A stretch of 64,000 nucleotides of DNA from Microbacterium sp. (lineage in GTDB: Bacteria > Actinomycetota > Actinomycetes > Actinomycetales > Microbacteriaceae), in assembly GCF_017305435.1 (NCBI RefSeq), contig NZ_JAFKIP010000003.1, positions 434,001-498,000 of the forward strand, written 5' to 3'. Position 1 is the stretch's first letter, and every line of letters begins with the position of its first letter. The notes below the pieces were generated by a model. The model was not told where the DNA came from, made no database searches, and was given only the letters and a program-made list of their open reading frames with translations. The translations under genes and the position numbers were made by a program. This document shows positions 1 to 64,000 of the stretch, piece by piece.

Positions 1-614
1 GCGATCGAGTACGCGAACTCGTCGGTGCGGGCGATGCCCCGCAGCGACGCGCCGCCACGCAGCAGGTCGCCGACGGCCGGCGCGCTCGTCGTCTCGGCGC
101 GCGCGGAGTCGAGGTATGCGGGGTTGCCCGCCCCGATCCGATACCCCTTGACCGCGAACAGGTCCTTCACCGCGACCGTGAGCCCCGCGAGCGGGCCCTC
201 CCAGGCGCCCTGGTAGAGCGGATCGCCGACCGTGCGCCACACGGCGCGATCGAACGCCGCGCTGCGCGGCGTGACGTGCGCGGCCGTGATGAGCCACCGC
301 CCGTCGACGAGCTGCCACACCTGGGTCTGCAGCCCCCGCCCGCCCGCGACGAAGCGCGACACCGACACGAGCAGGGCGATGCCGTCGCCGAGAGGCCGAT
401 ACTCGACGCTCTCGATCACGCGCGCCGGCACGCCGCCCCGGAAACCGCGGAAGGCACTGATCTCGTCGTGCCCCACGAGGAGACCCGCCCCGTCGCCGCG
501 CAGCGTCGCCGCGCCGGGGGCGAACGCGGCATCCAGCGCGTCGAGGTCGTCGTCCATGAGCGCCCGCTCGTAGGCGTCGAAGGCCATCCGAAGGTCGGCC
601 GGGATGTCGGTCAT
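1..614 (-). CDS. Amidase with N-terminal AtzH-like domain (3' end cut by window edge)
   Basis: The first 204 residues are visible and the gene runs off the left edge. Residues about 5-125 look like the small AtzH-like (SnoaL/DUF3225-type) fold, with FDAYERALMDDDLDAL near the start and VWQLVDGRWLITAAHV near its end. From about 130 the amidase-signature fold begins, and K150 in GLTVAVKDLFAVKG is the probable catalytic lysine. Amidase-signature enzymes hydrolyse small amides in the cytoplasm; the substrate cannot be read from the sequence. The ATG at 614 follows a GGAGGGGG ribosome site. It lies 43 nt behind the acetamidase gene in the same direction, so it is probably co-transcribed with the allantoinase operon and acts on a nitrogen-rich breakdown product (inference). 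Confidence 0.8.
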   Translation of the reverse strand, partial: MTDIPADLRMAFDAYERALMDDDLDALDAAFAPGAATLRGDGAGLLVGHDEISAFRGFRGGVPARVIESVEYRPLGDGIALLVSVSRFVAGGRGLQTQVWQLVDGRWLITAAHVTPRSAAFDRAVWRTVGDPLYQGAWEGPLAGLTVAVKDLFAVKGYRIGAGNPAYLDSARAETTSAPAVGDLLRGGASLRGIARTDEFAYSI

Positions 615-657
615 CGGCCCCCTCCGGTCGCCATCAGGACGGTGGCGGGGAGGCCCG

Positions 658-1752
658 TCATGCGCCCGACCCCGGGGGTACGATCGCGGCGAAGTCGGCC
701 TCGCGGATCCGCGCGTGCACACCGCAGACGATGTCTACGACCTGCGAGATGTCGAAGTCGGTCGCCGCGGAGAGGTAGGCGTAGGCGAGGTGCTCGGCCA
801 TGCCGTAGCGCGCCTGGAGCAGTTCCAGCGCCGCGCGGACGGCGGCGCGCATCGCCTCGTTCAGGTCGGGGTCGAGCCCCGTGGGCACGAGGTACTCGCC
901 CGTGCGGACCAGGGGTCCGGTGACCTCGCCGAAGGCGGCGATGGCCTCGGCCCGCGGCACGACCTCGAAGCGGAGCGTCGCACGGAGGGATGCCTCGAGT
1001 GCGGTCAGCGCCACCTCGCCGTCCCCCTGCGCGAAATGCGGGTCGCCGACGTAGGCGAGCGCGCCCCGCACCTGCACCGGCAGGTACAGCACGGCCCCCT
1101 CGACCAGCAGGTTGATGTCGATGTTGCCCCCGTGAGCCCCCGGCGGCACCGAGTGCGGCCGCTCGTCGCCCGCGACGGCGACCCCCATCGTGCCGAGGAA
1201 CGGCGCGAGCGGAAAGCGCACGATCCGCTCACCGCCGTCTGCGATCGGGAGCACGCCCGTCCCGCCGTCCACGGGCGTGAAGACGCTGACGTTCGCGGGC
1301 CCGCGCGGCAGCAGGCCGACGAGGGCGCCCTTGCCGTGCCGGTTGGAGATGACGCCGTAAGGCACGCGCGGGAGGAGACGCTCGACCGTGATCTTCAGGA
1401 GGTCGCCGACCTCGGCGCCCTCGACGAAGACCGGTCCCGTGATCACGTGGGGTCCGTCGAGGAGCGGGTCGCGCGGGGATGTCGCGGCGATCTCGACGGC
1501 ATCCGCGAGCACGGCGTCGGCCGTGACTCCGTGGCCCGTGAAGTAGGCGAGGGGGTCCTGCCCCTGATCGGGCAGGATGCCCTCGTGACTCACGGTGTCG
1601 ATCGTCACCGTCGCGCCGGATGCGACCGTCAGCACGGGGGCGTCGGCGGCGCACGGCAGCCGCCCCCACAGGACGGTCTGCGGTGAGGCGGCGAGGTAGT
1701 GCTCGCCGCCGATCGGGCCGACGCCCGGCTGCAGGATCTCCGTCGGGCTCAT
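658..1752 (-). CDS. Acetamidase/formamidase family protein
   Basis: This 364-residue protein matches the FmdA/AmdA acetamidase-formamidase family, which hydrolyses short amides such as formamide to ammonia and the acid. Family hallmarks are the N-terminal HYLAASPQTVLWGRL segment, the DTVSHEG motif, NRHGKGAL, and the region around residue 200 with PHSVPPGAHGGNIDI followed by GDPHFAQGDGEV, which carries conserved His and Asp residues of the family. The ATG at 1752 overlaps the allantoinase stop by 4 bp (ATGA), so the two are translationally coupled. The position in a urate-catabolic locus suggests it releases ammonia from an amide made downstream of allantoin; that substrate is an inference. 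Confidence 0.88.
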   Translation of the reverse strand: MSPTEILQPGVGPIGGEHYLAASPQTVLWGRLPCAADAPVLTVASGATVTIDTVSHEGILPDQGQDPLAYFTGHGVTADAVLADAVEIAATSPRDPLLDGPHVITGPVFVEGAEVGDLLKITVERLLPRVPYGVISNRHGKGALVGLLPRGPANVSVFTPVDGGTGVLPIADGGERIVRFPLAPFLGTMGVAVAGDERPHSVPPGAHGGNIDINLLVEGAVLYLPVQVRGALAYVGDPHFAQGDGEVALTALEASLRATLRFEVVPRAEAIAAFGEVTGPLVRTGEYLVPTGLDPDLNEAMRAAVRAALELLQARYGMAEHLAYAYLSAATDFDISQVVDIVCGVHARIREADFAAIVPPGSGA

Positions 1753-3125
1753 GCCGGCACCTCCATCAGTATCTCGATGCCGGGCCGCGCCCGGGCATCC
1801 CCGTCGCCGGCGCGGTAGACGATCTCGCCGCCGACGATCGTCGTCGAGGTGACGCCGCGGAGGCGCCGCCCGTCCCACGGGGAGAGCTTGTGGCGGTAGA
1901 GGAGCCGCTGCGCGTCGACGGTCCACTCCGTCTGCGGCGCGACGATCGTGAGGTTCGCGCGCGCCCCCACCCGGATCTCGCCGAGTCCGGGCACGCCGGC
2001 GATGCGCGCGGGCCCCGTCGTGAACAGCGGCAGCAGGCTCTCGAGCGAGATGCCGCGGCGCGCAGCCTCGGTCCAGGCGCTCGCGAACCCGGTCTGCACG
2101 CCCGCGATCCCGCCCCACGCCAGACCGAAGTCGCCGCCGCCGGCGGTCTTGAGGGCGAGGGTCGCGGGTGAGTGGTCGCTGACGATGGCGTCGATCGTCC
2201 CGTCGACAACGCCCTCCCACAGGAGGTCCTGGTTCGCGCGGCCGCGGATCGGGGGGCAGCATTTGAAGGCGCTCGCGCCGTCGGGGACGTCCTCGGCGGC
2301 GAGGGTGAGGTAGTGCGGGCACGTCTCGATCGTGAGGCGGATGCCGTCGGCCTTCGCCTGCCGGACGAGTTCGAGCGCAGCGCCGTCGGAGACGTGCACG
2401 ATGTGGCCGCGGCCGCCGGTCTCGGCGAGCGCGTCGATCACGGTCGCGATCGCCGCCTCTTCGCTGACGGGCGGACGGCTGCGCAGGAACGTGTCGTAGC
2501 CCCGTCCGAGGGCGCCGTCCGCGCCCGTGCCGACCTCCGTGGCCGCGGCATGGAGGTGTCCCTCGTCCTCCGCGTGCGCGATGAGGAGGCCGTCGAAGGC
2601 GGCGAGCTCGCGGAGCGCGGCGCGGACGCCCGCGGCATCCAAGTGACCGAACTCGTCGATGCCGCTCGGCACCAGGAAGCACTTGAAGCCGACGACGCCG
2701 GCATCTGCGAGAGCGCGCAGGGCGCCGAGGTTCTCCGGAACCGCGCCGCCCCAGTACCCCACGTCGACGGCGAGCTTGCCCATTGCCGCGGCCCGTTTGG
2801 CGGCGAGCGCTTCGGGTGTCGTGGTCACCGGAACGGAGTTCAGCGGCATGTCGAAGACGGTCGTGATTCCGCCCGCGGCGGCGGCGGCGGTGCCGGTGGC
2901 GAAGCCCTCCCAGTCGGTGCGACCGGGCTCGTCGAGGTGGACGTGCGAGTCGACGAGCCCCGGCAGGAGCACCTCGTCGCCGGCGAGGACGATCACGTCG
3001 GCGGCATCAGCCGCTCCCCCCGGCAGGATCTCCGTGATCACACCGTCCGCGAGCCGGACCTCGGCAGGTCGGAACGCGCCGTCGATCCACGCCCGCTCGG
3101 CTCGGACCACCCGCACAGCTGCCAC
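1749..3125 (-). CDS. allB: Allantoinase (dihydroorotase-like amidohydrolase)
   Basis: A 458-residue cyclic amidohydrolase that opens the hydantoin ring of allantoin to give allantoate. Visible metal ligands are H61 and H63 in DSHVHLDEPG, a lysine in the carbamylated-lysine position (K148 in VVGFKCFLVPSG), H184 in LIAHAEDEGH, H241/H244 in GHIVHVSD and D317 in AIVSDHSP. Length and motif order fit allantoinase better than dihydroorotase, and the neighbours uraD, uraH and hpxO, encoded divergently, supply its substrate. It is the first gene of a leftward operon that continues with the amide hydrolases through a 4-bp overlap. Hydantoinase is the main alternative, but the context argues strongly for allantoin. 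Confidence 0.92.
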   Translation of the reverse strand: MAAVRVVRAERAWIDGAFRPAEVRLADGVITEILPGGAADAADVIVLAGDEVLLPGLVDSHVHLDEPGRTDWEGFATGTAAAAAGGITTVFDMPLNSVPVTTTPEALAAKRAAAMGKLAVDVGYWGGAVPENLGALRALADAGVVGFKCFLVPSGIDEFGHLDAAGVRAALRELAAFDGLLIAHAEDEGHLHAAATEVGTGADGALGRGYDTFLRSRPPVSEEAAIATVIDALAETGGRGHIVHVSDGAALELVRQAKADGIRLTIETCPHYLTLAAEDVPDGASAFKCCPPIRGRANQDLLWEGVVDGTIDAIVSDHSPATLALKTAGGGDFGLAWGGIAGVQTGFASAWTEAARRGISLESLLPLFTTGPARIAGVPGLGEIRVGARANLTIVAPQTEWTVDAQRLLYRHKLSPWDGRRLRGVTSTTIVGGEIVYRAGDGDARARPGIEILMEVPA

Positions 3126-3212
3126 AGCGCCGCCTCCCTCAGAACCCGTCCGACGTTACCGAGGTGTCGTTTCGCCCGTGTTTCCACGGCGAGCCGCGTC
3201 CCGCAGGGCCGA

Positions 3213-3218
3213 TACGAT
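3213..3218 (+). promoter_or_regulatory. -10 box (TACGAT) of the uraD-uraH transcript
   Basis: TACGAT ends six bases before the ATG at 3225, the usual spacing for a leaderless actinobacterial transcript. A convincing -35 element is not seen. Confidence 0.45.
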
Positions 3219-3224
3219 CTGGGC

Positions 3225-3260
3225 ATGAGCCGCGCTTCCGCCCGCCACGGTGCTCGATGA
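3225..3260 (+). CDS. Possible 11-residue leader peptide coupled to uraD
   Basis: The ORF MSRASARHGAR starts six bases after a TACGAT -10 box, so it would be at the extreme 5' end of the transcript. Its TGA overlaps the uraD ATG (ATGA, 3257-3260). No ribosome-binding site precedes the uraD ATG, so uraD translation may depend on ribosomes finishing this mini-ORF. Four of its 11 residues are basic (three Arg and one His). It may be only a translational coupler; no function of its own is implied. The evidence is positional only. Confidence 0.35.
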   Translation: MSRASARHGAR

Positions 3261-3769
3261 CCACGACACCCGCCGTGACCATCGCCGACTTCGACGCTCT
3301 CGACGCGGCCGCCGCGGCCCGCACCGTCACCGTGTGGGCGGCAATCCCCCGGTGGGTGGATGCCGTGGTCGCCGGTCGCCCCTACGGCACCCGCGCGGCC
3401 CTCGTCGCGCACGCCGATGCGCTCGCGCGGGAGTGGACGGCTCTCGACCTCGACACCGCGCTCGCGCAGCACCCGCGGATCGGCGAGAGGCCGCAGGGAT
3501 CCGGCGCCGAGGCGAACGCATCACGGGCGGAGCAGGCGTCGATGGCATCCGCCGAGGCGGCGACGGCCACGGCCATCGCCGCGGGGAACGCAGCCTACGA
3601 AGAGCGCTTCGGCCGCGTGTTCCTGATCCGGGCCGCCGGGCGGAGCCCGGAGGAGCTGCGCGCCGATCTCGACCGACGACTGGGCAACGACGACGAGACC
3701 GAGATCGCCGAAGCGCTCGATCAGCTGCGGCAGATCGCGCTGCTGCGCCTGGAAGGAACGGTCGGATGA
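3257..3769 (+). CDS. uraD: OHCU decarboxylase (2-oxo-4-hydroxy-4-carboxy-5-ureidoimidazoline decarboxylase)
   Basis: A 170-residue protein of the OHCU decarboxylase family, which converts OHCU stereospecifically to S-allantoin. The family signature is intact: HPRIGE with the catalytic histidine H72, a following SRAEQ segment with E92 as the likely second catalytic residue, and the conserved YEERFGRVFLIRAAGRS block at 114-130. I chose the ATG at 3257 because upstream in-frame codons give no family homology. It overlaps the following uraH by 4 bp. Together with hpxO and uraH it completes the three-step route from urate to allantoin. Confidence 0.93.
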   Translation: MTTTPAVTIADFDALDAAAAARTVTVWAAIPRWVDAVVAGRPYGTRAALVAHADALAREWTALDLDTALAQHPRIGERPQGSGAEANASRAEQASMASAEAATATAIAAGNAAYEERFGRVFLIRAAGRSPEELRADLDRRLGNDDETEIAEALDQLRQIALLRLEGTVG

Positions 3770-4086
3770 CGCACGTGACGACGCACATCCTGGATGCCTC
3801 GACAGGAACCCCGGCATCCGGCGTAGAGGTGTCGCTCCGCGATGCTGCCGGCATCGCTCTGGCGATGGGCCGGACGGATGCCGACGGCCGCCTCGCCCTC
3901 GGCCCGGACGTCCTGGAGCCGGGCGAGTACGCGCTCGTGTTCGCCACCGGCGCCCACTTCGCCGCGCAGGGAACGGCGGCCTTCCACCCGTCCGTGACGG
4001 TGGCGTTCACGGTGGCGGACCGCCCGCACTACCACGTACCGCTGCTGCTGAGCCCGTTCGCCTACACGACCTATCGCGGCAGCTGA
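3766..4086 (+). CDS. uraH: 5-hydroxyisourate hydrolase (transthyretin-like)
   Basis: A 106-residue transthyretin-related protein that hydrolyses 5-hydroxyisourate to OHCU. It shows the N-terminal family segment THILDASTGTPASGVEV with an early His, the central RTDADGRL turn, RPHYHVPLLLSP, and the diagnostic C-terminal tetrapeptide YRGS that closes the active site. Its ATG overlaps the uraD stop codon (ATGA), so the two are read as one coupled unit, matching organisms in which the two activities are fused. It feeds uraD and takes its substrate from the urate hydroxylase 78 bp downstream. Confidence 0.95.
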   Translation: MTHVTTHILDASTGTPASGVEVSLRDAAGIALAMGRTDADGRLALGPDVLEPGEYALVFATGAHFAAQGTAAFHPSVTVAFTVADRPHYHVPLLLSPFAYTTYRGS

Positions 4087-4152
4087 CGGCCCTCCGGGCG
4101 GGCTGTAACACCTCGGCACCCGTCGAGAAACGCGCCCGTGACACGCCCGCCC

Positions 4153-4158
4153 TAGCGT
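4153..4158 (+). promoter_or_regulatory. -10 box (TAGCGT) of hpxO
   Basis: TAGCGT is followed by six bases and then the hpxO ATG, which fits a leaderless promoter of its own. An imperfect inverted repeat with GGGCGGGC and GCCCGCCC arms lies in the same 78-bp gap and could be an operator or a weak terminator. Confidence 0.45.
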
Positions 4159-4164
4159 GCCGCC

Positions 4165-5352
4165 ATGAAGGTCATCATCATCGGCGCGGGCATCGGCGGC
4201 ACGAGCGCGGGCATCGCCCTGCGCCGGCTCGGGCACGACGTCGCGATCTACGACAAGATGCAGGAGAACCGGCCCGTGGGCGCCGCGCTGTCGCTGTGGT
4301 CGAACGGCGTGAAGGTGCTCAACTGGCTCGGCCTCCGCGACGAGGTGGCCGCCCTCGGCGGCGACATGGCGACGATGGCCTACCGCGATGGACGCACGGG
4401 CGAGGTCCTGTGCGACTTCTCCCTCGAAACCGTGACGACACGGACGGGCCAGAAGCCGTACCCCGTCGCCCGTGCCGACCTGCAGGCGCTCCTCATGCGC
4501 ACGTTCGGCGAGGAGTCCATCCACCTCGGTCGGAGGGTCGTCGCGCTCGCGGACGACGGGGCATCCGTCACCGTGACCTTCGCCGACGGCGCCACGGAGA
4601 CCGCGGACATGGTCATCGGGGCGGACGGCGCCCGCTCGCTCACCCGCGCCTACGTGCAGCCCGACGGCGCTCCCGAGATCGTGCGCGAGTACTCCGGCTA
4701 CACGAACTTCAACGGTCTGGTCCGGGTGGACACCACGATCGGTGCGCCGGATGCCTGGACGACCTACGTCGCCGACGGCAAGCGTGCGGCGGTCATGCCG
4801 ATCGCCGGGGGCCGCTTCTACTTCTGGTTCGACGTGCCCCAGCCCGCCGGCATCCCCTACGACCGGGCGGACGGCACGGCCCCTCTCGTGAAGGCCTTCG
4901 ACGGGTGGGCTCCGGGAGTCCAGGCGCTGATCTCGGCGATCGACCCGGCGGTCTCCCTCAACCGGGTCGAGATCTGGGACATCACCCCGTTCCCCACGTG
5001 GACGAAGGGTCGGGTGGCGATCCTCGGCGACGCCGCGCACAACACGGCCCCCGACATCGGTCAGGGGGCGTGCTCGGCGCTCGAGGACGCGTTCGCCCTC
5101 GGCATCGCCTTCGCGACCAACAGTCTCGGCGTCGAGGACACGCTCCGTCGCTACGAGGCGATCAGGGTCGAGCGCGCCGGCGAGCTGGTCCTCCGGGCGC
5201 GGCGCCGCGGAGAAGAGACGCACGCTTACGACGCGGCGGCCACCGCCGCATGGTACGAGAGCCTTCGCGGGACGGACGGCGTGGGGATCATCCGGGGCAT
5301 CGTCGGCAACATCGAGGGCAGCCCCGTCGAGCTCGGCGCCGCACTGCCCTGA
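4165..5352 (+). CDS. hpxO: FAD-dependent urate hydroxylase
   Basis: A 395-residue class A flavoprotein monooxygenase that uses NAD(P)H and oxygen to convert urate to 5-hydroxyisourate. The dinucleotide fold is at residues 4-16 (IIIGAGIGGTSAG), the second FAD motif is GDAAH with D289, and PDIGQGACSALEDA follows. Arg207 and Tyr219 (KRAAVMPIAGGRFYFWFD) have the same 12-residue spacing as the urate-binding Arg204/Tyr216 pair reported for Klebsiella HpxO, which favours urate over the many other aromatic hydroxylase substrates. Adjacent uraH and uraD act on the unstable product. It has its own leaderless-type promoter and a strong hairpin 40 bp after the stop. Confidence 0.93.
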   Translation: MKVIIIGAGIGGTSAGIALRRLGHDVAIYDKMQENRPVGAALSLWSNGVKVLNWLGLRDEVAALGGDMATMAYRDGRTGEVLCDFSLETVTTRTGQKPYPVARADLQALLMRTFGEESIHLGRRVVALADDGASVTVTFADGATETADMVIGADGARSLTRAYVQPDGAPEIVREYSGYTNFNGLVRVDTTIGAPDAWTTYVADGKRAAVMPIAGGRFYFWFDVPQPAGIPYDRADGTAPLVKAFDGWAPGVQALISAIDPAVSLNRVEIWDITPFPTWTKGRVAILGDAAHNTAPDIGQGACSALEDAFALGIAFATNSLGVEDTLRRYEAIRVERAGELVLRARRRGEETHAYDAAATAAWYESLRGTDGVGIIRGIVGNIEGSPVELGAALP

Positions 5353-5391
5353 TCCCACCGCCGCCGCGCACCCGCGCGGAGTCGGGACGCA

Positions 5392-5422
5392 CGTCTGCCC
5401 GGGCACGAGGCCCGGGCAGACG
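5392..5422. terminator. Bidirectional hairpin between hpxO and the surface protein
   Basis: A perfect 13-bp inverted repeat (CGTCTGCCCGGGC and its complement) with the 5-base loop ACGAG lies between two convergent genes. There is no T-run, as is usual in high-GC actinobacteria. Confidence 0.7.
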
Positions 5423-5485
5423 CTCCGCGACGGGGATTTCGCGGGGGCTCCGACCGACCGTGGGTGCGACCGGAGCCCGCTCGGC

Positions 5486-8400
5486 TCACCGAGCGCGCGC
5501 CCCCCGGCGCACGATCAGGAGCACGAGACCCAGCAGGAGGAGGCCGAGGGCGATCCCTCCGACCGTGCCCCACACCCATGCCGAACCACCGGTCACCGCG
5601 AGCGGGGGCGCCACCGCCTTCACGGGGGCGTCATCGGTGTTGTTGTTCGGGTTCTTCTCCGGCACATCCGTCGCCGACGGTGCCACCACCGCGACGTTCA
5701 GGAGCGTGCCGGTGACACCCGCACCCACCTTCGCGATCACCGTGATCGGCTCGCCGTCCTGGCCGGCGGCGAGAACATCGGATGCCGTGCAGGTGCCGTC
5801 GGCGCAGGTGTAGCCCTCGCCGGTGATCGACACGAGCGTCAGCCCCGTGGGCAGCTGGTCGGCGACCGTCCAGCCGGCGAGCACGTCGGACGGGCCGTCG
5901 TTGTGCGGCGTGAGCGTGAACGTCACGGTCTTGCCGGACTCCACCGTCTCGTCGCCCAGGCGCACCTTGGTGACGGTGAGGTCGTACTCGACGAGACCCG
6001 CGTCGATCGTGGGGTCGTCGGCCTCACCCGGCTCGGTGCGGTTGGTGCCCGACGCGGGAGCGGTGATGCTGACGCGTCCGGTCGTGACATCGGCATCCGA
6101 GTCGAGCGCATCGCCCTCGCCGCTGTTCTGCGTCGTGAACGACGTGCCGTCGGGCTTCACGAACTCGATGACGTAGTCACGTCCGGGGACGAGGTCGTCG
6201 AACGCGTAGTAGCCGTTGTCATCGGTCGTGGTGGAGCGGAGCAGTGTGCCCTCGGCGTCGCGGAGGTTGACGGTGACGTCCGACACGGGCGGCTCGTCCT
6301 CTCCCTGCACGCCGTCGCGGTCGTTGTCCCACCAGACGTAGTCGCCGACGCTCACGAGGGAGTCCACCGTGATGCGCTTCGAGTCGTCGTTGTCGGTCGG
6401 CGTCGCGCTCGTGTCGACCAGCGCGTTCTCGGGGCGCTGCAGCGGGTTCGTCTCCGGCACGTCCGTCGTGGCGGGCACGACGTAGGCGACATTGTTGAGC
6501 TCGCCGACGAAGTTCTCCGCGATCACCGCGGTGACCGTGATGGGCGCGCCGTCGGTGCCCGCCGGGAGTCCACCGCGGGAGACGCACGTGAGCAGGCTCA
6601 CGTCGCAGCGGTAGACCTCGCCGCCGTCGAGCGCCGTGATCGTCAGGCCGGTCTGCGGCAGTTCCACCACCGACCAGTCCTTCAGCGCGGCCGCCGGGCC
6701 GTCGTTGTGCGGCGTCAGCGTGAACGTGACCGTCGAGCCCTCGTAGTACGGGCCGCTCGAGGTGATCGCCTTGGTCAACGTGAGGTTGAACTTCACGAGA
6801 CCGGCGTCGATCGTCGGGTCATCCGGGGCCGTCAGCGAGTTGCCGCCGGATGCCGGAGTCGTGACGTTCACGCGACCGGTGGCGACATCGGCATCCGAGT
6901 CGCTCCTGTCGCTCTCGCCGGCGTTCTGCTTCGTGAACGAGTAGCCGTCGGGCTTCACGAACTCCACGACGACGTCCGTGCTCGGACGCAGGTCGCCGAA
7001 GGAGTAGAACCCCTGGGCGTTGGTCTTCGTCGTCGCGATGAGGGTCGTGCCGTCGGCCTTGTACAGGTTGACCGTCACGTCCTTCACGGGGTTGCCGTCG
7101 TTCTGCACGCCGTCGCGGTTGACGTCGATCCACACGTAGTCGCCGATCGAGACGAGCGACGCACCCTTCACGGGGGCCTCCGCGTCGTTGTCCGTCGGGG
7201 ACGTCGACGTGTCGGTCGTGTTCGTCGGCGGGGTGCCGAGCGGGTTCGTCTCCACGGCATCCGTCGGCGCCGGGCTCACGTAGGCGACGTTCTTGACGTC
7301 ACCCGAGAGGTTCTGGTTCACCGTCGCGGTCACCGTGATGGGGTTCCCGGTGGCGCCGGCCTTCAGCACCGTGCGGCTCGTCGCGGTCGCACCCGCGATG
7401 TCGTAGCCGTCGCCGGCGATCGACACGAGCGTGAGCTCGGCGGGCAGCACCTCGGTGACCGACCAGCCGGTCAGCGCATCGACCGGGCCGTCGTTGCTCG
7501 GGGTGAGCGTGAAGGTCACCGTGTCGCCCTTGTAGACGGTCTCCGTGGTGGTGCGCGTCTTGGTGAGCTTCAGGTTGTACTTCACGAGGCCCGCGTCGAT
7601 TCCGGGGTTGTCGGTCTTCCGCGCGCCGGGCAGGTTGGAGCCCGTCGCCGGCGTCGTGAAGGTCACGGTGCCGTCGACAGGGTTCGCATCGGAGTCCGTG
7701 AGGTCGGTCGACGGGCTGTTGTCCGTCGCGCTCGTCGCATTCTGCGTCGTGAAGGTCGTGCCCTCGGGCTTGACGAACTGCACCGTGTACTGCGTACTCG
7801 GGAGCAGATCCGTGAACCAGTAGTACCCGTCGGCATCCGTCGCCGTCGTCGCGACCTGCGCACCGTTCAGCAGCAGGTTCACCGTCACGCCCGCGGCGGG
7901 CTTGTCGTCGTTCTGCGTGCCGTCACGGTCGACGTCCCACCACACGTAGTCGCCGATGGAGACCTTCGGGACCTCCAGCTGCGCCTGCGCGTCGTTGTCG
8001 GTCGTCGTCGCGCTGGTGTCGGTCGACAGCGTGGGCTTCGTGAGCGGGTTCGTCTCCGCGACGTCGTCCTTCGACGGCGACACGTACGCGACGTTCTTCG
8101 CGACACCCGAGAAGATGGCGCCGATCGTCGCGACGACCGTGATCGTCGCGCCGTCCACGCCCGCGCCGAGCGCCTCGGTGGCGACGCAGGTCGCGGTCGC
8201 CGGGTCGCACGTGTATCCCTCACCCGTGATCGACACGAGCGTCAGCTGCGCCGGCAGCACATCGGTGACCGACCAGCCGGCGAGCGCCGCGACCGGGCCG
8301 TCGTTGTGCGGCGTCAGCGTGTACGTCACCTGCTGACCCGGGGCGAACGGACCCGCGGTGTCGAGCGTCTTCTTCAGCGACAGGTTGTACTGCACGAAGC

Positions 8401-11400
8401 CCGCGTCGATGCCGGGGTTGTCGGCCTGTCCGGGAGCGGTCAGGTTGAAGCCCGCGTCGGGCGTCGTGACCGTGACCGTGCCGTTCGCCGGGTCGGCGTC
8501 GGAGTCGGTAAGGTCCGCCGTCTTGCTGTTGCTGGCGTCACCGCCCGCGTTCTGCGTCGTGAAGAACACGGCGGCGTCGTTCACCGTGCCCGTGGGCGTG
8601 CTGAACGTGACGACGTACTCCGTCGACGGCAGCAGGTTCGCGAACGCGTAGTAGCCGTTCGCATCGGTCGTCGTCGTCGCGACGACCGTGCCGTCGAGAG
8701 TCAGGCTGACCGGCAGGTTCGGCACGACGGGCTCGCCCGCCGTCTGCAGACCATCACGGTTCACGTCCCACCAGGCGTAGTCGCCGATGGAGACCTTGTT
8801 CACCACGACACCGGCATCCCACGTCGGGTCGATGCCCTCGGTGGCGGTGACGGTCTGGTCGGTGTAGGACTTCGTGAGCGCCGGGTTCGACGCGGCGAGC
8901 GTGAACACCGGGGTCGTCGCGACCTTCGGGTCGGCCGAGACGACGGCATCCGAGTCGGTCGCGTCCGGCGTCGACGCGGGGGACGTCCCCGACGCGTTCG
9001 CCGTCGTGAAGTCGTACATCTCGGCCTGCGCGTCGGTCAGCGTGAAGCGCACGCGGTAGTCACCGGCGACGAGGTTGTCGAAGAGGTACAGGCCGTTCGC
9101 GTCGGTGGAGGTCGTCTTCACGACCGCGCCCGCGGAGTCGAGCAGGTCGACCTGCACACCCTCGAGCGAGGGCTCGCCCTCGGACTGCAGCCCGTCACGG
9201 TTCGCGTCGATCCACACGCGGTCACCCACGGCGTAGTCGACGATCGGCTCGTTCGTGATGACCACCTGCGGCGAAGAGCCGTCGGTGTTCGCGACCGCCG
9301 TGAAGACCTCGGTCGTCGGCGTGTAGCCGGCGGGAGCCTTCTTCTCGGTGATCGTGTACGAGCCCGGCTTCTTGACCGTGAGCGCCTTCGTGCCGCCCTG
9401 GCCGTCCGAGACGACGAGCACGCCGTCCTTCACCTGCGCCGTCGCGACGAGCGCGCCGTCGGAGTCCTTGACCTCGAACTGCGCGTTCGCGTCGGTGATC
9501 GCCTTGGTGGGGTTCGTCGCGTCCTTCTTCAGAACGTTCAGCGGGTAGTCGTTGGTCGGCACGATCGTCGCCGGGTTGCCGGACACCACGTTCGTGATGC
9601 CGGTGTCGGCCGTGAACGACGTGACCTTCACCCGGATGTAGGTGTCGATCGACTGCTGCTTGGTCAGCAGCGTGCCGTCCTGGTTCTTGATCGTGATGGT
9701 GCGGGATGCCGAGTCGTAGCTGGCCTGCAGGTTGCCGGGCAGCAGCTTGGTCGTGGTCGACGTGCCACTCGTGGCGCTGTCGGCGAACCCGACGAAGTCG
9801 ACGCCCGCGGGGAGCACGTCGGCGATCGGGATGATCGTCACGTTGGCGTAGTCGCCGTGCGGCATCGCCTGCACCTTGTAGGTGAAGGTGTCCTGGGTCA
9901 TCGAGCCGTCATCGTTCAGCGGAACGCGCACGCTCGTCGTCCACTGCGAGTTCGCGGCATCCCAGACCGACTTGCGGACCTCGAGCTCGTCGCCCCAGGT
10001 CGTCGCGTACGACTCGGTCTTCGAGATGAACTCGATGCCGTGCTTCGAACCGAGGAGCGACGCGTCATTGCGGACCTGGATGGTCTGCGTGCCGTCGATC
10101 TTCTTCGTCGGCAGCTTCAGCGCCACGCGCCAGCCCTGCGTGTCCGACCAGGGGTTGTTCGTCAGGAAGTCGAGCAGCTCCTGGCTCGGCTGGATGACGA
10201 GGTCGCCGTCGGCGTTCAGGGACAGCGCGAAGTCGCTCGAGTCGAGCCCGGTCGACCACGCGATGTTGCTGTAGAAGTCACGCCCGTTGGCGTTGAAGTA
10301 GCCGCTGATGGTCGCGCGGATCTCCTCGAGGTTGGCGCTCGTGACGTCGAAGACGCTGTGGTCGATGTGGTCGACGATGGTCGTCTCGCTGATCTTGCCG
10401 GGCGCGCTGCCCACGTTGAACTGGTACGGCACCCACGCGGCCTCGCCCGACGTGACCTCGACGGTCTGGTCGCTCGTGCTCTTCGTGAAGAACGCGTCGT
10501 TCGGCACGGGCCCGGTCGGCTTGCCGGTGAGGTAGACACCGGCGTTGCGGCTGACGGCGTCTTCCGTCGTGCTCCAGTCGAAGCTCGCCGTGTTCGCGGC
10601 GAGGTAGGACTGCATCTCGGCGGTGCTGTTCCACCGGTAATCGACGCTCGAGATGATCGCCTTGGCCTGGAGGCGCAGGTTGCGCGCGGCCGTGCCGATG
10701 TTCACGACGAGCGTGTCGCCGTCGACGAGGTACTGGTCGACGAAGGCGCCCCCGGACATCTGCGCGGCCGTGGTACCGGCCGGTGCCGCCGTCAGCGGGA
10801 GCGTCGCACCCGAGCTGGCGTTGATCAGCTGGATGAAGCTCGCGTCCGCGGTGTTCCACGCCTGCCCGGTGGGGAGCTGGTCGGTGATGACGACGTTCTG
10901 ACCCAGAGTGCGCTCGGGGGTCGAGCCGTCCCACTGCGAGAGGTTCGCGTTGAGCGCCCACATCACCTTCACGGGCGAGTCGAACACGTACGGAGCGGAC
11001 GTCGACGACGTCGTGACCCACTGCGAGTCGGGGCCGTCGGTCAGCCAGCCGTACTTCGAGAAGGCCCACAGGTCGGGGGTCCACGGGCCCGCGACGTTGC
11101 CGCCGACCTGGCCCGTCGCCGTCTTCGTGCCGAAGCTTCCGATGACCGCCGAGTTCGACAGCGCGATCTTCCAGTCGCCGCCCGTGGTCTTCACGGCGTC
11201 GTACTTCGCCTGCAGCGCGTCGCGCAGAGCGCCGAGCTGCGCGGAGTCGATGCGCGCCTGGTACGTGACGTCGAGGACGGAGTTGGCGGGGAGGTCGGTC
11301 GTGAAGGTGAGGCTCGTCGCGCCGTCGGTCACCGCGGGGGCGGCGAGAGTCGTCGTGGTCTTGTTGAGGCCCGAGGCATCCCACGTCGTGAGCGTCGCAG

Positions 11401-12175
11401 AACCCGTGCCGCCGACGAGCTCGAGGTACGAGCCGAGTGTGTCCGTGATCGTGAAGCCGGGGGCCGCAGCGGCCGTCTCGGCGTGCACCGCGTAGGTGAT
11501 CGGGGTGGATGCTGCGGACGGATCGATCGCGACCTGGCCGTTCGTGACCGAGATCTTGGACGAGATCGCGTCGAACGCGGAACCGTCGGCGTTCTTCGAC
11601 GCGCCGGGCGTGACGTTCTCGAACTGGTCACCCGGCTTCTTGATGATCACCGTCGAGGTCAGGGGCGTGCCGTCGACCTTCCACGGCACGTCGGTCTTGA
11701 CCGACTCGGTGACCGTGTCGAAGCGGAACTTCAGGCCGAGCAGTCCCTGATCGATGCTCGACGGGAACGGGTTCGCGAAGGTGAGGACGATGTCAGCGCC
11801 GTCACGCGTCAACGACGAGACCGCGGTGTTGCCGGGGGGCACCACGAGAGAGGAATCGGGGATCGTCACGCCCGCCGGCGCGGTGATGCGTACCTGCTGG
11901 CCGTTCGCCATCTTCCCGTACTGCACGTTGAGCGTGTAATCGGTGCCCGCCTCGAACACCTGCGTGCCGTCGTAGGTCTCGCCGGACGGCACGATCGTGA
12001 CGTTGACCGACCCGGCGGCGAGCGCGGGTGCCGACACGCCCATCACGGTGAGAAGTCCCGCGATGAGGGCGACGACCACGAGCTTCGCGGTGTGTCGGAT
12101 GGATGCCGACGCCGTCGACGTCGGATCGGTGACGCGCGCACGAGAGCGTGCGCGGCCGATAGGCATGCTGATCAC
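5486..12175 (-). CDS. Giant LAxTG-anchored surface protein with SdrD B-like and DUF11 repeats
   Basis: A 2,229-residue secreted protein. The N-terminus has Arg-rich residues, a hydrophobic stretch (LVVVALIAGLLTVMGVSAPALAA) and an AxA-type cleavage site. About 850 residues of adhesin-type beta domains follow, then a SpaA-like module (YTITEKKAPAGYTPTTE), then five SdrD B-like modules (SIGDYVWWDVNRDG and variants) alternating with four DUF11 modules (TFTLTPHNDGP). The C-terminus has LAVTGG, one membrane helix and RRGARAR, a sortase signal of the LAxTG type used by class E sortases. GTG at 12175 is chosen because GGAGG lies seven bases upstream; ATG at 12166 is the alternative. It probably works as a fibrous adhesin or surface-layer stalk; the ligand is unknown. 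Confidence 0.88.
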   Translation of the reverse strand: MISMPIGRARSRARVTDPTSTASASIRHTAKLVVVALIAGLLTVMGVSAPALAAGSVNVTIVPSGETYDGTQVFEAGTDYTLNVQYGKMANGQQVRITAPAGVTIPDSSLVVPPGNTAVSSLTRDGADIVLTFANPFPSSIDQGLLGLKFRFDTVTESVKTDVPWKVDGTPLTSTVIIKKPGDQFENVTPGASKNADGSAFDAISSKISVTNGQVAIDPSAASTPITYAVHAETAAAAPGFTITDTLGSYLELVGGTGSATLTTWDASGLNKTTTTLAAPAVTDGATSLTFTTDLPANSVLDVTYQARIDSAQLGALRDALQAKYDAVKTTGGDWKIALSNSAVIGSFGTKTATGQVGGNVAGPWTPDLWAFSKYGWLTDGPDSQWVTTSSTSAPYVFDSPVKVMWALNANLSQWDGSTPERTLGQNVVITDQLPTGQAWNTADASFIQLINASSGATLPLTAAPAGTTAAQMSGGAFVDQYLVDGDTLVVNIGTAARNLRLQAKAIISSVDYRWNSTAEMQSYLAANTASFDWSTTEDAVSRNAGVYLTGKPTGPVPNDAFFTKSTSDQTVEVTSGEAAWVPYQFNVGSAPGKISETTIVDHIDHSVFDVTSANLEEIRATISGYFNANGRDFYSNIAWSTGLDSSDFALSLNADGDLVIQPSQELLDFLTNNPWSDTQGWRVALKLPTKKIDGTQTIQVRNDASLLGSKHGIEFISKTESYATTWGDELEVRKSVWDAANSQWTTSVRVPLNDDGSMTQDTFTYKVQAMPHGDYANVTIIPIADVLPAGVDFVGFADSATSGTSTTTKLLPGNLQASYDSASRTITIKNQDGTLLTKQQSIDTYIRVKVTSFTADTGITNVVSGNPATIVPTNDYPLNVLKKDATNPTKAITDANAQFEVKDSDGALVATAQVKDGVLVVSDGQGGTKALTVKKPGSYTITEKKAPAGYTPTTEVFTAVANTDGSSPQVVITNEPIVDYAVGDRVWIDANRDGLQSEGEPSLEGVQVDLLDSAGAVVKTTSTDANGLYLFDNLVAGDYRVRFTLTDAQAEMYDFTTANASGTSPASTPDATDSDAVVSADPKVATTPVFTLAASNPALTKSYTDQTVTATEGIDPTWDAGVVVNKVSIGDYAWWDVNRDGLQTAGEPVVPNLPVSLTLDGTVVATTTTDANGYYAFANLLPSTEYVVTFSTPTGTVNDAAVFFTTQNAGGDASNSKTADLTDSDADPANGTVTVTTPDAGFNLTAPGQADNPGIDAGFVQYNLSLKKTLDTAGPFAPGQQVTYTLTPHNDGPVAALAGWSVTDVLPAQLTLVSITGEGYTCDPATATCVATEALGAGVDGATITVVATIGAIFSGVAKNVAYVSPSKDDVAETNPLTKPTLSTDTSATTTDNDAQAQLEVPKVSIGDYVWWDVDRDGTQNDDKPAAGVTVNLLLNGAQVATTATDADGYYWFTDLLPSTQYTVQFVKPEGTTFTTQNATSATDNSPSTDLTDSDANPVDGTVTFTTPATGSNLPGARKTDNPGIDAGLVKYNLKLTKTRTTTETVYKGDTVTFTLTPSNDGPVDALTGWSVTEVLPAELTLVSIAGDGYDIAGATATSRTVLKAGATGNPITVTATVNQNLSGDVKNVAYVSPAPTDAVETNPLGTPPTNTTDTSTSPTDNDAEAPVKGASLVSIGDYVWIDVNRDGVQNDGNPVKDVTVNLYKADGTTLIATTKTNAQGFYSFGDLRPSTDVVVEFVKPDGYSFTKQNAGESDRSDSDADVATGRVNVTTPASGGNSLTAPDDPTIDAGLVKFNLTLTKAITSSGPYYEGSTVTFTLTPHNDGPAAALKDWSVVELPQTGLTITALDGGEVYRCDVSLLTCVSRGGLPAGTDGAPITVTAVIAENFVGELNNVAYVVPATTDVPETNPLQRPENALVDTSATPTDNDDSKRITVDSLVSVGDYVWWDNDRDGVQGEDEPPVSDVTVNLRDAEGTLLRSTTTDDNGYYAFDDLVPGRDYVIEFVKPDGTSFTTQNSGEGDALDSDADVTTGRVSITAPASGTNRTEPGEADDPTIDAGLVEYDLTVTKVRLGDETVESGKTVTFTLTPHNDGPSDVLAGWTVADQLPTGLTLVSITGEGYTCADGTCTASDVLAAGQDGEPITVIAKVGAGVTGTLLNVAVVAPSATDVPEKNPNNNTDDAPVKAVAPPLAVTGGSAWVWGTVGGIALGLLLLGLVLLIVRRGARAR
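5620..8800 (-). repeat. About 800-bp tandem composite repeat (SdrD B-like plus DUF11)
   Basis: Four units, each one SdrD B-like module plus one DUF11 module, recur with conserved starts near 8798, 7967, 7155 and 6355 on the minus strand, a period of about 800-830 bp. A fifth, solitary SdrD B-like module starts near 9237. Units are similar but not identical, so they have diverged since duplication. Confidence 0.75.
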
Positions 12176-12324
12176 AGGGTCCCCTCCCCAAGTAGGCGAA
12201 CGCCATCGCACACCGTGTCCCTCCACGGCGGAGCGTCGCTGTGCGAGCACGGTCGGATCCGCGCATGCACGAAAGTGAAAGTAGGGGACGGCGACGGCGC
12301 TGCATCCCCCGCACGGCGGAAGCA

Positions 12325-12338
12325 TTGATCGCGATCAA
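12325..12338. promoter_or_regulatory. FNR-type box 1 (TTGATCGCGATCAA)
   Basis: This matches the TTGAT-N4-ATCAA dyad perfectly and is fully palindromic. Its centre is 32 bp, about three helical turns, from the second box. Confidence 0.7.
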
Positions 12339-12356
12339 CTCCGAGGCGGGCGAGTG

Positions 12357-12370
12357 TTGATCGAGATCAA
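12357..12370. promoter_or_regulatory. FNR-type box 2 (TTGATCGAGATCAA)
   Basis: A second perfect TTGAT-N4-ATCAA dyad. It lies just upstream of a TAATGT -10 candidate for the adjacent regulator gene, so autoregulation is likely as well as control of the surface protein. Confidence 0.7.
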
Positions 12371-12493
12371 TACCGAGACGAAGCCGCGTAATGTTCCGGC
12401 GCTCGTCGCGTCACACGCAGTGATGGTGGTGGTTCGGGTAGAACCGTCCGCAAGAATGAGAACGTGCCCGCGGATGCGGGACGGAGAGACGAC

Positions 12494-13174
12494 ATGCCGA
12501 GATTCCGCACGCGCGATGCGCACCCCGAGGAGCTTCTCCCCGTGCGCCGCGAACTCGAGCGGCGCGCCGGCTCGGCCCTTCCCGACTGGGAGCGGTTCGC
12601 GGCGGGCGCGCAGCTGTGCTCCGGCGCGGCAGGCAAGGAGCTGCCGACGTACGAGCACGACTCCCCCGGCATCCACATCATCACGTCCGGCCTCCTCAAG
12701 GCGACCGTCACCATGACGACGGGACGCCCCCGGATCGTCTCCTTTCCGCGGGCGGGCGACATCGTGGCGGGTCTCGCGTTCCTGTCCGCGGCCGCTGCCG
12801 TCCCGACGCTTCCGGATGACGGGACGGAAGCACCCTGCCACGGCGACGGCAAGCTCACCGCGCTCGTGCCGACGACGGCGCTCCGCTTCGACGCCGCGAT
12901 GACGCTGGAGCTGGCGGAGCGTCACCGCGCGTGGTCGACCCTCGCCATCCGTCTGCTCGCCGAGCTGATCCTGCTGCGGACGCTGCGATTGAACGACCAT
13001 CTCGCACTGACCGCGGAGGAACGCTACCTCAAGGTGCTCCGCGACGAGTCGCCGCTCGTTCGTCGGATCTCACAGCGCGACCTCGCCCTGTATCTGGGCG
13101 TCACGCCCGAGGCCCTCAGCCGCATCGCGAGCCGCTCTCGCGACCGCCGGCGGCTCGCGGTCGACGCGGACTGA
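12494..13174 (+). CDS. Crp/Fnr-family transcriptional regulator
   Basis: A 226-residue regulator with an effector-type beta-roll (about 35-140), a long dimer helix and a C-terminal winged helix with RRISQRDLALYLGVTPEALSRIASRSR. The recognition helix carries E-x-x-S-R, the FNR pattern that reads TTGAT, rather than the R-E-R pattern of CRP. Only two cysteines are present and neither lies in an N-terminal cluster, so a 4Fe-4S oxygen sensor is not expected; the canonical cAMP pocket is not recognisable either. ATG 12494 is preceded by GGACGGAGAGAC. It is divergent from the giant surface protein across two FNR-type boxes, so it probably controls that gene and itself. Confidence 0.85.
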   Translation: MPRFRTRDAHPEELLPVRRELERRAGSALPDWERFAAGAQLCSGAAGKELPTYEHDSPGIHIITSGLLKATVTMTTGRPRIVSFPRAGDIVAGLAFLSAAAAVPTLPDDGTEAPCHGDGKLTALVPTTALRFDAAMTLELAERHRAWSTLAIRLLAELILLRTLRLNDHLALTAEERYLKVLRDESPLVRRISQRDLALYLGVTPEALSRIASRSRDRRRLAVDAD

Positions 13175-13204
13175 CGCCGCGGCATCCCCGGCGGATCGTC
13201 GGGC

Positions 13205-14626
13205 TCAGAGGCGCTGGGCGATGGATGCCGCGACCGACAGCCACGCGTCGCGCGTCTCGGGCGAGAGGGCATCGAAGTCGATCGGGCCGCCGTCGACGAG
13301 CGCGGCGTCGAACGGGACGTGCACGACGGCGCCGGTGACCTGAGCGAAGTGGCGCTCGAGGCGTTCCGCGAGCTTGCGGTCGGGCTTCGCCGAGGGTGCG
13401 GCGAGGATCGTCACCGCTTCGTCGATCTTGTGGTCGAAGCCCTTCTCGCGCAGGCCGTCGAGGAGCCACGCCGCGCTCGCGGCAGTGTCCTCGCGCACGG
13501 TCGAGACGATCACGAGCTGGTCGGCCGCGGCGACCGCGGCGACCCAGTTCGAGGCCCGCATGTTGTTGCCGGTGTCGACGATGAGCAGCCGGTAGTAGCG
13601 CGAGAGCACGCCGTGCAGTCGGTCGAACGCGGCGGCGTCGATCGTGGAGGATGCCGCGGCATCCTCGTCGGATGCCAGCACGTCGAACCGCGCGTCGACC
13701 TGGGTGCGCACGTACGTGTCGAGGGCGGCGAGGCTCGCCTGGCTCGGCTCGGCGAAGGAGTCGAGGTGCTCGAGCAGGTCGACCGCGGTGCGGTGGTGCG
13801 GGGCGTTCTGCGCGCGCCAGCCGAGGGTGCCGCGGGTCTCGTTGTTGTCCCATGCGAGCGTCGCCCCGCCGCGCTGCGTGCCGAAGGTCGCCGCGAGCAG
13901 CAGCGTCGACGTGGTCTTGTGCGCGCCGCCCTTGGGGTTGAGGATCACGATCGTGCGCGGACCGTCGAGGCGCCGCTGCACCGTGCGCTCGCGATCGAGG
14001 CGGGACTGCTCGGCCCTGCCGGGGTGCGGCGAGATCGCCCCGCCCGTCGCCCGGCGGACGGCCCCCTGCCAGCCCTCGGTCGCGCGCGGCTTCGCCCGGT
14101 CGGCGCGCGAGTTCAGCAGGTCATCGACGGTCGGGGTGGCGCGGGCGATCGGATCGCGCTGCGCGCTCTCGCGCCGGGCGAGGTCGCTGCGCAGCGCCGG
14201 GGCCGCGGCCGGGTTCGATGCGGGGTGCGGCGGGGCGGGGGTCGCCGAGACAGCCGGTTCTTCACGAGAGGGCCGGTCGTCACCCGTCGAAAGGGGGGCT
14301 TCTGGACGGGAAGGGGTGGTCTCGGCGAACGGCACGGGCGCGGGGATGGACGCGGGCTCGCCGTCGGCGGTCTCGGCGAGGGCGGTCGCCTCGATGAAGG
14401 TGCCGTCGGGGTGCACGATGAGCGGCCAGCGCACCTCGCCGTCGACGACGATGGCCGTCACGGGCTCGCCGGCCGAGGCCGCCATCTGCCGGATGGCCTC
14501 CACGATGCGCGCGCGCAGCGCGTCCTCGGTCGAGGCGAACACCTCGTCGACCTGACCTTCGAGATGGATGTGCGCGAGCGTCTTCGACGCCAGCATCACG
14601 GTCGGTTCGGAGGTCGCAGTGCTCAC
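13205..14626 (-). CDS. ParA/MinD-like ATPase with long disordered N-terminus
   Basis: A 473-residue protein. Residues about 1-100 form a small unassigned domain, 100-195 are Pro/Ala-rich and probably disordered, and from about 225 there is a ParA/MinD-type P-loop ATPase with deviant Walker A NPKGGAHKTT (230-239), LLIVDTGNN and a C-terminal VHVPFDAALVDGGPIDF segment. The GWQGAVRRATGG block before the ATPase recalls EspI-type ATPases of actinobacterial type VII secretion loci, but no secretion gene is present nearby. GTG 14626 has AAGGG five bases upstream. It probably positions or regulates a membrane or DNA cargo; no ParB partner is adjacent. Confidence 0.75.
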   Translation of the reverse strand: MSTATSEPTVMLASKTLAHIHLEGQVDEVFASTEDALRARIVEAIRQMAASAGEPVTAIVVDGEVRWPLIVHPDGTFIEATALAETADGEPASIPAPVPFAETTPSRPEAPLSTGDDRPSREEPAVSATPAPPHPASNPAAAPALRSDLARRESAQRDPIARATPTVDDLLNSRADRAKPRATEGWQGAVRRATGGAISPHPGRAEQSRLDRERTVQRRLDGPRTIVILNPKGGAHKTTSTLLLAATFGTQRGGATLAWDNNETRGTLGWRAQNAPHHRTAVDLLEHLDSFAEPSQASLAALDTYVRTQVDARFDVLASDEDAAASSTIDAAAFDRLHGVLSRYYRLLIVDTGNNMRASNWVAAVAAADQLVIVSTVREDTAASAAWLLDGLREKGFDHKIDEAVTILAAPSAKPDRKLAERLERHFAQVTGAVVHVPFDAALVDGGPIDFDALSPETRDAWLSVAASIAQRL

Positions 14627-14688
14627 GGGAGCCCTTCTGTCGGAGATCGCTCGAAACCGATTGTCCCAGACCTCCGCGCGGAACGCCC

Positions 14689-15207
14689 CTACACGCGGAA
14701 CACGGAGTGCACGGGCCCGCACGCCGCCTGCCCGCCGAGCCCCCCGAGCTCCATGATCACGGCGGTGCCGGCGAGGACGAGCCCCAGCTCGGCGAGCAGC
14801 TGCTGCCCCGCACGCAGGGTGCCCCCCGTCGCGAGGATGTCGTCGACGAGCAGAACGCGCGTCCCGGGCGCGAGGTCGCCGGACATCTCGATCGCCGCGG
14901 TGCCGTACTCGAGCGCGTAGTCGACGGATGCCGCGGGCCGCGGGAGCTTTCCCGCCTTGCGGATCGGAGCCATGCCGACGCCGGCAGCGACGGCGACCGC
15001 GCCGGCGAGGAGGAACCCGCGCGCCTCGACACCCGCGACGACGTCGAACTCGTCGGCGAACGGGCGGATGACGGCATCCACGACGGCGCGCATCGCGGCG
15101 GCATCCGCGAGCAGCGGCGAGATGTCGCGAAAGAGGATGCCGGGGTCGGGGAAGTCGGGGATCGTCGCGATGAGCGACTCGGCTCGGGCGAGGGCCTCGG
15201 TGGTCAC
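14689..15207 (-). CDS. apt: Adenine phosphoribosyltransferase
   Basis: A 172-residue type I phosphoribosyltransferase that makes AMP from adenine and PRPP in purine salvage. The PRPP-binding motif VLLVDDILATGGT is intact, preceded by VVAGVEARGFLLAGAVA and KLPRP typical of Apt. The start is GTG at 15207 (VTTEALARAES), six bases after the -10 box TACGCT at 15214-15219 on the minus strand, so the message is probably leaderless. It is divergent from the alpha-glucosidase gene 51 bp away; the two share the short control region containing the LacI-type operator. Confidence 0.93.
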   Translation of the reverse strand: MTTEALARAESLIATIPDFPDPGILFRDISPLLADAAAMRAVVDAVIRPFADEFDVVAGVEARGFLLAGAVAVAAGVGMAPIRKAGKLPRPAASVDYALEYGTAAIEMSGDLAPGTRVLLVDDILATGGTLRAGQQLLAELGLVLAGTAVIMELGGLGGQAACGPVHSVFRV

Positions 15208-15237
15208 CGGTCCAGCGTACGCTTCCCCTCGGGTTGC

Positions 15238-15252
15238 GTAAGCGCTTACACT
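15238..15252 (+). promoter_or_regulatory. LacI-type operator overlapping the -10 box of the alpha-glucosidase gene
   Basis: GTAAGCGCTTAC (15238-15249) is a perfect 12-bp palindrome with the central CG typical of LacI-family operators. The -10 box TACACT occupies 15247-15252, six bases before the ATG at 15259, so a bound repressor would cover the promoter. The regulator is probably the LacI protein encoded right behind the enzyme. Confidence 0.75.
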
Positions 15253-15258
15253 GGGCGC

Positions 15259-16971
15259 ATGACGTCGCAGCAGACCTCTTCCCCCCTGACTCCGCCGGCC
15301 GCGATCGGCCGGCTCGCCCCCATCGGCCGGAGCCGCCCCGGCGCTGAATGGTGGCGCACCGCCGTGATCTACCAGATCTACCCGCGCTCGTTCGCCGACG
15401 CGACGGGCGACGGCATCGGCGACCTCCCCGGCATCACGACGCACCTCGACGACCTCCGGTCGCTGGGGGTGGATGCCGTCTGGCTCAGCCCCTTCTACCG
15501 CTCGCCCCAGCACGACGCGGGCTACGACGTCGCCGACTACCGCGACGTGGACCCCCTGTTCGGAACCCTCGCCGACTTCGACGAGATGCTCGCCGCGGCC
15601 CACGACCGCGGCATCCGCGTCATCGTCGACCTCGTGCCGAACCACTCCTCCGACGAGCACGTCTGGTTCCGCGAGGCGCTCGCCGCCGAGCCCGGCAGCG
15701 CCGCCCGCGCGCGGTACCTCTTCCGCGACGGTCGGGGACCGGCCGGCGACGAGCCGCCCAACAACTGGGAATCGGTCTTCGGCGGCGCGGCGTGGACCCG
15801 CACGACGAACCCCGACGGGACGCCGGGCCAGTGGTACCTGCACCTGTTCGACGCGAGCCAGCCCGACTTCGACTGGGCGAACCCCGAGGTGCAGGAGGAG
15901 TTCCGCGGCATCCTGCGGTTCTGGCTCGATCGCGGAGTCGACGGCTTCCGCGTCGACGTCGCGCACGGGCTCGTCAAGACGGACGGCCTCCCCGATCACT
16001 TCCCCGTCGTCGCCCTGGGCGACAGCATGGGCGGCCACGACGAGTCGCCGTACTGGGGCCAGGAGGGCGTGCACGAGATCTACCGCGACTGGCACCGCGT
16101 GCTCGCCGAGTACGACGGCGATCGCGCCCTGTGCGCCGAGGCGTGGCTGCCGACCGTCGATCGCACCGCGGAGTGGGTGCGCTCGGACGAGATGCACCAG
16201 GCGTTCAACTTCCCCTACCTCATGACCGAGTGGGATGCCGCGGCGATCCGCGAGGTGATCTCGGAGTCGCTGCGCGCCTTCCCCGCGGTCGGCGCCCCGG
16301 CCACCTGGGTGCTGTCGAACCACGACGTCGTGCGACACGCGTCGCGCCTCGCTCTCACGGCCGAGAACCCGCAGGGGCACGGCATCGGCCCCGACTCGCC
16401 CGGCAAGCCGATCCCCGCCGTGGGCCTGCGCCGCGCCCGCGCCGCGACGACCGTCATGCTCGCGCTCCCCGGATCGGCGTACCTCTATCAGGGCGAGGAG
16501 CTGGGGCTGCCCGAGGTCGTCGACCTGCCCGGCGACGCCCGGCAGGACCCGACCTGGTTCCGCACGGACGGCGAGCGCTACGGGCGCGATGGATGCCGCG
16601 TGCCGGTGCCCTGGTCGGCGGCGGCCCCCGCCTACGGCTTCAGCCCGTCGGGCGCGTCCTGGCTGCCGCAGCCCGCGGAGTGGGCGCGCCTCGCCCGCGA
16701 CGTGCAGGAGACCGATCCCGACTCCACGCTGTGGCTCTATCGCACGCTCCTCGCGACGCGACGCGCCGAGGCGCTCGGCGCGGGAGACCTCACCTGGCTG
16801 AACGGCTACGGCGACGACGTCATCGCATTCCGCAACGGGAATGTGACCGTCATCGCGAACGCGTCCGACGCGCCGCTGCCCCTCCCGTCCGGGACGGTGC
16901 TCGTCGCCAGCGAGCCGTTCGACGGCGGTTCCCTGCCGGTCGATGTCGCGGTCTGGATGCTCGTGGACTGA
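15259..16971 (+). CDS. Alpha-glucosidase, glycoside hydrolase family 13
   Basis: A 570-residue intracellular GH13 enzyme of the oligo-1,6-glucosidase/alpha-glucosidase group; no signal peptide is seen. It starts with the typical EWWRTAVIYQIYPRSFAD and has conserved regions DLVPNHSS, GFRVDVAH with nucleophile D233, CAEAWL with acid/base E294 and SNHDVVRH with D356. The barrel is followed by a short C-terminal beta domain (GNVTVIANASDAPLPLPSG). It should release glucose from short alpha-glucosides; alpha-1,4 versus alpha-1,6 preference cannot be told with certainty. It is followed after 2 nt by its LacI regulator, and expression is probably relieved by the sugar. Trehalose-6-phosphate hydrolase is less likely. 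Confidence 0.88.
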   Translation: MTSQQTSSPLTPPAAIGRLAPIGRSRPGAEWWRTAVIYQIYPRSFADATGDGIGDLPGITTHLDDLRSLGVDAVWLSPFYRSPQHDAGYDVADYRDVDPLFGTLADFDEMLAAAHDRGIRVIVDLVPNHSSDEHVWFREALAAEPGSAARARYLFRDGRGPAGDEPPNNWESVFGGAAWTRTTNPDGTPGQWYLHLFDASQPDFDWANPEVQEEFRGILRFWLDRGVDGFRVDVAHGLVKTDGLPDHFPVVALGDSMGGHDESPYWGQEGVHEIYRDWHRVLAEYDGDRALCAEAWLPTVDRTAEWVRSDEMHQAFNFPYLMTEWDAAAIREVISESLRAFPAVGAPATWVLSNHDVVRHASRLALTAENPQGHGIGPDSPGKPIPAVGLRRARAATTVMLALPGSAYLYQGEELGLPEVVDLPGDARQDPTWFRTDGERYGRDGCRVPVPWSAAAPAYGFSPSGASWLPQPAEWARLARDVQETDPDSTLWLYRTLLATRRAEALGAGDLTWLNGYGDDVIAFRNGNVTVIANASDAPLPLPSGTVLVASEPFDGGSLPVDVAVWMLVD

Positions 16972-16973
16972 CC

Positions 16974-18005
16974 GTGACGAGCCTCGACGACGTCGCCCGC
17001 GCCGCGGGCGTCTCCACGGCGACCGTCTCGCGCGCCCTCAGCGGACGCGGGCGGACGTCGGAGGCGACCCGCGCGCGGGTGCGCGCCGCGGCGGACGCGC
17101 TCGGGTACGTGGCATCCGCGTCGGCGTCGTCGCTGGCCTCGGGCCGCGCCGAGAACATCGGCGTCATCGTTCCGCTCATGGACAAGTGGTTCTTCGCGAC
17201 GGTCCTCGACGGGATCGCGTCGCGGCTCGCCCCGCGCGGCTACGACATGACCCTCTACAACGTCACCGACGACCCGGGCCAGCGGCAGCGGCTGTTCGAG
17301 CGGACGCTCCGCCGGGGGCGCGTCGACGGGGTCGTCGTGCTGTCGGCCGTCCTCACCGACGCCGAGGTCGCGGCGCTCGACGCGCTCGAGCTGCCCGTCG
17401 TCGGGCTCGGCCTGCCGCGCGGAGAGCTCGGCGGACTGCGCGTCGACGACACCGCCGTCGGGCGGGTGGCGACGGAGCACCTGCTCGGGCTCGGCCACCG
17501 CGAGATCGCGCACATCGGGCGGAGCGTCGGTCCCGCTGGTCCGTCGGATCCGGCGTACGACGTCCCGACGCGCCGGCGCGCGGGGTTCGAGGCCGCGATG
17601 GCGGATGCCGGGGCCGTCGGCACGTTCGTCGAGGGCGACTTCACGGTCGAAGGCGGTCGCCGCGCCGCGACGGCGCTGCTGGGCGACACGGGCGGCTCGG
17701 GCCATCCGCGGCGCCCGACCGCGATCTTCGCCGCCTCGGACGAGATGGCGTACGGCGCGCTGACGGCGGCGCGCGAGCTCGGCCTGCGCGTGCCGGAGGA
17801 CCTCTCCGTGATCGGCGTCGACGGGCACGACTTCGCCGGCCTCTTCTCCCTCACGACGATCGACCAGTTCCCGCACGCGCAGGGCGAGCGGGCCGGCGAC
17901 GCGATCCTCGCCGCCGTCGCGGGCGACGCCGCCGCCCCGGATGCCGAGGCGTCCCTGCCCTTCGCCCTCGTCACCCGCGGCACGACCGCCCCTCCGCCCG
18001 GCTGA
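16974..18005 (+). CDS. LacI-family transcriptional repressor
   Basis: A 343-residue repressor with an N-terminal helix-turn-helix (SLDDVARAAGVSTATVSRALSG, 2-24), the hinge ASSLASGRAENIGVIVP, and a periplasmic-binding-like sugar sensor (IFAASDEMAYGALTAARELGLRVPEDLSVIGVDGHDF). GTG at 16974 lies two bases after the alpha-glucosidase stop, so the two are one operon. The palindrome GTAAGCGCTTAC over the operon promoter is the natural target, giving autoregulated, sugar-inducible expression (inference from position and family). Confidence 0.9.
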   Translation: MTSLDDVARAAGVSTATVSRALSGRGRTSEATRARVRAAADALGYVASASASSLASGRAENIGVIVPLMDKWFFATVLDGIASRLAPRGYDMTLYNVTDDPGQRQRLFERTLRRGRVDGVVVLSAVLTDAEVAALDALELPVVGLGLPRGELGGLRVDDTAVGRVATEHLLGLGHREIAHIGRSVGPAGPSDPAYDVPTRRRAGFEAAMADAGAVGTFVEGDFTVEGGRRAATALLGDTGGSGHPRRPTAIFAASDEMAYGALTAARELGLRVPEDLSVIGVDGHDFAGLFSLTTIDQFPHAQGERAGDAILAAVAGDAAAPDAEASLPFALVTRGTTAPPPG

Positions 18006-18020
18006 CGGCGGCATCGCGCG

Positions 18021-18106
18021 TGCACAACTCCTCCACGCCGCTCCGAAAACGCCGCCCGAACCGTTTCGATTGCCCCTTCCGAGCCGGATCGAAGGACTTA
18101 TGCACA
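18021..18106. repeat. Intergenic palindromic element, TGCACAACTCC family (copy 1)
   Basis: The left arm begins TGCACAACTCCT (18021-18032) and the right arm is GGATCGAAGGACTTATGCAC (18087-18106). The arms are imperfect complements around a C-rich centre. The same arm sequences occur inside kdpB at 32345-32440, which marks this as a dispersed element rather than a simple terminator. Confidence 0.6.
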
Positions 18107-18129
18107 GCGCAGCCCCGACACCACACGGT

Positions 18130-18135
18130 TAGGGT
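18130..18135 (+). promoter_or_regulatory. -10 box (TAGGGT) of the M20 amidohydrolase gene
   Basis: TAGGGT is followed by CGGAGG and then the GTG at 18142. The six-base gap can serve as either a leaderless spacing or a ribosome site. Confidence 0.4.
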
Positions 18136-18141
18136 CGGAGG

Positions 18142-19356
18142 GTGAGCATCGATCTCGAGGCCCTGTACATCGACCTGCACCGCCACCCCGAGCTGTCGTT
18201 CCAGGAGACGCGTACGGCCGGCGTCATCGCCCGCGAACTCGCGGCCCTCGGCCTCGACTACACGGAAGGGCTCGGCACGACCGGCGTCGCCACGGCGATC
18301 CGGAACGGCGACGGCCCGGTGGTGTGGCTGCGCGCCGACATGGACGCCCTCCCCGTCGAGGAGAAGACCGGGCTCGCCTACGCCTCCACCGCCCGCGGCA
18401 TCGACCCGGCCGGCACCGACGTGCCCGTCATGCACGCGTGCGGCCACGACATGCACGTGACGGCCCTCCTCGGCGCGCTCGAGCGGCTCGTCGCGACGAA
18501 GGACGAGTGGTCGGGCACCGTCGTCGCCGTGTTCCAGCCGGCCGAGGAGTACGGCGCGGGCGCGCAGGCGATGATCGCGGGCGGCGTGATGGATGCCTAC
18601 CCGACGCCCGACATCGTCCTCGGCCAGCACCTCACACCGCTCCCGGCGGGCGTCGTGGGCGTGCGACCCGGCACCCAGATGGCCGCCTCCGACGGCCTCA
18701 CCGTGCGCCTTCTCGGCCGCGGCGGGCACGGCTCCCGACCGCACGCGACGATCGATCCGGTCGTCATGGCCGCCGCGACCGTCATGCGCCTGCAGACGAT
18801 CGTGTCGCGCGAGATCGACCCGCGCGAGATGGCGGTCGTGACCGTCGGCGCGATCCACGCGGGACTGAAGAACAACATCATCCCGGCCGAGGCGACGCTC
18901 GAGCTCAGCCTGCGCTACCCCGACGACGACGCCCGCGCCGACGTGCTCGCCCGCGTCGAGCGCGTCGTGCGCGCCGAGGCGGCGGCGTCCGGCGCGACCG
19001 AGGAGCCGGTCATCACGACGCTCCACTCCCTGCCGCCGACGATCAACGACGCGGATGCCACGGCCCGCCTCGTCGCGGCCTGGTCGCGCGCGTTCGGCGA
19101 GGGCAGCGTCGTCGACCCGGGCATGTTCACCGGCAGCGAGGACGTCTCGTGGTTCGCCCGCGAGGCGGGCGTGCCGCTCGTGTACTGGTTCTGGGGCGGC
19201 CTCGACCCCGCGGTCTACGCCGACGCGGTGGCCCGCGGCGCCGTGAACGAGGAGATCCCGACGAACCACTCGCCCTCCTTCGCACCCGTCCTCCACCCCA
19301 CGATCGAGCGCGGCGTCGATGCCCTGGTCGTCGCCGCACGGGAGTTCCTCGCATGA
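18142..19356 (+). CDS. M20-family amidohydrolase (hippurate hydrolase/amino-acid deacylase type)
   Basis: A 404-residue M20D-type metallohydrolase. It shows LHRHPELSFQE at the start, RADMDALPVEEKTG, the metal-ligand motif MHACGHDMHV, PAEEYGAGA, and the late NEEIPTNHSPSFAP. Such enzymes remove acyl groups from amino acids or indole-auxin conjugates in the cytoplasm; the exact substrate is not readable. Although an M20-type allantoate amidohydrolase is missing from the purine locus, the HACGHDMH and NHSP motifs place this one with hippuricase-like enzymes, not AllC. The following gene overlaps its stop by 4 bp. Confidence 0.83.
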   Translation: MSIDLEALYIDLHRHPELSFQETRTAGVIARELAALGLDYTEGLGTTGVATAIRNGDGPVVWLRADMDALPVEEKTGLAYASTARGIDPAGTDVPVMHACGHDMHVTALLGALERLVATKDEWSGTVVAVFQPAEEYGAGAQAMIAGGVMDAYPTPDIVLGQHLTPLPAGVVGVRPGTQMAASDGLTVRLLGRGGHGSRPHATIDPVVMAAATVMRLQTIVSREIDPREMAVVTVGAIHAGLKNNIIPAEATLELSLRYPDDDARADVLARVERVVRAEAAASGATEEPVITTLHSLPPTINDADATARLVAAWSRAFGEGSVVDPGMFTGSEDVSWFAREAGVPLVYWFWGGLDPAVYADAVARGAVNEEIPTNHSPSFAPVLHPTIERGVDALVVAAREFLA

Positions 19357-20222
19357 GCTGGTCCGATCTCGGGCTTCCCGAGGCCCCCGAGCCGAGCGGC
19401 AACGAGGCGCCCGCGCCGCGCCCGCGCCGCGAGCCGCGCCCGCCCAAGCCCCCGAAGCCCCCCAAGCCCCCGCGCGAGGCGCGAGAGGGCGGCGACGGCG
19501 GCTCGCGGACGCCGCTCATCCTCGGGGTCATCGCGGGCGTCCTGCTCGTCGCGGTCGTCGTCACCCTGGGTATCGCCCTGACCCGCCCGTCGTCCGACGC
19601 GAGCCCCACGACGCCGCCGGCGTCGGACCCGGCGACGTCCGCCCCGACCGCGCAGCCGACACGCAGCGCGACGTCGTCGCCCGACGAGGTCGGCGCCCCC
19701 GTCGCGCTGCAGCTCGCCGGCACCGGATTCACCCTCGTCGACGCGAACAAGAAGACCGCGTTCACCTACCAGTGGCGCGATAAGGCCGACGGCGCCGTCG
19801 CCGCGCTGACGAAGGCGTTCGGCACCGCCCCCACGCAGCGGGTCGAGGCGGGCGACGGCTCGTCCTACCCCGACTACACGATCTACCAGTGGGACGGGTT
19901 CCTGCTGTACGACATGGTCGACGGCACGGGCGGCGCGCAGCGCGCGACCTTCACGCAGCCCTCCTATGCGACCTTCTCGCGGAACGAGGTCGGGAAGATC
20001 GAGATGACCGCCGAGCACGGCGTCTCGATCGGCAGCACGGTGGATGCCGTGCGTGCGGCCCGCCCCGACAAGGAGATCCCGCGCGGCAGCGCCGGATCGA
20101 TCCGGTTCGTCTTCGACCTCGCGCGCTCCAAGGCCGGCCCGCCCGTCGAGTACAGCATGGTCGTCGACACGGACGGCTCCGCCGTCACCGCCGTCCTGTA
20201 CTACTTCGCCGCCGGCTCCTGA
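19353..20222 (+). CDS. Single-pass membrane protein with Pro-rich cytoplasmic tail, function unknown
   Basis: I do not recognise this 289-residue protein. Residues 1-50 are rich in Pro, Arg and Glu with a PPKPPKPPKPP run, 53-76 are one membrane helix (TPLILGVIAGVLLVAVVVTLGIAL), 80-120 are a Thr/Ser/Pro linker, and the rest (about 125-289) is a folded extracytoplasmic domain with aromatic-rich YPDYTIYQWDGFLLYDM and a C-terminal beta segment PPVEYSMVVDTDGSAVTAVLYYF. The layout resembles actinobacterial cell-wall-facing sensors or lipoprotein-like proteins. It overlaps the upstream amidohydrolase by 4 bp (ATGA), so the two are probably co-expressed, but a shared role is not obvious. Confidence 0.75.
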   Translation: MSWSDLGLPEAPEPSGNEAPAPRPRREPRPPKPPKPPKPPREAREGGDGGSRTPLILGVIAGVLLVAVVVTLGIALTRPSSDASPTTPPASDPATSAPTAQPTRSATSSPDEVGAPVALQLAGTGFTLVDANKKTAFTYQWRDKADGAVAALTKAFGTAPTQRVEAGDGSSYPDYTIYQWDGFLLYDMVDGTGGAQRATFTQPSYATFSRNEVGKIEMTAEHGVSIGSTVDAVRAARPDKEIPRGSAGSIRFVFDLARSKAGPPVEYSMVVDTDGSAVTAVLYYFAAGS

Positions 20223-21277
20223 GGCCGGGCTCCCTCCCCGGCGCCGGCACGCGCGTCGACGACGTCCTGGCCGGACAGGAGGCCGGGGAGCCCTCGGCCC
20301 TGTCGCGTCGCGAACGTCGCGATGAGGGATGCCGCGGCGAAGACCCACGACAGGGCCGCCCATCCCCCGGGCACGAGCGACAGCAGCAGGTATCCGCCGA
20401 TGCCGCCGACGAAACGCAGCGGCCGCGCGAGCGGCTGCGGCACCGGCCCACCGCGGTAGCGCAGTTCGACGGCGGCGTCGCCGACCGTCCGCCCCGTCGC
20501 GAGCACCATCACACCCCAGATCGCGATGGGCACGACGTTCGCGGCGACCTGTGCGAGAGTCCCATCGACCACGGCGGCGTGGTCGCGCACGACGTACTCG
20601 AGAACGACCTGCGCGCCGATCCCGACGGCGCCGCTGACGAGAAGCGTCCCGAGCCCGTCGCAGACCATCGCGAGGAGGCGCCGGCCGCGCGTGACGGGGT
20701 GGGGCAGCGCTGCGGCATCCATCACCTCGCTGCCGCGCAGTCGCCGCGGCACGACGAGCGCGAGGACGGACCCGAGGACGGCGCCGACGGTGTTCGTGAG
20801 CAGGTCGTCGACGTCGAACACGCGGTACGCGCACGGATACAGACCCCAGACGCCGGTGAGCTGCGTCGTCTCGATGACGAGCGAGACCCCGAGCCCGGTG
20901 ACGAAGGCGACGAGGATGCCGCGTCCGCCGAGCACCCGGAGGAAGAACCCGAGCGGCAGGAACAGCAGCACGTTCAGTGCGAGCTGCATCACGGCGACGT
21001 CGGTCGGGCCGTGCGCCGAGCGCAGATCGTCGACGAACGCGAGCACGTCGAGGTTGACGCCCGCGCATCGGTAGGCGTCGGCGTCGGGGAGGGGAAGGAG
21101 CGTGTACGTCCAGATGGCCAGGAAGTAGACGAGGGCGGCCGCCCACAGCAGGAACCGACCCAGCGTGAGGCGGCCGCGGCGGCGATAGCTCACCGCGACG
21201 AAGGGGACGAACAGCGCCGTGCCGACGAGCACGCCGAGGCCGATCGCGACCGCTGCGGAGTACACCTCGTTGCCCAT
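20201..21277 (-). CDS. VanZ-RDD fusion membrane protein
   Basis: A 358-residue polytopic membrane protein. The N-terminal half is VanZ-like, with hydrophobic segments at about 7-28, 40-60, 95-112 and 120-138 and the family motif around FVTGLGVSLVIETTQLTGVW, followed by FDVDDLLTNTVGAVLG. From about 185 an RDD-type domain follows (RRLLAMVCDGLGTLLVSG... GDAAVELRYRGG). VanZ proteins affect teicoplanin susceptibility in enterococci by an unknown mechanism; RDD proteins are often transport-related. The fusion recurs in actinobacteria but has no assigned role. The ATG at 21277 is divergent from the permease gene by 50 bp, and its 3' end overlaps the convergent upstream gene by 22 bp. Confidence 0.8.
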   Translation of the reverse strand: MGNEVYSAAVAIGLGVLVGTALFVPFVAVSYRRRGRLTLGRFLLWAAALVYFLAIWTYTLLPLPDADAYRCAGVNLDVLAFVDDLRSAHGPTDVAVMQLALNVLLFLPLGFFLRVLGGRGILVAFVTGLGVSLVIETTQLTGVWGLYPCAYRVFDVDDLLTNTVGAVLGSVLALVVPRRLRGSEVMDAAALPHPVTRGRRLLAMVCDGLGTLLVSGAVGIGAQVVLEYVVRDHAAVVDGTLAQVAANVVPIAIWGVMVLATGRTVGDAAVELRYRGGPVPQPLARPLRFVGGIGGYLLLSLVPGGWAALSWVFAAASLIATFATRQGRGLPGLLSGQDVVDARAGAGEGARPQEPAAK

Positions 21278-21327
21278 GTCACGATCCTCGCAGGCAGCCG
21301 CATTGCGCACGGACCGCCGGGCGCGTA

Positions 21328-23391
21328 ATGTCCGACGCCGTGACCGATGACAATCACGCCGAAGACCGCGCGGCGGCGGACGAGACCCCGATCGCCAAAC
21401 GCATCCTCATCGGCGAGCCGCTGACGAACGAAGAACTCGAAGGTCAGCTGCTCCCGAAGAAGATGGCGCTGCCGATCTTCGCCTCCGACGCCCTGTCCTC
21501 GGTGGCGTACGCTCCGCAGGAACTCCTCATGATCCTGCTGATCGGCGGGACCGCGTTCCTCGCCTTCAGCCCGTGGGTCGCGGCGGCGGTCGTCGCGCTC
21601 CTCGTCGTCGTCGTGCTGAGCTACCGGCAGCTCATCAAGGCCTACCCGTCCGGCGGCGGCGACTACGAGGTCGCCCGCACGAACCTCGGCGAGAAGGCCG
21701 GCGTCGTGGTGGCGGCCGCGCTGCTCGTCGACTACATCCTGACGGTCGCGGTGTCCGTGGCATCCGGCGTCGACAACATCATCTCCGCGCTTCCCGGACT
21801 CGACGCGTGGCGCGTCGAGCTCGCGGTCGGCTTCGTCATCCTGATCATCCTCGTGAACCTGCGCGGCGTGCGCGAGGCGTCGACCGCTTTCGCGATCCCG
21901 ACGTACCTGTTCATCGGATCGGTCATGGTGATGATCGTGACGGGGCTCATCCGCATCGCTCTCGGCGATGCCCCCGTCGCCGAGAGCGCGCAGTTCGCGG
22001 TGCAGGCGGAGGACCTGAGCCAGGCGGCGCTCATCCTGCTGATCCTGCGCGCCTTCTCGAGCGGATGCTCCGCCCTCACCGGCGTCGAGGCGGTCTCCAA
22101 CGGCGTCCCCGCGTTCCGCAAGCCGAAGGTCCGGAACGCCCAGACCACTCTCGTCATGATGGGGTCGATCGCGATCCTGATGTTCTCCGGGCTGACCCTC
22201 CTCGCCCTGGTGGCGGGTGTGCACTACGCCGAGAACCCGTGCCATCTCATCGGGTTCGACTGTCAGAGCGCGGTGCAGCCGAGCCTCATGGCGCAGGTCG
22301 CCGCGGCGACGTTCGGCATGAACTCGATCCCGTTCTTCATCGTGCAGGCGGCGACCGCGGCGGTGCTGCTCCTCGCGGCGAACACCGCGTTCAACGGCTT
22401 CCCGCTGCTGGGGTCGGTGCTTGCGCGCGACGGGTACGCGCCGAAGGCACTCAACACCCGCGGCGACCGCCTCGTCTACTCGAACGGCATGATCATCCTG
22501 GGCCTGGCCGCCGTGCTCGTCCTCGTGATCTTCCAGGCGAAGCTGACGACCCTCATCCAGCTGTACATCATCGGCGTGTTCGTCTCGTTCTCGCTCGGGC
22601 AGATCGGCATGGTGCGGCACTGGCGACGCGAGCTGCGCCTGCTCTCGCCGAAGGCGGCATCCGCTCGCCGCGAGGCGTACACGGGTCTGTTCATCAACGC
22701 CCTCGGGGCGACGTTCACCGTCGTGGTGCTCGTCATCGTGACGATCACGAAGTTCACGCACGGCGCGTGGCTCGTCTTCCTGGCGATCCCCGTGCTGTCC
22801 TTCCTCATGGTCGGCGTGCACCGCTACTACCGCGACGTCGAGCACGAGATCGAGATGGATGACGACGTGCACTTCGGTGCGTCGGGCGATGTCGCGATCG
22901 TCCTCGTCGGCAAGCTGCAGAAACCGGTCGCGAAGGCCCTCGACTACGCCCTCGCGGCGAAGCACGACAAGACGATCGCGGTGCACATCGCCGTCACGAA
23001 CGACGACGCGCGCGTCGTGCAGGACGACTGGGCCTTCCACCGCATGCCCATCCCGCTGCTCGTCATCGAGTCGCCCTACCGCCAGTACGCGGCGCCGCTC
23101 GCGCAGTTCATCGCGCAGTACCGCGAGAAGCACGGCTCCTCCGTCGTCACCGTCTACCTGCCGCAGTACATCGTCGGGCACTGGTGGGAGTCGGTGCTGC
23201 ACAACCGACGCGCGCGGCGCATCGCGCAGCAGCTCATGCTCGTGCACGGCGTGCAGATCACGCTCGTGCCGTGGCTGCTCGACTCGTCCGAGGTCATCTA
23301 CGGCCGCCGCTCCCGGCCGCTCCCGGGTGACGACCGCGCGGGCCGCGTCACGACGTACGGCCTGGTCGCCCATACCGACGACCAGCCGTAG
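21328..23391 (+). CDS. APC-superfamily permease, KimA-like potassium/amino-acid transporter
   Basis: A 687-residue membrane protein with about 12 helices (residues 45-470) and a roughly 200-residue cytoplasmic C-terminal domain. The KKMALPIFASDALSSVAYAPQE start, YPSGGGDYEVARTNLG and FSSGCSALTGVEAVSNGVPAFRKPK closely resemble the KimA (YdaO) proton-coupled potassium importer group, although amino-acid permease annotation is common for relatives. The tail (VAIVLVGKLQKPVAKALDYALAAKHDKTIAVHIAV) is universal-stress-like and resembles nucleotide-sensing tails. No SD is seen; TAATGT at 21326-21331 lies eight bases before GTG 21340, so a leaderless start four codons downstream is plausible. With kdp nearby, potassium uptake is the favoured role. 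Confidence 0.78.
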   Translation: MSDAVTDDNHAEDRAAADETPIAKRILIGEPLTNEELEGQLLPKKMALPIFASDALSSVAYAPQELLMILLIGGTAFLAFSPWVAAAVVALLVVVVLSYRQLIKAYPSGGGDYEVARTNLGEKAGVVVAAALLVDYILTVAVSVASGVDNIISALPGLDAWRVELAVGFVILIILVNLRGVREASTAFAIPTYLFIGSVMVMIVTGLIRIALGDAPVAESAQFAVQAEDLSQAALILLILRAFSSGCSALTGVEAVSNGVPAFRKPKVRNAQTTLVMMGSIAILMFSGLTLLALVAGVHYAENPCHLIGFDCQSAVQPSLMAQVAAATFGMNSIPFFIVQAATAAVLLLAANTAFNGFPLLGSVLARDGYAPKALNTRGDRLVYSNGMIILGLAAVLVLVIFQAKLTTLIQLYIIGVFVSFSLGQIGMVRHWRRELRLLSPKAASARREAYTGLFINALGATFTVVVLVIVTITKFTHGAWLVFLAIPVLSFLMVGVHRYYRDVEHEIEMDDDVHFGASGDVAIVLVGKLQKPVAKALDYALAAKHDKTIAVHIAVTNDDARVVQDDWAFHRMPIPLLVIESPYRQYAAPLAQFIAQYREKHGSSVVTVYLPQYIVGHWWESVLHNRRARRIAQQLMLVHGVQITLVPWLLDSSEVIYGRRSRPLPGDDRAGRVTTYGLVAHTDDQP

Positions 23392-23505
23392 CCCGCGACC
23401 CGTCGAAGGCCGCGGGCGCGGGCGCAGAAAAGTGGCGCGATCGCCGGGCTCACGCACGCTGACCCCGCCATCCGCGCCACCTGTTCGCCGCCGAAGGGTC
23501 GCGGG
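23392..23505. repeat. Nested palindromic element behind the KimA-like gene
   Basis: Outer arms CCCGCGACCC (23392-23401) and GGGTCGCGGG (23496-23505) are perfect complements and directly follow the stop codon. Inner arms GTGGCGCG (23432-23439) and CGCGCCAC (23473-23480) are also perfect. A further CCGCGACCCCAGCCCGCGCC copy lies at about 23526. It can serve as a terminator but also looks like a dispersed repeat, because related CCGCGACCCCAACCCGTGCC occurs near 42766. Confidence 0.5.
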
Positions 23506-23572
23506 GCCCGTACAGGGGCGGATGCCGCGACCCCAGCCCGCGCCACCCCGCGCCCGGCCGGCGCGCGAGGCG

Positions 23573-23578
23573 TAGCCT
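23573..23578 (+). promoter_or_regulatory. -10 box (TAGCCT) of sufS-sufU-ndh
   Basis: TAGCCT overlaps an AGGAGG run directly before the GTG at 23585. The six-base spacing fits leaderless transcription; if transcription starts further upstream, AGGAGG could act as a ribosome site, though it abuts the start codon. Confidence 0.4.
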
Positions 23579-23584
23579 AGGAGG

Positions 23585-24865
23585 GTGACGACCGCGACCT
23601 CCGAGACCCCCGCCGCCGCGGCGACCGATCCGCTCGATGCCGCGGCCCTCGCGCGAGACTTCCCGATCCTCTCCGAACAGGTGAACGGGCACCGGCTCGT
23701 CTACCTCGACTCCGGCGCGACGAGCCAGCGGCCGCTGGCGGTGCTGGATGCCGAGCGCGACTTCCTCACGCACGCGAACGCCGCCGTGCACCGCGGCGCG
23801 CACACGCTCGCGGCCGAGGCGACGGAGCTGTTCGAAGACGCCCGCGCGACGGTCGCCGGCTTCGTCGGGGCGGCTCCCGAGCAGCTCGTCTGGACGAGCG
23901 GCGCGACGCTCGGCCTCAACCTCGCCGCGTACTCGCTGGGCGCCGCGCTCCGCCTCGGCCCGGGCGACGAGATCGTGACGACCGCGATCGAGCACCACGC
24001 GAACCTGATCCCGTGGCAGGAGCTCGCCGCCCGCACGGGCGCCTCCGTGCGCTACATCCCCGCGCACGACGACGGAACCCTCGACCTCGACGCCGCCGCC
24101 GAGCTCATCGGCGAGCGCACCCGGATCGTCGCCTTCACGCACGTCTCGAACGTGCTCGGCATCATCAACCCGGTCGAGAAGCTCATCGCGCTCGCGCAGG
24201 CCGTCGGCGCGGTGACGGTGATGGATGCCTGCCAGTCGGCCCCGCACCTGCCGCTCGACCTGCCCGCGCTGGGCGTCGACCTCGCGGCGTTCAGCGGCCA
24301 CAAGATGATGGGCCCCTACGGGGTCGGCGGGCTCTATGGGCGCGCCGAGGTGCTCGAGTCGATGCCCCCGTTCCTCACCGGCGGGTCGATGATCACGACC
24401 GTGACCCTCGAGGGCGCGCAGTACCTGCCCCCGCCGCAGCGGTTCGAGGCGGGCACGCAGCCGATCGGGCCGGCGATCGGTCTCGCGGCGGCCGTGCGCT
24501 ACCTCGACGGCATCGGTCTCGAGCGCATCCACGCGCACGAGGTCATGCTCGCCGAGCGCATGCGCGCGGGGCTCGCCGAGATCCCCGGCATCCGCCTGCT
24601 CGGTGATGCCGCGGGCGCAGGCAACGCCCCGCGCGTCGGGCTGTGGTCGTTCGACGTCGAGGGCGTGCACGCGCATGACGCGGGCCAGTTCCTCGATGCG
24701 CGCGGCATCGCGGTGCGCGTCGGCCACCACTGTGCGGCCCCCCTGCACGCGCGCTACGGTGTCACGGCATCCGTGCGCGCCTCGACGGCCCTCTACAACA
24801 CCCCCGACGATGTGGATGTCCTCCTCGATGCCGTCAGCGGCATCCGTCCCTATTTCGGAGTCTGA
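23585..24865 (+). CDS. sufS: Cysteine desulfurase SufS
   Basis: A 426-residue PLP enzyme of the group II desulfurases; it takes sulfur from cysteine and hands it to SufU for Fe-S cluster assembly. Visible are TTAIEHHANLIPW with the PLP-stacking His, MDACQSAPHLPLD, the Schiff-base lysine K240 in FSGHKMMGPYG, and the persulfide cysteine C383 in RVGHHCAAPLHARYG. The GTG at 23585 follows AGGAGG. It is followed by sufU four bases after its stop. No sufB/C/D genes are in the window, so this pair is separate from the scaffold operon or that operon lies elsewhere. Confidence 0.94.
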   Translation: MTTATSETPAAAATDPLDAAALARDFPILSEQVNGHRLVYLDSGATSQRPLAVLDAERDFLTHANAAVHRGAHTLAAEATELFEDARATVAGFVGAAPEQLVWTSGATLGLNLAAYSLGAALRLGPGDEIVTTAIEHHANLIPWQELAARTGASVRYIPAHDDGTLDLDAAAELIGERTRIVAFTHVSNVLGIINPVEKLIALAQAVGAVTVMDACQSAPHLPLDLPALGVDLAAFSGHKMMGPYGVGGLYGRAEVLESMPPFLTGGSMITTVTLEGAQYLPPPQRFEAGTQPIGPAIGLAAAVRYLDGIGLERIHAHEVMLAERMRAGLAEIPGIRLLGDAAGAGNAPRVGLWSFDVEGVHAHDAGQFLDARGIAVRVGHHCAAPLHARYGVTASVRASTALYNTPDDVDVLLDAVSGIRPYFGV

Positions 24866-24869
24866 ACCC

Positions 24870-25337
24870 ATGAACGAGCTCGATGCGCTCTACCGCGAGC
24901 TGATCCTCGACCACTCCAAGCATCCGCAGCACTTCGGCCTCGCCGACGCCTCGGCGGGCGAGGCCTCGGCGGGTGAGGGAAGGATCGGCGAGTCGTACCA
25001 GAAGAACCCCGTGTGCGGCGATGAGATCACGCTGCGCGCGCGCGTTGACGGCGAGACGATCGCGGACGTCACGTGGGAGGGGCGGGGCTGCTCGATCTCG
25101 CAGGCCTCGGCATCCATGCTCGCCGACCTCGTCGCCGAGGAGGGGCTCAGCCGCGCCGAGGCGGTCGCCCTCATCGAGGGGTTCCGCGAGGCGCTCCGAT
25201 CGCGCGGGCAGCTCGAGCTCGACGAGGACGTCTACGGCGACGCCGCCGCCCTCTCGGGGGTCTCGAAGTTCTCGGCGCGGGTGAAGTGCGCGATGCTCGC
25301 CTGGGTCGCCCTCGAAGACGCGATCGCCAAGGCATGA
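24870..25337 (+). CDS. sufU: SufU sulfurtransferase
   Basis: A 155-residue zinc protein of the SufU family, which accepts sulfur from SufS. The three conserved cysteines are present: C49 in NPVCGDEI, C74 in GRGCSISQASASM and C140 in VKCAMLAW, and the Asp at 51 completes the zinc site. The start motif LYRELILDHSKHPQHFG is diagnostic, and the 18-residue insertion relative to IscU is present. An unusual feature is the short duplicated ASAGEASAGEG stretch at about 28-38. It lies four bases behind sufS, and its own stop overlaps the next ATG. Confidence 0.94.
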   Translation: MNELDALYRELILDHSKHPQHFGLADASAGEASAGEGRIGESYQKNPVCGDEITLRARVDGETIADVTWEGRGCSISQASASMLADLVAEEGLSRAEAVALIEGFREALRSRGQLELDEDVYGDAAALSGVSKFSARVKCAMLAWVALEDAIAKA

Positions 25338-26689
25338 GCCACACCCTCGCCACGGCGCACCTGCCGCACGTCGTCATCGTCGGCGGAGGGTTCGCCGGCA
25401 TCAACGCGGCGCGGGCGCTGCGCGCAGCCCCCGTGCGCGTCACGCTCATCGACCGCCGCGTCTACAACACGTTCCAGCCCCTGCTGTACCAGGTCGCGAC
25501 GGGCGGGCTGAACCCGGGCGACGTCACCCATTTCCTGCGGAGCCTGCGCATCGCCCAGCCGAACCTCGACATCGTGCACGAGCACCTGATGGAGATCGAC
25601 AAGGATGCCCGCCACGTGCGCCTGCTCGACGGGCAGGAGATCGCGTACGACTACCTCCTCATCGCGAACGGCGTCACGACGGCCTATCACGGCACGCCGG
25701 GCGCGAAGGAGAACTCGTTCGCGGTGTACTCGCGGTCGCAGGCGATCGCGATCCGCGACGCGCTGTTCACGCGGCTGGAGAAGGCGGCGGCCGCGGCGGA
25801 CCGGACGAAGGGCCTGTCCGTCGTCGTCATCGGGGGCGGACCGACCGGCGTCGAGATGGCCGGCGCCCTCGCGGAACTCCGCGATCAGGGCCTCGAGCCC
25901 GCCTACCCCGAGCTCGAGGGCGAGGCGTTCCGCATCACGCTCGTGCAGCGCAGCGAGATCCTGAAGCCGTTCCTCCCGCGGCTGCGGGCCTACGCGGCGA
26001 CGCAGCTGCAGCGACGTCACGTCGAACTTCGGCTCGGCTCCGGGGTCGACGAGGTCTGCCCCGACGCCGTGCGTCTCTCGGACGGCACCGTGCTCCCCTC
26101 CGACCTCACGATCTGGGCGACCGGTGTCGCACCGCACGAAGAGGTGCGCGAGTGGAGCCTGCCGCTCGCGAGCGACGACCGCATCCTGGTGGGCGAGGAC
26201 CTGCAGGTGCAGGGCCTGCCCGGCGTGTTCGCCGCGGGCGACGTCGCGAAGACCCCGCAGGACTTCCCGCAGCTCGCCCAGCCCGCGATCCAGGGCGGCG
26301 AGCACGTGGCCCGCCAGATCGTGCGCCTGCTGGAGGGCCGGCCGACCGAGCCGTTCGTCTACTACGACAAGGGCCAGCTCGCCATCATCGGCCGGCGCTC
26401 GGCGATCGGCGAGGTCCCCGGCGTCGCGAACCTCCCGGTGCTGCATCGCCTCCGCTTCCTGCAGCGCGTGCCACTGTTGCGGAGGATCGTTCCGCTGACG
26501 GGCCGTGCGGCGTGGTTCGTGTGGCTGTTCGTGCACATCTCGAGCCTCCTCGGCCCCCGCAACAAGCTGCAGGTCATGGTCGGGCTCATCGCGCGCTACG
26601 GGCCGCGGATGCACCGTGCGCCCGTGCCGATCGTGGGGGACGTCCCCGCGATCCGCCCCGCGAAGGCGCAGCGCCGCACGAAGCCCTGA
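25334..26689 (+). CDS. Type II NADH dehydrogenase (NDH-2)
   Basis: A 451-residue FAD-dependent oxidoreductase that passes electrons from NADH to menaquinone without pumping protons. The FAD fold is at 13-18 (VVIVGGGFAG), the quinone-site neighbourhood YNTFQPLLYQVATGGLNPGDV is well kept, the NADH fold is VVVIGGGPTGVEMAGAL, and FAAGDVAKTPQDFPQLAQPAIQGGEHVA is typical. The C-terminal amphipathic/hydrophobic stretch AAWFVWLFVHISSLLG anchors it at the membrane. The ATG overlaps the sufU stop (ATGA). No iron-sulfur cluster is needed by this enzyme, so the link to suf is probably operonic convenience. Confidence 0.9.
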   Translation: MSHTLATAHLPHVVIVGGGFAGINAARALRAAPVRVTLIDRRVYNTFQPLLYQVATGGLNPGDVTHFLRSLRIAQPNLDIVHEHLMEIDKDARHVRLLDGQEIAYDYLLIANGVTTAYHGTPGAKENSFAVYSRSQAIAIRDALFTRLEKAAAAADRTKGLSVVVIGGGPTGVEMAGALAELRDQGLEPAYPELEGEAFRITLVQRSEILKPFLPRLRAYAATQLQRRHVELRLGSGVDEVCPDAVRLSDGTVLPSDLTIWATGVAPHEEVREWSLPLASDDRILVGEDLQVQGLPGVFAAGDVAKTPQDFPQLAQPAIQGGEHVARQIVRLLEGRPTEPFVYYDKGQLAIIGRRSAIGEVPGVANLPVLHRLRFLQRVPLLRRIVPLTGRAAWFVWLFVHISSLLGPRNKLQVMVGLIARYGPRMHRAPVPIVGDVPAIRPAKAQRRTKP

Positions 26690-26709
26690 GACCTCGGCGC
26701 CTCCGCCGC

Positions 26710-27477
26710 TCAGCGGCTGCGGCGGCGGCACAGAAGCATCGCGACGACGTACGCGACGAGCAGGATGCCGAGCATCCAGGCGAGCGCGACCCACAGATCG
26801 CCGGCCACCGGCTCGCCGGCGAGCAGCGCCCGGATCGCGTTCACGATCGGCGTCACGGGCTGGTGCTCGGCGAACCACGCGACCGGGCCGGGCATCGTCG
26901 CCGTCGGGACGAACGCCGAGCTGATGAACGGCAGGAAGATCAGCGGGTAGCTGAACGCGCTCGCGCCGTCGACCGTCTTCGCCGCGAGCCCCGCGATCAC
27001 CGCGACCCACGTCAGAGCGAGGATGAAGAGGGCCAGGATGCCGGCGACGGCGAGCCACTGCGCGATGCCTGCGAGGCTGCGGAACCCCATCAGGAGCGCC
27101 ACGCCGACGACGAGGACGAGCGAGACGAGGTTCGCGACGAGCGAGGTCAGCACGTGCGCCCACAACGCCGACGAGCGGGCGATCGGCATCGACTGGAACC
27201 GCTCGAAGATGCCGCCCTGGAGGTCCAGGAACAGCCGGTACGACGTGTAGGCGATGCCCGACGCGATCGTGATCAGCAGGATGCCGGGGAGCATGTAGTC
27301 GATGTACGACCCGCTCGCTCCCCCGGTGTCGATCGCGCCGCCCAGGACGTACACGAACAGCAGCATGAGGGCGATGGGGGTCACGGCGGTCGTGATGATG
27401 GTGTCGGGGCTGCGCAGGATGTGGCGCAGCGATCGCCCGGTGAGCGTCGCCGTGTCGGCGACGACGTGCGTTGTCAT
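26710..27477 (-). CDS. ABC-2 type transporter permease
   Basis: A 255-residue permease of the DrrB/ABC-2 family with six hydrophobic segments (about 25-47, 60-80, 108-130, 136-160, 168-190, 228-250). The family signature is near DYMLPGILLITIASG and QGGIFERFQSMPIARSSALWAHV. Such permeases export drugs, lipids or other hydrophobic molecules together with an ATPase. Its ATG follows the ATPase stop by two bases. Because the ATPase gene is frameshifted in this sequence, the transporter may be inactive or dependent on another ATPase. Confidence 0.88.
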   Translation of the reverse strand: MTTHVVADTATLTGRSLRHILRSPDTIITTAVTPIALMLLFVYVLGGAIDTGGASGSYIDYMLPGILLITIASGIAYTSYRLFLDLQGGIFERFQSMPIARSSALWAHVLTSLVANLVSLVLVVGVALLMGFRSLAGIAQWLAVAGILALFILALTWVAVIAGLAAKTVDGASAFSYPLIFLPFISSAFVPTATMPGPVAWFAEHQPVTPIVNAIRALLAGEPVAGDLWVALAWMLGILLVAYVVAMLLCRRRSR

Positions 27478-27479
27478 GA

Positions 27480-28261
27480 TCAGACCTCCTTCTCGGTCGC
27501 ACGTGCGGTCAGCGCGAGGAACACATCCTCGAGGGTCGGCTGCTTCTCGACGTACTCGACGGTGGCCGGCGGCAGCAGGGCCTTGAGCTCCGCGAGGGTG
27601 CCCTCGACGAGGATGCGGCCCTCGTGGAGGATCGCGATCGCATCGGCGAGGTGCTCGGCCTCGTCGAGGTACTGGGTCGTGAGCAGCACCGTGGTGCCGC
27701 GCTCGGCGAGCGCGGCACGGTCCGCCAGACCTCGAGCCGGGCCTCGGGGTCGAGCCCCGTCGTCGGCTCATCGAGGAAGATGACCGGCGGCTCGCCGATG
27801 AGGCTCATCGCGATGTCGAGCCGGCGGCGCATGCCGCCCGAGTAGGTGCCGGCTCGGCGCGCTCCGGCATCGGTGAGCGAGAAGCGCGCGAGCAGGTCGT
27901 CGGCGACCCGCCCCGGCTGGGGAAGGTGGCGCAGCCTGGCGACGAGCACGAGGTTCTCGCGCCCCGTGAGGACCTCGTCGACGGCGGCGAACTGTCCCGT
28001 GAGGCTGATCGACGCGCGGACGGCGGCGGCATCGGATGCCACGTCGCGCCCGTCGACGCTGGCGCTGCCGGCATCCGCCTGCACGAGGGTCGAGAGGATG
28101 CGCACGAGCGTCGTCTTGCCGGCGCCGTTGCTGCCGAGCAGGGCGAAGATGCTGCCGCGTCGCACGGCGAGGTCGACCCCGCGCAGCGCGTGCAGGTCGC
28201 CGAAGGACTTCTCGACGCCCGCGACGCGGATCGCCGCGTCATCGAGCATCGCGGTGGTCAT
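27480..28261 (-). pseudogene. ABC transporter ATP-binding protein, frameshifted near 27715
   Basis: The first part (28261 to about 27716) encodes a normal DrrA-type ATPase: Walker A LLGSNGAGKTTLV, Q-loop SLTGQFAAVDEVLTG, signature TYSGGMRRRLDIAMSLI, Walker [25 protein letters not shown]. The frame then changes, and the conserved H/Q-loop region and C-terminus ([18 protein letters not shown]... [18 protein letters not shown]) continue one frame over, to 27480. One missing G in the run after the codons for RTV explains it. Everything else, including the 4-bp overlap with DUF1048 and coupling to the permease, is intact, so this is either a recent mutation or a sequencing error. Confidence 0.85.
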
Positions 28262-28617
28262 GACTGCTCCCGTTCGGCCTTCGCGATGGCATCCGTCAGG
28301 CGCGTGCGCTCCTTGTCGATCCACTGACGACCGGAGTAGGCCTTCACGAACTCCTCGCCGAACTCGACCGGGTCGGCGCCGACGATGTCGCGCAGCGGCG
28401 TGGCATCCGCGGCGGCGCGATCCCACAGGTCGGCGAAGTCTGCGAACAGCGTCACCATGGTGTCGCCGTCGAGGAAGCCCGCCGAGTACATGAAGTACCG
28501 GTGGTAGGCCATCGCGGCGTCGCGGTAGGGCGCGGGCAGGGCCTCCATGCGGGCGATCGCCTGCTTGTACTGCTTCTTCTGCTCGAGCGAACCCGTGAGC
28601 TTCTCGATCCAGGACAT
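28258..28617 (-). CDS. DUF1048-family protein
   Basis: A 119-residue soluble, helical protein of the DUF1048 family (SWIEKLTGSLEQKKQYKQAIARMEALPAPYRDAAMAYHRYFMY). The family is small and uncharacterised and usually sits between a PadR regulator and ABC-2 transporter genes, exactly as here. The ATG at 28617 follows GGAG nine bases upstream, and the stop overlaps the ATPase start by 4 bp. It may be an accessory or sensing subunit of the transporter; this is inferred from gene order only. Confidence 0.85.
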   Translation of the reverse strand: MSWIEKLTGSLEQKKQYKQAIARMEALPAPYRDAAMAYHRYFMYSAGFLDGDTMVTLFADFADLWDRAAADATPLRDIVGADPVEFGEEFVKAYSGRQWIDKERTRLTDAIAKAEREQS

Positions 28618-28618
28618 C

Positions 28619-28960
28619 TCAGTTCTCCTTCTGGTCGTCATGTGTGTGGAGCCGGTCGAGTCGGTCTGCGAGGAAGCTCCACGTCCTCCAGAACTCGTCG
28701 AGCTGAGCCGCGCCCTGCGCGTTCAGCGTGTAGACCTTGCGCGGCGGCCCCTTCTCGGAGGGCACTTTCTCGACGTCGACGAGCCCGCGCTGCTCGACGC
28801 GCAGCAGGAGCGCGTAGACCGTGCCTTCGGCGATGTCCGAGAAGCCCTGGTCGCGCAGCCACGCGGTGATCTCGTAGCCGTAGGCGGGATGCCGCGCGAG
28901 GATCGCGAGAACGATGCCCTCGAGCACGCCCTTGAGCATCTCGGTGGTCTGTCTGCCCAT
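28619..28960 (-). CDS. PadR-family transcriptional regulator
   Basis: A 113-residue PadR winged-helix protein (EMLKGVLEGIVLAILARHPAYGYEITAWLRDQGFSDIAEGTVYALLLRVEQRGLVDVEK), followed by the beta-wing KGPPRKVYTLNAQG and a short C-terminal dimerisation helix. PadR repressors bind aromatic or lipophilic ligands and commonly control the adjacent drug or lipid exporter. It heads the operon PadR-DUF1048-ATPase-permease. A long inverted repeat surrounds its promoter at 28975-29041. Confidence 0.92.
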   Translation of the reverse strand: MGRQTTEMLKGVLEGIVLAILARHPAYGYEITAWLRDQGFSDIAEGTVYALLLRVEQRGLVDVEKVPSEKGPPRKVYTLNAQGAAQLDEFWRTWSFLADRLDRLHTHDDQKEN

Positions 28961-28974
28961 CGACCGTTCCTCCA

Positions 28975-29041
28975 GTACTCAGTGTTGATGACTACTGGTA
29001 CATAGTAAGCATGAGTACTGGTACTCCGCAACACTGAGTAC
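28975..29041 (-). promoter_or_regulatory. Promoter and PadR-type operator
   Basis: GTACTCAGTGTTG (28975-28987) and its exact complement CAACACTGAGTAC (29029-29041) form 13-bp arms 41 bp apart. Between and overlapping them lies a leftward promoter: -35 TTGCGG (29026-29031), 18-bp spacer, -10 TACTAT (29002-29007). Several GTACT motifs in the spacer resemble half sites. This arrangement fits autorepression by the adjacent PadR protein. Confidence 0.7.
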
Positions 29042-29148
29042 CGATTGGGCCGCTGCGTGTGCGGAACACGTGAGGAGACGGTGCGGCGGCGTATGGAAAC
29101 CGTGAGGACGAGGGCTGCGGCATCCACCGGAGAGTTGTATCGGATGCC

Positions 29149-29235
29149 GTGATCGACCTCATCTACCTCCTCGTGACGCTCGCCCTCTTCGGCCTCGTCG
29201 CGCTCATCGCGAAGGGGGTGGAGAAGCTCCGATGA
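29149..29235 (+). CDS. 28-residue membrane ORF preceding kdpF
   Basis: The [23 protein letters not shown] continues AKGVEKLR: one hydrophobic helix of about 20 residues and a basic end. It starts with GTG, and its TGA overlaps the kdpF ATG by 4 bp (29232-29235). The sequence differs from KdpF, so it is not a duplicated KdpF. Coupling to kdpF and codon use like the neighbours suggest a real small subunit or regulator of the Kdp complex. There is no clear ribosome site. I recall similar ORFs before kdpF in other actinobacteria but cannot verify that here. Confidence 0.55.
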
Positions 29236-29321
29236 TCGTCTTCTCCGCCCTCGCCGCCGTCCTCGGCGTCGCCGCCGTCGTCTACCTCGTGATCGCCCTC
29301 GTGAACCCGGAGAGGTTCTGA
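29232..29321 (+). CDS. kdpF: KdpF, small subunit of the potassium-transporting ATPase
   Basis: A 29-residue single-helix membrane peptide ([20 protein letters not shown], then IALVNPERF). The ending Y-L-x-x-A-L-x-x-P-E-R-F is the KdpF signature. In E. coli KdpF is a lipid-like stabiliser of KdpABC. Its stop and the kdpA start share one base (TGATG), giving tight coupling. Confidence 0.9.
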
Positions 29322-31012
29322 TGGCCGGGACCGATGCCGCCTCGATCTGGGCGGGTCTCCTCCAGATCGCCACGGTGATCCTCGCCCTCGCGCTCCTCTA
29401 CAAGCCTCTCGGCGACTGGATCGCCCGTGTCTTCACCCGCACCGAGGACGCCCGCGTCGAGCGGGGGATCTACCGCGTGATCGGCGTGGATGCCTCGGCC
29501 GAGCAGACCTGGCAGGCGTACGCCCGCGGGGTGCTGCTGTTCTCGGTGATGGGCGTGCTGTTCGTCTACGCCCTGCAGCGCCTGCAGGCCGTCCTGCCGT
29601 ACTCGCTCGGGCTGCCCGCCGTACCGGAGGGCCTCGCCTTCAACACCGCCGTCTCGTTCGTGACCAACACGAACTGGCAGTCCTACTCGCCCGAGCTGAC
29701 GCTCGGGTACACGGCGCAGCTCGCCGGGCTCGCGGTGCAGAACTTCGTGTCGGCGGCGGTCGGCATCGCGGTCGCCGTCGCGCTCGTGCGCGGCTTCGCC
29801 CGCCGCGGATCGTCCACGATCGGCAACTTCTGGGTCGACCTCGTCCGGGCCGTGGGGCGCATCCTGCTGCCGCTCGCGATCATCACCGCGATCGTCCTGC
29901 TCATCGGCGGCGTCGTGCAGAACTTCGCCGGCTTCCAGACGGTTCCGACCATCACGGGCGGCACGCAGGTGATCCCCGGCGGCCCGGTCGCCTCGCAGGA
30001 GGCCATCAAGGAACTCGGCACCAACGGCGGCGGGTTCTTCAACGCGAACTCGGCGCACCCGTTCGAGAACCCGACTCCGTGGACCAACGTGCTCGAGGTG
30101 ATCATGCTGCTGGCGATCCCGTTCGCCATGCCGCGCGCCTTCGGCAAGATGGTGGGCGACGACCGCCAGGGCTACGCCATCGTGGCCGTCATGGGGTCGC
30201 TGTGGGCGGCGGGCGTGGCGTTGACGACGTGGTTCGAGCTGCAGGCGGCGGGCGCCGCTCCGCAGCTGGCCGGCGGAGCCCTGGAGGGCAAGGAGGCGCG
30301 CTTCGGCATCTGGGCGTCGACGCTGTTCGCGGCATCCACCACCGGCACCTCCACGGGAGCCGTCAACTCCATGCACGACTCGTACACGGCGCTCGGCGGC
30401 ATGATCCCGATGCTCAACATGATGCTCGGCGAGGTCGCCCCCGGCGGCGTCGGCACGGGCCTCTACGGCATGCTCGTGCTCGCGGTCATCGCGGTCTTCG
30501 TCGGCGGGCTGCTCATCGGGCGGACGCCGGAGTATCTCGGCAAGAAGATGGGGCCGCGCGAGATCAAGCTCGCGAGCCTGTACATCCTCGTGACGCCGGC
30601 TCTCGTGCTCGGCGGCGTCGCCCTGAGCTTCGCGATCCCGGGCGTGCGCGCCGACATCGAGTCGACGTCGATCTGGAACCCCGGCGTGCACGGCCTGTCC
30701 GAACTGCTCTACGCGTTCACCTCGGCCGCGAACAACAACGGCTCCGCGTTCGCGGGGCTCACGGCGAACACACCGTGGCTCAACACCGCGCTCGGGGTGG
30801 CGATGCTCCTCGGCAGGTTCATCCCGATCGTGCTCGCACTCGCCCTCGCCGGCTCGCTCGCCGCTCAGGAGCGGGTCCCGGCCACGGCGGGCACCCTCCC
30901 GACGCACCGGCCGCAGTTCGCCGCGCTCCTCGCGGTCGTCACCGTCGTCATCACGGCACTCACCTACTTCCCCGTTCTCACGCTGGGTCCCCTGGCGGAA
31001 GGGCTGCTCTGA
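29321..31012 (+). CDS. kdpA: KdpA, potassium-binding channel-like subunit
   Basis: A 563-residue membrane protein of the K+ transporter superfamily. All four pore-loop regions can be seen: [48 protein letters not shown] and [11 protein letters not shown], each contributing to the selectivity filter. It binds external potassium with high affinity and passes it to KdpB. About ten hydrophobic helices and the length agree with E. coli KdpA. It is the first large gene of the operon and is separated from kdpB by one base. Confidence 0.97.
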
Positions 31013-31013
31013 C

Positions 31014-33191
31014 ATGTCCACCTCGATCACCGCTCTCGACACCGCCGGACCGGTGGATGCCCCGGCCGCCGCCCCACGCGCCTTCGGCGCGGCGCAGCTC
31101 GTCCAGGCACTCCCCGGAGCCGTGCGCAAGCTCAACCCGGCGGCGCTCTGGCGGAACCCGGTCATGTTCCTCGTCTGGGTCGGTGCCGCGCTGACGACGG
31201 CCATCGCGATCGCCGAGCCCTTCCTGGGCGGCCCCGAAGCCTCGGGCGGCACCCCCGTGCCGTTCGGATTCACGTGGGGGATCGCGATCTGGCTGTGGCT
31301 CACCGTGCTGTTCGCGAACCTCGCCGAGGCCGTCGCCGAGGGGCGGGGCAAGGCGCAGGCGTCCGCGCTGCGCAAGACCCGCACCACGACGCAGGCGCGT
31401 CTGGTCATCCGCTACGACGCGGCGACGGATGCCGGGGCTCTTCGCGCCGAGACGCGCGAGGTCGCCTCGAGCGAGCTGACGCTCGGAGACGTCGTCGTCG
31501 TCACCGCGGGCGAGCTGATCCCCGGGGACGGCGACATCGTCTCCGGCATCGCGACGGTCGACGAGTCGGCCATCACCGGCGAGTCCGCCCCCGTCGTGCG
31601 GGAGTCCGGCGGCGACCGCTCCGCCGTCACGGGCGGCACACGCGTCCTCTCCGACCGCATCGTGGTGGAGATCACCTCGAAGCCGGGGCAGACCTTCGTC
31701 GACCGCATGATCGCGCTCGTCGAGGGCGCGGCGAGGCAGAAGACGCCGAACGAGATCGCCCTCGGCATCCTGCTCGCGAGCCTGTCGATCGTCTTCGTCG
31801 TCGTCGTGCTCACGCTCAACCCGATCGCGTCGTACGCGGCGGCGCCCGTGTCGATCCCGGTGCTCGTCGCCCTGCTGGTGTGTCTCATCCCGACGACGAT
31901 CGGCGCCCTGCTCTCCGCGATCGGGATCGCCGGCATGGACCGCCTCGTGCAGCGCAACGTCCTGGCGATGTCCGGGCGCGCGGTGGAGGCCGCGGGCGAC
32001 GTCTCGACGCTGCTGCTCGACAAGACCGGCACGATCACGTACGGCAACCGCCGGGCCACGGAGTTCGTCGCTCTCTCCGGAGTGGAGGCGGGCGACCTCG
32101 CCCGTTCCGCCGCGCTCTCGTCGCTCGCCGACCCGACGCCCGAGGGCGTGTCGATCGTCGAACTGGCCGCCGGGCAGGGCATCCGGCTGGACGAGCCCGC
32201 CGGGGCGGTCAGCGTGCCGTTCACCGCGCAGACCCGGATGAGCGGGCTCGACCTGCCCGACGGGACACAGGTGCGCAAGGGCGCGGCATCCGCCGTCCTC
32301 GCGTGGCTGGATGCCGAGGGCATCGCGCTCCCCGCCGCGCAGCGTGCACAACTCCTTCGATCCGTCGACCGCATCGCCGAAAGCGGCGGAACTCCGCTGG
32401 TGGTCGCCACCCTCACCCCTCGGATCGAAGGAGTTGCGCACGCGCCGTCCGCCACGGTGCTCGGCGTCGTCCACCTGAAGGACATCGTCAAGGAGGGTCT
32501 GCGCGAGCGGTTCGAGGAGCTCCGCGCGATGGGCATCCGCACGGTCATGATCACGGGCGACAACCCGCTCACGGCGGCCGCGATCGCGAAGGAGGCCGGC
32601 GTCGACGACTTCCTCGCCGAGGCCACTCCCGAAGACAAGCTCGCCCTCATCCAGCGCGAGCAGGCGGGCGGCAACCTCGTCGCGATGACCGGCGACGGCA
32701 CGAACGACGCGCCCGCGCTCGCGCAGGCCGACGTCGGCGTCGCGATGAACACCGGCACGTCGGCCGCGAAGGAGGCCGGCAACATGGTCGACCTCGACTC
32801 CGACCCGACGAAGCTCATCGAGATCGTCCGCATCGGCAAGCAGCTGCTGATCACCCGCGGCGCGCTCACGACGTTCTCGCTCGCCAACGACATCGCGAAG
32901 TACTTCGCGATCATCCCGGCGATGTTCATGGGGGTCTTCCCCGGCCTGGCGGCGCTGAACGTCATGCAGCTGAGCTCCCCGGCGTCCGCGGTCACGAGCG
33001 CGATCGTCTTCAACGCGATCGTCATCGTGTTCCTGATCCCGCTCGCGCTGCGCGGGGTCCGCTTCCGTCCGACGAGCGCCTCGCAGACCCTCAGCCGCAA
33101 CCTCCTCATCTACGGCCTCGGCGGCGTCATCGCCCCGTTCATCGGCATCAAGCTGATCGACCTCGTCGTCGGCCTCCTCCCGGGCTTCTGA
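31014..33191 (+). CDS. kdpB: KdpB, P-type ATPase subunit
   Basis: A 725-residue P-type ATPase that powers high-affinity potassium uptake. The phosphorylated aspartate is D336 in [17 protein letters not shown] in the actuator domain and [18 protein letters not shown] in the P domain are intact. It is about 40 residues longer than the E. coli protein; an Ala/Pro-rich N-terminal tail accounts for part of this. Between GTPLVVA and VLGVVHLKD there is an extra stretch [16 protein letters not shown], encoded by one arm of a dispersed palindrome (32422-32440) that remains in frame. The insertion lies in the nucleotide/P-domain border and has not removed any catalytic motif. Confidence 0.97.
32345..32440. 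repeat. TGCACAACTCC palindromic element inside kdpB (copy 2)
   Basis: The left arm TGCACAACTCCTTCGATCC (32345-32363) and right arm GGATCGAAGGAGTTGCGCA (32422-32440) are complementary at 18 of 19 positions, 58 bp apart. Both arms recur in the intergenic element at 18021-18106. Within kdpB the element is read through in frame. Confidence 0.65.
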
Positions 33192-33231
33192 CCGCGCCTG
33201 CACCGCGCCCTTATCGCGAAAGGTTCCTCTC

Positions 33232-33843
33232 ATGTCCTCCACCCGCACCTTCCTGCGCACGACGGGCGTCGCCCTGCGCGCGATGGTCGTCGCAACGCTC
33301 ACCCTCGGGCTGGGCTACACCCTGCTGATCACCGGCGTAGGGCAGCTCCTGCTGCCCTGGCAGGCGAACGGCTCGACCGTGACCGACTCGGCCGGCACCG
33401 TCGTCGGCTCCGCGCTCCTCGGGCAGTCGTTCACCGATGCGGACGGCAACGCACTGCCGGAGTACTTCCAGGGCCGCCCGTCCGCTGCCGGCGAGGGCTA
33501 CGACGGCGGCGCCTCCTCCGGCTCGAACTGGGGCCCGCAGAACGCGGACCTCGTCACGTCGATCGGCGAGCGCAAGGCTGCCGTCGCCGCTCGCGAGGGC
33601 GTCGCGGAGAGCGACGTGCCCGCGGATGCCGTGACGGCATCCGGCTCGGGACTCGATCCGCACATCTCGGTCGCGTACGCCGACCTGCAGATCGCGCGCG
33701 TCGCGGATGCCCGCGGGCTCTCGCGCGCGGAGGTGGCGCGTCTGGTCGCGGAGCACACCACGGGCCGCGACCTGGGCTACCTCGGCGAGCCGCGCGTGAA
33801 CGTCCTGGAGCTGAACGTCGCGCTCGACGCGCTCGCCCGCTGA
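33232..33843 (+). CDS. kdpC: KdpC, potassium-transporting ATPase accessory subunit
   Basis: A 203-residue subunit with one N-terminal membrane helix (about 9-36, TTGVALRAMVVATLTLGLGY) and a large outer domain. Family motifs are GSALLGQSFTDADGNALPEYFQGRPSAAG, SGSNWGPQN and the C-terminal LGEPRVNVLELNVALD. KdpC supports assembly and raises the ATP affinity of the complex. GAAAGG lies eight bases before the ATG. It ends the structural operon; kdpD follows after 31 bp with its own promoter-like box. Confidence 0.95.
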   Translation: MSSTRTFLRTTGVALRAMVVATLTLGLGYTLLITGVGQLLLPWQANGSTVTDSAGTVVGSALLGQSFTDADGNALPEYFQGRPSAAGEGYDGGASSGSNWGPQNADLVTSIGERKAAVAAREGVAESDVPADAVTASGSGLDPHISVAYADLQIARVADARGLSRAEVARLVAEHTTGRDLGYLGEPRVNVLELNVALDALAR

Positions 33844-33862
33844 CGGCGCATGACGCGGAAAC

Positions 33863-33868
33863 TAGGGT
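33863..33868 (+). promoter_or_regulatory. -10 box (TAGGGT) of kdpDE
   Basis: TAGGGT ends six bases before the kdpD ATG, suggesting a leaderless transcript for the sensor-regulator pair that is independent of kdpFABC. Confidence 0.45.
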
Positions 33869-33874
33869 GAATCC

Positions 33875-36445
33875 ATGAGACGGGGCCGACTGCGGGTGCT
33901 GCTGGGGGCGGCTCCCGGCGTCGGGAAGACGTACGAGATGCTCGAGGAGGGGCGGCGACTGCTCGAGGAGGGCATCGACGTCGTCGTCGCCGTCGTCGAG
34001 ACGCACGGCCGGGCCGCGACCGCCGCCAAGATCGAGGGGCTGCCCCTCATGCCCCGCCGGATCGTCAGCCACCGCGGCGTCGAGCTCGAGGAGATGGATC
34101 TCGACGGGGTCATCGCGCGCGCTCCGCGGCTGGCGCTCGTCGACGAACTCGCGCACACGAACGCGCCGGGATCGCCCCACGAGAAGCGCTGGCAGGACGT
34201 CGAGAGTCTGCTGGATGCCGGCATCGACGTGATCACGACCGTCAACGTGCAGCACATCGAATCGCTCGGCGGCGTCGTGGAGCAGATCACCGGGGTCGCG
34301 CAGCGCGAGACCGTGCCGGATGCCGTCGTGCGCGCCGCCGATCAGATCGAGGTGGTCGACCTCGCGCCCCAGTCCCTGCGAGATCGACTCTCCGCCGGAC
34401 AGGTGTATCCCGCCGAGCGGATCGATGCGGCTCTGTCGAACTACTTCCGCCTCGGGAACCTGACGGCGCTGCGCGAGCTCGCCCTCCTGTGGCTCGCCGA
34501 CGAGGTCGACAGCGCATTGAAGACGTACCGCGCCGAGCAGGGCATCGAGGGCACCTGGCAGGCGCGCGAGCGCGTCGTGGTGGCTCTCACCGGCGGCGCC
34601 GAGGGCGAGACGCTGCTGCGCCGCGGAGCCCGGATCGCCGCACGGTCTGCGGGCGGCGAGCTGCTCGCCGTGCACGTCGACAACCAGGACGGGCTGCTCA
34701 GCGAGACGCCTGGGGCCCTCGCCGCCCAGCGCACCCTCGTCGAGCAGCTCGGCGGCAGCTACCATCAGGTCGTCGGCAGCGACGTGCCTCGCGCGCTCGT
34801 CGAGTTCGCGCGCTCGGTCAACGCGACCCAGCTCGTCGTCGGGGTGAGCCGCCGCGGCCGCCTCCAGGCGGCTCTCACGGGCCCGGGCATCGGATCGACC
34901 GTCATCCGCGAGTCGGGCGACATCGACGTGCACATGGTGACGCACTCCGCGGCGGGCGGGCGGCTGGCGCTGCCGCGCCTGGCCGGCACGGCGCTGAGCG
35001 TGCGCCGCCGCATCGCGGGCTTCGCCGTCGCGCTCATCGGCGGCCCGCTGCTCACGTGGTTGCTCGCCTCGTTCCGCACCGACGAGACGATCACGACCGA
35101 CGTGCTCGCGTACCAGCTGCTCGTCGTGGTCGTCGCGCTCGCGGGCGGCATCTGGCCCGCCGTCTTCGCGGCCGTGATGTCGGGGCTCACCCTCGACTTC
35201 TTCTTCGTGCGGCCCTTCTACACCGTGACCGTCGCAGACCCGCGGCACACGTGGGCACTCGTGCTGTACGTCGTGATCGCCATCCTCGTGAGCGTCGTCG
35301 TCGACCGCTCGGCGCGCGCCGCCCGTCTCGCACGCCGCCGCGCCACGGAGTCGGAGCTGCTCGCGACCGTCGCCGGCAGCGTCCTGCGCGGTCAGGGCGC
35401 GATCCCCGCGCTCGTCACGCGCACGCGGGAGGCGTTCTCTCTCGCCGGTGTGCGGCTCGTGGTCGACGGCGAGACCGTGGCGAGCGACGGCGAGCCGCTG
35501 CGGGCGCGCTCCCGTGAAAAGGGCGGGCAGCGCGGTGAGGCCGAACCCACCGTCATCCCGGTCGGCACGGATGCCTCGCTCGAGCTGCACGGCGCTCCGC
35601 TGGATGCCGCGGAACGCCGCCTCCTGCAGGTCATCGTCACCCAGCTCGAGGGGGCGCTCGAGCAGCGGCGTCTCGAACAGTCCGCGCAGGCCGCCGACGT
35701 GCTCGCTCAAGCCGATCAGGTGCGCAGCGCTCTGCTCTCGGCGGTGAGCCACGACCTGCGGCGCCCGCTCGCGGCGGCGGTCGCGGCGATCGGCGGACTG
35801 CGTGCGGCGGGGCCCGGCCTGTCGGCATCCGACCGCGCGGAACTCCTCGCGACCGCCGACGAGAGCCTCACCACGCTCACCTCGCTCGTCACGGACCTCC
35901 TCGACGTGTCGCGCGTCGAGGCAGGCGTGCTGGCGGTGTCGCTCGCGCCGACGGATGCCGCAGCGGTCGTCGCGGCATCCGTCGATGAACTGGGGCTCGG
36001 GCCCGCCGACGTCGACCTCGCTCTCGACGACGAGCTGCCTCCCCTCGCCGCCGATCCCGTGCTGCTGCAGCGCGTCCTCGTGAACGTGCTCGCCAACGCG
36101 CTGCGGTATGAGCCGCGCGGGGGAACGCGCGTGCGGCTGACGACGAGTCGGCTCGGCGAGCGCGCGCAGATCCGCATCATCGACCACGGTCCCGGACTGC
36201 CGCCCGAGCGACGCAACGACGCGTTCTCGCCCTTCCAACGCCTCGGCGACACGGACAACACGACGGGGCTCGGCCTCGGCCTTGCGCTGTCGCGCGGATT
36301 CACCGAGGGGATGGGGGGCACGCTCACCCCCGAAGACACCCCCGGAGGCGGACTCACGATGGTGATCGAGCTTCCGGTCTCTGAGCCTGTTGACGGCGCG
36401 GACGCTGCCGCGGCATCGCTCCCTGCGGAAGGATCGGACGCATGA
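33875..36445 (+). CDS. kdpD: KdpD sensor histidine kinase
   Basis: An 856-residue membrane sensor of potassium/turgor status. Domains in order: KdpD N-terminal domain with Walker A GAAPGVGKTYEML (about 12-24) and LVDELAHTNAPGSPHEKRWQDVE; a universal-stress-type domain (about 230-355); four membrane helices (about 385-485); a GAF-like region; dimerisation domain with phosphorylated H626 in SHDLRRPL; and a kinase ATPase domain with RIIDHGPGLPPERR and GLGLGLALSRGF. The full set of domains is present, so second-messenger and membrane inputs should both work. Its stop overlaps kdpE (ATGA). Confidence 0.96.
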   Translation: MRRGRLRVLLGAAPGVGKTYEMLEEGRRLLEEGIDVVVAVVETHGRAATAAKIEGLPLMPRRIVSHRGVELEEMDLDGVIARAPRLALVDELAHTNAPGSPHEKRWQDVESLLDAGIDVITTVNVQHIESLGGVVEQITGVAQRETVPDAVVRAADQIEVVDLAPQSLRDRLSAGQVYPAERIDAALSNYFRLGNLTALRELALLWLADEVDSALKTYRAEQGIEGTWQARERVVVALTGGAEGETLLRRGARIAARSAGGELLAVHVDNQDGLLSETPGALAAQRTLVEQLGGSYHQVVGSDVPRALVEFARSVNATQLVVGVSRRGRLQAALTGPGIGSTVIRESGDIDVHMVTHSAAGGRLALPRLAGTALSVRRRIAGFAVALIGGPLLTWLLASFRTDETITTDVLAYQLLVVVVALAGGIWPAVFAAVMSGLTLDFFFVRPFYTVTVADPRHTWALVLYVVIAILVSVVVDRSARAARLARRRATESELLATVAGSVLRGQGAIPALVTRTREAFSLAGVRLVVDGETVASDGEPLRARSREKGGQRGEAEPTVIPVGTDASLELHGAPLDAAERRLLQVIVTQLEGALEQRRLEQSAQAADVLAQADQVRSALLSAVSHDLRRPLAAAVAAIGGLRAAGPGLSASDRAELLATADESLTTLTSLVTDLLDVSRVEAGVLAVSLAPTDAAAVVAASVDELGLGPADVDLALDDELPPLAADPVLLQRVLVNVLANALRYEPRGGTRVRLTTSRLGERAQIRIIDHGPGLPPERRNDAFSPFQRLGDTDNTTGLGLGLALSRGFTEGMGGTLTPEDTPGGGLTMVIELPVSEPVDGADAAAASLPAEGSDA

Positions 36446-37125
36446 AGATCCTCGTGGCCGACGACGATCCGCAGCTCGTGCGCGCGCTGCGGATCACGCT
36501 CGCCGCGCACGGCTACGACGTCGTGGCCGCCGCCGACGGGGCCGCTGCGGTCACGCTCGCGGCGCAGGCCCACCCGGACATCGTGCTGCTCGACCTCGGG
36601 ATGCCGCATCTCGACGGCATCGGCGTCATCGCGGCGCTGCGCGGGTGGACCGACGCCCCGATCATCGTCGTCTCGGGGCGCACCGGCTCGGCCGACAAGG
36701 TCGATGCGCTGGATGCCGGGGCCGACGACTACGTCACGAAGCCCTTCCAGATCGACGAGCTGCTTGCGCGGCTGCGCGCCCTCGCGCGGCGCTCGACGCC
36801 GGTCGCGGGGGTCGGGGCCGACCCGGTCGTGCGCTTCGGCGATGTGACGGTCGACCTCGTCGCGAAGATCGTGACGAGGGCGGGGGCGGCGGTGCACCTG
36901 ACCCCGACCGAGTGGCGCATGCTGGAGTTTCTCGCGCGGCATCCCGGCGCGCTCGTGACGCGCCAGACCCTCCTGAAGGACATCTGGGGCACCGAGCAGG
37001 TCGCCGACACGGGCTACCTGCGGCTGTACGTGTCGCAACTGCGCAAGAAGCTCGAGCCCGACCCGGCCGCGCCGCGGCACCTGCTGACCGAGTCGGGCAT
37101 GGGCTATCGCCTCGTCCTCGAGTGA
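36442..37125 (+). CDS. kdpE: KdpE response regulator
   Basis: A 227-residue OmpR/PhoB-type regulator. The receiver domain has the acidic pair at 7-9 (ADDDPQ), phosphorylated D51 in VLLDLGMPHLDG and the conserved lysine in VTKPFQIDELLARLRAL. The C-terminal winged helix contains LTPTEWRMLEFLARHPGALVTRQTLLKDIWG and YLRLYVSQLRKKLEPDP. It activates kdpFABC when phosphorylated by KdpD. It overlaps kdpD by 4 bp and ends before a palindromic terminator-like element. Confidence 0.97.
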   Translation: MKILVADDDPQLVRALRITLAAHGYDVVAAADGAAAVTLAAQAHPDIVLLDLGMPHLDGIGVIAALRGWTDAPIIVVSGRTGSADKVDALDAGADDYVTKPFQIDELLARLRALARRSTPVAGVGADPVVRFGDVTVDLVAKIVTRAGAAVHLTPTEWRMLEFLARHPGALVTRQTLLKDIWGTEQVADTGYLRLYVSQLRKKLEPDPAAPRHLLTESGMGYRLVLE

Positions 37126-37166
37126 GGCGCGCGGCCTGCGCGGCGCGTGCGGAGCCGCACACGTCA

Positions 37167-37235
37167 CGAAAGCAGGCTGAATCAACCTCCTGCGGGCCCA
37201 CGGCCTCGGAAGATGTCGATCCAGCCTGCTTTTCG
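37167..37235. terminator. Imperfect hairpin between kdpE and the SRPBCC gene
   Basis: CGAAAGCAGGCTGAATC (37167-37183) faces GATCCAGCCTGCTTTTCG (about 37218-37235) between two convergent genes. The arms differ by one inserted base and one mismatch. TTTT in the right arm could help termination of the rightward kdp transcript. Confidence 0.55.
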
Positions 37236-37264
37236 CGCGGGGAACCGCGGCGGCGGCCGCGAGG

Positions 37265-38233
37265 TCAGCGCGCCGCGAGCACCGTCTCTTCGAGCCGCGC
37301 GTACGAGGCCTCCATGCCGTCGGTCATGCCGGTCGCGAGGATCATGTCGCGCGTCGCAGCATCCGGGTACTCGATCAGGAGCGTGAGGAGCGTCGCGCCG
37401 TCCTCTTCGTAGAGCTGCAGGTCGTTGAGGGTCGACGGCCCCGGCATCCCGATCATCTTCTCGGTGGTCACGGCGCGCCACGTCGGCTCGCTGAGCACGG
37501 TCTCACCCTCGAAGCCGAAGCGCGATGCCTCGTCGTCGCCCTGCTGCCACACGTAGCGGTAGGTGTCGCCGACCTCGCACTCGATCATCTGCCACCCATC
37601 GGGCCCGAGGAGCCACGTCTTCAGGAGCTCCGGCTCGTGGTGCGCGCGCCACACGAGCTCGCGCGGGCCGTCGATGAGGCGCGTGATGCGCACGTGCTGG
37701 TCGTCGAGGATCTCGGTGCGGGTGCCCTTGCCCTCGGCGTAGTCGCGCAGATCCTGCAGGACGGTGTCGAGCTGGTTCATCGCCATGCGCGAGCCCTCCA
37801 CGGCGCCCATCGCGACGACCTGCTCGAGCGCTTCCGCCGAGGTGAAGTACGTCGTGTTGACCAGGCGCGATCCGGCATCCGTCGCCTCGAAGGCGAACAC
37901 CATGCGCATCGAGGGGAACCCCTCGAGCTTCTCGCCGTCCTCCCCCACGAACGAGTCGAGCACCTCGAACGACCGGCCCTCGTCGACGTTCAGCACCTCC
38001 CACGCCCCGCCGGAGCGCTGCCCCTGCGGACTCGTCATGTGGTACTCGGCGCGGCCCCCGGGGCGCAGGTCGAACGCCGTGAAGGTCGCCGGCCACCCCG
38101 GAGGGCCCCAGAAGCGCGACAGCTGGGTCGGGTCGGTGAACGCCCGCCAGAGCCGGTCGACGGATGCCGCGGCATCCGCCGTGAGCGTCATCGTGAGGTT
38201 CTCGGGGTCGGTCGTGATGTCGGTGACGGGCAT
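37265..38233 (-). CDS. Double SRPBCC (AHSA1-type) domain protein
   Basis: A 322-residue cytosolic protein made of two START-like AHSA1 domains. The first (about 12-150) has LWRAFTDPTQLSRFWGPPGWPATFTAFDLRPGGRAEYHM, and the second (about 165-315) has LVWRAHHEPELLKTWLLGPDGWQM with VTTEKMIGM. Such domains bind hydrophobic ligands; proteins of this kind are very often encoded directly after an ArsR regulator, as here. The ATG at 38233 follows GGAGAGTG, and the ArsR stop lies just upstream, so both come from one short message. The ligand is unknown. Confidence 0.87.
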   Translation of the reverse strand: MPVTDITTDPENLTMTLTADAAASVDRLWRAFTDPTQLSRFWGPPGWPATFTAFDLRPGGRAEYHMTSPQGQRSGGAWEVLNVDEGRSFEVLDSFVGEDGEKLEGFPSMRMVFAFEATDAGSRLVNTTYFTSAEALEQVVAMGAVEGSRMAMNQLDTVLQDLRDYAEGKGTRTEILDDQHVRITRLIDGPRELVWRAHHEPELLKTWLLGPDGWQMIECEVGDTYRYVWQQGDDEASRFGFEGETVLSEPTWRAVTTEKMIGMPGPSTLNDLQLYEEDGATLLTLLIEYPDAATRDMILATGMTDGMEASYARLEETVLAAR

Positions 38234-38234
38234 G

Positions 38235-38594
38235 TCACTCTCCTTCGTGTGAGGCCGTGCGGGGGTCGGCGAGCAGCGCATCGAGGCGATCGATGCGGGC
38301 GCGCCAGAGCTCTTCGTAGCGGGCGAGCAGCGCGCGGGCGCGGGCGATCATGGCGGGGTCTGCGCGGACGAGGCGCTCGCGCCCTTCGGCGCGTTTGACG
38401 ACGAGCTGAGCGGCTTCGAGGACGGCCACGTGCTTCTGCACCGCCGCGAACGACATCTCGTACTCTGCAGCGAGCGCCGACACGGACTGCTCGGACGCGA
38501 TCGTCCGCCGCAGGATGTCGCGCCGCGTCGCCGCCGCGAGCGCGTGGAACACGCGGTCGATCTCATCGTCGCTCAATTCACTTTGTACAACCAT
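38235..38594 (-). CDS. ArsR-family transcriptional regulator
   Basis: A 119-residue winged-helix repressor (ELSDDEIDRVFHALAAATRRDILRRTIASEQSVSALAAEYEMSFAAVQKHVAVLEAAQLVVKRAEGRERLVRA). No metal-binding cysteines are present, so it is not an arsenic or metal sensor and belongs to the group paired with SRPBCC proteins. The start codon sits inside a perfect 9-2-9 palindrome that also lies 8 bp after the -10 box, so the protein probably represses its own leaderless transcript. Confidence 0.92.
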   Translation of the reverse strand: MVVQSELSDDEIDRVFHALAAATRRDILRRTIASEQSVSALAAEYEMSFAAVQKHVAVLEAAQLVVKRAEGRERLVRADPAMIARARALLARYEELWRARIDRLDALLADPRTASHEGE

Positions 38595-38631
38595 TTGGTT
38601 GTACGTTACGGCGATGGATGCCGCGTGTCAA
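38585..38631 (-). promoter_or_regulatory. ArsR operon promoter with operator over the start codon
   Basis: -35 TTGACA (38626-38631, minus strand), 17-bp spacer and -10 TAACGT (38603-38608) form one of the best promoters in the window. The palindrome GTACAACCA-TT-TGGTTGTAC (38585-38604) covers the -10 edge, the transcription start and the ATG at 38594. Confidence 0.8.
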
Positions 38632-38640
38632 GAGATGCGG

Positions 38641-39528
38641 TCACTCGGCGCTGCGCTCCGCAGGCGCTCGGACGATGTCGGGTGTGGCCGTCATCGCGGC
38701 CCAGCTCGCGAGCATCCGGAGCGCGTCGGCGGAAGGTGACCCGGGTTCGGCGGTGTAGGTCGAGAGCGTGAGTCCAGGATCGGCGGGGAGTTCGAAGGCC
38801 TCGTAGGTGAGCTCGAGCTCGCCGACGACAGGGTGCCGGAGTCTTTTGACGCCGGTGCGGTGGTAGCGCACGTTGTGCGCGGCCCAGAGGGCGCGGAACC
38901 GCTCCGAGCGGGTGGACAGTTCGCCGACGAGGTCGGTGAGGCGTTTGTCATACGGATTGCGCCCTGCTTCGCCGCGCATCGTCGCGACGAGGTCCTGCGT
39001 GTTCTTGTCCCAGTCGACGTAGAAGTCGGGAGCCGCAGGGTCGAGGAACGCGAAGCGGGCGCTGTTGGGTTCGGGCTCCGCGAACACCGGCGAGTACAGC
39101 GCGCGTCCGAGTGCATTCGCTGCGACGTAGTCGAAGTAGTTGTTGCGCAGCATGGCCGGGGCATCGGTGATGGCATCCAGCAGGCGCAGGATGCTGGGGC
39201 GGATGCCGTCGGCGCGCCGCCGCGGCTTCCGCGCGACCGGTGACGCGTTCGCCGTATGGGCGAGGTCGAACAGGTGCGCGGTCTCCGCCTCGTCGAGCTG
39301 CAGTGCGCGAGCAAGGGCGTCGAGCACCGTATCGGAGGCGCCGGACAGGTCGCCCCGCTCGATGCGTGTGTAGTAGTCGACGCTCACGCCGGCCAGGAGG
39401 GCGACCTCTTCGCGGCGGAGGCCGGGTACACGCCGATTGCCACCCCAGGCCGGAAGCCCGGCCTGGTCGGGAGCGATGCGGTCTCTGCGCGTGGAGAGGA
39501 ACTCGCGCACTTCACTGCGGTGGTCCAT
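38641..39528 (-). CDS. XRE-family regulator with MmyB-like ligand-binding domain
   Basis: A 295-residue regulator. The N-terminal helix-turn-helix is in PGLRREEVALLAGVSVDYYTRIERGDLSGASDTVLDALARAL (about 35-80). The remainder is the MmyB-like sensor domain with LLDAITDAPAMLRNNYFDYVAANALGRALYSPVF and VKRLRHPVVGELELTYEAFELP, a PAS-like fold thought to bind fatty acids or similar small molecules. ATG 39528 lies seven bases from the -10 box TACCGT (39536-39541). It is divergent from the CMD/aldo-keto reductase operon and is the obvious candidate for its control; such regulators typically face oxidoreductase genes. Confidence 0.9.
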   Translation of the reverse strand: MDHRSEVREFLSTRRDRIAPDQAGLPAWGGNRRVPGLRREEVALLAGVSVDYYTRIERGDLSGASDTVLDALARALQLDEAETAHLFDLAHTANASPVARKPRRRADGIRPSILRLLDAITDAPAMLRNNYFDYVAANALGRALYSPVFAEPEPNSARFAFLDPAAPDFYVDWDKNTQDLVATMRGEAGRNPYDKRLTDLVGELSTRSERFRALWAAHNVRYHRTGVKRLRHPVVGELELTYEAFELPADPGLTLSTYTAEPGSPSADALRMLASWAAMTATPDIVRAPAERSAE

Positions 39529-39671
39529 GGCATCGACGGTACGCGCCCCTGGCATCGAGAGGGAGGGACTGTCAGCCCCTCCCGGCCCGACGGCGACGCT
39601 CCTACCGTGGACAGCGCGGCCGGCAGTGCAACGTCCGCGGCCGCTCCCGCCCGCGTCCGAAGGGAACCATC

Positions 39672-40004
39672 ATGACCGACAACCTCACCGCCGCCCAGAA
39701 GGCGATCGGCGACTTCTCCCCCAAGCTCGTCGAACTCACCGACGGCGTCCTCTTCGGGGATATCTGGGAGCGACCCGGCCTTTCGACCCGCGACCGCAGC
39801 CTCATCACCGTCGCGACCCTCATCGCCAACGGCTCCACCGAGCAGCTCGTCGGGCACCTGCAGCGCGCCCGCGCGAACGGGCTCACCGTGGACGAGCTCA
39901 CCGAGACCATCGTCCACCTCGCCTTCTACGCCGGCTGGCCGCACGCCATGTCCGCCGTCACCGTCGCGAAGCGCGTCTTCGCAGAACAGGAGAACCCCGC
40001 ATGA
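39672..40004 (+). CDS. Carboxymuconolactone decarboxylase-family protein
   Basis: A 110-residue all-helical CMD-family protein (SPKLVELTDGVLFGDIWERPGLSTRDRSLITVATLIANG, then HLAFYAGWPHAMSAVTVAKRVF). It has no cysteine, so it is not a peroxidase-type AhpD member and resembles the PcaC/YurZ branch. In operons with aldo/keto reductases such proteins are common, but their reaction is unclear. Its stop overlaps the next gene's ATG by 4 bp (ATGA). Confidence 0.88.
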   Translation: MTDNLTAAQKAIGDFSPKLVELTDGVLFGDIWERPGLSTRDRSLITVATLIANGSTEQLVGHLQRARANGLTVDELTETIVHLAFYAGWPHAMSAVTVAKRVFAEQENPA

Positions 40005-40885
40005 TCACTCTCACCCTGAACAACGGCGTCACCCTGCCCACCATCGGGCTCGGCGTGTTCCAGTCTCCGCCCGAGGAGACGACGGATGCCGTCGCCGAAG
40101 CCCTCCGCGTTGGCTATCGCCACATCGACACCGCTGCCGCGTATCGCAACGAGCGCGAGGTCGGCGAAGGCATTCGCCGCTCCGGCGTCCCGCGCGACGA
40201 CATCTTCCTCGAGACGAAGGTGTGGGTAAGCGACTTCGGGTACGACAAGACGCTGCACGCGTTCGAGAAGGCGACCGGCAAGCTCGGCGTCGACACCCTC
40301 GACCTGCTCATCCTGCACCAGCCCGCTCCCACCCGCTTCGACACCACGGTGGCGGCCTACCGTGCGCTCGAGACCCTGTACGCCGACGGACGCGTCCGCG
40401 CGATCGGGGTCAGCAACTTCATGCCCCACCACCTCGACCGGCTCGCCGCCGAGACCGAGATCATCCCCGCGGTCAACCAGGTCGAGCTGCACCCGTACTT
40501 CACGCAGCCCGCCGTGCAGGCCGCGGATGCGGCGCGCGGCATCCTCACCCAGGCCTGGTCGCCGATCGGCGGGATCACCTTCTACCCCGGCTGGGGCGAC
40601 GGGAAGCGCAGCGTGATGGACGACCCCACGATCGGCGCAATCGCCTCCGCGCACGGCAAGAGCCCCGCACAGGTCATGCTGCGCTGGGGCATCCAGCAGG
40701 GCCGCTCCGTCATCCCCAAATCGATCAACCCGACCCGGATCGCCGAGAACTTCGACGTCTTCGACTTCGAGCTCACCACGGAGGAGCTCGCCCGCATCGA
40801 CGCACTCGACACCGGCGTGCGCGGCGGCCCCGATCCCGACCAGCCCCGCGACGCCATGTTCGACGTCGTGATCGACGAAGCCTGA
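40001..40885 (+). CDS. Aldo/keto reductase (AKR5-like)
   Basis: A 294-residue NADPH-dependent carbonyl reductase with the (beta/alpha)8 fold. The catalytic residues are visible: D in GYRHIDTAAAYRNE, Y in that segment, K in FLETKVWVSD and H in LLILHQPAP. The cofactor end has SVIPKSINPTRIAENFDVFDFEL. It resembles 2,5-diketo-gluconate reductase-type enzymes that reduce small aldehydes and ketones. It is the second gene of a three-gene operon and is probably induced through the divergent XRE regulator. Confidence 0.92.
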   Translation: MITLTLNNGVTLPTIGLGVFQSPPEETTDAVAEALRVGYRHIDTAAAYRNEREVGEGIRRSGVPRDDIFLETKVWVSDFGYDKTLHAFEKATGKLGVDTLDLLILHQPAPTRFDTTVAAYRALETLYADGRVRAIGVSNFMPHHLDRLAAETEIIPAVNQVELHPYFTQPAVQAADAARGILTQAWSPIGGITFYPGWGDGKRSVMDDPTIGAIASAHGKSPAQVMLRWGIQQGRSVIPKSINPTRIAENFDVFDFELTTEELARIDALDTGVRGGPDPDQPRDAMFDVVIDEA

Positions 40886-40902
40886 ACCGAAGGAGAACGC
40901 TC

Positions 40903-41922
40903 ATGGAATACCGCAGCCTCGGACGCACCGGCGTCAAGGTCAGCCCGCTGTGCCTCGGCGCGATGATGTTCGGCCCGTGGGGAAACGAGGACGAGGCGGA
41001 CAGCATCCGCATCATCCACGCCGCCCTCGATGCCGGCATCAACTTCGTCGATACCGCCGACGTCTACTCGGCCGGTGTCTCCGAGGAGATCACCGGCAAG
41101 GCACTCAAGGGGCGGCGTGACGATGTCGTCCTCGCGACGAAGTTCTTCATGCCGATGGATGCCGACGACCCCAACCAGCGCGGCGGATCGCGCCGCTGGA
41201 TCATCCGCGAGGTCGAGAACTCCCTGCGACGCCTCGACACCGACTACATCGACCTGTACCAGGTGCACCGGCCCGACCCGGCCGTCGACATCGAAGAGAC
41301 CCTCGGGGCGCTCTCGGATCTCGTGCACCAGGGCAAGATCCGCTACCTCGGTTCGTCATCGTTCTCCGGCTCGCAGATCGTGGAGGCGCAGTGGGCCTCG
41401 CAGTCACGAGGTCTGGAACGGTTCGTCACGGAGCAGCCGCCCTACTCGATCCTCGTCCGCGGCGTCGAAGAGGATGTCCTGCCGACCGTGCAGCGGCACG
41501 GAATGGGCACCCTCACCTACAGCCCGCTCTCCGGTGGCTGGCTCTCGGGCAAGTGGCGAAAGGATGCCGCAGCCGCCCCGACCTCGAACGCACGCCCGAA
41601 GGCGCGGTTCGACATGAACAGCCCCGCGAACCGGCGCAAGCTCGACATCGTCGAAGACCTCGCCGTCCTCGCCGAGCAGAACGACCTGACGCTCATCGAG
41701 ATGGCGATCGCGTTCGTGATCAACCACCCCGGGGTCACCGCCGCGATCGTCGGTCCCCGCACGATGGAGCAACTCGAGTCGTACCTTCCCGCCGCGTCGC
41801 TCACCCTGCGGACCGAAGTGCTCGACCGGATCGACGCGATCGTCGCCCCCGGCGTCACCGTCAACCCCGACGACAACAGCTACGGCATGCACGAGCTCAC
41901 ACCCGCGAACCGCCGCCGCTGA
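40903..41922 (+). CDS. Aldo/keto reductase (YajO/AKR11-like)
   Basis: A 339-residue aldo/keto reductase with MEYRSLGRTGVKVSPLCLGAMMFG at the start, the catalytic D and Y in INFVDTADVYSAGVSEE, K in VVLATKFFMP and H in DLYQVHRPDP. The NADP-binding end reads AAIVGPRTMEQLESYL. A good GGAG lies nine bases before the ATG. It belongs to a different AKR subfamily from the preceding gene, so the operon supplies two reductases with distinct substrates plus a CMD protein, consistent with detoxification of reactive carbonyls (inference). Confidence 0.92.
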   Translation: MEYRSLGRTGVKVSPLCLGAMMFGPWGNEDEADSIRIIHAALDAGINFVDTADVYSAGVSEEITGKALKGRRDDVVLATKFFMPMDADDPNQRGGSRRWIIREVENSLRRLDTDYIDLYQVHRPDPAVDIEETLGALSDLVHQGKIRYLGSSSFSGSQIVEAQWASQSRGLERFVTEQPPYSILVRGVEEDVLPTVQRHGMGTLTYSPLSGGWLSGKWRKDAAAAPTSNARPKARFDMNSPANRRKLDIVEDLAVLAEQNDLTLIEMAIAFVINHPGVTAAIVGPRTMEQLESYLPAASLTLRTEVLDRIDAIVAPGVTVNPDDNSYGMHELTPANRRR

Positions 41923-41989
41923 TCACACTCATGCGGCCGACAGCCCGTCGCGAACCCTCACGGAATGCCCACGCCGCACCGCCCGGCTC

Positions 41990-42334
41990 TCACGCCGCGC
42001 AGGCGACGCACGTCGTCGCGAACGGTCGCGCCTCGAGTCTGCCCGCGGGGATGCCGGCGCCGCACACGACGCACACCCCGTACGTCCCCGCCGCGATCCG
42101 CGCGAGCGCGGCATCCACCTCACTCCGTTCGGACGCCGCCGCCCGCCGCAGCGCCTCGATGCGCTGCCACTCGCCCGACAGCGTCGACCCTTCCGGATCG
42201 TGCTCGTCGTCAGCGGTCTGGTCGGCGCGGTCCGCGCGCACGGCGGCGGCATCGGCATCGAGCCGACTGAGCAGCGCGTCGAGATCCGCGGCGCGTGCGC
42301 GGAGGGCGTCCGCCGGCGCACCCGGCACGGTCAC
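41990..42334 (-). CDS. TraR/DksA-type zinc-finger protein
   Basis: A 114-residue protein with an N-terminal helical hairpin rich in Asp and Ala (about 5-70) and a C-terminal C4 zinc finger CVVCGAGIPAGRLEARPFATTCVAC. It resembles DksA/TraR and the actinobacterial CarD-independent RNA-polymerase-binding proteins that modulate initiation through the secondary channel; the acidic tip residues expected there are among the DEHD/DADAA stretch, but the match is loose. The GTG at 42334 lies three bases after the VOC stop, so both are on one leftward message. Confidence 0.82.
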   Translation of the reverse strand: MTVPGAPADALRARAADLDALLSRLDADAAAVRADRADQTADDEHDPEGSTLSGEWQRIEALRRAAASERSEVDAALARIAAGTYGVCVVCGAGIPAGRLEARPFATTCVACAA

Positions 42335-42337
42335 CGC

Positions 42338-42733
42338 CTACCCCTGGTACCCGATCAGCCACGTGACCCCGAACCGGTCGCGCACCTGGCCGTCGTGATC
42401 GCCCCATGGCTTGAGCGCGAGCGCATCGAGAACCGCCCCGCCTTCGGCGAGCGCGGCGAACCAGCGCTCGAGCTCGGCCGGCTCCGCCATGCCCAGGAGT
42501 GAGAACAGGATGCCGCGGAGCGCGAGGGGCTCCTCCCCCGGCCCGGCATCCGACGCGAAGAGCTCGACCGCACCCTGGAGCATGCCGTGCGCGACGGCAT
42601 CCGCCGGCCCGTCGCCCCGCCCGAAGTCGCCGTACGAGTGGATGACGAGGTCTCCGCCGAAGACGTCGCGGTAGAACTCGAGCGCCTCACGGGCGCCCCC
42701 GTCGAAGTGCAGGTACGGCGTGAGTCCGGTCAT
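42338..42733 (-). CDS. VOC-family (PhnB-like) protein
   Basis: A 131-residue protein of the vicinal oxygen chelate fold, PhnB/glyoxalase-like branch (TPYLHFDGGAREALEFYRDVFGGDLVIHSYGDFG and ALALKPWGDHDGQVRDRFGVTWLI). The family includes resistance proteins and enzymes but many members lack known activity. The start ATG lies six bases from the -10 box TAGAGT (42740-42745, minus strand), fitting a leaderless message that continues into the DksA-like gene. Confidence 0.9.
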   Translation of the reverse strand: MTGLTPYLHFDGGAREALEFYRDVFGGDLVIHSYGDFGRGDGPADAVAHGMLQGAVELFASDAGPGEEPLALRGILFSLLGMAEPAELERWFAALAEGGAVLDALALKPWGDHDGQVRDRFGVTWLIGYQG

Positions 42734-42895
42734 GGCCCGACTCTACGACCGAGTTCCGACACCCGCGACCCCAACCCGTGCCCCCTCGCGCCAACCTCGC
42801 GCCACCCTGTCAAGCCCCCTGACGGACGCCCGCACGCGGCGCAGACTCGTCGGACGATGCCCGCCCTCGCGGAGGCGGCCGAACAGGAGATGACC

Positions 42896-43123
42896 ATGTC
42901 CGATCCGAACTCCACCCATCCCGACGACGCGACGGCCGAGGCAGCGGCGCGCGCCGCGGGAAACGCGGCCGACCCCGACCGGGCGGCGCAGCCCGGGGCC
43001 GACGACCTCACCGAGCCCAGCACCGAGAAGGAGCCCGGCGAAGAGCCGACCGCGCCCGACTCGGCATCCGAGCCGAGCCACGAGGCGACGGGCATCGGCG
43101 TCCTGGGCGTCGACGACGCCTGA
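42896..43123 (+). CDS. Small acidic protein of unknown function
   Basis: A 75-residue protein rich in Ala, Asp, Glu and Pro with no predicted fold (SDPNSTHPDDATAEAAARAAG... EKEPGEEPTAPDSASEPSHEATGIGVLGVDDA). It has no membrane segment and no recognisable domain, and is probably disordered. The ATG at 42896 is chosen because AGGAG lies seven bases upstream; an in-frame ATG two codons earlier overlaps that site. Codon use resembles neighbours. It lies alone between a divergent VOC gene and purL. Confidence 0.55.
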   Translation: MSDPNSTHPDDATAEAAARAAGNAADPDRAAQPGADDLTEPSTEKEPGEEPTAPDSASEPSHEATGIGVLGVDDA

Positions 43124-43126
43124 CAT

Positions 43127-43213
43127 GTCGGCGCAGATCGTCGCTTCCGGCGTCTGGAGCGACGATTCGCGCCGACGAAACCGGCACGACCGACGATTCG
43201 CGCCGACGAAACC
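43127..43213. repeat. Palindrome with tandem CGACGATTCGCGCCGACG copies
   Basis: Two identical 23-bp direct repeats starting CGACGATTCGCGCCGACG (43160 and 43191) lie 31 bp apart. An inverted partner GTCGGCGCAGATCGTCG (43127-43143) pairs with either at 15 of 17 positions. The element directly follows the stop of the small acidic gene and could end its transcript. Confidence 0.6.
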
Positions 43214-43306
43214 CGCAGCGGCGATGAACCGCGGGAGAACGGCAGACCCTCCCGGCTAGACTTGAGGCATCCCCCGCCGGCATCCCGAGTCTTGGAGTCC
43301 AGCCGC

Positions 43307-45643
43307 GTGAGCACCCCCGAATTCGCCGAGAAGGTCGCCGACACCGTCGAGCACGCCGTAGAGACTCCCGAGAAGGAGCAGCCGTACGCGGCGCTGGGTC
43401 TGAAGCCCGACGAGTATGCCGAGATCAAGACCATCCTCGGGCGCCGCCCCACCAGCGGCGAGCTCGCGATGTACTCCGTGATGTGGTCGGAGCACTGCTC
43501 GTACAAGTCGTCGAAGATCTACCTGCGCCGCTTCGGCCAGAAGGTCAGCGACGAGATGAAGACCCGCCTCATGGTGGGCATGGGCCAGAACGCGGGCGTC
43601 GTGGACGTCGGCGAGGGCTGGGCCGTCACCTTCAAGGTCGAGTCGCACAACCACCCGAGCTATATCGAGCCGTTCCAGGGCGCCGCGACCGGCGTGGGCG
43701 GCATCGTGCGCGACATCATCTCCATGGGCGCGCGCCCGGTCGCCGTCATGGATCAGCTGCGCTTCGGTGCGATCGACCACCCCGACACCGCCCGCGTCGT
43801 CCACGGCGTCGTGTCGGGCATCTCGTCGTACGCGAACTGCCTGGGCCTGCCGAACATCGGCGGCGAGACCGTCTTCGACGCGGTCTACCAGGGCAACCCC
43901 CTCGTCAACGCCCTCGCGGTCGGCGTCATGCGCCACGAGGACATCAAGCTCGCCAACGCGACCGGCGCCGGCAACCAGGTCGTGCTCTTCGGGGCGCGCA
44001 CGGGCGGCGACGGCATCGGCGGGGCGTCGATCCTGGCATCCGACACCTTCGCCGACGGCGGCCCCACCAAGCGCCCCGCCGTGCAGGTGGGTGACCCCTT
44101 CGCCGAGAAGGTGCTCATCGAGTGCTGCCTCGAGCTCTACAAGGGCGAGCTCGTCGAGGCCATCCAGGATCTCGGTGCTGCAGGCATCTCGTGCGCGACG
44201 AGCGAGCTCGCCGCCAACGGCGGGTCGGGCATGCGCGTCGACCTCGAGAACGTGCTGCTGCGCGACCCCACGCTCACGCCCGAGGAGATCCTCATGAGCG
44301 AGTCGCAGGAGCGCATGATGGCGATCGTCGCGCCCGAGAAGCTGGATGCCTTCCTCGCGGTCACGTCGAAGTGGGATGTCGAGACGTCGGTCCTCGGCGA
44401 GGTCACCGGCGACGGACGCCTGCAGATCTTCTGGCACGGCGAGAAGATCGTCGACGTCGACCCGTCGACCGTCGCGGTCGACGGCCCCGTCTACGAGCGC
44501 CCGGTCGCTTACCCGACCTGGATCGACGCGCTGCAGCTCGATTCCGCCGCGGCCCTTCCTCGCACCGACGACCCCGCCGTGCTGCGTGCGCAGTTCGAAG
44601 CGCTCCTCGGCAGCGCGAACCTCGCCGACACCGCGTGGGTGACCAACCAGTACGACTACTACGTCATGGGCAACACGGCCCTGTCGTTCCCCGACGACGC
44701 GGGCATGATCCGCGTCGACGAGGAGTCGGGCCTGGGCTTCGCGATCGCGACCGACTGCAACGGCCGCTACTGCCAGCTCGACCCGTATGCGGGCGCGCAG
44801 CTCGCCCTCGCCGAGGCCTACCGCAACGTCGCCGTCACGGGCGCGGTGCCGACCGCCGTCACCGACTGCCTGAACTTCGGCTCGCCGGAGAACCCCGAGG
44901 TCATGTGGCAGTTCGGCCAGGCCGTCGACGGTCTCGCCGACGCGTGCCTCGAGCTCGGCGTGCCCGTCACGGGCGGCAACGTCAGCTTCTACAACCAGAC
45001 CGGTGACGTGCCGATCTTCCCGACCCCGGTCGTCGGCGTCCTCGGCATCATCGACGACGTCGCCCGGCGCATCCCGAGCGGGTGGCAGGATGCCGGCGAG
45101 AACATCTACCTCCTCGGCGTCACCGCGACCGAGCTGTCCGGTTCGGCGTGGGCGGGGACGGTCCACGGCCACCTCGGGGGCCGCCCCCCGGCGGTCGACC
45201 TCGGGGCCGAGCGTCGCCTCGCGGAGCTCATCCAGGCGGCATCCCAGCAGGAGCTCGTGTCGAGCGCCCACGACCTGTCTTCGGGCGGCCTCGCGCAAGC
45301 CCTCGCCGAGGCCGTCATGCGCTTCGGCGTCGGTGCCCGCGTGTGGCTGCGCGAGATCATGGAGCGTGACGGCGTGGATGCCGCGACGGCCCTCTTCTCG
45401 GAGTCGACCGGCCGCGTCATCGTGTCGGTGCCGCGCGAGGAGGACGTGAAGTTCCGCGGTCTGTGCGAGGGCCGCGGCTACCCCGTGCTGCGCATCGGCG
45501 TGACCGATCCCGCCGCGGACGGCGACGAGCCCGCGCTCGAGGTGCAGGACGTCTTCACGCTCACCGTGCCGGAGCTGCGCGCGATCTCGCAGGCGACGCT
45601 CCCCGCCGCATTCGGCTCCGTCATCGCCGAACCCGCCGTCTGA
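43307..45643 (+). CDS. purL: Phosphoribosylformylglycinamidine synthase subunit II
   Basis: A 778-residue small-type PurL that, with PurQ and PurS, converts FGAR, glutamine and ATP to FGAM in purine synthesis. Motifs include [56 protein letters not shown] and [16 protein letters not shown]. The glutaminase domain is absent, as expected for the three-subunit form. The start is GTG at 43307 (VSTPEFAEK), with TTGGAG about ten bases upstream; earlier in-frame codons lack homology. purQ and purS are not in this window. purA, 7 kb away, is another purine step. Confidence 0.96.
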
Positions 45644-45675
45644 ACCCGCTCGACGACACCCCTAGGCTGAGGACC

Positions 45676-45810
45676 ATGACCGATCAGGACGAGTACCAGG
45701 GCATGAACGAGGCGCGCACGCGGCGCACGCGGATCGTCGCGTGGGTCGTGATCGGCGCGCTGATCCTCGTCGGCGGCGGCGCGACGGTGCTCGCGCTCAT
45801 CTTCGGCTGA
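45676..45810 (+). CDS. 44-residue single-helix membrane protein
   Basis: A short protein MTDQDEYQGMNEARTRRTRI followed by one membrane helix (VAWVVIGALILVGGGATVLALIFG). An acidic/polar N-terminus followed by Arg-rich residues suggests an N-in orientation. The ATG lies seven bases after a TAGGCT -10 box (45663-45668), so it is a leaderless gene candidate. I recognise no family; similar tiny proteins are common and usually unannotated in this group. Confidence 0.6.
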   Translation: MTDQDEYQGMNEARTRRTRIVAWVVIGALILVGGGATVLALIFG

Positions 45811-45855
45811 CGCGCGCGACCCCGCTTCGCCCGCGTCCCGGCGCCCGCACTCCAT

Positions 45856-45913
45856 CGAGTGTCCAAGACACGCGGACGCGGCACCCCCGGCATCCGCGTG
45901 TCTTGGACGCTCG
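45856..45913. repeat. GTGTCCAAGACACGCGGA palindrome, copy A
   Basis: 21-bp arms (45856-45876 and 45893-45913) match at 20 of 21 positions around a 16-base centre. Two more copies lie at 47688-47747 and 49819-49876, all between genes. Confidence 0.75.
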
Positions 45914-45960
45914 CGAAGGTGACGCGGGCCCGCGCCCGGCCGAGGTTCAGGCATGCTGGA

Positions 45961-45966
45961 TAGCAT
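45961..45966 (+). promoter_or_regulatory. -10 box (TAGCAT) of the first paralogous membrane gene
   Basis: TAGCAT is followed by GAAGGG and the GTG at 45973. The spacing fits a leaderless start. Confidence 0.4.
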
Positions 45967-45972
45967 GAAGGG

Positions 45973-46887
45973 GTGGAACCGTTCCTCGCGGTGTTCGCCG
46001 AGTTCTGGTGGATCGGACCGACGGTGATCGGTGCGGGCGCCCTCGGCTGGTTCGGGCTGCGCGGTCAGCGCGGCACGGCGAAAGCGCGTCGACTCGCGTA
46101 CGACGCGTCGCGCGAGGCGCTGCGCACGGCCCAGCAGGAGGCCCAGGCATCCCGTCACGGCGTGCGCGTCGCGCGGGCGGAGCTCGCTCGCGCACAGGCG
46201 GCCCGCACCGCGGGATACACCGGCCCCGACGAGGTCGCCGCGGCGCGCCGCGCGCTCGACGCCGCACAGCGCGACACCCGGGCGGCGGCCGCGACCCTCC
46301 GCGCGCGGCGCGCGAACCTGTCCGCCGACCGGGCAGCGCTCGCCGCGCGCTCGTCCGACCCGGCGCACCTGCCGCTCGCCCGCGTCATGGCCGCCGACGA
46401 CGCCGTCACGGCTCGGTGGATGGAATACGAGACGGATGCCGCGCGTCAGCTCGCGTTCCCGGCGATGAGCGATGCGCGGGTGCCGCAGACAGCCGCCTTC
46501 CTCGCCGCGCACCGCACGGCACGCGCCTTGCGGCCGGCGGCCCCCACCGCGCGCATCACCCCGGCGCAGTTCGGCGCGTACCGCGACGCCGTGGCGCGCC
46601 TGCACCACGCTTTCGAAGCGGCGGAGGCCGAGGCGTGGCGGCGGGCGCGCGCGGCCGGATCGGCGCCCGCCGGCCCCGGACCCGACTCGCCGCGCCCCGC
46701 CGACTGGGTGATCACGGCGCAGGAGATCGCGCAGAACCTCACCCAGACGGTGCTCGCCCGCGGTGCCGAAGCGCTCGCCCGCGCCACCGCCCCGCGACCA
46801 CGTGACGGCGCCTCAGGGGGCCCCGACGGCGGGGGCCGCGGCGGTCCGCGCGACACACGCGGCGATGACCGCGACGACCACGCGTAG
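45973..46887 (+). CDS. Membrane-anchored coiled-coil protein, paralog 1 of an uncharacterised pair
   Basis: A 304-residue protein with an N-terminal membrane helix (about 5-28, VFAEFWWIGPTVIGAGALGWFGL), a long Ala/Arg-rich helical region (30-135) likely to form a coiled coil, and a conserved block near 140-225 beginning DDAVTARWMEYETDAARQLA. The C-terminal 40 residues are Gly/Arg/Asp-rich and disordered. The same conserved block recurs in the next gene. I find no match to a known family; the block might be a helical binding domain. It is followed after 9 bp by its paralog. Confidence 0.7.
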   Translation: MEPFLAVFAEFWWIGPTVIGAGALGWFGLRGQRGTAKARRLAYDASREALRTAQQEAQASRHGVRVARAELARAQAARTAGYTGPDEVAAARRALDAAQRDTRAAAATLRARRANLSADRAALAARSSDPAHLPLARVMAADDAVTARWMEYETDAARQLAFPAMSDARVPQTAAFLAAHRTARALRPAAPTARITPAQFGAYRDAVARLHHAFEAAEAEAWRRARAAGSAPAGPGPDSPRPADWVITAQEIAQNLTQTVLARGAEALARATAPRPRDGASGGPDGGGRGGPRDTRGDDRDDHA

Positions 46888-46890
46888 GCT
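46885..46890 (+). promoter_or_regulatory. -10 box (TAGGCT) of the second paralogous membrane gene
   Basis: TAGGCT overlaps the stop of the preceding gene and ends six bases before the GTG at 46897, fitting leaderless transcription inside the pair. Confidence 0.45.
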
Positions 46891-46896
46891 GACCGC

Positions 46897-47628
46897 GTGG
46901 ATGAGTTCTGGGCCTTCGCGCGCGACTACTGGTGGCTCGCCTTCCCCGTCATAGCCGTCGCCGGCGGCTTCGCGCGGCGCTGGGAGTTCAGTGCCCGGTC
47001 GCGCCACAAGCGACGTCTGGAGATCCTGCAGGCGAAGGCCGCGCTGAAGGCCGCGACGCCGCCCAAGCAGGTCGCGCACGCGGCGGAGCCGAAGCCCATC
47101 ACGAAGCCCTCCCCGACCCAGCCGCAGCTGGAGAAGCTGTTCGCGGAGCACGACGCCGTCACGGCGCGCTGGCTCGACTACGAGCTGGATGTCGCGAAGC
47201 TCATCGCCTACCCGACGATCAGCGACGGCCGTCAACCCCTGACCGCCGCCTTCCTCCGCGCGAAGAAGACCGCCGACCGGCTCCGCCCCACGTCACCCAA
47301 AGCGCACCCGACCGACGCCGAACTCGCCGCGTACGCGAGCGCGGTCACCGACTACGAGGTCGCCTTCGACGTCGCCGAGCGCGAAGCCCGCCGGCTCCGC
47401 GACTCCGACTTCACCGAGACCGAGCGCAAGCGCCTCGCGACCGCGCAGAAGCTCCTGTCGGTCGCGGTCGACGGGGCGGCCACGCCCGCTGAGCGCCAGG
47501 TCGCCTACAAGCGCGTGCGCGAAGAGCTCGACGGGCTCATCGTCGTCTCCGACGAGGCGATCGTGGTGCTGGAGAAGAAGGTCGCGCTCCCGTTGGATGC
47601 CGCGGCATCCGACGCCCCCGCCGACTGA
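46897..47628 (+). CDS. Membrane-anchored protein, paralog 2 of an uncharacterised pair
   Basis: A 243-residue protein with one N-terminal helix (WWLAFPVIAVAGGFA), basic residues after it, and the conserved block at about 85-170: HDAVTARWLDYELDVAKLIA, SDGRQPLTAAFLRAKKTADRLRP and a YASAVTDYEVAFDVAEREARR helix. Paralog 1 has DDAVTARWMEYETDAARQLA and SDARVPQTAAFLAAHRTARALRP at the same spacing, so the two arose by tandem duplication with different linkers. The C-terminal helix (TERKRLATAQKLLSVAVDGA... RVREELDGLIVVSDEAIVVLEKK) is unique to this copy. No function can be assigned. Confidence 0.75.
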   Translation: MDEFWAFARDYWWLAFPVIAVAGGFARRWEFSARSRHKRRLEILQAKAALKAATPPKQVAHAAEPKPITKPSPTQPQLEKLFAEHDAVTARWLDYELDVAKLIAYPTISDGRQPLTAAFLRAKKTADRLRPTSPKAHPTDAELAAYASAVTDYEVAFDVAEREARRLRDSDFTETERKRLATAQKLLSVAVDGAATPAERQVAYKRVREELDGLIVVSDEAIVVLEKKVALPLDAAASDAPAD

Positions 47629-47687
47629 CCCGCCCAACCCGCCCCCGCCCGCCCCGCCCCGCCGCGCCCCCGCCCAATCCGCCCCCG

Positions 47688-47747
47688 CCGAGTGTCCAAG
47701 ACACGCGGACACCGGGCGCCGACCGTCCGCGTGTTCTGGACACTCGG
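47688..47747. repeat. GTGTCCAAGACACGCGGA palindrome, copy B
   Basis: 23-bp arms (47688-47710 and 47725-47747) agree at 21 of 23 positions; a CT/TC swap is the only difference. It lies between paralog 2 and the gntR promoter. Confidence 0.75.
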
Positions 47748-47755
47748 CGGAAGGG

Positions 47756-47802
47756 TTGACGACACACGGGTTCTGTGGTTACTTAGTTGAGTAACTAACC
47801 AC
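47756..47802 (+). promoter_or_regulatory. Promoter and operator of the GntR-ABC operon
   Basis: -35 TTGACG (47756-47761), 17-bp spacer and -10 TTACTT (47779-47784). The dyad GTGGTTA (47775-47781) with TAACCAC (47796-47802), containing nested GTTACT/AGTAAC and TTAGTT/AACTAA half sites, covers the -10 box, as expected for autorepression by the adjacent GntR protein. Confidence 0.7.
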
Positions 47803-47823
47803 TGAACCCGGATGGAGGCGCGC

Positions 47824-48207
47824 GTGATCGAAGAGGGCAAACCGCTTTTCCTGCAGATCGCGGAGAACGTCGAGGACGCGATCCTCGACGGTGCACTGCC
47901 GGAGGATTCGCGCGCCCCCTCGACCAACGAGCTCGCCGCCTTCCATCGCATCAACCCCGCCACGGCGGCGAAGGGAGTGAACATGCTCGTCGACAAGGGC
48001 GTGCTCGTGAAGAGGCGCGGGATCGGCATGTTCGTGGCTCCCGGCGCCCGCGCGGCGCTCCTCGCCGAACGACGGTCGGCCTTCGCCGACCGCTACATCC
48101 AGCCGCTGATCGCCGAGGCGCGCACTCTCGGCCTCGGCCCCGACGACCTTGCGCGCCTCGTGCTGGAGCGCGCGGCCACCGACCACCTTGAAGGGAACGC
48201 ACGATGA
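47824..48207 (+). CDS. GntR-family regulator, YtrA subfamily
   Basis: A 127-residue YtrA-type repressor with the GntR winged helix (GKPLFLQIAENVEDAILDGALPEDSRAPSTNELAAFHRINPATAAKGVNMLVDKGVLVKRRGIGMFV) and only a short C-terminal dimer segment. I choose GTG 47824 because GGAGG lies five bases upstream and because the family starts there; the ATG at 47812 has no such site. YtrA regulators control adjacent ABC transporters in response to cell-wall antibiotics or envelope stress. Its stop overlaps the ATPase ATG. Confidence 0.92.
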   Translation: MIEEGKPLFLQIAENVEDAILDGALPEDSRAPSTNELAAFHRINPATAAKGVNMLVDKGVLVKRRGIGMFVAPGARAALLAERRSAFADRYIQPLIAEARTLGLGPDDLARLVLERAATDHLEGNAR

Positions 48208-49106
48208 CCTCCGTGATCGAGGTGCAGCACCTCACCAAGCGCTACCGCGACGCCCTCGCACTCGACGACGTCAGCTTCTCCATCGAGGAGAACACGATCT
48301 ACGGTCTGCTCGGGCGCAACGGCGCGGGCAAGACGACCATCATGTCGATCCTCACGGCGCAGAACTTCGCGACGAGCGGCGTCGTCCGTGTGTTCGGCGA
48401 GGCGCCGTACGAGAATGCGCGGGTCCTCAGCCGCATCTGCTTCGTGCGGGAGAGTCAGCGCTACCCCGAGGACGCCAACGCCACCCACGCGCTGCGGATG
48501 GCCGCGATGTTCTTCCCCCGGTGGGACCAGGCGTTCGCCGACCGACTGGTCGCGGAGTTCCGCCTCCCGATGAAGCGTCGCATCAAGAAGCTCTCGCGCG
48601 GCCAGCTGTCCGCAGTCGGCGTGATCATCGGCCTCGCCTCGCGCGCCGAGATCACCTTCTTCGACGAGCCGTATCTGGGGCTGGATGCCGTGGCGCGGCA
48701 GATCTTCTACGACAGGCTCCTCGAGGATTACGCGGAGCACCCGCGCACGGTCATCCTCTCCAGCCACCTGATCGACGAGGTCGCCAACCTGCTGGAACGC
48801 GTCATCGTCGTCGACGGCGGGCGCGTCGTGATGGACGAGGAGACCGACGCCGTCCGAGGCCGCGCCGCCGTCCTGACCGGCGACACGGACGCTGTCGAGG
48901 CGTTCGCCGCCGGCCGCGAGGTCCTCCATCGCGAGAGCCTCGGCCGCGTCGCCGCGATCACGGTCCTCGGCCCGATCACCACAGACGAACGGGCTGCCCT
49001 CGCGCGAGACGGCGTGGAGATCTCGCCGGTCTCGCTGCAGCAGCTGATCGTCCGCACGACCCAGAACGCGTCCGCGGACGCCCACGAGGAAGGAGCGCTC
49101 CGATGA
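48204..49106 (+). CDS. ABC transporter ATP-binding protein
   Basis: A 300-residue ATPase. It shows Walker A LLGRNGAGKTTI, a Q-loop region with RICFVRESQRYPEDA in which Glu-Ser replaces the more usual Gln context, the signature KKLSRGQLSAVGVIIGLA in which SRGQ replaces SGGQ, Walker B EITFFDEPYLGLD and the H-loop ILSSHLIDE. The C-terminal 90 residues are a regulatory-type domain (AVLTGDTDAVEAFAAGREVLHRESLG). These features are those of YtrB/YtrE-like and Streptomyces bacitracin-type ATPases controlled by GntR-YtrA proteins. It is coupled by 4-bp overlaps to the genes on both sides. Confidence 0.9.
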   Translation: MTSVIEVQHLTKRYRDALALDDVSFSIEENTIYGLLGRNGAGKTTIMSILTAQNFATSGVVRVFGEAPYENARVLSRICFVRESQRYPEDANATHALRMAAMFFPRWDQAFADRLVAEFRLPMKRRIKKLSRGQLSAVGVIIGLASRAEITFFDEPYLGLDAVARQIFYDRLLEDYAEHPRTVILSSHLIDEVANLLERVIVVDGGRVVMDEETDAVRGRAAVLTGDTDAVEAFAAGREVLHRESLGRVAAITVLGPITTDERAALARDGVEISPVSLQQLIVRTTQNASADAHEEGALR

Positions 49107-49789
49107 ACAGGACGCTGAGCGTCACACGGCTGCAGTTCGTCAACAGGTACACGTTCGTGTGGCTGCCGCTGATCATCCTCGGCGCGTCGTTCGCCATGTC
49201 GATCATCATCTTCGCGCTCATCCCCTACGACGGCGCGAAGTACGGCGGCGGCAGCCAGGCGCCGATCTGGTACTTCTTCGCGGTCGGCATCATGTCGCTG
49301 AGCTACACCTTTCCCTTCTCGCAGGCGCTGAGCATCACGCGACGCGAGTTCTTCTTCGGCACGATGCTCGCCGCCGTCGGCACCGCCCTCATCCTCGGCG
49401 CGGTGTTCGTCGTCGGCGGTGCGATCGAGCAGGCGACGGGCGGGTGGGGCCTCAACGGCTACTTCTTCTACCTGGACTGGGTGTGGCGCGCCGGGCCCCT
49501 CGCAGCCGGCGCGTTCTACGCGGCCTGCGCGCTCCTGCTGTTCGTCATCGGCTTCCTCGGCTCGACGATCTACAAGCGGACCGGTGCCCTCGGGCTCACC
49601 GTGGTCCTCGTCGGGTTCGGGCTGCTCCTCGTCGCCGCGCTCTGGCTGATCGGCCGCATGGATGCCTGGATCCCGGTCGGCGAATGGATGGCCGGGCTCA
49701 CGGTGCCCTCGCTCATCGTCGGCATGCTCGCCGGTGCCGTCGCCGTCGGCGCCATCGCCTTCGCGACGCTGCGCCGCGCGACGCCCTGA
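49103..49789 (+). CDS. ABC transporter permease, six-helix
   Basis: A 228-residue membrane protein with six hydrophobic segments (about 18-40, 52-70, 85-110, 130-153, 158-180, 195-222). RITRREFFFGTM-like text (ALSITRREFFFGTMLAAVGTALIL) after helix two is a frequent coupling-helix sequence in this group of small permeases. It overlaps the ATPase stop by 4 bp and is preceded by GGAAGGAGCG. With the GntR protein it forms a three-gene envelope-stress-type exporter; the substrate is unknown. Confidence 0.82.
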   Translation: MNRTLSVTRLQFVNRYTFVWLPLIILGASFAMSIIIFALIPYDGAKYGGGSQAPIWYFFAVGIMSLSYTFPFSQALSITRREFFFGTMLAAVGTALILGAVFVVGGAIEQATGGWGLNGYFFYLDWVWRAGPLAAGAFYAACALLLFVIGFLGSTIYKRTGALGLTVVLVGFGLLLVAALWLIGRMDAWIPVGEWMAGLTVPSLIVGMLAGAVAVGAIAFATLRRATP

Positions 49790-49818
49790 CGCCCGTCCGC
49801 CCGCCGCCCGCCCGCCCG

Positions 49819-49876
49819 CGAGTGTCCAAGACATGCGGACTCGAAGAGCCGACCGTCCGCGCGTCTTGGACACTCG
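49819..49876. repeat. GTGTCCAAGACACGCGGA palindrome, copy C
   Basis: 22-bp arms (49819-49840 and 49855-49876) match at 20 of 22 positions. It separates the convergent permease and chorismate mutase genes and could terminate both. Confidence 0.75.
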
Positions 49877-49891
49877 GCCGAGGGCGAGAGG

Positions 49892-50191
49892 CTACGCGCC
49901 TTCGGCCGCCGCGGTGTGGTGGCGGATCACCTCGGCGACGACGAAGTTGAACCACTTCTCGGCGAACTCGGGGTCGAGGTCGGCATCGGATGCCAGCCGC
50001 CGCAGCCGCGCGATCTGCTGCTCCTCCCGCGCCGGGTCGGAGGGCGGCATCCCGTACTCGGCCTTCAGCACACCGACCTGCTGCGTCGCCTTGAAGCGCT
50101 CCGCGAGCATGTGGATGAGGGCCGCGTCGATGTTGTCGATCGAGCCGCGCAAGCGGCGCAATGTCGCGGTCGGATCGGCGGCGTCGTTCAT
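49892..50191 (-). CDS. Chorismate mutase, AroQ class
   Basis: A 99-residue all-helical protein (LRRLRGSIDNIDAALIHMLAERFKATQQVGVLKAEYGMPPSDPAREEQQIARLRRLA... DPEFAEKWFNFVVAEVIRHH). The order of an early Arg in LRGSIDNID, R/K in the RFKATQQVGVLK stretch and the DPAREEQQ motif match AroQ mutases that turn chorismate to prephenate for Phe and Tyr synthesis. It has no signal peptide. In actinobacteria this short type often needs DAHP synthase as a partner for full activity. The ATG lies seven bases after TAGGGT. Confidence 0.9.
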   Translation of the reverse strand: MNDAADPTATLRRLRGSIDNIDAALIHMLAERFKATQQVGVLKAEYGMPPSDPAREEQQIARLRRLASDADLDPEFAEKWFNFVVAEVIRHHTAAAEGA

Positions 50192-50198
50192 GGGATCG

Positions 50199-50217
50199 AC
50201 CCTATCGCCCCTAAAGT
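50199..50217. promoter_or_regulatory. Divergent leaderless -10 boxes for chorismate mutase and the AI-2E-family gene
   Basis: TAGGGT (50199-50204, minus strand) is seven bases from the ATG at 50191, and TAAAGT (50212-50217, plus strand) is seven bases from the ATG at 50225. The two genes are only 33 bp apart and start back to back. Confidence 0.5.
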
Positions 50218-50224
50218 GTGACGC

Positions 50225-51373
50225 ATGAAGTCACGACGCTCCGAGCGCCCCGCCACCGCGGCATCCACGACGACGCCCGGCGCACCGGCGCACCTCCCCA
50301 CGCCGGAGGATCGCGGAACGCGCGTGCTGACGAACCTCAACCGCCCGTTCGTCGTCGGCTTCTTCCTCACGTTCGGCGGGCTCGCCGCCTTCGCGCTGGG
50401 CGCCGCGATCTCGAGCCTCGTCACGATCTGGATCTACATCGCGTTCGCCCTCTTCGCCGCGCTCGGCCTCGATCCGCTCGTCCGCCGCCTCGAGAAGCAC
50501 GGCACGAAGCGCGCGTGGGCGATCGTGATCGTCTACTTCGTCTTCGCGGTCGTGCTCGTCGGCATCCTGTGGCTCATCATCCCGACGGTGGTGTCGCAGA
50601 TCGCGCAGTTCGTGACCGATCTGCCGTCGATGGTCGGGGCCTTCCGGAAGACCGATCTCTACGCATGGCTGCAGACGCAGTTCGGTCCACAGGTGCCGCA
50701 GCTGCTCGCCGAGGTGCAGAAGTTCCTCACCGACCCCGGCAACATCGCCACGATCGGCGGCGGCGTGCTGCAGATCGGCATCTCGATCGGGACGTCGATC
50801 TCGGGCTTCATCATCATCATCGTGCTGAGCCTGTACTTCCTCGCGACGCTGCCGGAGATGAAGCGGGCGTTCTACCGCATGGTCCCCGCCCGCACCCGCC
50901 CGCTCACGAGCGAGCTGACGGAGGAGATCACGGAGTCGGTCGGCGGCTACCTCGGCGGGATGGTCGTGCTCGCCTTCTTCAACGCCGTCGTCACGTTCAT
51001 CCTCTACAGCGTGCTCGGGTTGCCGTTCCCCGCCCTGCTGGCGGTCGTGGCGTTCTGCCTGACGATCATCCCGCTCGTCGGTACCGTGCTGTTCTGGGGC
51101 GTCGCGAGCGTTGTGGCCCTCTTCGCGAGCCCGCTGTCGGCGCTCATCTTCGCGGCCTCCTACCTCGTCTACATGCAGATCGAGGCGTACGTTCTCACCC
51201 CGCGCGTCATGAACAAGGCGATCGCGGTGCCGGGCTCGCTCGTCGTGATCGGCGCGCTCGTCGGCGGCACGCTCATGGGCCTGCTCGGCGCGCTCGTCGC
51301 GATCCCGGTGACCGCGTCGATCCTGCTCATCATCAAGAAGGTCTTCATCCCGAAGCAGGATGCCGCGGTCTGA
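50225..51373 (+). CDS. AI-2E-family transporter (UPF0118)
   Basis: A 382-residue membrane protein with about seven to eight helices. Family text includes FALFAALGLDPLVRRLEKHGTKRAWAIVIVYFVFAVVLVGILWLIIPTVVSQI, then a long amphipathic part (130-215) and the C-terminal block LVGTVLFWGVASVVALFASPLSALIFAASYLVYMQIEAYVLTPRVMNKAI. Members include the TqsA autoinducer-2 exporter and sodium/proton antiporters; most have unknown substrates. The first 35 residues are polar and disordered. There is no functional link to the neighbours that I can see. Confidence 0.87.
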   Translation: MKSRRSERPATAASTTTPGAPAHLPTPEDRGTRVLTNLNRPFVVGFFLTFGGLAAFALGAAISSLVTIWIYIAFALFAALGLDPLVRRLEKHGTKRAWAIVIVYFVFAVVLVGILWLIIPTVVSQIAQFVTDLPSMVGAFRKTDLYAWLQTQFGPQVPQLLAEVQKFLTDPGNIATIGGGVLQIGISIGTSISGFIIIIVLSLYFLATLPEMKRAFYRMVPARTRPLTSELTEEITESVGGYLGGMVVLAFFNAVVTFILYSVLGLPFPALLAVVAFCLTIIPLVGTVLFWGVASVVALFASPLSALIFAASYLVYMQIEAYVLTPRVMNKAIAVPGSLVVIGALVGGTLMGLLGALVAIPVTASILLIIKKVFIPKQDAAV

Positions 51374-51406
51374 GGCCTCCGCTGGTCTCTGCGCTCAGGG
51401 GCCGCT

Positions 51407-52630
51407 TCAGGCGCGGGCGGCGAGGAGCATCGTCGGCGATGGTACCTCCGCGCGACGGCGCACGCGGCCGACCGCACCCGTGCGCTCGTCGAGCGCGAGT
51501 GCCGCGACGTCGTTCGACCGCTGCCCCACGACGAGAACGGTGTCGCGCTCTATGACGTGATGGCGCGGCCAGACGACGCCCGCCTCCGCGAGTGCGACGG
51601 GGGCGAGTGTGCGACCTCCGTCGCGCACTCGCAACGTCGCGAGGGCGTTGCTGCCGCGTATGCCCGCGACGGCATACTGCGCATCGCGGGTCAGGGCGAT
51701 CTCGGCGGCGGCATCCGACCCGGGCGTCACGCCGGCCGCGAGCGGAGCGCCGCCGACGATCCGCCACCGCGAGGCGGGCGGCGCAGCCGGGTCGGCGGCG
51801 AGCACGAACACTTCGAGCGAGAGCTCGGTCACGACATAGAGGTGCCCGCTCGGATGCCACACCGCGTGACGGGGTCCGCTGCCGCGCGGCAGGGTGACCT
51901 CCTGGGTCAGGCGAAGCCCGGCCGCGCCAGCGGTCCAGAAGCGGACGAGGTCGTATCCGAGGTCCGTCGTGACGAGGACACCGCCGGGCAGGAAGCGCGC
52001 CTGATGGGCGCGCGACACCCGCTCCGGTGCTGTCGGCGCGGCATCGGAGCCGTCCGCGCCGTCCTCCTCTATGGCGGCCTGCGCCTCCGCGCCGAAGAGC
52101 GGCAGGTCGCCGAGGGCCGTGAAGCCCGTCATCCCGGCGAGCGCAGACAGCTCGGCCAGCTGGGCCGGCGTGCCGGCCTCGGCGGCGGGATCTTCGGCCG
52201 CAGCCGCGACGCGTGCCGCCCCGATCCGCCCGTCCGTCCCCAGGGGATACTGCACGACCCGCCCGTCACCCCAGCACGCGGCGATGAGCGACGACCCGTC
52301 GGGTGCGACGGCGACGTGGCAGACCGCGTCACCGGCATCCACCGCGGCGCCGTGCGGCGCGAACGTCTCCTCGCCCGTGCGCACGAATGCGCGCACGGTG
52401 CCGGTGAATTCCTGCGCGGCGTACAGCACGTCGAGTGTCGGGTGCGCGGCGATCCACGACGGCGAGGGGGCGGATGCCGCGACCCCCGCGAAGGCGAGGT
52501 CGCCGCTCGCGAGCGGGCTGTCGACCGCCCCCGCGTGCAGCACGCCGATGCCGTCTGCCGCACCGGCGACACCCGCGGCACCGGCGGCACCGGCGGCATC
52601 CGCCGTGTAGCCGCCGACCCAGAACCTCAC
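51407..52630 (-). CDS. Lactonase-family beta-propeller protein (6-phosphogluconolactonase-like)
   Basis: A 407-residue protein of the YbhE/Pgl lactonase family. Propeller repeats appear as PSWIAAHPTLDVLYAAQEFTGTVRAF, CHVAVAPDGSSLIAACWGDGRVVQYPL, GSGPRHAVWHPSGHLYVVTELSLEVFVL and WPRHHVIERDTVLVVGQRSNDVAALAL. The ARFLPGG and GPRHAVWHPSG motifs are family hallmarks. Residues 11-26 are an Ala/Gly-rich low-complexity insertion after MRFWVGGYT. It may hydrolyse 6-phosphogluconolactone or other lactones in the cytoplasm. It is 13 bp behind purA in the same direction, but no shared pathway is clear. Confidence 0.83.
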   Translation of the reverse strand: MRFWVGGYTADAAGAAGAAGVAGAADGIGVLHAGAVDSPLASGDLAFAGVAASAPSPSWIAAHPTLDVLYAAQEFTGTVRAFVRTGEETFAPHGAAVDAGDAVCHVAVAPDGSSLIAACWGDGRVVQYPLGTDGRIGAARVAAAAEDPAAEAGTPAQLAELSALAGMTGFTALGDLPLFGAEAQAAIEEDGADGSDAAPTAPERVSRAHQARFLPGGVLVTTDLGYDLVRFWTAGAAGLRLTQEVTLPRGSGPRHAVWHPSGHLYVVTELSLEVFVLAADPAAPPASRWRIVGGAPLAAGVTPGSDAAAEIALTRDAQYAVAGIRGSNALATLRVRDGGRTLAPVALAEAGVVWPRHHVIERDTVLVVGQRSNDVAALALDERTGAVGRVRRRAEVPSPTMLLAARA

Positions 52631-52643
52631 GAGCGCTCCGAAC

Positions 52644-53930
52644 TCAGTCGATGAGGTCGTGGCGGACGATCACCGCGTCGCGCGCGGGGCCCACGCCGAT
52701 GACGGAGATGCGTGTGCCGCTCATCGCCTCGAGTGCGAGGACGTAGTCCTGCGCCTCGCGCGGCAGCTCCTCGAACGTGCGCGCCTCGGAGATATCCTCC
52801 CGCCACCCCGGGAAGTACTCCAGGATGGGGGTCGCGTGGTGGAAGTCGCTCTGGTTGACCGGCACCTCGTCGAAGCGCTCCCCGTCGACGTCGTAGGCGA
52901 CGCACACGGGGATCTGCTCGAGCCCCGTGAGGATGTCGAGCTTCGTCAGGACGAGGTCGGTGATGCCGTTGACGCGCGTCGCGTAGCGCGTGATGGGCGC
53001 GTCGTACCAGCCCACGCGACGCGGGCGCCCCGTCGTCGTGCCGAACTCGAAGCCGCGCTTGCGCAGCCACTCGCCCTGCTCATCGAAGAGCTCCGTCGGG
53101 AACGGGCCCGACCCCACGCGCGTCGTGTACGCCTTCACGATGCCGACGATGCGGTCGAGGCGGTTCGGACCCACACCCGACCCGGTCGACGCGCCGCCCG
53201 CCGTCGCCGACGAGGAGGTCACGAAGGGGTAGGTGCCGTGGTCGACGTCGAGCATCGTGGCCTGGCCGCCCTCGAACACGACGACGTCACCGGCATCCAG
53301 CGCCTCACCCAGGAGCAGCCCCGTGTCGGCGACCATCGGGCGCAGCCGCTCGACGTACGAGAGCAGGTCGTCGACGACCTCGTCGACGGTGATCGCACGC
53401 CGATTGAAGACCTTCACGAGCAGGTGGTTCTTCTGGTCGAGGGCGCCCTCGACCTTCTGCCGCAGGATGTTCTCGTCGAACAGGTCCTGGATGCGGATGC
53501 CGACCCGGTTGATCTTGTCGGCATAGCTCGGGCCGATGCCGCGCCCGGTCGTGCCGATCATGCGCTTGCCGAGGAAGCGCTCGGTGACCTTGTCGAGCGT
53601 GCGGTGGTATTGCGTGATCACGTGGGCGTTCGCGCTGATCTTGAGGCGCGACGTGTCGAGCCCGCGGGCGCGCAGGGCTTCGAGCTCGCCGAAGAGCACC
53701 TCGAGATCGACGACGACGCCGTTGCCGATGACGGCGTTGACGCCGCGGCTCAGGATGCCGCTCGGCAGCAGGTGCAGCGCGTACTTCTCGTCACCGATCA
53801 CGACCGTGTGGCCGGCGTTGTTGCCGCCGTTGAACTTGACGACCCAGTCGGTGCGATCACCGAGGAGGTCGGTGGCTTTGCCCTTGCCCTCGTCTCCCCA
53901 CTGGACTCCGACGATCACGATGCCTGGCAT
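52644..53930 (-). CDS. purA: Adenylosuccinate synthase
   Basis: A 428-residue enzyme that joins IMP and aspartate with GTP to give adenylosuccinate, the first step to AMP. It shows the P-loop [24 protein letters not shown] with the catalytic His, [33 protein letters not shown] and [13 protein letters not shown]. Length and all catalytic segments are normal. GGGGGAG lies seven bases before the ATG at 53930. Confidence 0.97.
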
Positions 53931-54021
53931 GGGCTCACTCCCCCGTTTATCGGACGGTTACGCCTCAGTCTATCGGGGGCCGCGACACCCTCCGCCTGAT
54001 GCCGCGCAGACGCGAACCGCC

Positions 54022-55035
54022 TCAGGACAGGCGGGTCGCGGGCGAGACCTCGTAGGTCCGAGCGGGATCGACCTCGGCGACCCCCGCGAGCGCGTCGTCG
54101 ATCGCCTGCATGACCGCCGGCTCCAGCACCACGCCGGACGCCTTGACGGTGTCGGCGAGCTGCTCGGGGCGCGAGGCGCCGACGAGCGCCGCCGCGACGT
54201 TCGGGTTCTGCAGGACCCACGCGATCGCCAACTGCGGCATCGTCAGCCCCACGTCGGCCGCGATCGGCTTCAGGTTCTGCACCGCCGTGAGCACCTCGTC
54301 GCGCAGGAACCCCTTGATGAAGTCGGCGCCGCTCTTCTCATCGGTCGCTCGCGATCCCTGCGGAACCGGCTGACCGGGCAGGTACTTGCCCGACAGGACG
54401 CCCTGCGCCATCGGCGACCAGACGATCTGCGAGATCCCCAATTCCTCGGACGCCGGCACGACCTTGCCTTCGATGACGCGGTGCAGCATCGAGTACTGGG
54501 GCTGGTTCGACACGAGCTGGAACTTCAGCTCCTTCGCGAGCGCCGCCCCCTCCCGCAGCTGCTCCGCGGTCCACTCGCTGACGCCGATGTACAGGGCCTT
54601 GCCCTGGCGCACGATGTCCGCGAACGCCTGCATGGTCTCTTCGAGCGGGGTCTCGTAGTCGAACCGGTGGGCCTGGAATAGGTCGACGTAGTCGACGTTC
54701 AGCCGCTTCAGGGACCCGTGGATGCCGTCGAAGATGTGCTTGCGCGACAGCCCGGTGTCGTTCGGGCCCATGGGTCCGATCGGGAAGTACACCTTCGTGA
54801 AGATCTCGAGCGACGCGCGGCGCTGACCCTTCAGCGCCTCGGCGAGCACCTCTTCGGCGGCCGTGTTGGCGTAGGTGTCGGCCGTGTCGAACGTCGTGAT
54901 CCCGGCATCCAGCGCCGCGTGCACCGTCGCGATCGCGGCCTCGTTGCCGACCTGTGACGCGTGGGTGACCCAGTTGCCGTAGGTGATCTCAGAGACCTTC
55001 AGTCCGCTGTTGCCGAGGTATCGGTAGTTGACCAT
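54022..55035 (-). CDS. Aldo/keto reductase, potassium-channel-beta/YghZ-like
   Basis: A 337-residue aldo/keto reductase beginning MVNYRYLGNSGLKVSEITYGNW. The catalytic tetrad is in ITTFDTADTYANTAAEE (Asp and Tyr), LEIFTKVYFP (Lys) and VDLFQAHRFDYE (His), and VAAALVGASRPEQLAD binds the cofactor phosphate. The segment SNQPQYSMLHR is typical of the Kv-beta/YghZ branch, which reduces methylglyoxal and other aldehydes. AAGGAAA precedes the ATG. A second AKR gene ends 66 bp upstream in the same direction; G-rich tandem repeats lie between them. Confidence 0.92.
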   Translation of the reverse strand: MVNYRYLGNSGLKVSEITYGNWVTHASQVGNEAAIATVHAALDAGITTFDTADTYANTAAEEVLAEALKGQRRASLEIFTKVYFPIGPMGPNDTGLSRKHIFDGIHGSLKRLNVDYVDLFQAHRFDYETPLEETMQAFADIVRQGKALYIGVSEWTAEQLREGAALAKELKFQLVSNQPQYSMLHRVIEGKVVPASEELGISQIVWSPMAQGVLSGKYLPGQPVPQGSRATDEKSGADFIKGFLRDEVLTAVQNLKPIAADVGLTMPQLAIAWVLQNPNVAAALVGASRPEQLADTVKASGVVLEPAVMQAIDDALAGVAEVDPARTYEVSPATRLS

Positions 55036-55062
55036 GTGCGTGTTTCCTTACTGCGGTGATGC

Positions 55063-55100
55063 GGGGCTGGGGGTCTGCGGGGCTGGGGGGGTCTGCGGGG
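55063..55100 (+). repeat. G-rich tandem repeat with quadruplex potential
   Basis: Three near copies of TGCGGGGCTGGGGGTC occur in a row between two co-directional AKR genes. Runs of four to seven G separated by two to five bases fit an intramolecular quadruplex on the plus strand, which is the template strand for these genes. Confidence 0.55.
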
Positions 55101-55101
55101 C

Positions 55102-56049
55102 TCAGGGGACGCGGTAGCCGGCCGCGGCCACCAGTTCGTACCATTCCGAGCGCGTCAGCGGGATGTTGGAACCGAGCGCCGCATCGGCGACGCGCTCGGA
55201 CTTCGTCGTGCCGAGGACCACCTGGATGCCGGCGGGATGCCGAGTGATCCAGGCGACCGCGATGGCGATGGGCGGCACGTCGTACTTCGCCGCGAGTCGG
55301 TCGATCACCGCGTTGAGCTCGGGGTACTCCGGCGAGCCGAGGAACACGCCCGTGAAGAACCCGGCCTGGAAGGGCGACCACGCCTGCAGGGTGATGTCGT
55401 GCAGGCGGCAGTAGTCGACGAGACCGCCGCCGTCGAGCGTGTGCGACTGTTCGACGCCCTGCATGTTCGCCGCGAGACCCTGCGCGATGATCGGGGCGTG
55501 CGTGATCGACAGCTGCACCTGGTTGGCGACGATGGGCTGGCGCACCGACCGGCGGAGCAGCTCGATCTGCCCGGGGGTGTGGTTGGAGACGCCGAAGTGA
55601 CGCACCTTGCCCGACTCTTCGAGGTGGTCGAAGGCGCGGGCGACCTCATCGGGCTCGACGAGCGCGTCGGGGCGGTGCAGCAGGAGGACATCGAGGTAGT
55701 CGGTGCGCAGCGTCTCGAGCGCCGCCTCGACGGTGCCGACGATGTGGTCGTAGGAGAAGTCGAACCAGGCGACGCCGTTCTCCCGGCGGATGCCGGCCTT
55801 GCTCTGGATCGTGTACTCCTCGCGCTGCGACGGCGTGAGGGCGAGGGCTTCCGCGAAACGACGCTCGCTGCCGTGCAGCTCGTTGCCGTAGATGTCGGCG
55901 TGGTCCATGAAGTCGATGCCGGCGTCGCGCGCGGTCCGGACGAGCGCACGGATCGCGTCGTCATCGAGGTCGGCGATCCGCATGAGGCCGAGGGCCACGT
56001 TCGGCACGGTCAGGTCGGTGGTTCCCAGAGGCACGCGTTTCACGTGCAT
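55102..56049 (-). CDS. Aldo/keto reductase, YdhF-like
   Basis: A 315-residue aldo/keto reductase resembling E. coli YdhF: RVPLGTTDLTVPNVALGLMRIA, IDFMDHADIYGNELHGSERRFAEAL, the Lys in YTIQSKAGIR and His in LDVLLLHRPDALVEPDEVARAFD. The first catalytic Asp is in FMDHADIYG, so His replaces the usual Thr beside it as in YdhF. ATG 56049 is used; a GTG at 56043 lies seven bases after TATCGT and could be a leaderless start. It is divergent from a LysR gene with a symmetrical site between them, so LysR control of both AKR genes is likely. Confidence 0.9.
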   Translation of the reverse strand: MHVKRVPLGTTDLTVPNVALGLMRIADLDDDAIRALVRTARDAGIDFMDHADIYGNELHGSERRFAEALALTPSQREEYTIQSKAGIRRENGVAWFDFSYDHIVGTVEAALETLRTDYLDVLLLHRPDALVEPDEVARAFDHLEESGKVRHFGVSNHTPGQIELLRRSVRQPIVANQVQLSITHAPIIAQGLAANMQGVEQSHTLDGGGLVDYCRLHDITLQAWSPFQAGFFTGVFLGSPEYPELNAVIDRLAAKYDVPPIAIAVAWITRHPAGIQVVLGTTKSERVADAALGSNIPLTRSEWYELVAAAGYRVP

Positions 56050-56069
56050 CACGATACGGATCCGCGGAC

Positions 56070-56104
56070 GATCGGTCCAACAGGTGAATGCTGTAACTTC
56101 GATC
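56070..56104. promoter_or_regulatory. LysR-type operator between the AKR and lysR genes
   Basis: A fully symmetrical nested dyad: GATCG, five bases, ACAG, seven bases, CTGT, five bases, CGATC. It fills half of the 69-bp divergent gap and fits a dimeric LysR target. Confidence 0.65.
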
Positions 56105-56118
56105 ACTGGAGGTCATGA

Positions 56119-57021
56119 ATGGAACTGCGTCAGCTGGAGTACTTCCTGTCGGTGGCGGAAGAGGGCCATTTCACCCGCGCGGCCGCGCTGTGCGGGGTGT
56201 CGCAGTCCGGCCTGTCGTCTGCGATCCGTTCCCTCGAGGACGAGCTCGGCGTCGAACTGCTGGCCCGGACGACGCGCAGCGTGCAGCTGACCGAGTCCGG
56301 GCGCGCGCTGCTGCCGTTCGCTCGCCAGGCGCTGACGCAGATCTCCGCGGGCCGCGACGCCGTTCTGGGCGCGGCGGAGCTGCTGACCGGCTCGCTCCAC
56401 GTCGGTGCCGAGCAGTGTCTCGGCGTCGTGGACCCGTGTGCGCTGCTCGAACGGTTCCATGCGCGGTTCCCCGCCGTCGACATCCACTACACGCAGGCCG
56501 GATCGCAGGAGCTCGCCGCGGGCGTGCGGTCGGGGCAGCTCGACATCGCGTTCGTCGCCGCGACCGACCCCGCTCCGGGGTGCCGGCGCATCGCGCTCGG
56601 CAGCAGACCGCTCGTCGTGGTCGTCCACCCCGCCGATGCCCTCGCCGGTGAGAGCGAGGTGTCGTGGGAGCATCTCGCCGGCCGTGAGTTCGTGGACTTC
56701 CGCCCGATCTGGGGCGCCCGGCGGCTCGCCGACGCCGCCTTCGCCGCACGCGGGCTGGAACGCCGCGTGCGCATCAGCGTCGACGATGTGCACACCGTGC
56801 TGGAGTTCGTCGACCATGGCCTGGGCATCGCGATCGTGCCGCAGCATGTGTCGCAGAAGCCCGAGGCGGCTCGTCTGCGCGTGCTCGACCTCCCCGAGCG
56901 CGATCGTCCGGAGTGGACCGTGAGCGCGCTTCTCGGTGCGCACGCGGGCGCCGCGGCATCCCGGTTCGTCCGGCTCATCGAGCAGCCGCTCGCCGAGCCC
57001 CTCGCCGTCGCGCGCGTGTGA
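56119..57021 (+). CDS. LysR-family transcriptional regulator
   Basis: A 300-residue regulator with an N-terminal winged helix (MELRQLEYFLSVAEEGHFTRAAALCGVSQSGLSSAIRSLEDELGVELLART, 1-51) and a periplasmic-binding-like effector domain (about 90-295) with AALLERFHARFPAVDIHYTQAGSQELAAGVRSGQLDIAFV. The ATG at 56119 has GGAGG six bases upstream. The start lies 70 bp from the divergent aldo/keto reductase, whose promoter region contains the nested dyad at 56070-56104. The effector is unknown; an aldehyde or quinone would suit the controlled enzymes. Confidence 0.93.
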   Translation: MELRQLEYFLSVAEEGHFTRAAALCGVSQSGLSSAIRSLEDELGVELLARTTRSVQLTESGRALLPFARQALTQISAGRDAVLGAAELLTGSLHVGAEQCLGVVDPCALLERFHARFPAVDIHYTQAGSQELAAGVRSGQLDIAFVAATDPAPGCRRIALGSRPLVVVVHPADALAGESEVSWEHLAGREFVDFRPIWGARRLADAAFAARGLERRVRISVDDVHTVLEFVDHGLGIAIVPQHVSQKPEAARLRVLDLPERDRPEWTVSALLGAHAGAAASRFVRLIEQPLAEPLAVARV

Positions 57022-57028
57022 GCGACGC

Positions 57029-58447
57029 TCAGCGCTCGGTGAGCATGCCGATGTTGATCCCCGCGGCCGCGAGCGCCTCGGTGGCGGCCGCGCGCTTGAG
57101 CTCGAGCGAATCGCCGATGTCCGCGGCGAGCCGCGGCCGCGCACGCACGAGATCGTCGAGGGTGGCCAGCGGGACGACCAGCAGCGTCACCACGTCGACG
57201 GCGACGGCCGCCGCCTGCGTGCGTTCGCGAGTGAGCGCGGTCTGACCGACGATCTCGCCGGGGCCGGCGTCGCTCGCATCGACGACGATGTCGCCGACGG
57301 TCACGCGGAACACCGCCCTCCCCGACACCACGAAGCCGAGTTCGTCGGGCACGATACCGGCGGGGACGATCACTTCGCCGAGGCCGTACCGCTCGAGGCG
57401 CGAGGTCTCGCGTAGGCGGTCCGCGTCCTCCGGGCGCAGGTGCAGCGCGGGGGCGAGCGCCGCGATCGCCTCGTCGAGACGCTCCGGCTCGGCGATCGGA
57501 TCGGTCGCATCGCCGTCGAGGGCGAACCGACGCCGCCGTGCCGCGTACCAGAGCCAGGAGAGGTAGACGCTCAACGCGTCGCCGGCGAGGCCTGGCCCCG
57601 TGATCGGGATGAAGACGGTGTACCCGCCGGCGCCGCCGTAGCTGGCGGTCGCTTCGAGACCCGGTACCCGCATCGGCAGGTTCCGGGCGGTCTCGACGAG
57701 CAGCGCGATGACTTCCTGCGGCGGATCGTCGGTCGCGAATTTCGCACCTGCGCTGACCCAGTACGCCCCCGCGGGCTGGGACTTGTTCGTGAACGACGCG
57801 CCGGACAGCGTCGAGTTCGGCACGATCTGGATGCCGGCACCCGTGTCGATGTGCACGGCGCGCCAGTTCACCTCGATGACGCGGCCCTCGCAGCTGCCCA
57901 CGGCGAGCCAGTCGCCGATCTTGAAGGGCTGCTCGAAGAGCAGGAGGAGCCCCGAGATCACCCCGCCGACGGCGTTCTGCAGCGCGAGACCCACGACGAT
58001 GCCGGTGACGCCGAGCGCCGCGATGAGGCCGCCGACATCCGCGTTCCACACCCACGAGAACAGCAGCGCGAGACCCACGACGACGAGGAGGAGGCGCACG
58101 ATCTCGACGAAGATCGTCGGGATGCGCTCCTGCCACGAGCCCGCTCGGGCGTTGCCGAACAGCGCGACGTTGAACGCCGAAAGGATGAGGAGGATCACGA
58201 GGAACCCGAGCACCGTGGCGACGACCCGCGTCCACACCTGGTCGGCCTCGGACCGCAGCGCGAAGGCCAAGAGACCGAACAGCCCTCCCACCGGGACGAT
58301 CCAGTTGCGCACGAGGCGTACCGGCGCCGCGGCCGGCGACCCCCGCCGCTGCAGCACGGCGAGCACTTCGGTGAGCACGACGAGCAGCACCGGCACCCCG
58401 ACGGCGAGGGCGACGGCACCCCAGATCAGGCCCCCGTCGAGCGTCAC
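57029..58447 (-). CDS. MscS-type mechanosensitive channel with C-terminal cyclic-nucleotide-binding-like domain
   Basis: A 472-residue membrane protein. There are four helices (about 8-30, 45-65, 73-97, 110-133), then the MscS pore helix region GGLIAALGVTGIVVGLALQNAVGGVISGLLLLFEQPFKIGDW (139-180) and the beta domain with NWRAVHIDTGAGIQIVPNSTL. Residues about 345-440 are a CNB-like jelly roll (GFVVSGRAVFRVTVGDIVVDASDAGPGEIVGQTAL). In the phosphate cassette the Gly-Glu pair is present, but the usual Arg position is Q411, with R409 close by, so cAMP/cGMP binding is uncertain. GTG 58447 overlaps the cyclase-like gene (GTGA), a strong hint of a joint function. Confidence 0.85.
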   Translation of the reverse strand: MTLDGGLIWGAVALAVGVPVLLVVLTEVLAVLQRRGSPAAAPVRLVRNWIVPVGGLFGLLAFALRSEADQVWTRVVATVLGFLVILLILSAFNVALFGNARAGSWQERIPTIFVEIVRLLLVVVGLALLFSWVWNADVGGLIAALGVTGIVVGLALQNAVGGVISGLLLLFEQPFKIGDWLAVGSCEGRVIEVNWRAVHIDTGAGIQIVPNSTLSGASFTNKSQPAGAYWVSAGAKFATDDPPQEVIALLVETARNLPMRVPGLEATASYGGAGGYTVFIPITGPGLAGDALSVYLSWLWYAARRRRFALDGDATDPIAEPERLDEAIAALAPALHLRPEDADRLRETSRLERYGLGEVIVPAGIVPDELGFVVSGRAVFRVTVGDIVVDASDAGPGEIVGQTALTRERTQAAAVAVDVVTLLVVPLATLDDLVRARPRLAADIGDSLELKRAAATEALAAAGINIGMLTER

Positions 58448-60600
58448 TGCTCGACCCTCCACACCTGCTGCTGCGTGCCGCGCACCTCGACGGACCCCGC
58501 GGCGGCGAAGCCGACCGTGTCCTGCAGCCGATCGCGGACGGTCTGGCTCACGTAGATCCCGGGCGCCGGGCTCACATTCCGCGCGCGGTATGCGATGCTG
58601 ACGGCATCCCCCCACAGGTCGTAGGCGAGGTTCGTCCGCGCCACGAGACCGCTCGTCACCGTTCCGGTGTCGACGCCGGCACGCAATCCGATGGACGAGC
58701 CGTTCTGCGCGTTGAACCGATCGATCACATCGCGCATCTGCAGGGCGAAGTCGACGGCGCGACGGACGTTGTCGACGCGGGGGACGACGAGGCCGGAGGA
58801 TGCCAGGTATCCGCCCCGCAGCGTCCGCACCTTCTCGATGCCGACCTTCTGCGCCGCCTCGTCGAATCCGCGCATGAGCACGTTGAGCTGCGCGACCTCC
58901 TCGCCGTTGTCGAGGCCGCGCGCGTAGTCGTCGAACCCGACGAGCTCGGCGTACACGACGGACACGTTCTCGTGCTGCTCGGCGATCGCCTGCTCACCCG
59001 CCTTGTACCGCTCGGCGAGAGACTCGGGCATGAGCGCGTGCAGCAGTCGCCGATTCTCGGTCTGCTGCTCGTCGATGAGCTCCTGCTTGAGCCGCAGGCT
59101 GGAGGCCATGTCGTTGAACGCCGCGCCGAGGTCACCGAACTCGTCACGCGACCCGGTCGCGACCTGCGCGGTGAGATCGCCTCCCGCGATTCTGCGGACG
59201 GCGTCGCCGAGGCGACGGATCGGCCGCGTGAACACCTGCGCGAGGAGGAGTGAGAGCACACTGACGGCGAGGAGGAGGGCAAGGGTCGAGAGCACCAGGT
59301 TGCGGGTGAAGTCGACGACCGGGGCGAAGGCTTCGGACGTGTCCATGCGCGCGACGGCGACCCAGTGCACGCCGTCGATGTCGACGGGTGCGTACGCCGT
59401 GAGGTTCTCCCCACCCAGGTAGCTGGTCGAGATCGCCGTCCCGGTCTCGCCACGGAGGGCCGCATTGACGGATGTGGTGTTGACGGGCTGGATGAGTACG
59501 GTGCCGCCTACCGCGACCGCGCGGTCGGCGATCTCCGGCGACGTCCCGTTCGCGATGACGTCGGCGCGGTACTTCTCCGGATCCTCCAGCAGTTCGCGCG
59601 ACGCGCTGCGCATGAGGTGGTCCTCCCCTGCGAGGTAGACCTCTCCCGTCTGCCCGAGGCCCTGGTCGGCCCACTTCTCATCACCGGTCATGGTGGCGTT
59701 GATGGTGTCCAGCGAGATCTGCGCGGCCAGCACACCGGTGATACCGGTGTCGTTGCCGATCGGCGAGAGCACCCAGACCGTGGGCACGTTGAGCGACGGG
59801 ATCCAGCGCTCGAAGTCGGTGACCCGTACCGTCTGCACGCTGTTCGTCGCGAGGACATCCTTGTACGCCTGCGCCAGCAGCGACTCACGGAAGGGTCCGT
59901 CATCGAGGTTCGTGCCGAGATCGATCCCCTTGTATGCCGAGTAGACGACGTCGCCGGAGAGATTGAGGAAGAGCACGTCCTCGTAGCCCACCTCGTCGAC
60001 GAGTCGGGAGAGGTAGTCGCCGTACTGCTGCGCCGCGGTCGAGAACGGGGTTCCCCCGTCGGCGGCGTCATCGACCTTCAGCGCAGCGTCGAAGTCGGTG
60101 AACTGCGCGGTGTAGTGGTACTGCAGCCACTTTCCGGCGGGCGATGTCGGAATGAACGCCGTCGGGCTGTAGGTCTCCCCCGTCCGCTCCTCCAGCTGCG
60201 GGATGAAGGTGTCCGTGTAGTAGCTCTCGAGCGCGCTCTCCTGCTCGGGTGTGAGCGTGCGGCTCTGCAGGTCGTCGAATCCGGCGTTGAGCGCGCGCGA
60301 CGCAGTCTGCGCGCTCAGGTTGCGCGAGTTCAGCGTGACGCCCTTGGCCTGCGTCGCCATCGTCGTCTCGATCGCCGCGACGCGCAGCTCGCGCACCGTC
60401 GTGAGCTGCTCGAAAGCCGCGTCGCGCAGGGACTCCCGCCCGCTGATGTAACCGATGACTCCGACCACGACGGCAGAGACGAGGCTCACGCCGAGCAGCA
60501 TGATGAGGAGCTTCGACTGGATGCCGAGGCCGCCGCGCCGGCGTCGCGGCCGGTCTGCGGGGGCTTCGGTCGCGCTGTCGCGGTGGTCGGGTGCGCTCAT
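58444..60600 (-). CDS. Cache-HAMP-class III cyclase-like membrane receptor with degenerate active site
   Basis: A 718-residue protein: basic cytoplasmic start, helix 30-53, a large outer sensor of the dCache type (about 54-433), helix 434-456, HAMP (455-507), a short signalling helix containing RRLLHALMPESLAERYKAG, and a class III cyclase fold (546-680). Aligned to active cyclases, the first metal Asp is Glu (E552 in YAELVGF), the second is Gly (G596 in TLRGGYLAS instead of TIGDAYMAV) and the transition-state Asn is Ser (S668), while K590, D661 and R672 are kept. It is therefore probably inactive as a normal cyclase or has altered chemistry. It overlaps the MscS-CNB gene by 4 bp. Confidence 0.85.
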   Translation of the reverse strand: MSAPDHRDSATEAPADRPRRRRGGLGIQSKLLIMLLGVSLVSAVVVGVIGYISGRESLRDAAFEQLTTVRELRVAAIETTMATQAKGVTLNSRNLSAQTASRALNAGFDDLQSRTLTPEQESALESYYTDTFIPQLEERTGETYSPTAFIPTSPAGKWLQYHYTAQFTDFDAALKVDDAADGGTPFSTAAQQYGDYLSRLVDEVGYEDVLFLNLSGDVVYSAYKGIDLGTNLDDGPFRESLLAQAYKDVLATNSVQTVRVTDFERWIPSLNVPTVWVLSPIGNDTGITGVLAAQISLDTINATMTGDEKWADQGLGQTGEVYLAGEDHLMRSASRELLEDPEKYRADVIANGTSPEIADRAVAVGGTVLIQPVNTTSVNAALRGETGTAISTSYLGGENLTAYAPVDIDGVHWVAVARMDTSEAFAPVVDFTRNLVLSTLALLLAVSVLSLLLAQVFTRPIRRLGDAVRRIAGGDLTAQVATGSRDEFGDLGAAFNDMASSLRLKQELIDEQQTENRRLLHALMPESLAERYKAGEQAIAEQHENVSVVYAELVGFDDYARGLDNGEEVAQLNVLMRGFDEAAQKVGIEKVRTLRGGYLASSGLVVPRVDNVRRAVDFALQMRDVIDRFNAQNGSSIGLRAGVDTGTVTSGLVARTNLAYDLWGDAVSIAYRARNVSPAPGIYVSQTVRDRLQDTVGFAAAGSVEVRGTQQQVWRVEQ

Positions 60601-60695
60601 CGGGCCCTCTCGTCCGTATCGTGTGCGGCGTCTTCCCCAGGTGCGCTCACTCTAGCGACGCCGCGACGCTCCCGGAAAGGGTGCCGACGGCGCGC

Positions 60696-60701
60696 TATGG
60701 T
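60696..60701 (+). promoter_or_regulatory. -10 box (TATGGT) of the Pr6Pr gene
   Basis: TATGGT ends six bases before the GTG at 60708, the leaderless spacing seen repeatedly in this window. Confidence 0.45.
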
Positions 60702-60707
60702 GCACTC

Positions 60708-61439
60708 GTGAATCCGCGCCTCTGGTCCCTACTCCGTCTCGCCGTCGCCGCCCTCATCGTCGCGGCGATCGTCGCCCAGTTGATCCGCTCGACGACGAAC
60801 TCGATCGAGAAGGGATGGCCCGTGGCCCCCACGATCATCGACTTCTTCAGCTTCTTCACCATCCTGTCCAACGCGCTCGCGGTCGTCGTGCTGCTCATCG
60901 GCGGCATCCTGATGCTGCGGGGCACGGGAGGGGAGGGCGCGGCAGGGAAGAGCGCGGTCGAGTCGCGCGGCTTCGCGACCGTGCTCGTCTGCGTCTCGAC
61001 GTACATGATCATCACCGGCATCGTCTACAACCTGCTGCTGCGCAACATCCCGCTGCCGCAAGGCGCAACCGTGCCGTGGTCGAACGAGATCCTGCACGTC
61101 TGGGCGCCGATCTTCCTCCTGCTCGACGTGCTGCTCGCGCCGCGTCGCCGCGCGCTGGGGTGGTCAGCCCTCGGGGCGGTCGTCGTCTTCCCCCTCGTGT
61201 GGCTCGCGTACACGCTCATCCGCGGACCGCTCCTGCACGACTTCCGCACCGGCAACGCCTGGTGGTACCCGTACCCGTTCCTCAATCCGAACGTGCAGCC
61301 GTGGGGATACGGCGGCGTCGCGCTCTACTCGATCGGCATCGCCATCGCCATCGTCGCGGTCGGCGCCTTCACGGTGTGGGTCGGCCGGCGCCGCGGCATC
61401 CCCGTCGACGAGGCGTCGACCACCGCCGCCGCGGTGTGA
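60708..61439 (+). CDS. Pr6Pr-type six-helix membrane protein
   Basis: A 243-residue membrane protein with six hydrophobic helices (about 5-25, 40-62, 82-104, 116-133, 140-162, 200-222). The conserved loops with proline and aromatic residues (NSIEKGWPVAPTIIDFFSFFTILSNALAVVVLL, PWSNEILHVWAPIFLLLDVLLAPRRR, NAWWYPYPFLNPNVQPWGYGGVALYS) match the Pr6Pr family. Its role is unknown. GTG 60708 is chosen from the -10 spacing; longer reading upstream gives no homology. It ends before a strong hairpin shared with the convergent surface-protein gene. Confidence 0.75.
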   Translation: MNPRLWSLLRLAVAALIVAAIVAQLIRSTTNSIEKGWPVAPTIIDFFSFFTILSNALAVVVLLIGGILMLRGTGGEGAAGKSAVESRGFATVLVCVSTYMIITGIVYNLLLRNIPLPQGATVPWSNEILHVWAPIFLLLDVLLAPRRRALGWSALGAVVVFPLVWLAYTLIRGPLLHDFRTGNAWWYPYPFLNPNVQPWGYGGVALYSIGIAIAIVAVGAFTVWVGRRRGIPVDEASTTAAAV

Positions 61440-61447
61440 GACGGCGA

Positions 61448-61494
61448 GGTGCCGCCCTCCTCACTGACAGGTGGTCAGTGAGGAGGGCGGCACC
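61448..61494. terminator. Perfect 21-bp hairpin between convergent genes
   Basis: Arms 61448-61468 and 61474-61494 are exact complements (GTGCCGCCCTCCTCACTGAC plus one outer G:C pair) around a 5-base loop. It is the longest perfect hairpin I found and probably ends both transcripts. Confidence 0.8.
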
Positions 61495-61517
61495 ATTGGA
61501 CCGCGCGCCCGGTCGGA

Positions 61518-64000
61518 TTACACCGTGTGGCGTCGACGTCTGATCAGGAGGATCGCCGCACCCCCGAGGATGAGGGTCGCGCCGCCGAAGATGCCCGCCG
61601 TCCACAGCTGCCCACCGGTGACCGGGAGCTTCGGCGTCAGGCCGAGCGTGTTCGCGAGGGAGACCGCGGCGCTCGTCCCCGGCTCGCCGCTCACGACGAT
61701 CGTCGCAACGGCGCTGCCCTGGTCGGTCACCAGCGTGACGTCGTCGCTCGTCGAGCTCCACGTGGTGCTGCTCCACACGACGCGCTCGGCGAGGGTCGTG
61801 CTCTTCTCCTCGACGCGCACCGCCGTTCCGAGCGGGAGGTCGCCGACGGTCACGGGAGTGCCCGCCGTGATCGTGACCTCGCGCGTCTGCTGCTCGCCGA
61901 GCAGATCCGTCCAGGTGAGGGTCACGGGGAAGGCGGTCGACGCCGATGCCCCGGCCCCCTCGCCGGTGAGGCTCTTCGTCAGCACGATGCTCCCGAGCGA
62001 CGGGATCGCGGTGTTCTCGAGGCCCACCTCGGCGACGGTCGCCGCGCCGATCGTGACGACGGCGGAGCCATCCTCACTCGCGACGACCTTCTCGCCGCTC
62101 CAGGTCGGCACCGCCCACGTGAATCGCTCGTTGTCGTCGAGGCCCGCCTCCGTCAGCGTCACCTCCGTGCCGTGCGGGATCATCGTCGGGAACTCGGTGA
62201 CGGTGCCGTCGGTCGGCACATCGAACGATTCGCTGTGTCGCTCATCGCCCTCCCACCACGTGGCGAGCACGGAGACCGTCGGCGGAACGTCGGCGTCGTT
62301 CAGCGACACGCCCGTCACGGTCTTGGCGACCGAGAACGTCCCCGGCGCCCAGTTCGCCTCGTTCGTGACGGTGACGAGCGTCGTGGCGCTCTGCTGATCG
62401 GAGACGACGACGGTCGCGGTGCGCTCACCCGTCGAGGTCACTCCGTCTCCGGAGATGACGACCGAACCCCAGACGACCGTCGGGAACGCCGGAGACGTTC
62501 CTTCGGTGAGGGTGACGACGGTGCCAGCCGGCAGCTGCACGCCGAGCGGCGTCGGCTCGACCGCGTTGATCAGGAGGTTGCGCGACTGCAGCTGTTCGTC
62601 GGCATCCCGCCAGGTCGCGGTCACCGGGAACTCGGTCGACGGATCGACCTCGTCCTTCGCGGCGCCGGCGATGCCCTTGATCAGGCTGATCCCGGCCGTG
62701 GAGGTGGCCGCATGGTTCTCGAGCGTGACGGATGCCTCTGCGTTCCGCCCGATCGTCACGACAGCCGACGTCCCCTGGACCTCGACTCCCGTTCCGGACC
62801 ACACCGGGGCGCCCCACGCGATGCTCGACCCATCCGAGAGCGGCGTCTCCGTCAGCGTCACCTTGGTGCCGATGAGCAGGTTCTGCCCGAACGGCACGGA
62901 CGTGCCGTTCGTCGGGAGAGTGAGCGTCGACGTCTGCGCGGTGCCGCCCTCCTCGGTCCAGGATGCGGTGACGCTCACCGTCGCCGGGACGGCGGGGTTC
63001 TGCGCCTGGGCGCCCGTGACGGCCTTGGTCAGCGTGAAGGTGCCGCGCGTGCGCTCGACGCTGTTGGTCAGCGAGACCGTCGCAGGAGTCGTCGCGTTCT
63101 GCGCCGTGACGGTCACCGTCGCGGGGTCGAAGACGGGCGTTCCCCACGTCAGCTGGTCATCGTCCGTCGGACGCACTTCGCTGAACGTGACGACGGCCCC
63201 GATCGGGAGCTTGTCGAGGGTCACCGGCGTCCCCGCCGTCACGGTGAACGTGCGGTCCGGCTGCGCCGGGACGTTCGCTCCGAGTGAGGACGTGTTGATC
63301 TTCGCCGTGACGGAGTACGTCTTGGCCGCGTCGACGAGACCCGCGGCACCGCCGGTGACGCTCTTGGTGAGCGTCACCGAACCGAGCTGCGCGGTGTTGG
63401 TGAGCGAGACGTCGACGTTCGTGCGGGGCGATATCGTCGCGGTCGCCGTCGTTCCGTCTTCGCTCGGGACGACGCCGGGCGACGCGGTGAACACGGGGGT
63501 GCCGAACGTGACGCCGGGCACCGACGGGAACGTGGGCTCGCTGAGCACGAGCGTCCAGCCCGTACCGCGAGCGTTGAGCGACTTCACCGGAGTGCCGTCG
63601 AGCGGCACCGACAGGTCGTACTCGTTCTGCGTCGTGCCGGTGGGGTCGACCTCCTTGACGTGCACCGTGAACGCCGTCCCGGCGGGCACGAATGCGGCGC
63701 CGGCGGTGTCGGCGAGGGTCTTGCTCACCGCGACACCACCCTTGGCGACGCCCGTGCCGGTACCGCTGCCCTTGTTGTTCTGGGTGACGGTCTTGGTCTG
63801 CTCGATGCCGCCGCCGGTCACGGTGTTGCTGTAGGTCGTGCCCGCGGCATCCATCCCGCCGCTCGTCGTGCACGTCGTGTACGTGACGACGTACTGGTAT
63901 TCGCGGCTGAAGCCATCGCTCGTGCCGGTCGGGATCGGCAGGTTCTTCGCGGGGATCGTGAAGGTCAGAGTGCCGCCGTTCTCGGCGACCTGGGTGTCCG
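61518..64000 (-). CDS. LPxTG-anchored surface protein with DUF5979 repeats (5' end beyond window)
   Basis: At least 827 residues of a larger secreted protein are visible; the frame stays open to the right edge with no start or signal peptide in view. About six DUF5979-type beta domains of 110-120 residues follow each other, each starting like GTFTLTKAVTGAQAQ or LGSIVLTKSLTGEGAG and holding W-x-x-PVWSG-type strands. The C-terminus is LPVTGG, one helix (LWTAGIFGGATLILGGAAILLI) and RRRRHTV, a classical sortase signal. It is probably an adhesin stalk. The first surface protein of this window uses LAVTGG instead, so the two may be anchored by different sortases. Confidence 0.85.
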   Translation of the reverse strand, partial: DTQVAENGGTLTFTIPAKNLPIPTGTSDGFSREYQYVVTYTTCTTSGGMDAAGTTYSNTVTGGGIEQTKTVTQNNKGSGTGTGVAKGGVAVSKTLADTAGAAFVPAGTAFTVHVKEVDPTGTTQNEYDLSVPLDGTPVKSLNARGTGWTLVLSEPTFPSVPGVTFGTPVFTASPGVVPSEDGTTATATISPRTNVDVSLTNTAQLGSVTLTKSVTGGAAGLVDAAKTYSVTAKINTSSLGANVPAQPDRTFTVTAGTPVTLDKLPIGAVVTFSEVRPTDDDQLTWGTPVFDPATVTVTAQNATTPATVSLTNSVERTRGTFTLTKAVTGAQAQNPAVPATVSVTASWTEEGGTAQTSTLTLPTNGTSVPFGQNLLIGTKVTLTETPLSDGSSIAWGAPVWSGTGVEVQGTSAVVTIGRNAEASVTLENHAATSTAGISLIKGIAGAAKDEVDPSTEFPVTATWRDADEQLQSRNLLINAVEPTPLGVQLPAGTVVTLTEGTSPAFPTVVWGSVVISGDGVTSTGERTATVVVSDQQSATTLVTVTNEANWAPGTFSVAKTVTGVSLNDADVPPTVSVLATWWEGDERHSESFDVPTDGTVTEFPTMIPHGTEVTLTEAGLDDNERFTWAVPTWSGEKVVASEDGSAVVTIGAATVAEVGLENTAIPSLGSIVLTKSLTGEGAGASASTAFPVTLTWTDLLGEQQTREVTITAGTPVTVGDLPLGTAVRVEEKSTTLAERVVWSSTTWSSTSDDVTLVTDQGSAVATIVVSGEPGTSAAVSLANTLGLTPKLPVTGGQLWTAGIFGGATLILGGAAILLIRRRRHTV

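Follow-up and report, generated by a model that had tools for sequence, protein, structure and literature searches.

A near-obligate pair of cyclase-like receptor and MscS-type channel genes in actinobacteria that may signal without cAMP

We found that a cyclase-like receptor and an MscS-type channel with a CNB domain, encoded together in a 64,000-nucleotide stretch of Microbacterium sp. DNA (the window, meaning the whole stretch that was analysed), are a near-obligate conserved two-gene unit, which was found mainly in Microbacteriaceae and Mycobacteriaceae. The pair has been retained across many actinobacteria, including mycobacteria, while the cyclase domain of the receptor seems to be without its chemistry and the CNB domain of the channel is missing its cAMP contacts; channel gating by the receptor may therefore need no cAMP. 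If this is true, an extracellular signal would control a bacterial ion channel with no second messenger, a gene now listed with the mycobacterial adenylate cyclases would not belong there, and the pair would give a tractable example, in two genes, of an enzyme-messenger-channel pathway turned into an allosteric complex. The genome of the window, in which neither a second class III cyclase nor a second CNB domain was detected, would then be a test setting.

Results

Gene layout and domains

Both open reading frames are real, and the 4-bp overlap (GTGA) reported in a preliminary description of this DNA lies at their junction (Table 1), with the receptor upstream, the channel downstream and GGAGG directly upstream of the overlap. 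An NTGA stop/start overlap in the channel frame was present in 151 of 242 related pairs.

Table 1. Coordinates of the receptor-channel locus in the window
Feature	Position	Strand	Description
Receptor gene	58444..60600	-	718 aa; N-terminal TM, extracytoplasmic dCache-like sensor, second TM, HAMP, class III cyclase-like domain apparently without metal site
Pseudo-cyclase domain	58453..59094	-	Residues 503-716; profile alignment to AC9 and conservation
Channel gene	57029..58447	-	472 aa, GTG start; MscS-type with C-terminal CNB domain
CNB domain	57056..57475	-	Residues 325-464; profile alignment to CAP and PKG, residue counts
GTGA overlap	58444..58447	-	Receptor stop overlaps channel start

Pfam searches bore out the domains that had been proposed for the two proteins. 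In the receptor, whose TM positions were assigned by eye, Guanylate_cyc (PF00211) scored 105.7 bits (cut-off 21.9) and HAMP scored 59 bits; dCache_1 reached 35.4 bits, under its cut-off of 45, and residues 60-420 were confidently modelled by AF2 as a mixed helix-strand region. The mean pLDDT of the receptor model was 78.8, and Foldseek matched its cyclase part to soluble guanylate cyclase, Rv1625c and AC9. The channel gave matches to MS_channel_2nd (PF00924, 66.2 bits), MS_channel_1st (PF21088, 25 bits) and, C-terminal to the MscS core, cNMP_binding (PF00027, 31.4 bits with a cut-off of 27.5). Its AF2 monomer model (mean pLDDT 80) matched MscS (E 8.8e-12) and YnaI, and the CNB part matched 4muv, a CNB domain from M. 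loti, with a TMt of 0.82. The MscS core, in which the TM helix pair and the beta domain were both recognised, is highly conserved among related pairs.

Pairing of the two genes across genomes

The preliminary description had proposed surveying genomes for both families, and these were not mostly apart. Among 119 Microbacterium genomes the same 33 carried receptor and channel (33/33), adjoining each time, and 86 carried neither. At the class level, where at most two receptor or four channel candidates per genome were scored, full-length copies of both genes occurred in the same 30 of 394 genomes (30/30), and two further receptor genomes were matches to the cyclase domain only. Within the mycobacterial genus the receptor was found in 118 and the channel in 119 of 148 genomes, the extra genome holding a 150-residue channel fragment. 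Loci fetched by the channel alone had the receptor in 30 of 30 cases, and those fetched by the receptor alone had the channel in 47 of 47. A scan of contigs with a single receptor sequence gave no match, and an alignment was used instead; with it, the channel was present in 78 of 80 loci (the best 80 of 513). The sets of 30, 47 and 80 loci share some genomes.

Adjacency in the genus and class surveys was read by eye from the listed coordinates. In the set used for residue counts it was 266/266, a figure that is partly by construction because 119 of the loci (L162-L280) had been chosen for side-by-side genes; the unselected pairing figures are those of the genus, class, single-gene-fetched and mycobacterial surveys. 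The residue-count set omitted the window's own copies (L001, L003, L033, L160, L161), another MscS channel (L002), the broken loci L099 and L110, and L281, and pairs with a receptor piece shorter than 440 aa or a channel piece shorter than 430 aa were dropped.

Active-site residues of the receptor

The cyclase domain of the receptor appears to have lost two-metal chemistry. By profile alignment to AC9, the window receptor has E552 in place of metal Asp 1, G596 in place of metal Asp 2, R592 in place of the base Lys and S668 in place of the transition-state Asn, with the base Asp (D661) and the transition-state Arg (R672) retained. Metal Asp 1 is retained in 171 of 243 receptors, whereas metal Asp 2 is present in five and gone in 238, which makes two-metal synthesis of any cyclic nucleotide unlikely. 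Three receptors (L143, L206 and L280) have both metal Asp residues, and all three have Asp at the Asn position. The transition-state Asn occurs in 117 and the Arg in 99 of the 243, the base Lys in none, R592 in 231 and the base-reading Asp661 in 234. Both metal Asp residues together with the transition-state Asn and Arg were found in no receptor (0/243); three of these four are present in 31. The domain is otherwise conserved, with 41 of its 212 columns at 95% or above. At the level of sequence, E552 and G596 at the two metal positions uphold the loss of cyclase chemistry that had been claimed for the window receptor. Nucleotide binding may survive, to judge from the frequencies of Asp 1 and Asp661 and from the receptors with three of the four residues.

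The CNB cassette of the channel

The preliminary description had seen a retained Gly-Glu in the channel, but its G397-E398 sits four residues early: alignment to CAP and PKG places the cassette Gly at G401 with Q402 next to it, and in the AF2 model the P-helix follows directly at 403-406. With the cassette at G401-Q402, the canonical Glu has been lost besides the Arg. The missing phosphate Arg that had been noted is indeed missing (its position is 411, occupied by Q411, or 410, occupied by T410, with a loop shorter by one residue), but it is not the sole loss, for the ribose Glu is absent as well. Glu is found at 402 in two of 243 channels and at 404 in none, Arg at 411 in four and at 410 in none, and Glu402 and Arg411 were not found together in any one channel (0/243). 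A TALTR(E/Q) motif is conserved, with L405 in 238, T406 in 228 and the near-invariant R407 in 236 of the 243. Such a pattern of lost residues across 243 non-redundant pairs suggests more than chance. Normal residues in homologues had been raised as a point against the original reading; the sampled homologues have neither the normal cyclase set (0/243) nor the normal CNB set (0/243).

Joint inheritance and covariation

Distances over the C-terminal 470 residues of the receptor correlate with those of the channel at 0.95, and in 18 genomes with two pairs, 35 of 36 tests showed the channel tracking the receptor of its own pair. Mean-field DCA of 243 pairs (effective number 126) over 606 columns was underpowered at about 0.2 effective sequences per column and gave no believable receptor-channel contact pattern. 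Mutual information compared with within-clade shuffles showed no excess at 54 clusters (top-20 mean 0.309 vs 0.309); at 13 clusters there was a slight excess (0.309 vs 0.279 shuffled, the highest of 12 shuffles being 0.287), for which deeper phylogeny can account. The suggestion that the two genes have coevolved holds in part: the unit is near-obligate and both sides have lost canonical residues family-wide, but the coevolving interface foreseen in the preliminary description gave no covariation signal in these underpowered analyses beyond that slight excess.

Other cyclases and CNB proteins

Searches of the window's genome with PF00211 and PF00027 gave a single match each, these being the receptor and the channel; neither family had a second match. 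No further PF00211 match was found in 28 of the 33 pair-bearing Microbacterium genomes. The cyclase search covered class III alone, by way of PF00211.

Discussion

What, then, does the receptor do to the channel? We see an even chance that the receptor gates the channel with no cAMP, its pseudo-cyclase acting on the CNB ring itself, which we think most likely, or by way of some other ligand. The extracytoplasmic dCache-like domain would sense a small molecule, the signal would pass the membrane via HAMP and reach a dimer of class III cyclase-like domains, which would no longer produce cAMP by the two-metal route, and this pseudo-cyclase would act, most likely through direct contact, on the CNB-fold ring beneath a heptameric MscS-type pore, opening or closing it, with protein interaction in the place of a second messenger. 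The receptor-channel contact, the gating direction and the nature of the stimulus are points that we infer. Seven subunits make up MscS, whereas class III cyclase domains are dimers, and by analogy the receptor would be a dimer and the channel a heptamer; such a match is an awkward one for direct gating. More tentatively, and with more doubt than confidence, we suggest that the dead cyclase dimer may itself be the channel's ligand, docking on the CNB ring and gating the pore, in a unit inherited by Microbacterium relatives and most sampled mycobacteria; this would reduce a second-messenger pathway to a single protein contact.

The architecture of the channel is that of the bCNG channels, an MscS pore with a CNB domain, which are reportedly a named family associated with Caldwell in 2010 and Malcolm in 2012. 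The channels of the window's family share this layout but lack the cyclic-nucleotide contacts and are bound to one receptor type. Similarly, the receptor shares the fold of its cytoplasmic domain with class III receptor cyclases (Rv1625c, mammalian AC9 and GC-A), from which it differs in the apparent loss of the two-metal site and in the change of the base Lys to Arg. Among mycobacterial proteins, Rv2435c has a double Cache domain according to PMC4822843. MSMEG_3578 of M. smegmatis is matched to Rv2435 in PMC3961136, which gives primers that encode IVNKLV and LHNGYL. These are motifs of the window receptor's family, with Asn at metal position 2. As far as published descriptions and motifs allow the likeness to be drawn, Rv2435c with Rv2434c, and MSMEG_3578, are of the same kind, and M. 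tuberculosis probably carries the unit. The accessible text presents Rv2434c as a protein of the membrane with a part in the cAMP pathway, and both genes are named in a 2004 survey. The view that no such system had been described was consequently too strong, given these known genes and a named bCNG family, although the accessible text of the publications on Rv2435c, Rv2434c and MSMEG_3578 does not state the paired loss of chemistry.

Could the pair signal through a small molecule other than cAMP? The altered cyclase would then bind or make another nucleotide, and the CNB domain would read it through an anion contact at R407. We regard this as possible but rather unlikely. The conservation of TALTR(E/Q) and of the pocket-side residues D661 and R592 is in its favour, and R407 with the TALTR motif may just as well mark the site of a small ligand as one of direct contact. 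There is also a precedent, in the part of the source available, in trypanosomatid PKA, whose regulatory subunits have likewise abandoned cAMP and whose CNB domains bind purine nucleosides instead, keeping the cassette Glu (PKA Glu200) and having an extra Glu at the position of PKA Ala202 (PMC10959531). The window's family, however, is without this Glu pair (positions 402 and 404), and the loss of metal Asp 2 tells against the making of a cyclic nucleotide. Another possibility, which we think improbable, is that co-transcription and a joint need hold the genes together while the channel works as a plain tension valve with a structural CNB fold, the receptor working beside it or setting its abundance or position rather than gating it. 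That would agree with the highly conserved MscS core, and one bCNG-type MscS channel reportedly gates under tension, as far as the accessible text goes; however, joint presence and absence, the 35/36 pairing of paralogues and the conserved residues of the CNB cassette suggest a specific partnership.

The pair might instead be an ordinary unit with unusual active-site residues, in which the receptor is an active adenylate cyclase and cAMP gates the bCNG channel. The receptor does have a class III fold, three of the four key residues persist in 31 of 243 receptors, and the mycobacterial orthologues are listed as adenylate cyclases in the accessible parts of two papers (PMC4822843, PMC7739888). 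We nevertheless consider this very improbable: the full metal and transition-state set is absent from all 243, the three receptors with both metal Asp residues having Asp for Asn, and Glu402 and Arg411 do not coincide in any channel. Least of all do we expect the receptor to be a C2-like regulatory half that partners an active class III cyclase from another locus, the resulting cAMP gating the channel. The best profile matches of the pseudo-cyclase domain are two-half mammalian cyclases, whose C2 half is also without the metal Asp residues. M. smegmatis is said, in the text available, to have eight cyclase genes (PMC7739888). But PF00211 matches nothing further in the window's genome or in 28 of the 33 Microbacterium genomes with the pair, and the cAMP contacts of the channel are missing too. 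As a general rule this explanation is refuted as far as PF00211 detects such domains, while it could hold in mycobacteria.

Other observations at the loci

A locus of Leifsonia aquatica (L099) had the appearance of a receptor-channel fusion in one frame throughout, which we rejected and read as a frameshift, because there are two separate genes in its sister L097 and the L099 receptor tail lies out of frame. Among the best 80 of 513 loci, L127 has a lone receptor without the channel. A few copies in the mycobacterial listings are in pieces or have no listed partner (for example, receptor G605:C140 and channel G516:C136), and the channel of one Microbacterium genome (G055) consists of two complementary pieces on two contigs. 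We also considered a third partner, but in 35 chosen loci the neighbours that ranked highest in conservation were for the most part shadow ORFs of the two genes. Genes that we take, from their sequences, to be cystathionine-synthase-like and gamma-synthase-like lie downstream in 17 and 16, respectively, of the best 80 of 513 loci; they do not adjoin the channel in the window, and we rejected them as partners and read them as local gene order.

Receptor and Channel Genes as One Unit

The receptor and channel genes constitute one unit. In the window both lie on the minus strand with the 4-bp GTGA overlap that had been reported for them in the preliminary description, and a GGAGG stands just 5′ of the channel's start codon. 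Pfam gave matches to a cyclase-like domain and HAMP in the receptor, together with a weak dCache_1 match (35.4 bits vs. a cut-off of 45), and in the channel the two MscS signatures plus a CNB domain above cut-off. AF2 models (mean pLDDT 78.8 for the receptor, 80 for the channel) were adequate for domain placement, and in Foldseek comparisons the receptor's cyclase part grouped with soluble guanylate cyclase, Rv1625c and AC9, the channel pore with MscS and YnaI, and its CNB domain with one from M. loti. Two neighbors were identified by eye: a LysR-like regulator gene, tail-to-tail with the channel gene, their ends 7 bases apart, and a gene for a repeat protein with a terminal LPVTG-like sorting signal and membrane anchor.

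Coordinates in the window of the receptor and channel genes and two neighboring genes
Feature	Position	Strand	Remarks
Receptor gene	58444-60600	-	718 aa
Channel gene	57029-58447	-	472 aa; GTG start
LysR-like regulator gene	56119-57021	+	
Repeat protein gene	61518-63854	-	778 aa

The pairing extends far beyond the window. Within its genus 33 of 119 genomes have the receptor, and exactly these 33 have the channel, the genes being adjacent; at class level both occurred in the same 30 of 394 genomes, with receptor matches in two more through the generic cyclase domain only. In a mycobacterial genus that we infer to be Mycobacterium or Mycolicibacterium, the receptor was present in 118 of 148 genomes; these 118 also have the channel, as does one further genome, in which it is a 150-residue fragment (G591); a few mycobacterial copies are fragmented or have no listed partner (e.g., the receptor G605:C140 and the channel G516:C136). 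Loci retrieved by the channel alone had the receptor in 30/30 cases and those retrieved by the receptor alone had the channel in 47/47 (own loci counted in both; two channels of the latter set truncated at contig ends). Among the named receptor loci, the best 80 of 513 matches, 78 had the channel. One exception, L127, is from a MAG and has no channel within 6 kb downstream; the other, L110 (Microbacterium sp. 8M, 5884-7824), has a single in-frame deletion that leaves residues 1-588 of the receptor fused to residues 434-469 of the channel and takes out the cyclase domain and the pore together. An NTGA stop/start overlap in the channel frame was present in 151 of 242 pairs, and receptor and channel distances were correlated (0.95). 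For the 18 genomes that contain two pairs, 35 of 36 tests had the channel tracking the receptor of its own pair.

Named carriers, among the matches listed, included Microbacterium, Agromyces, Leucobacter, Leifsonia, Curtobacterium, Herbiconiux, Mycobacterium, Mycolicibacterium and a Propionibacteriaceae MAG. The pair on a contig labeled as an Acidobacteria MAG (L130) shares 46% identity with that of the window, reflecting mis-binning or transfer. Of the best 80 of 513 loci, 17 and 16, respectively, have genes downstream of the channel that we take to be cystathionine-synthase-like and gamma-synthase-like (e.g., L133, 9578-12145); in the window they do not adjoin the channel. These neighbors are possibly an old gene order or a hint of a sulfur amino acid signal.

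Loss of Canonical Residues in Both Proteins

Residues were counted in 243 non-redundant receptor-channel pairs, with receptor catalytic positions named by profile alignment to AC9 and from the general biochemistry of class III cyclases. At the first metal position (552) there was D in 171 receptors, E in 62 and another residue in 10, and at the second (596) N in 159, G in 37 and D in only five; Asp occupied both in three. The base-binding Lys (592) was found in none (R in 231) and the base-binding Asp (661) in 234, while the transition-state Asn (668) and Arg (672) were retained in 117 and 99. In no receptor among the 243 were both metal Asp residues accompanied by both transition-state residues, Asn and Arg. 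Three of these four were retained in 31 receptors, two in 95, one in 109 and none in eight. Elsewhere the pseudo-cyclase has stayed conserved (at least 95% in 41 of 212 columns), as would fit selection rather than decay. A 2014 paper sets out the two-metal mechanism and, for another protein, Rv1359, interprets the absence of a metal Asp and an Arg as marking an inactive cyclase (PMC3961136).

In the channel's CNB cassette, Gly 401 was retained in 242/243 and R407 in 236/243. The canonical Arg is missing, as had been claimed (Arg at 411 in 4/243; at 410, the alternative register, in 0/243), but the Glu thought to have been kept is missing too, with Glu at 402 in 2/243. None of the 243 channels combined Glu402 with Arg411. 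A looser count of Arg anywhere in 409-413 gave 53/243, chiefly at 409 and 413, and one locus, L199, had such an Arg plus Glu402. The predicted absence of canonical chemistry from receptor and channel alike, first noted in the window, is thus a trait of the family across the 243 pairs.

The window's genome would lack a class III source of cAMP: it is 100% complete by the tool's figure, and its only class III match and its only CNB match both lie within the pair. Of the 33 genomes of the genus that carry the pair, 28 showed no class III match beyond it, and five have others. Other CNB domains are common, with a match in 60 of 119 genomes of the genus, a count that includes the pair's own, and the channel's CNB falls under the detection level in several pair genomes. 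Surveyed genomes of the genus, G010, G011, G059, G079, G114, G116 and G124, have class III matches beyond the pair, mostly two per open frame of ~1260-1370 aa.

Proposed Working of the Pair

Most likely, the receptor would detect an extracellular stimulus and relay the signal via HAMP to the pseudo-cyclase, which would govern the channel's CNB ring. Direct contact between pseudo-cyclase and CNB domain would be the simplest reading, because degeneracy affects both the maker and the reader of the messenger and the two almost always occur together. The main rival is that a different small ligand links the two, for which retention of D661, R592 and R407 speaks; covariation between receptor and channel residues does not discriminate between these readings. 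One such route, the nucleoside-binding CNB of trypanosomatids (PMC10959531), is not used here, since Glu is found at 404 in 0/243 channels and at 402 in two.

Mycobacterial Orthologues

The preliminary description was a good finding and largely correct; two points need amending: the Glu of the CNB domain is also lost, and the pair, thought to belong to no described system, has mycobacterial orthologues that are already known genes. The partner channel of Rv2435c is presumably Rv2434c, which fits the family. One published list counts Rv2435c among the adenylate cyclases and gives it a double Cache domain (PMC4822843); elsewhere it is grouped with Rv1625c as mammalian type (PMC3961136) or reported on for expression alone (PMC3938503). 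Rv2434c is described as a membrane protein with a possible role in the cAMP pathway (PMC11205783). Both are named in a survey (PMC2447327), which could already comment on the pairing or on the absent residues. MSMEG_3578, the receptor in M. smegmatis, is one of eight adenylyl cyclase genes listed for that species (PMC7739888). The primers published for it code for the receptor-family motifs IVNKLV and LHNGYL, the latter with Asn at metal position 2. Within the literature searched, consulted partly as excerpts and with most subscription journals outside it, we found no description of the pair as a receptor-channel unit or of the joint loss; to that extent, what is new is how widely the pairing extends, that the double loss spans the family, and that there are genomes in which the pair holds the sole class III match. 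A phage-resistant M. smegmatis strain, LM15, carries D113G in MSMEG_3578; an ABC transporter gene and lsr2 are altered in it as well (PMC10066036).
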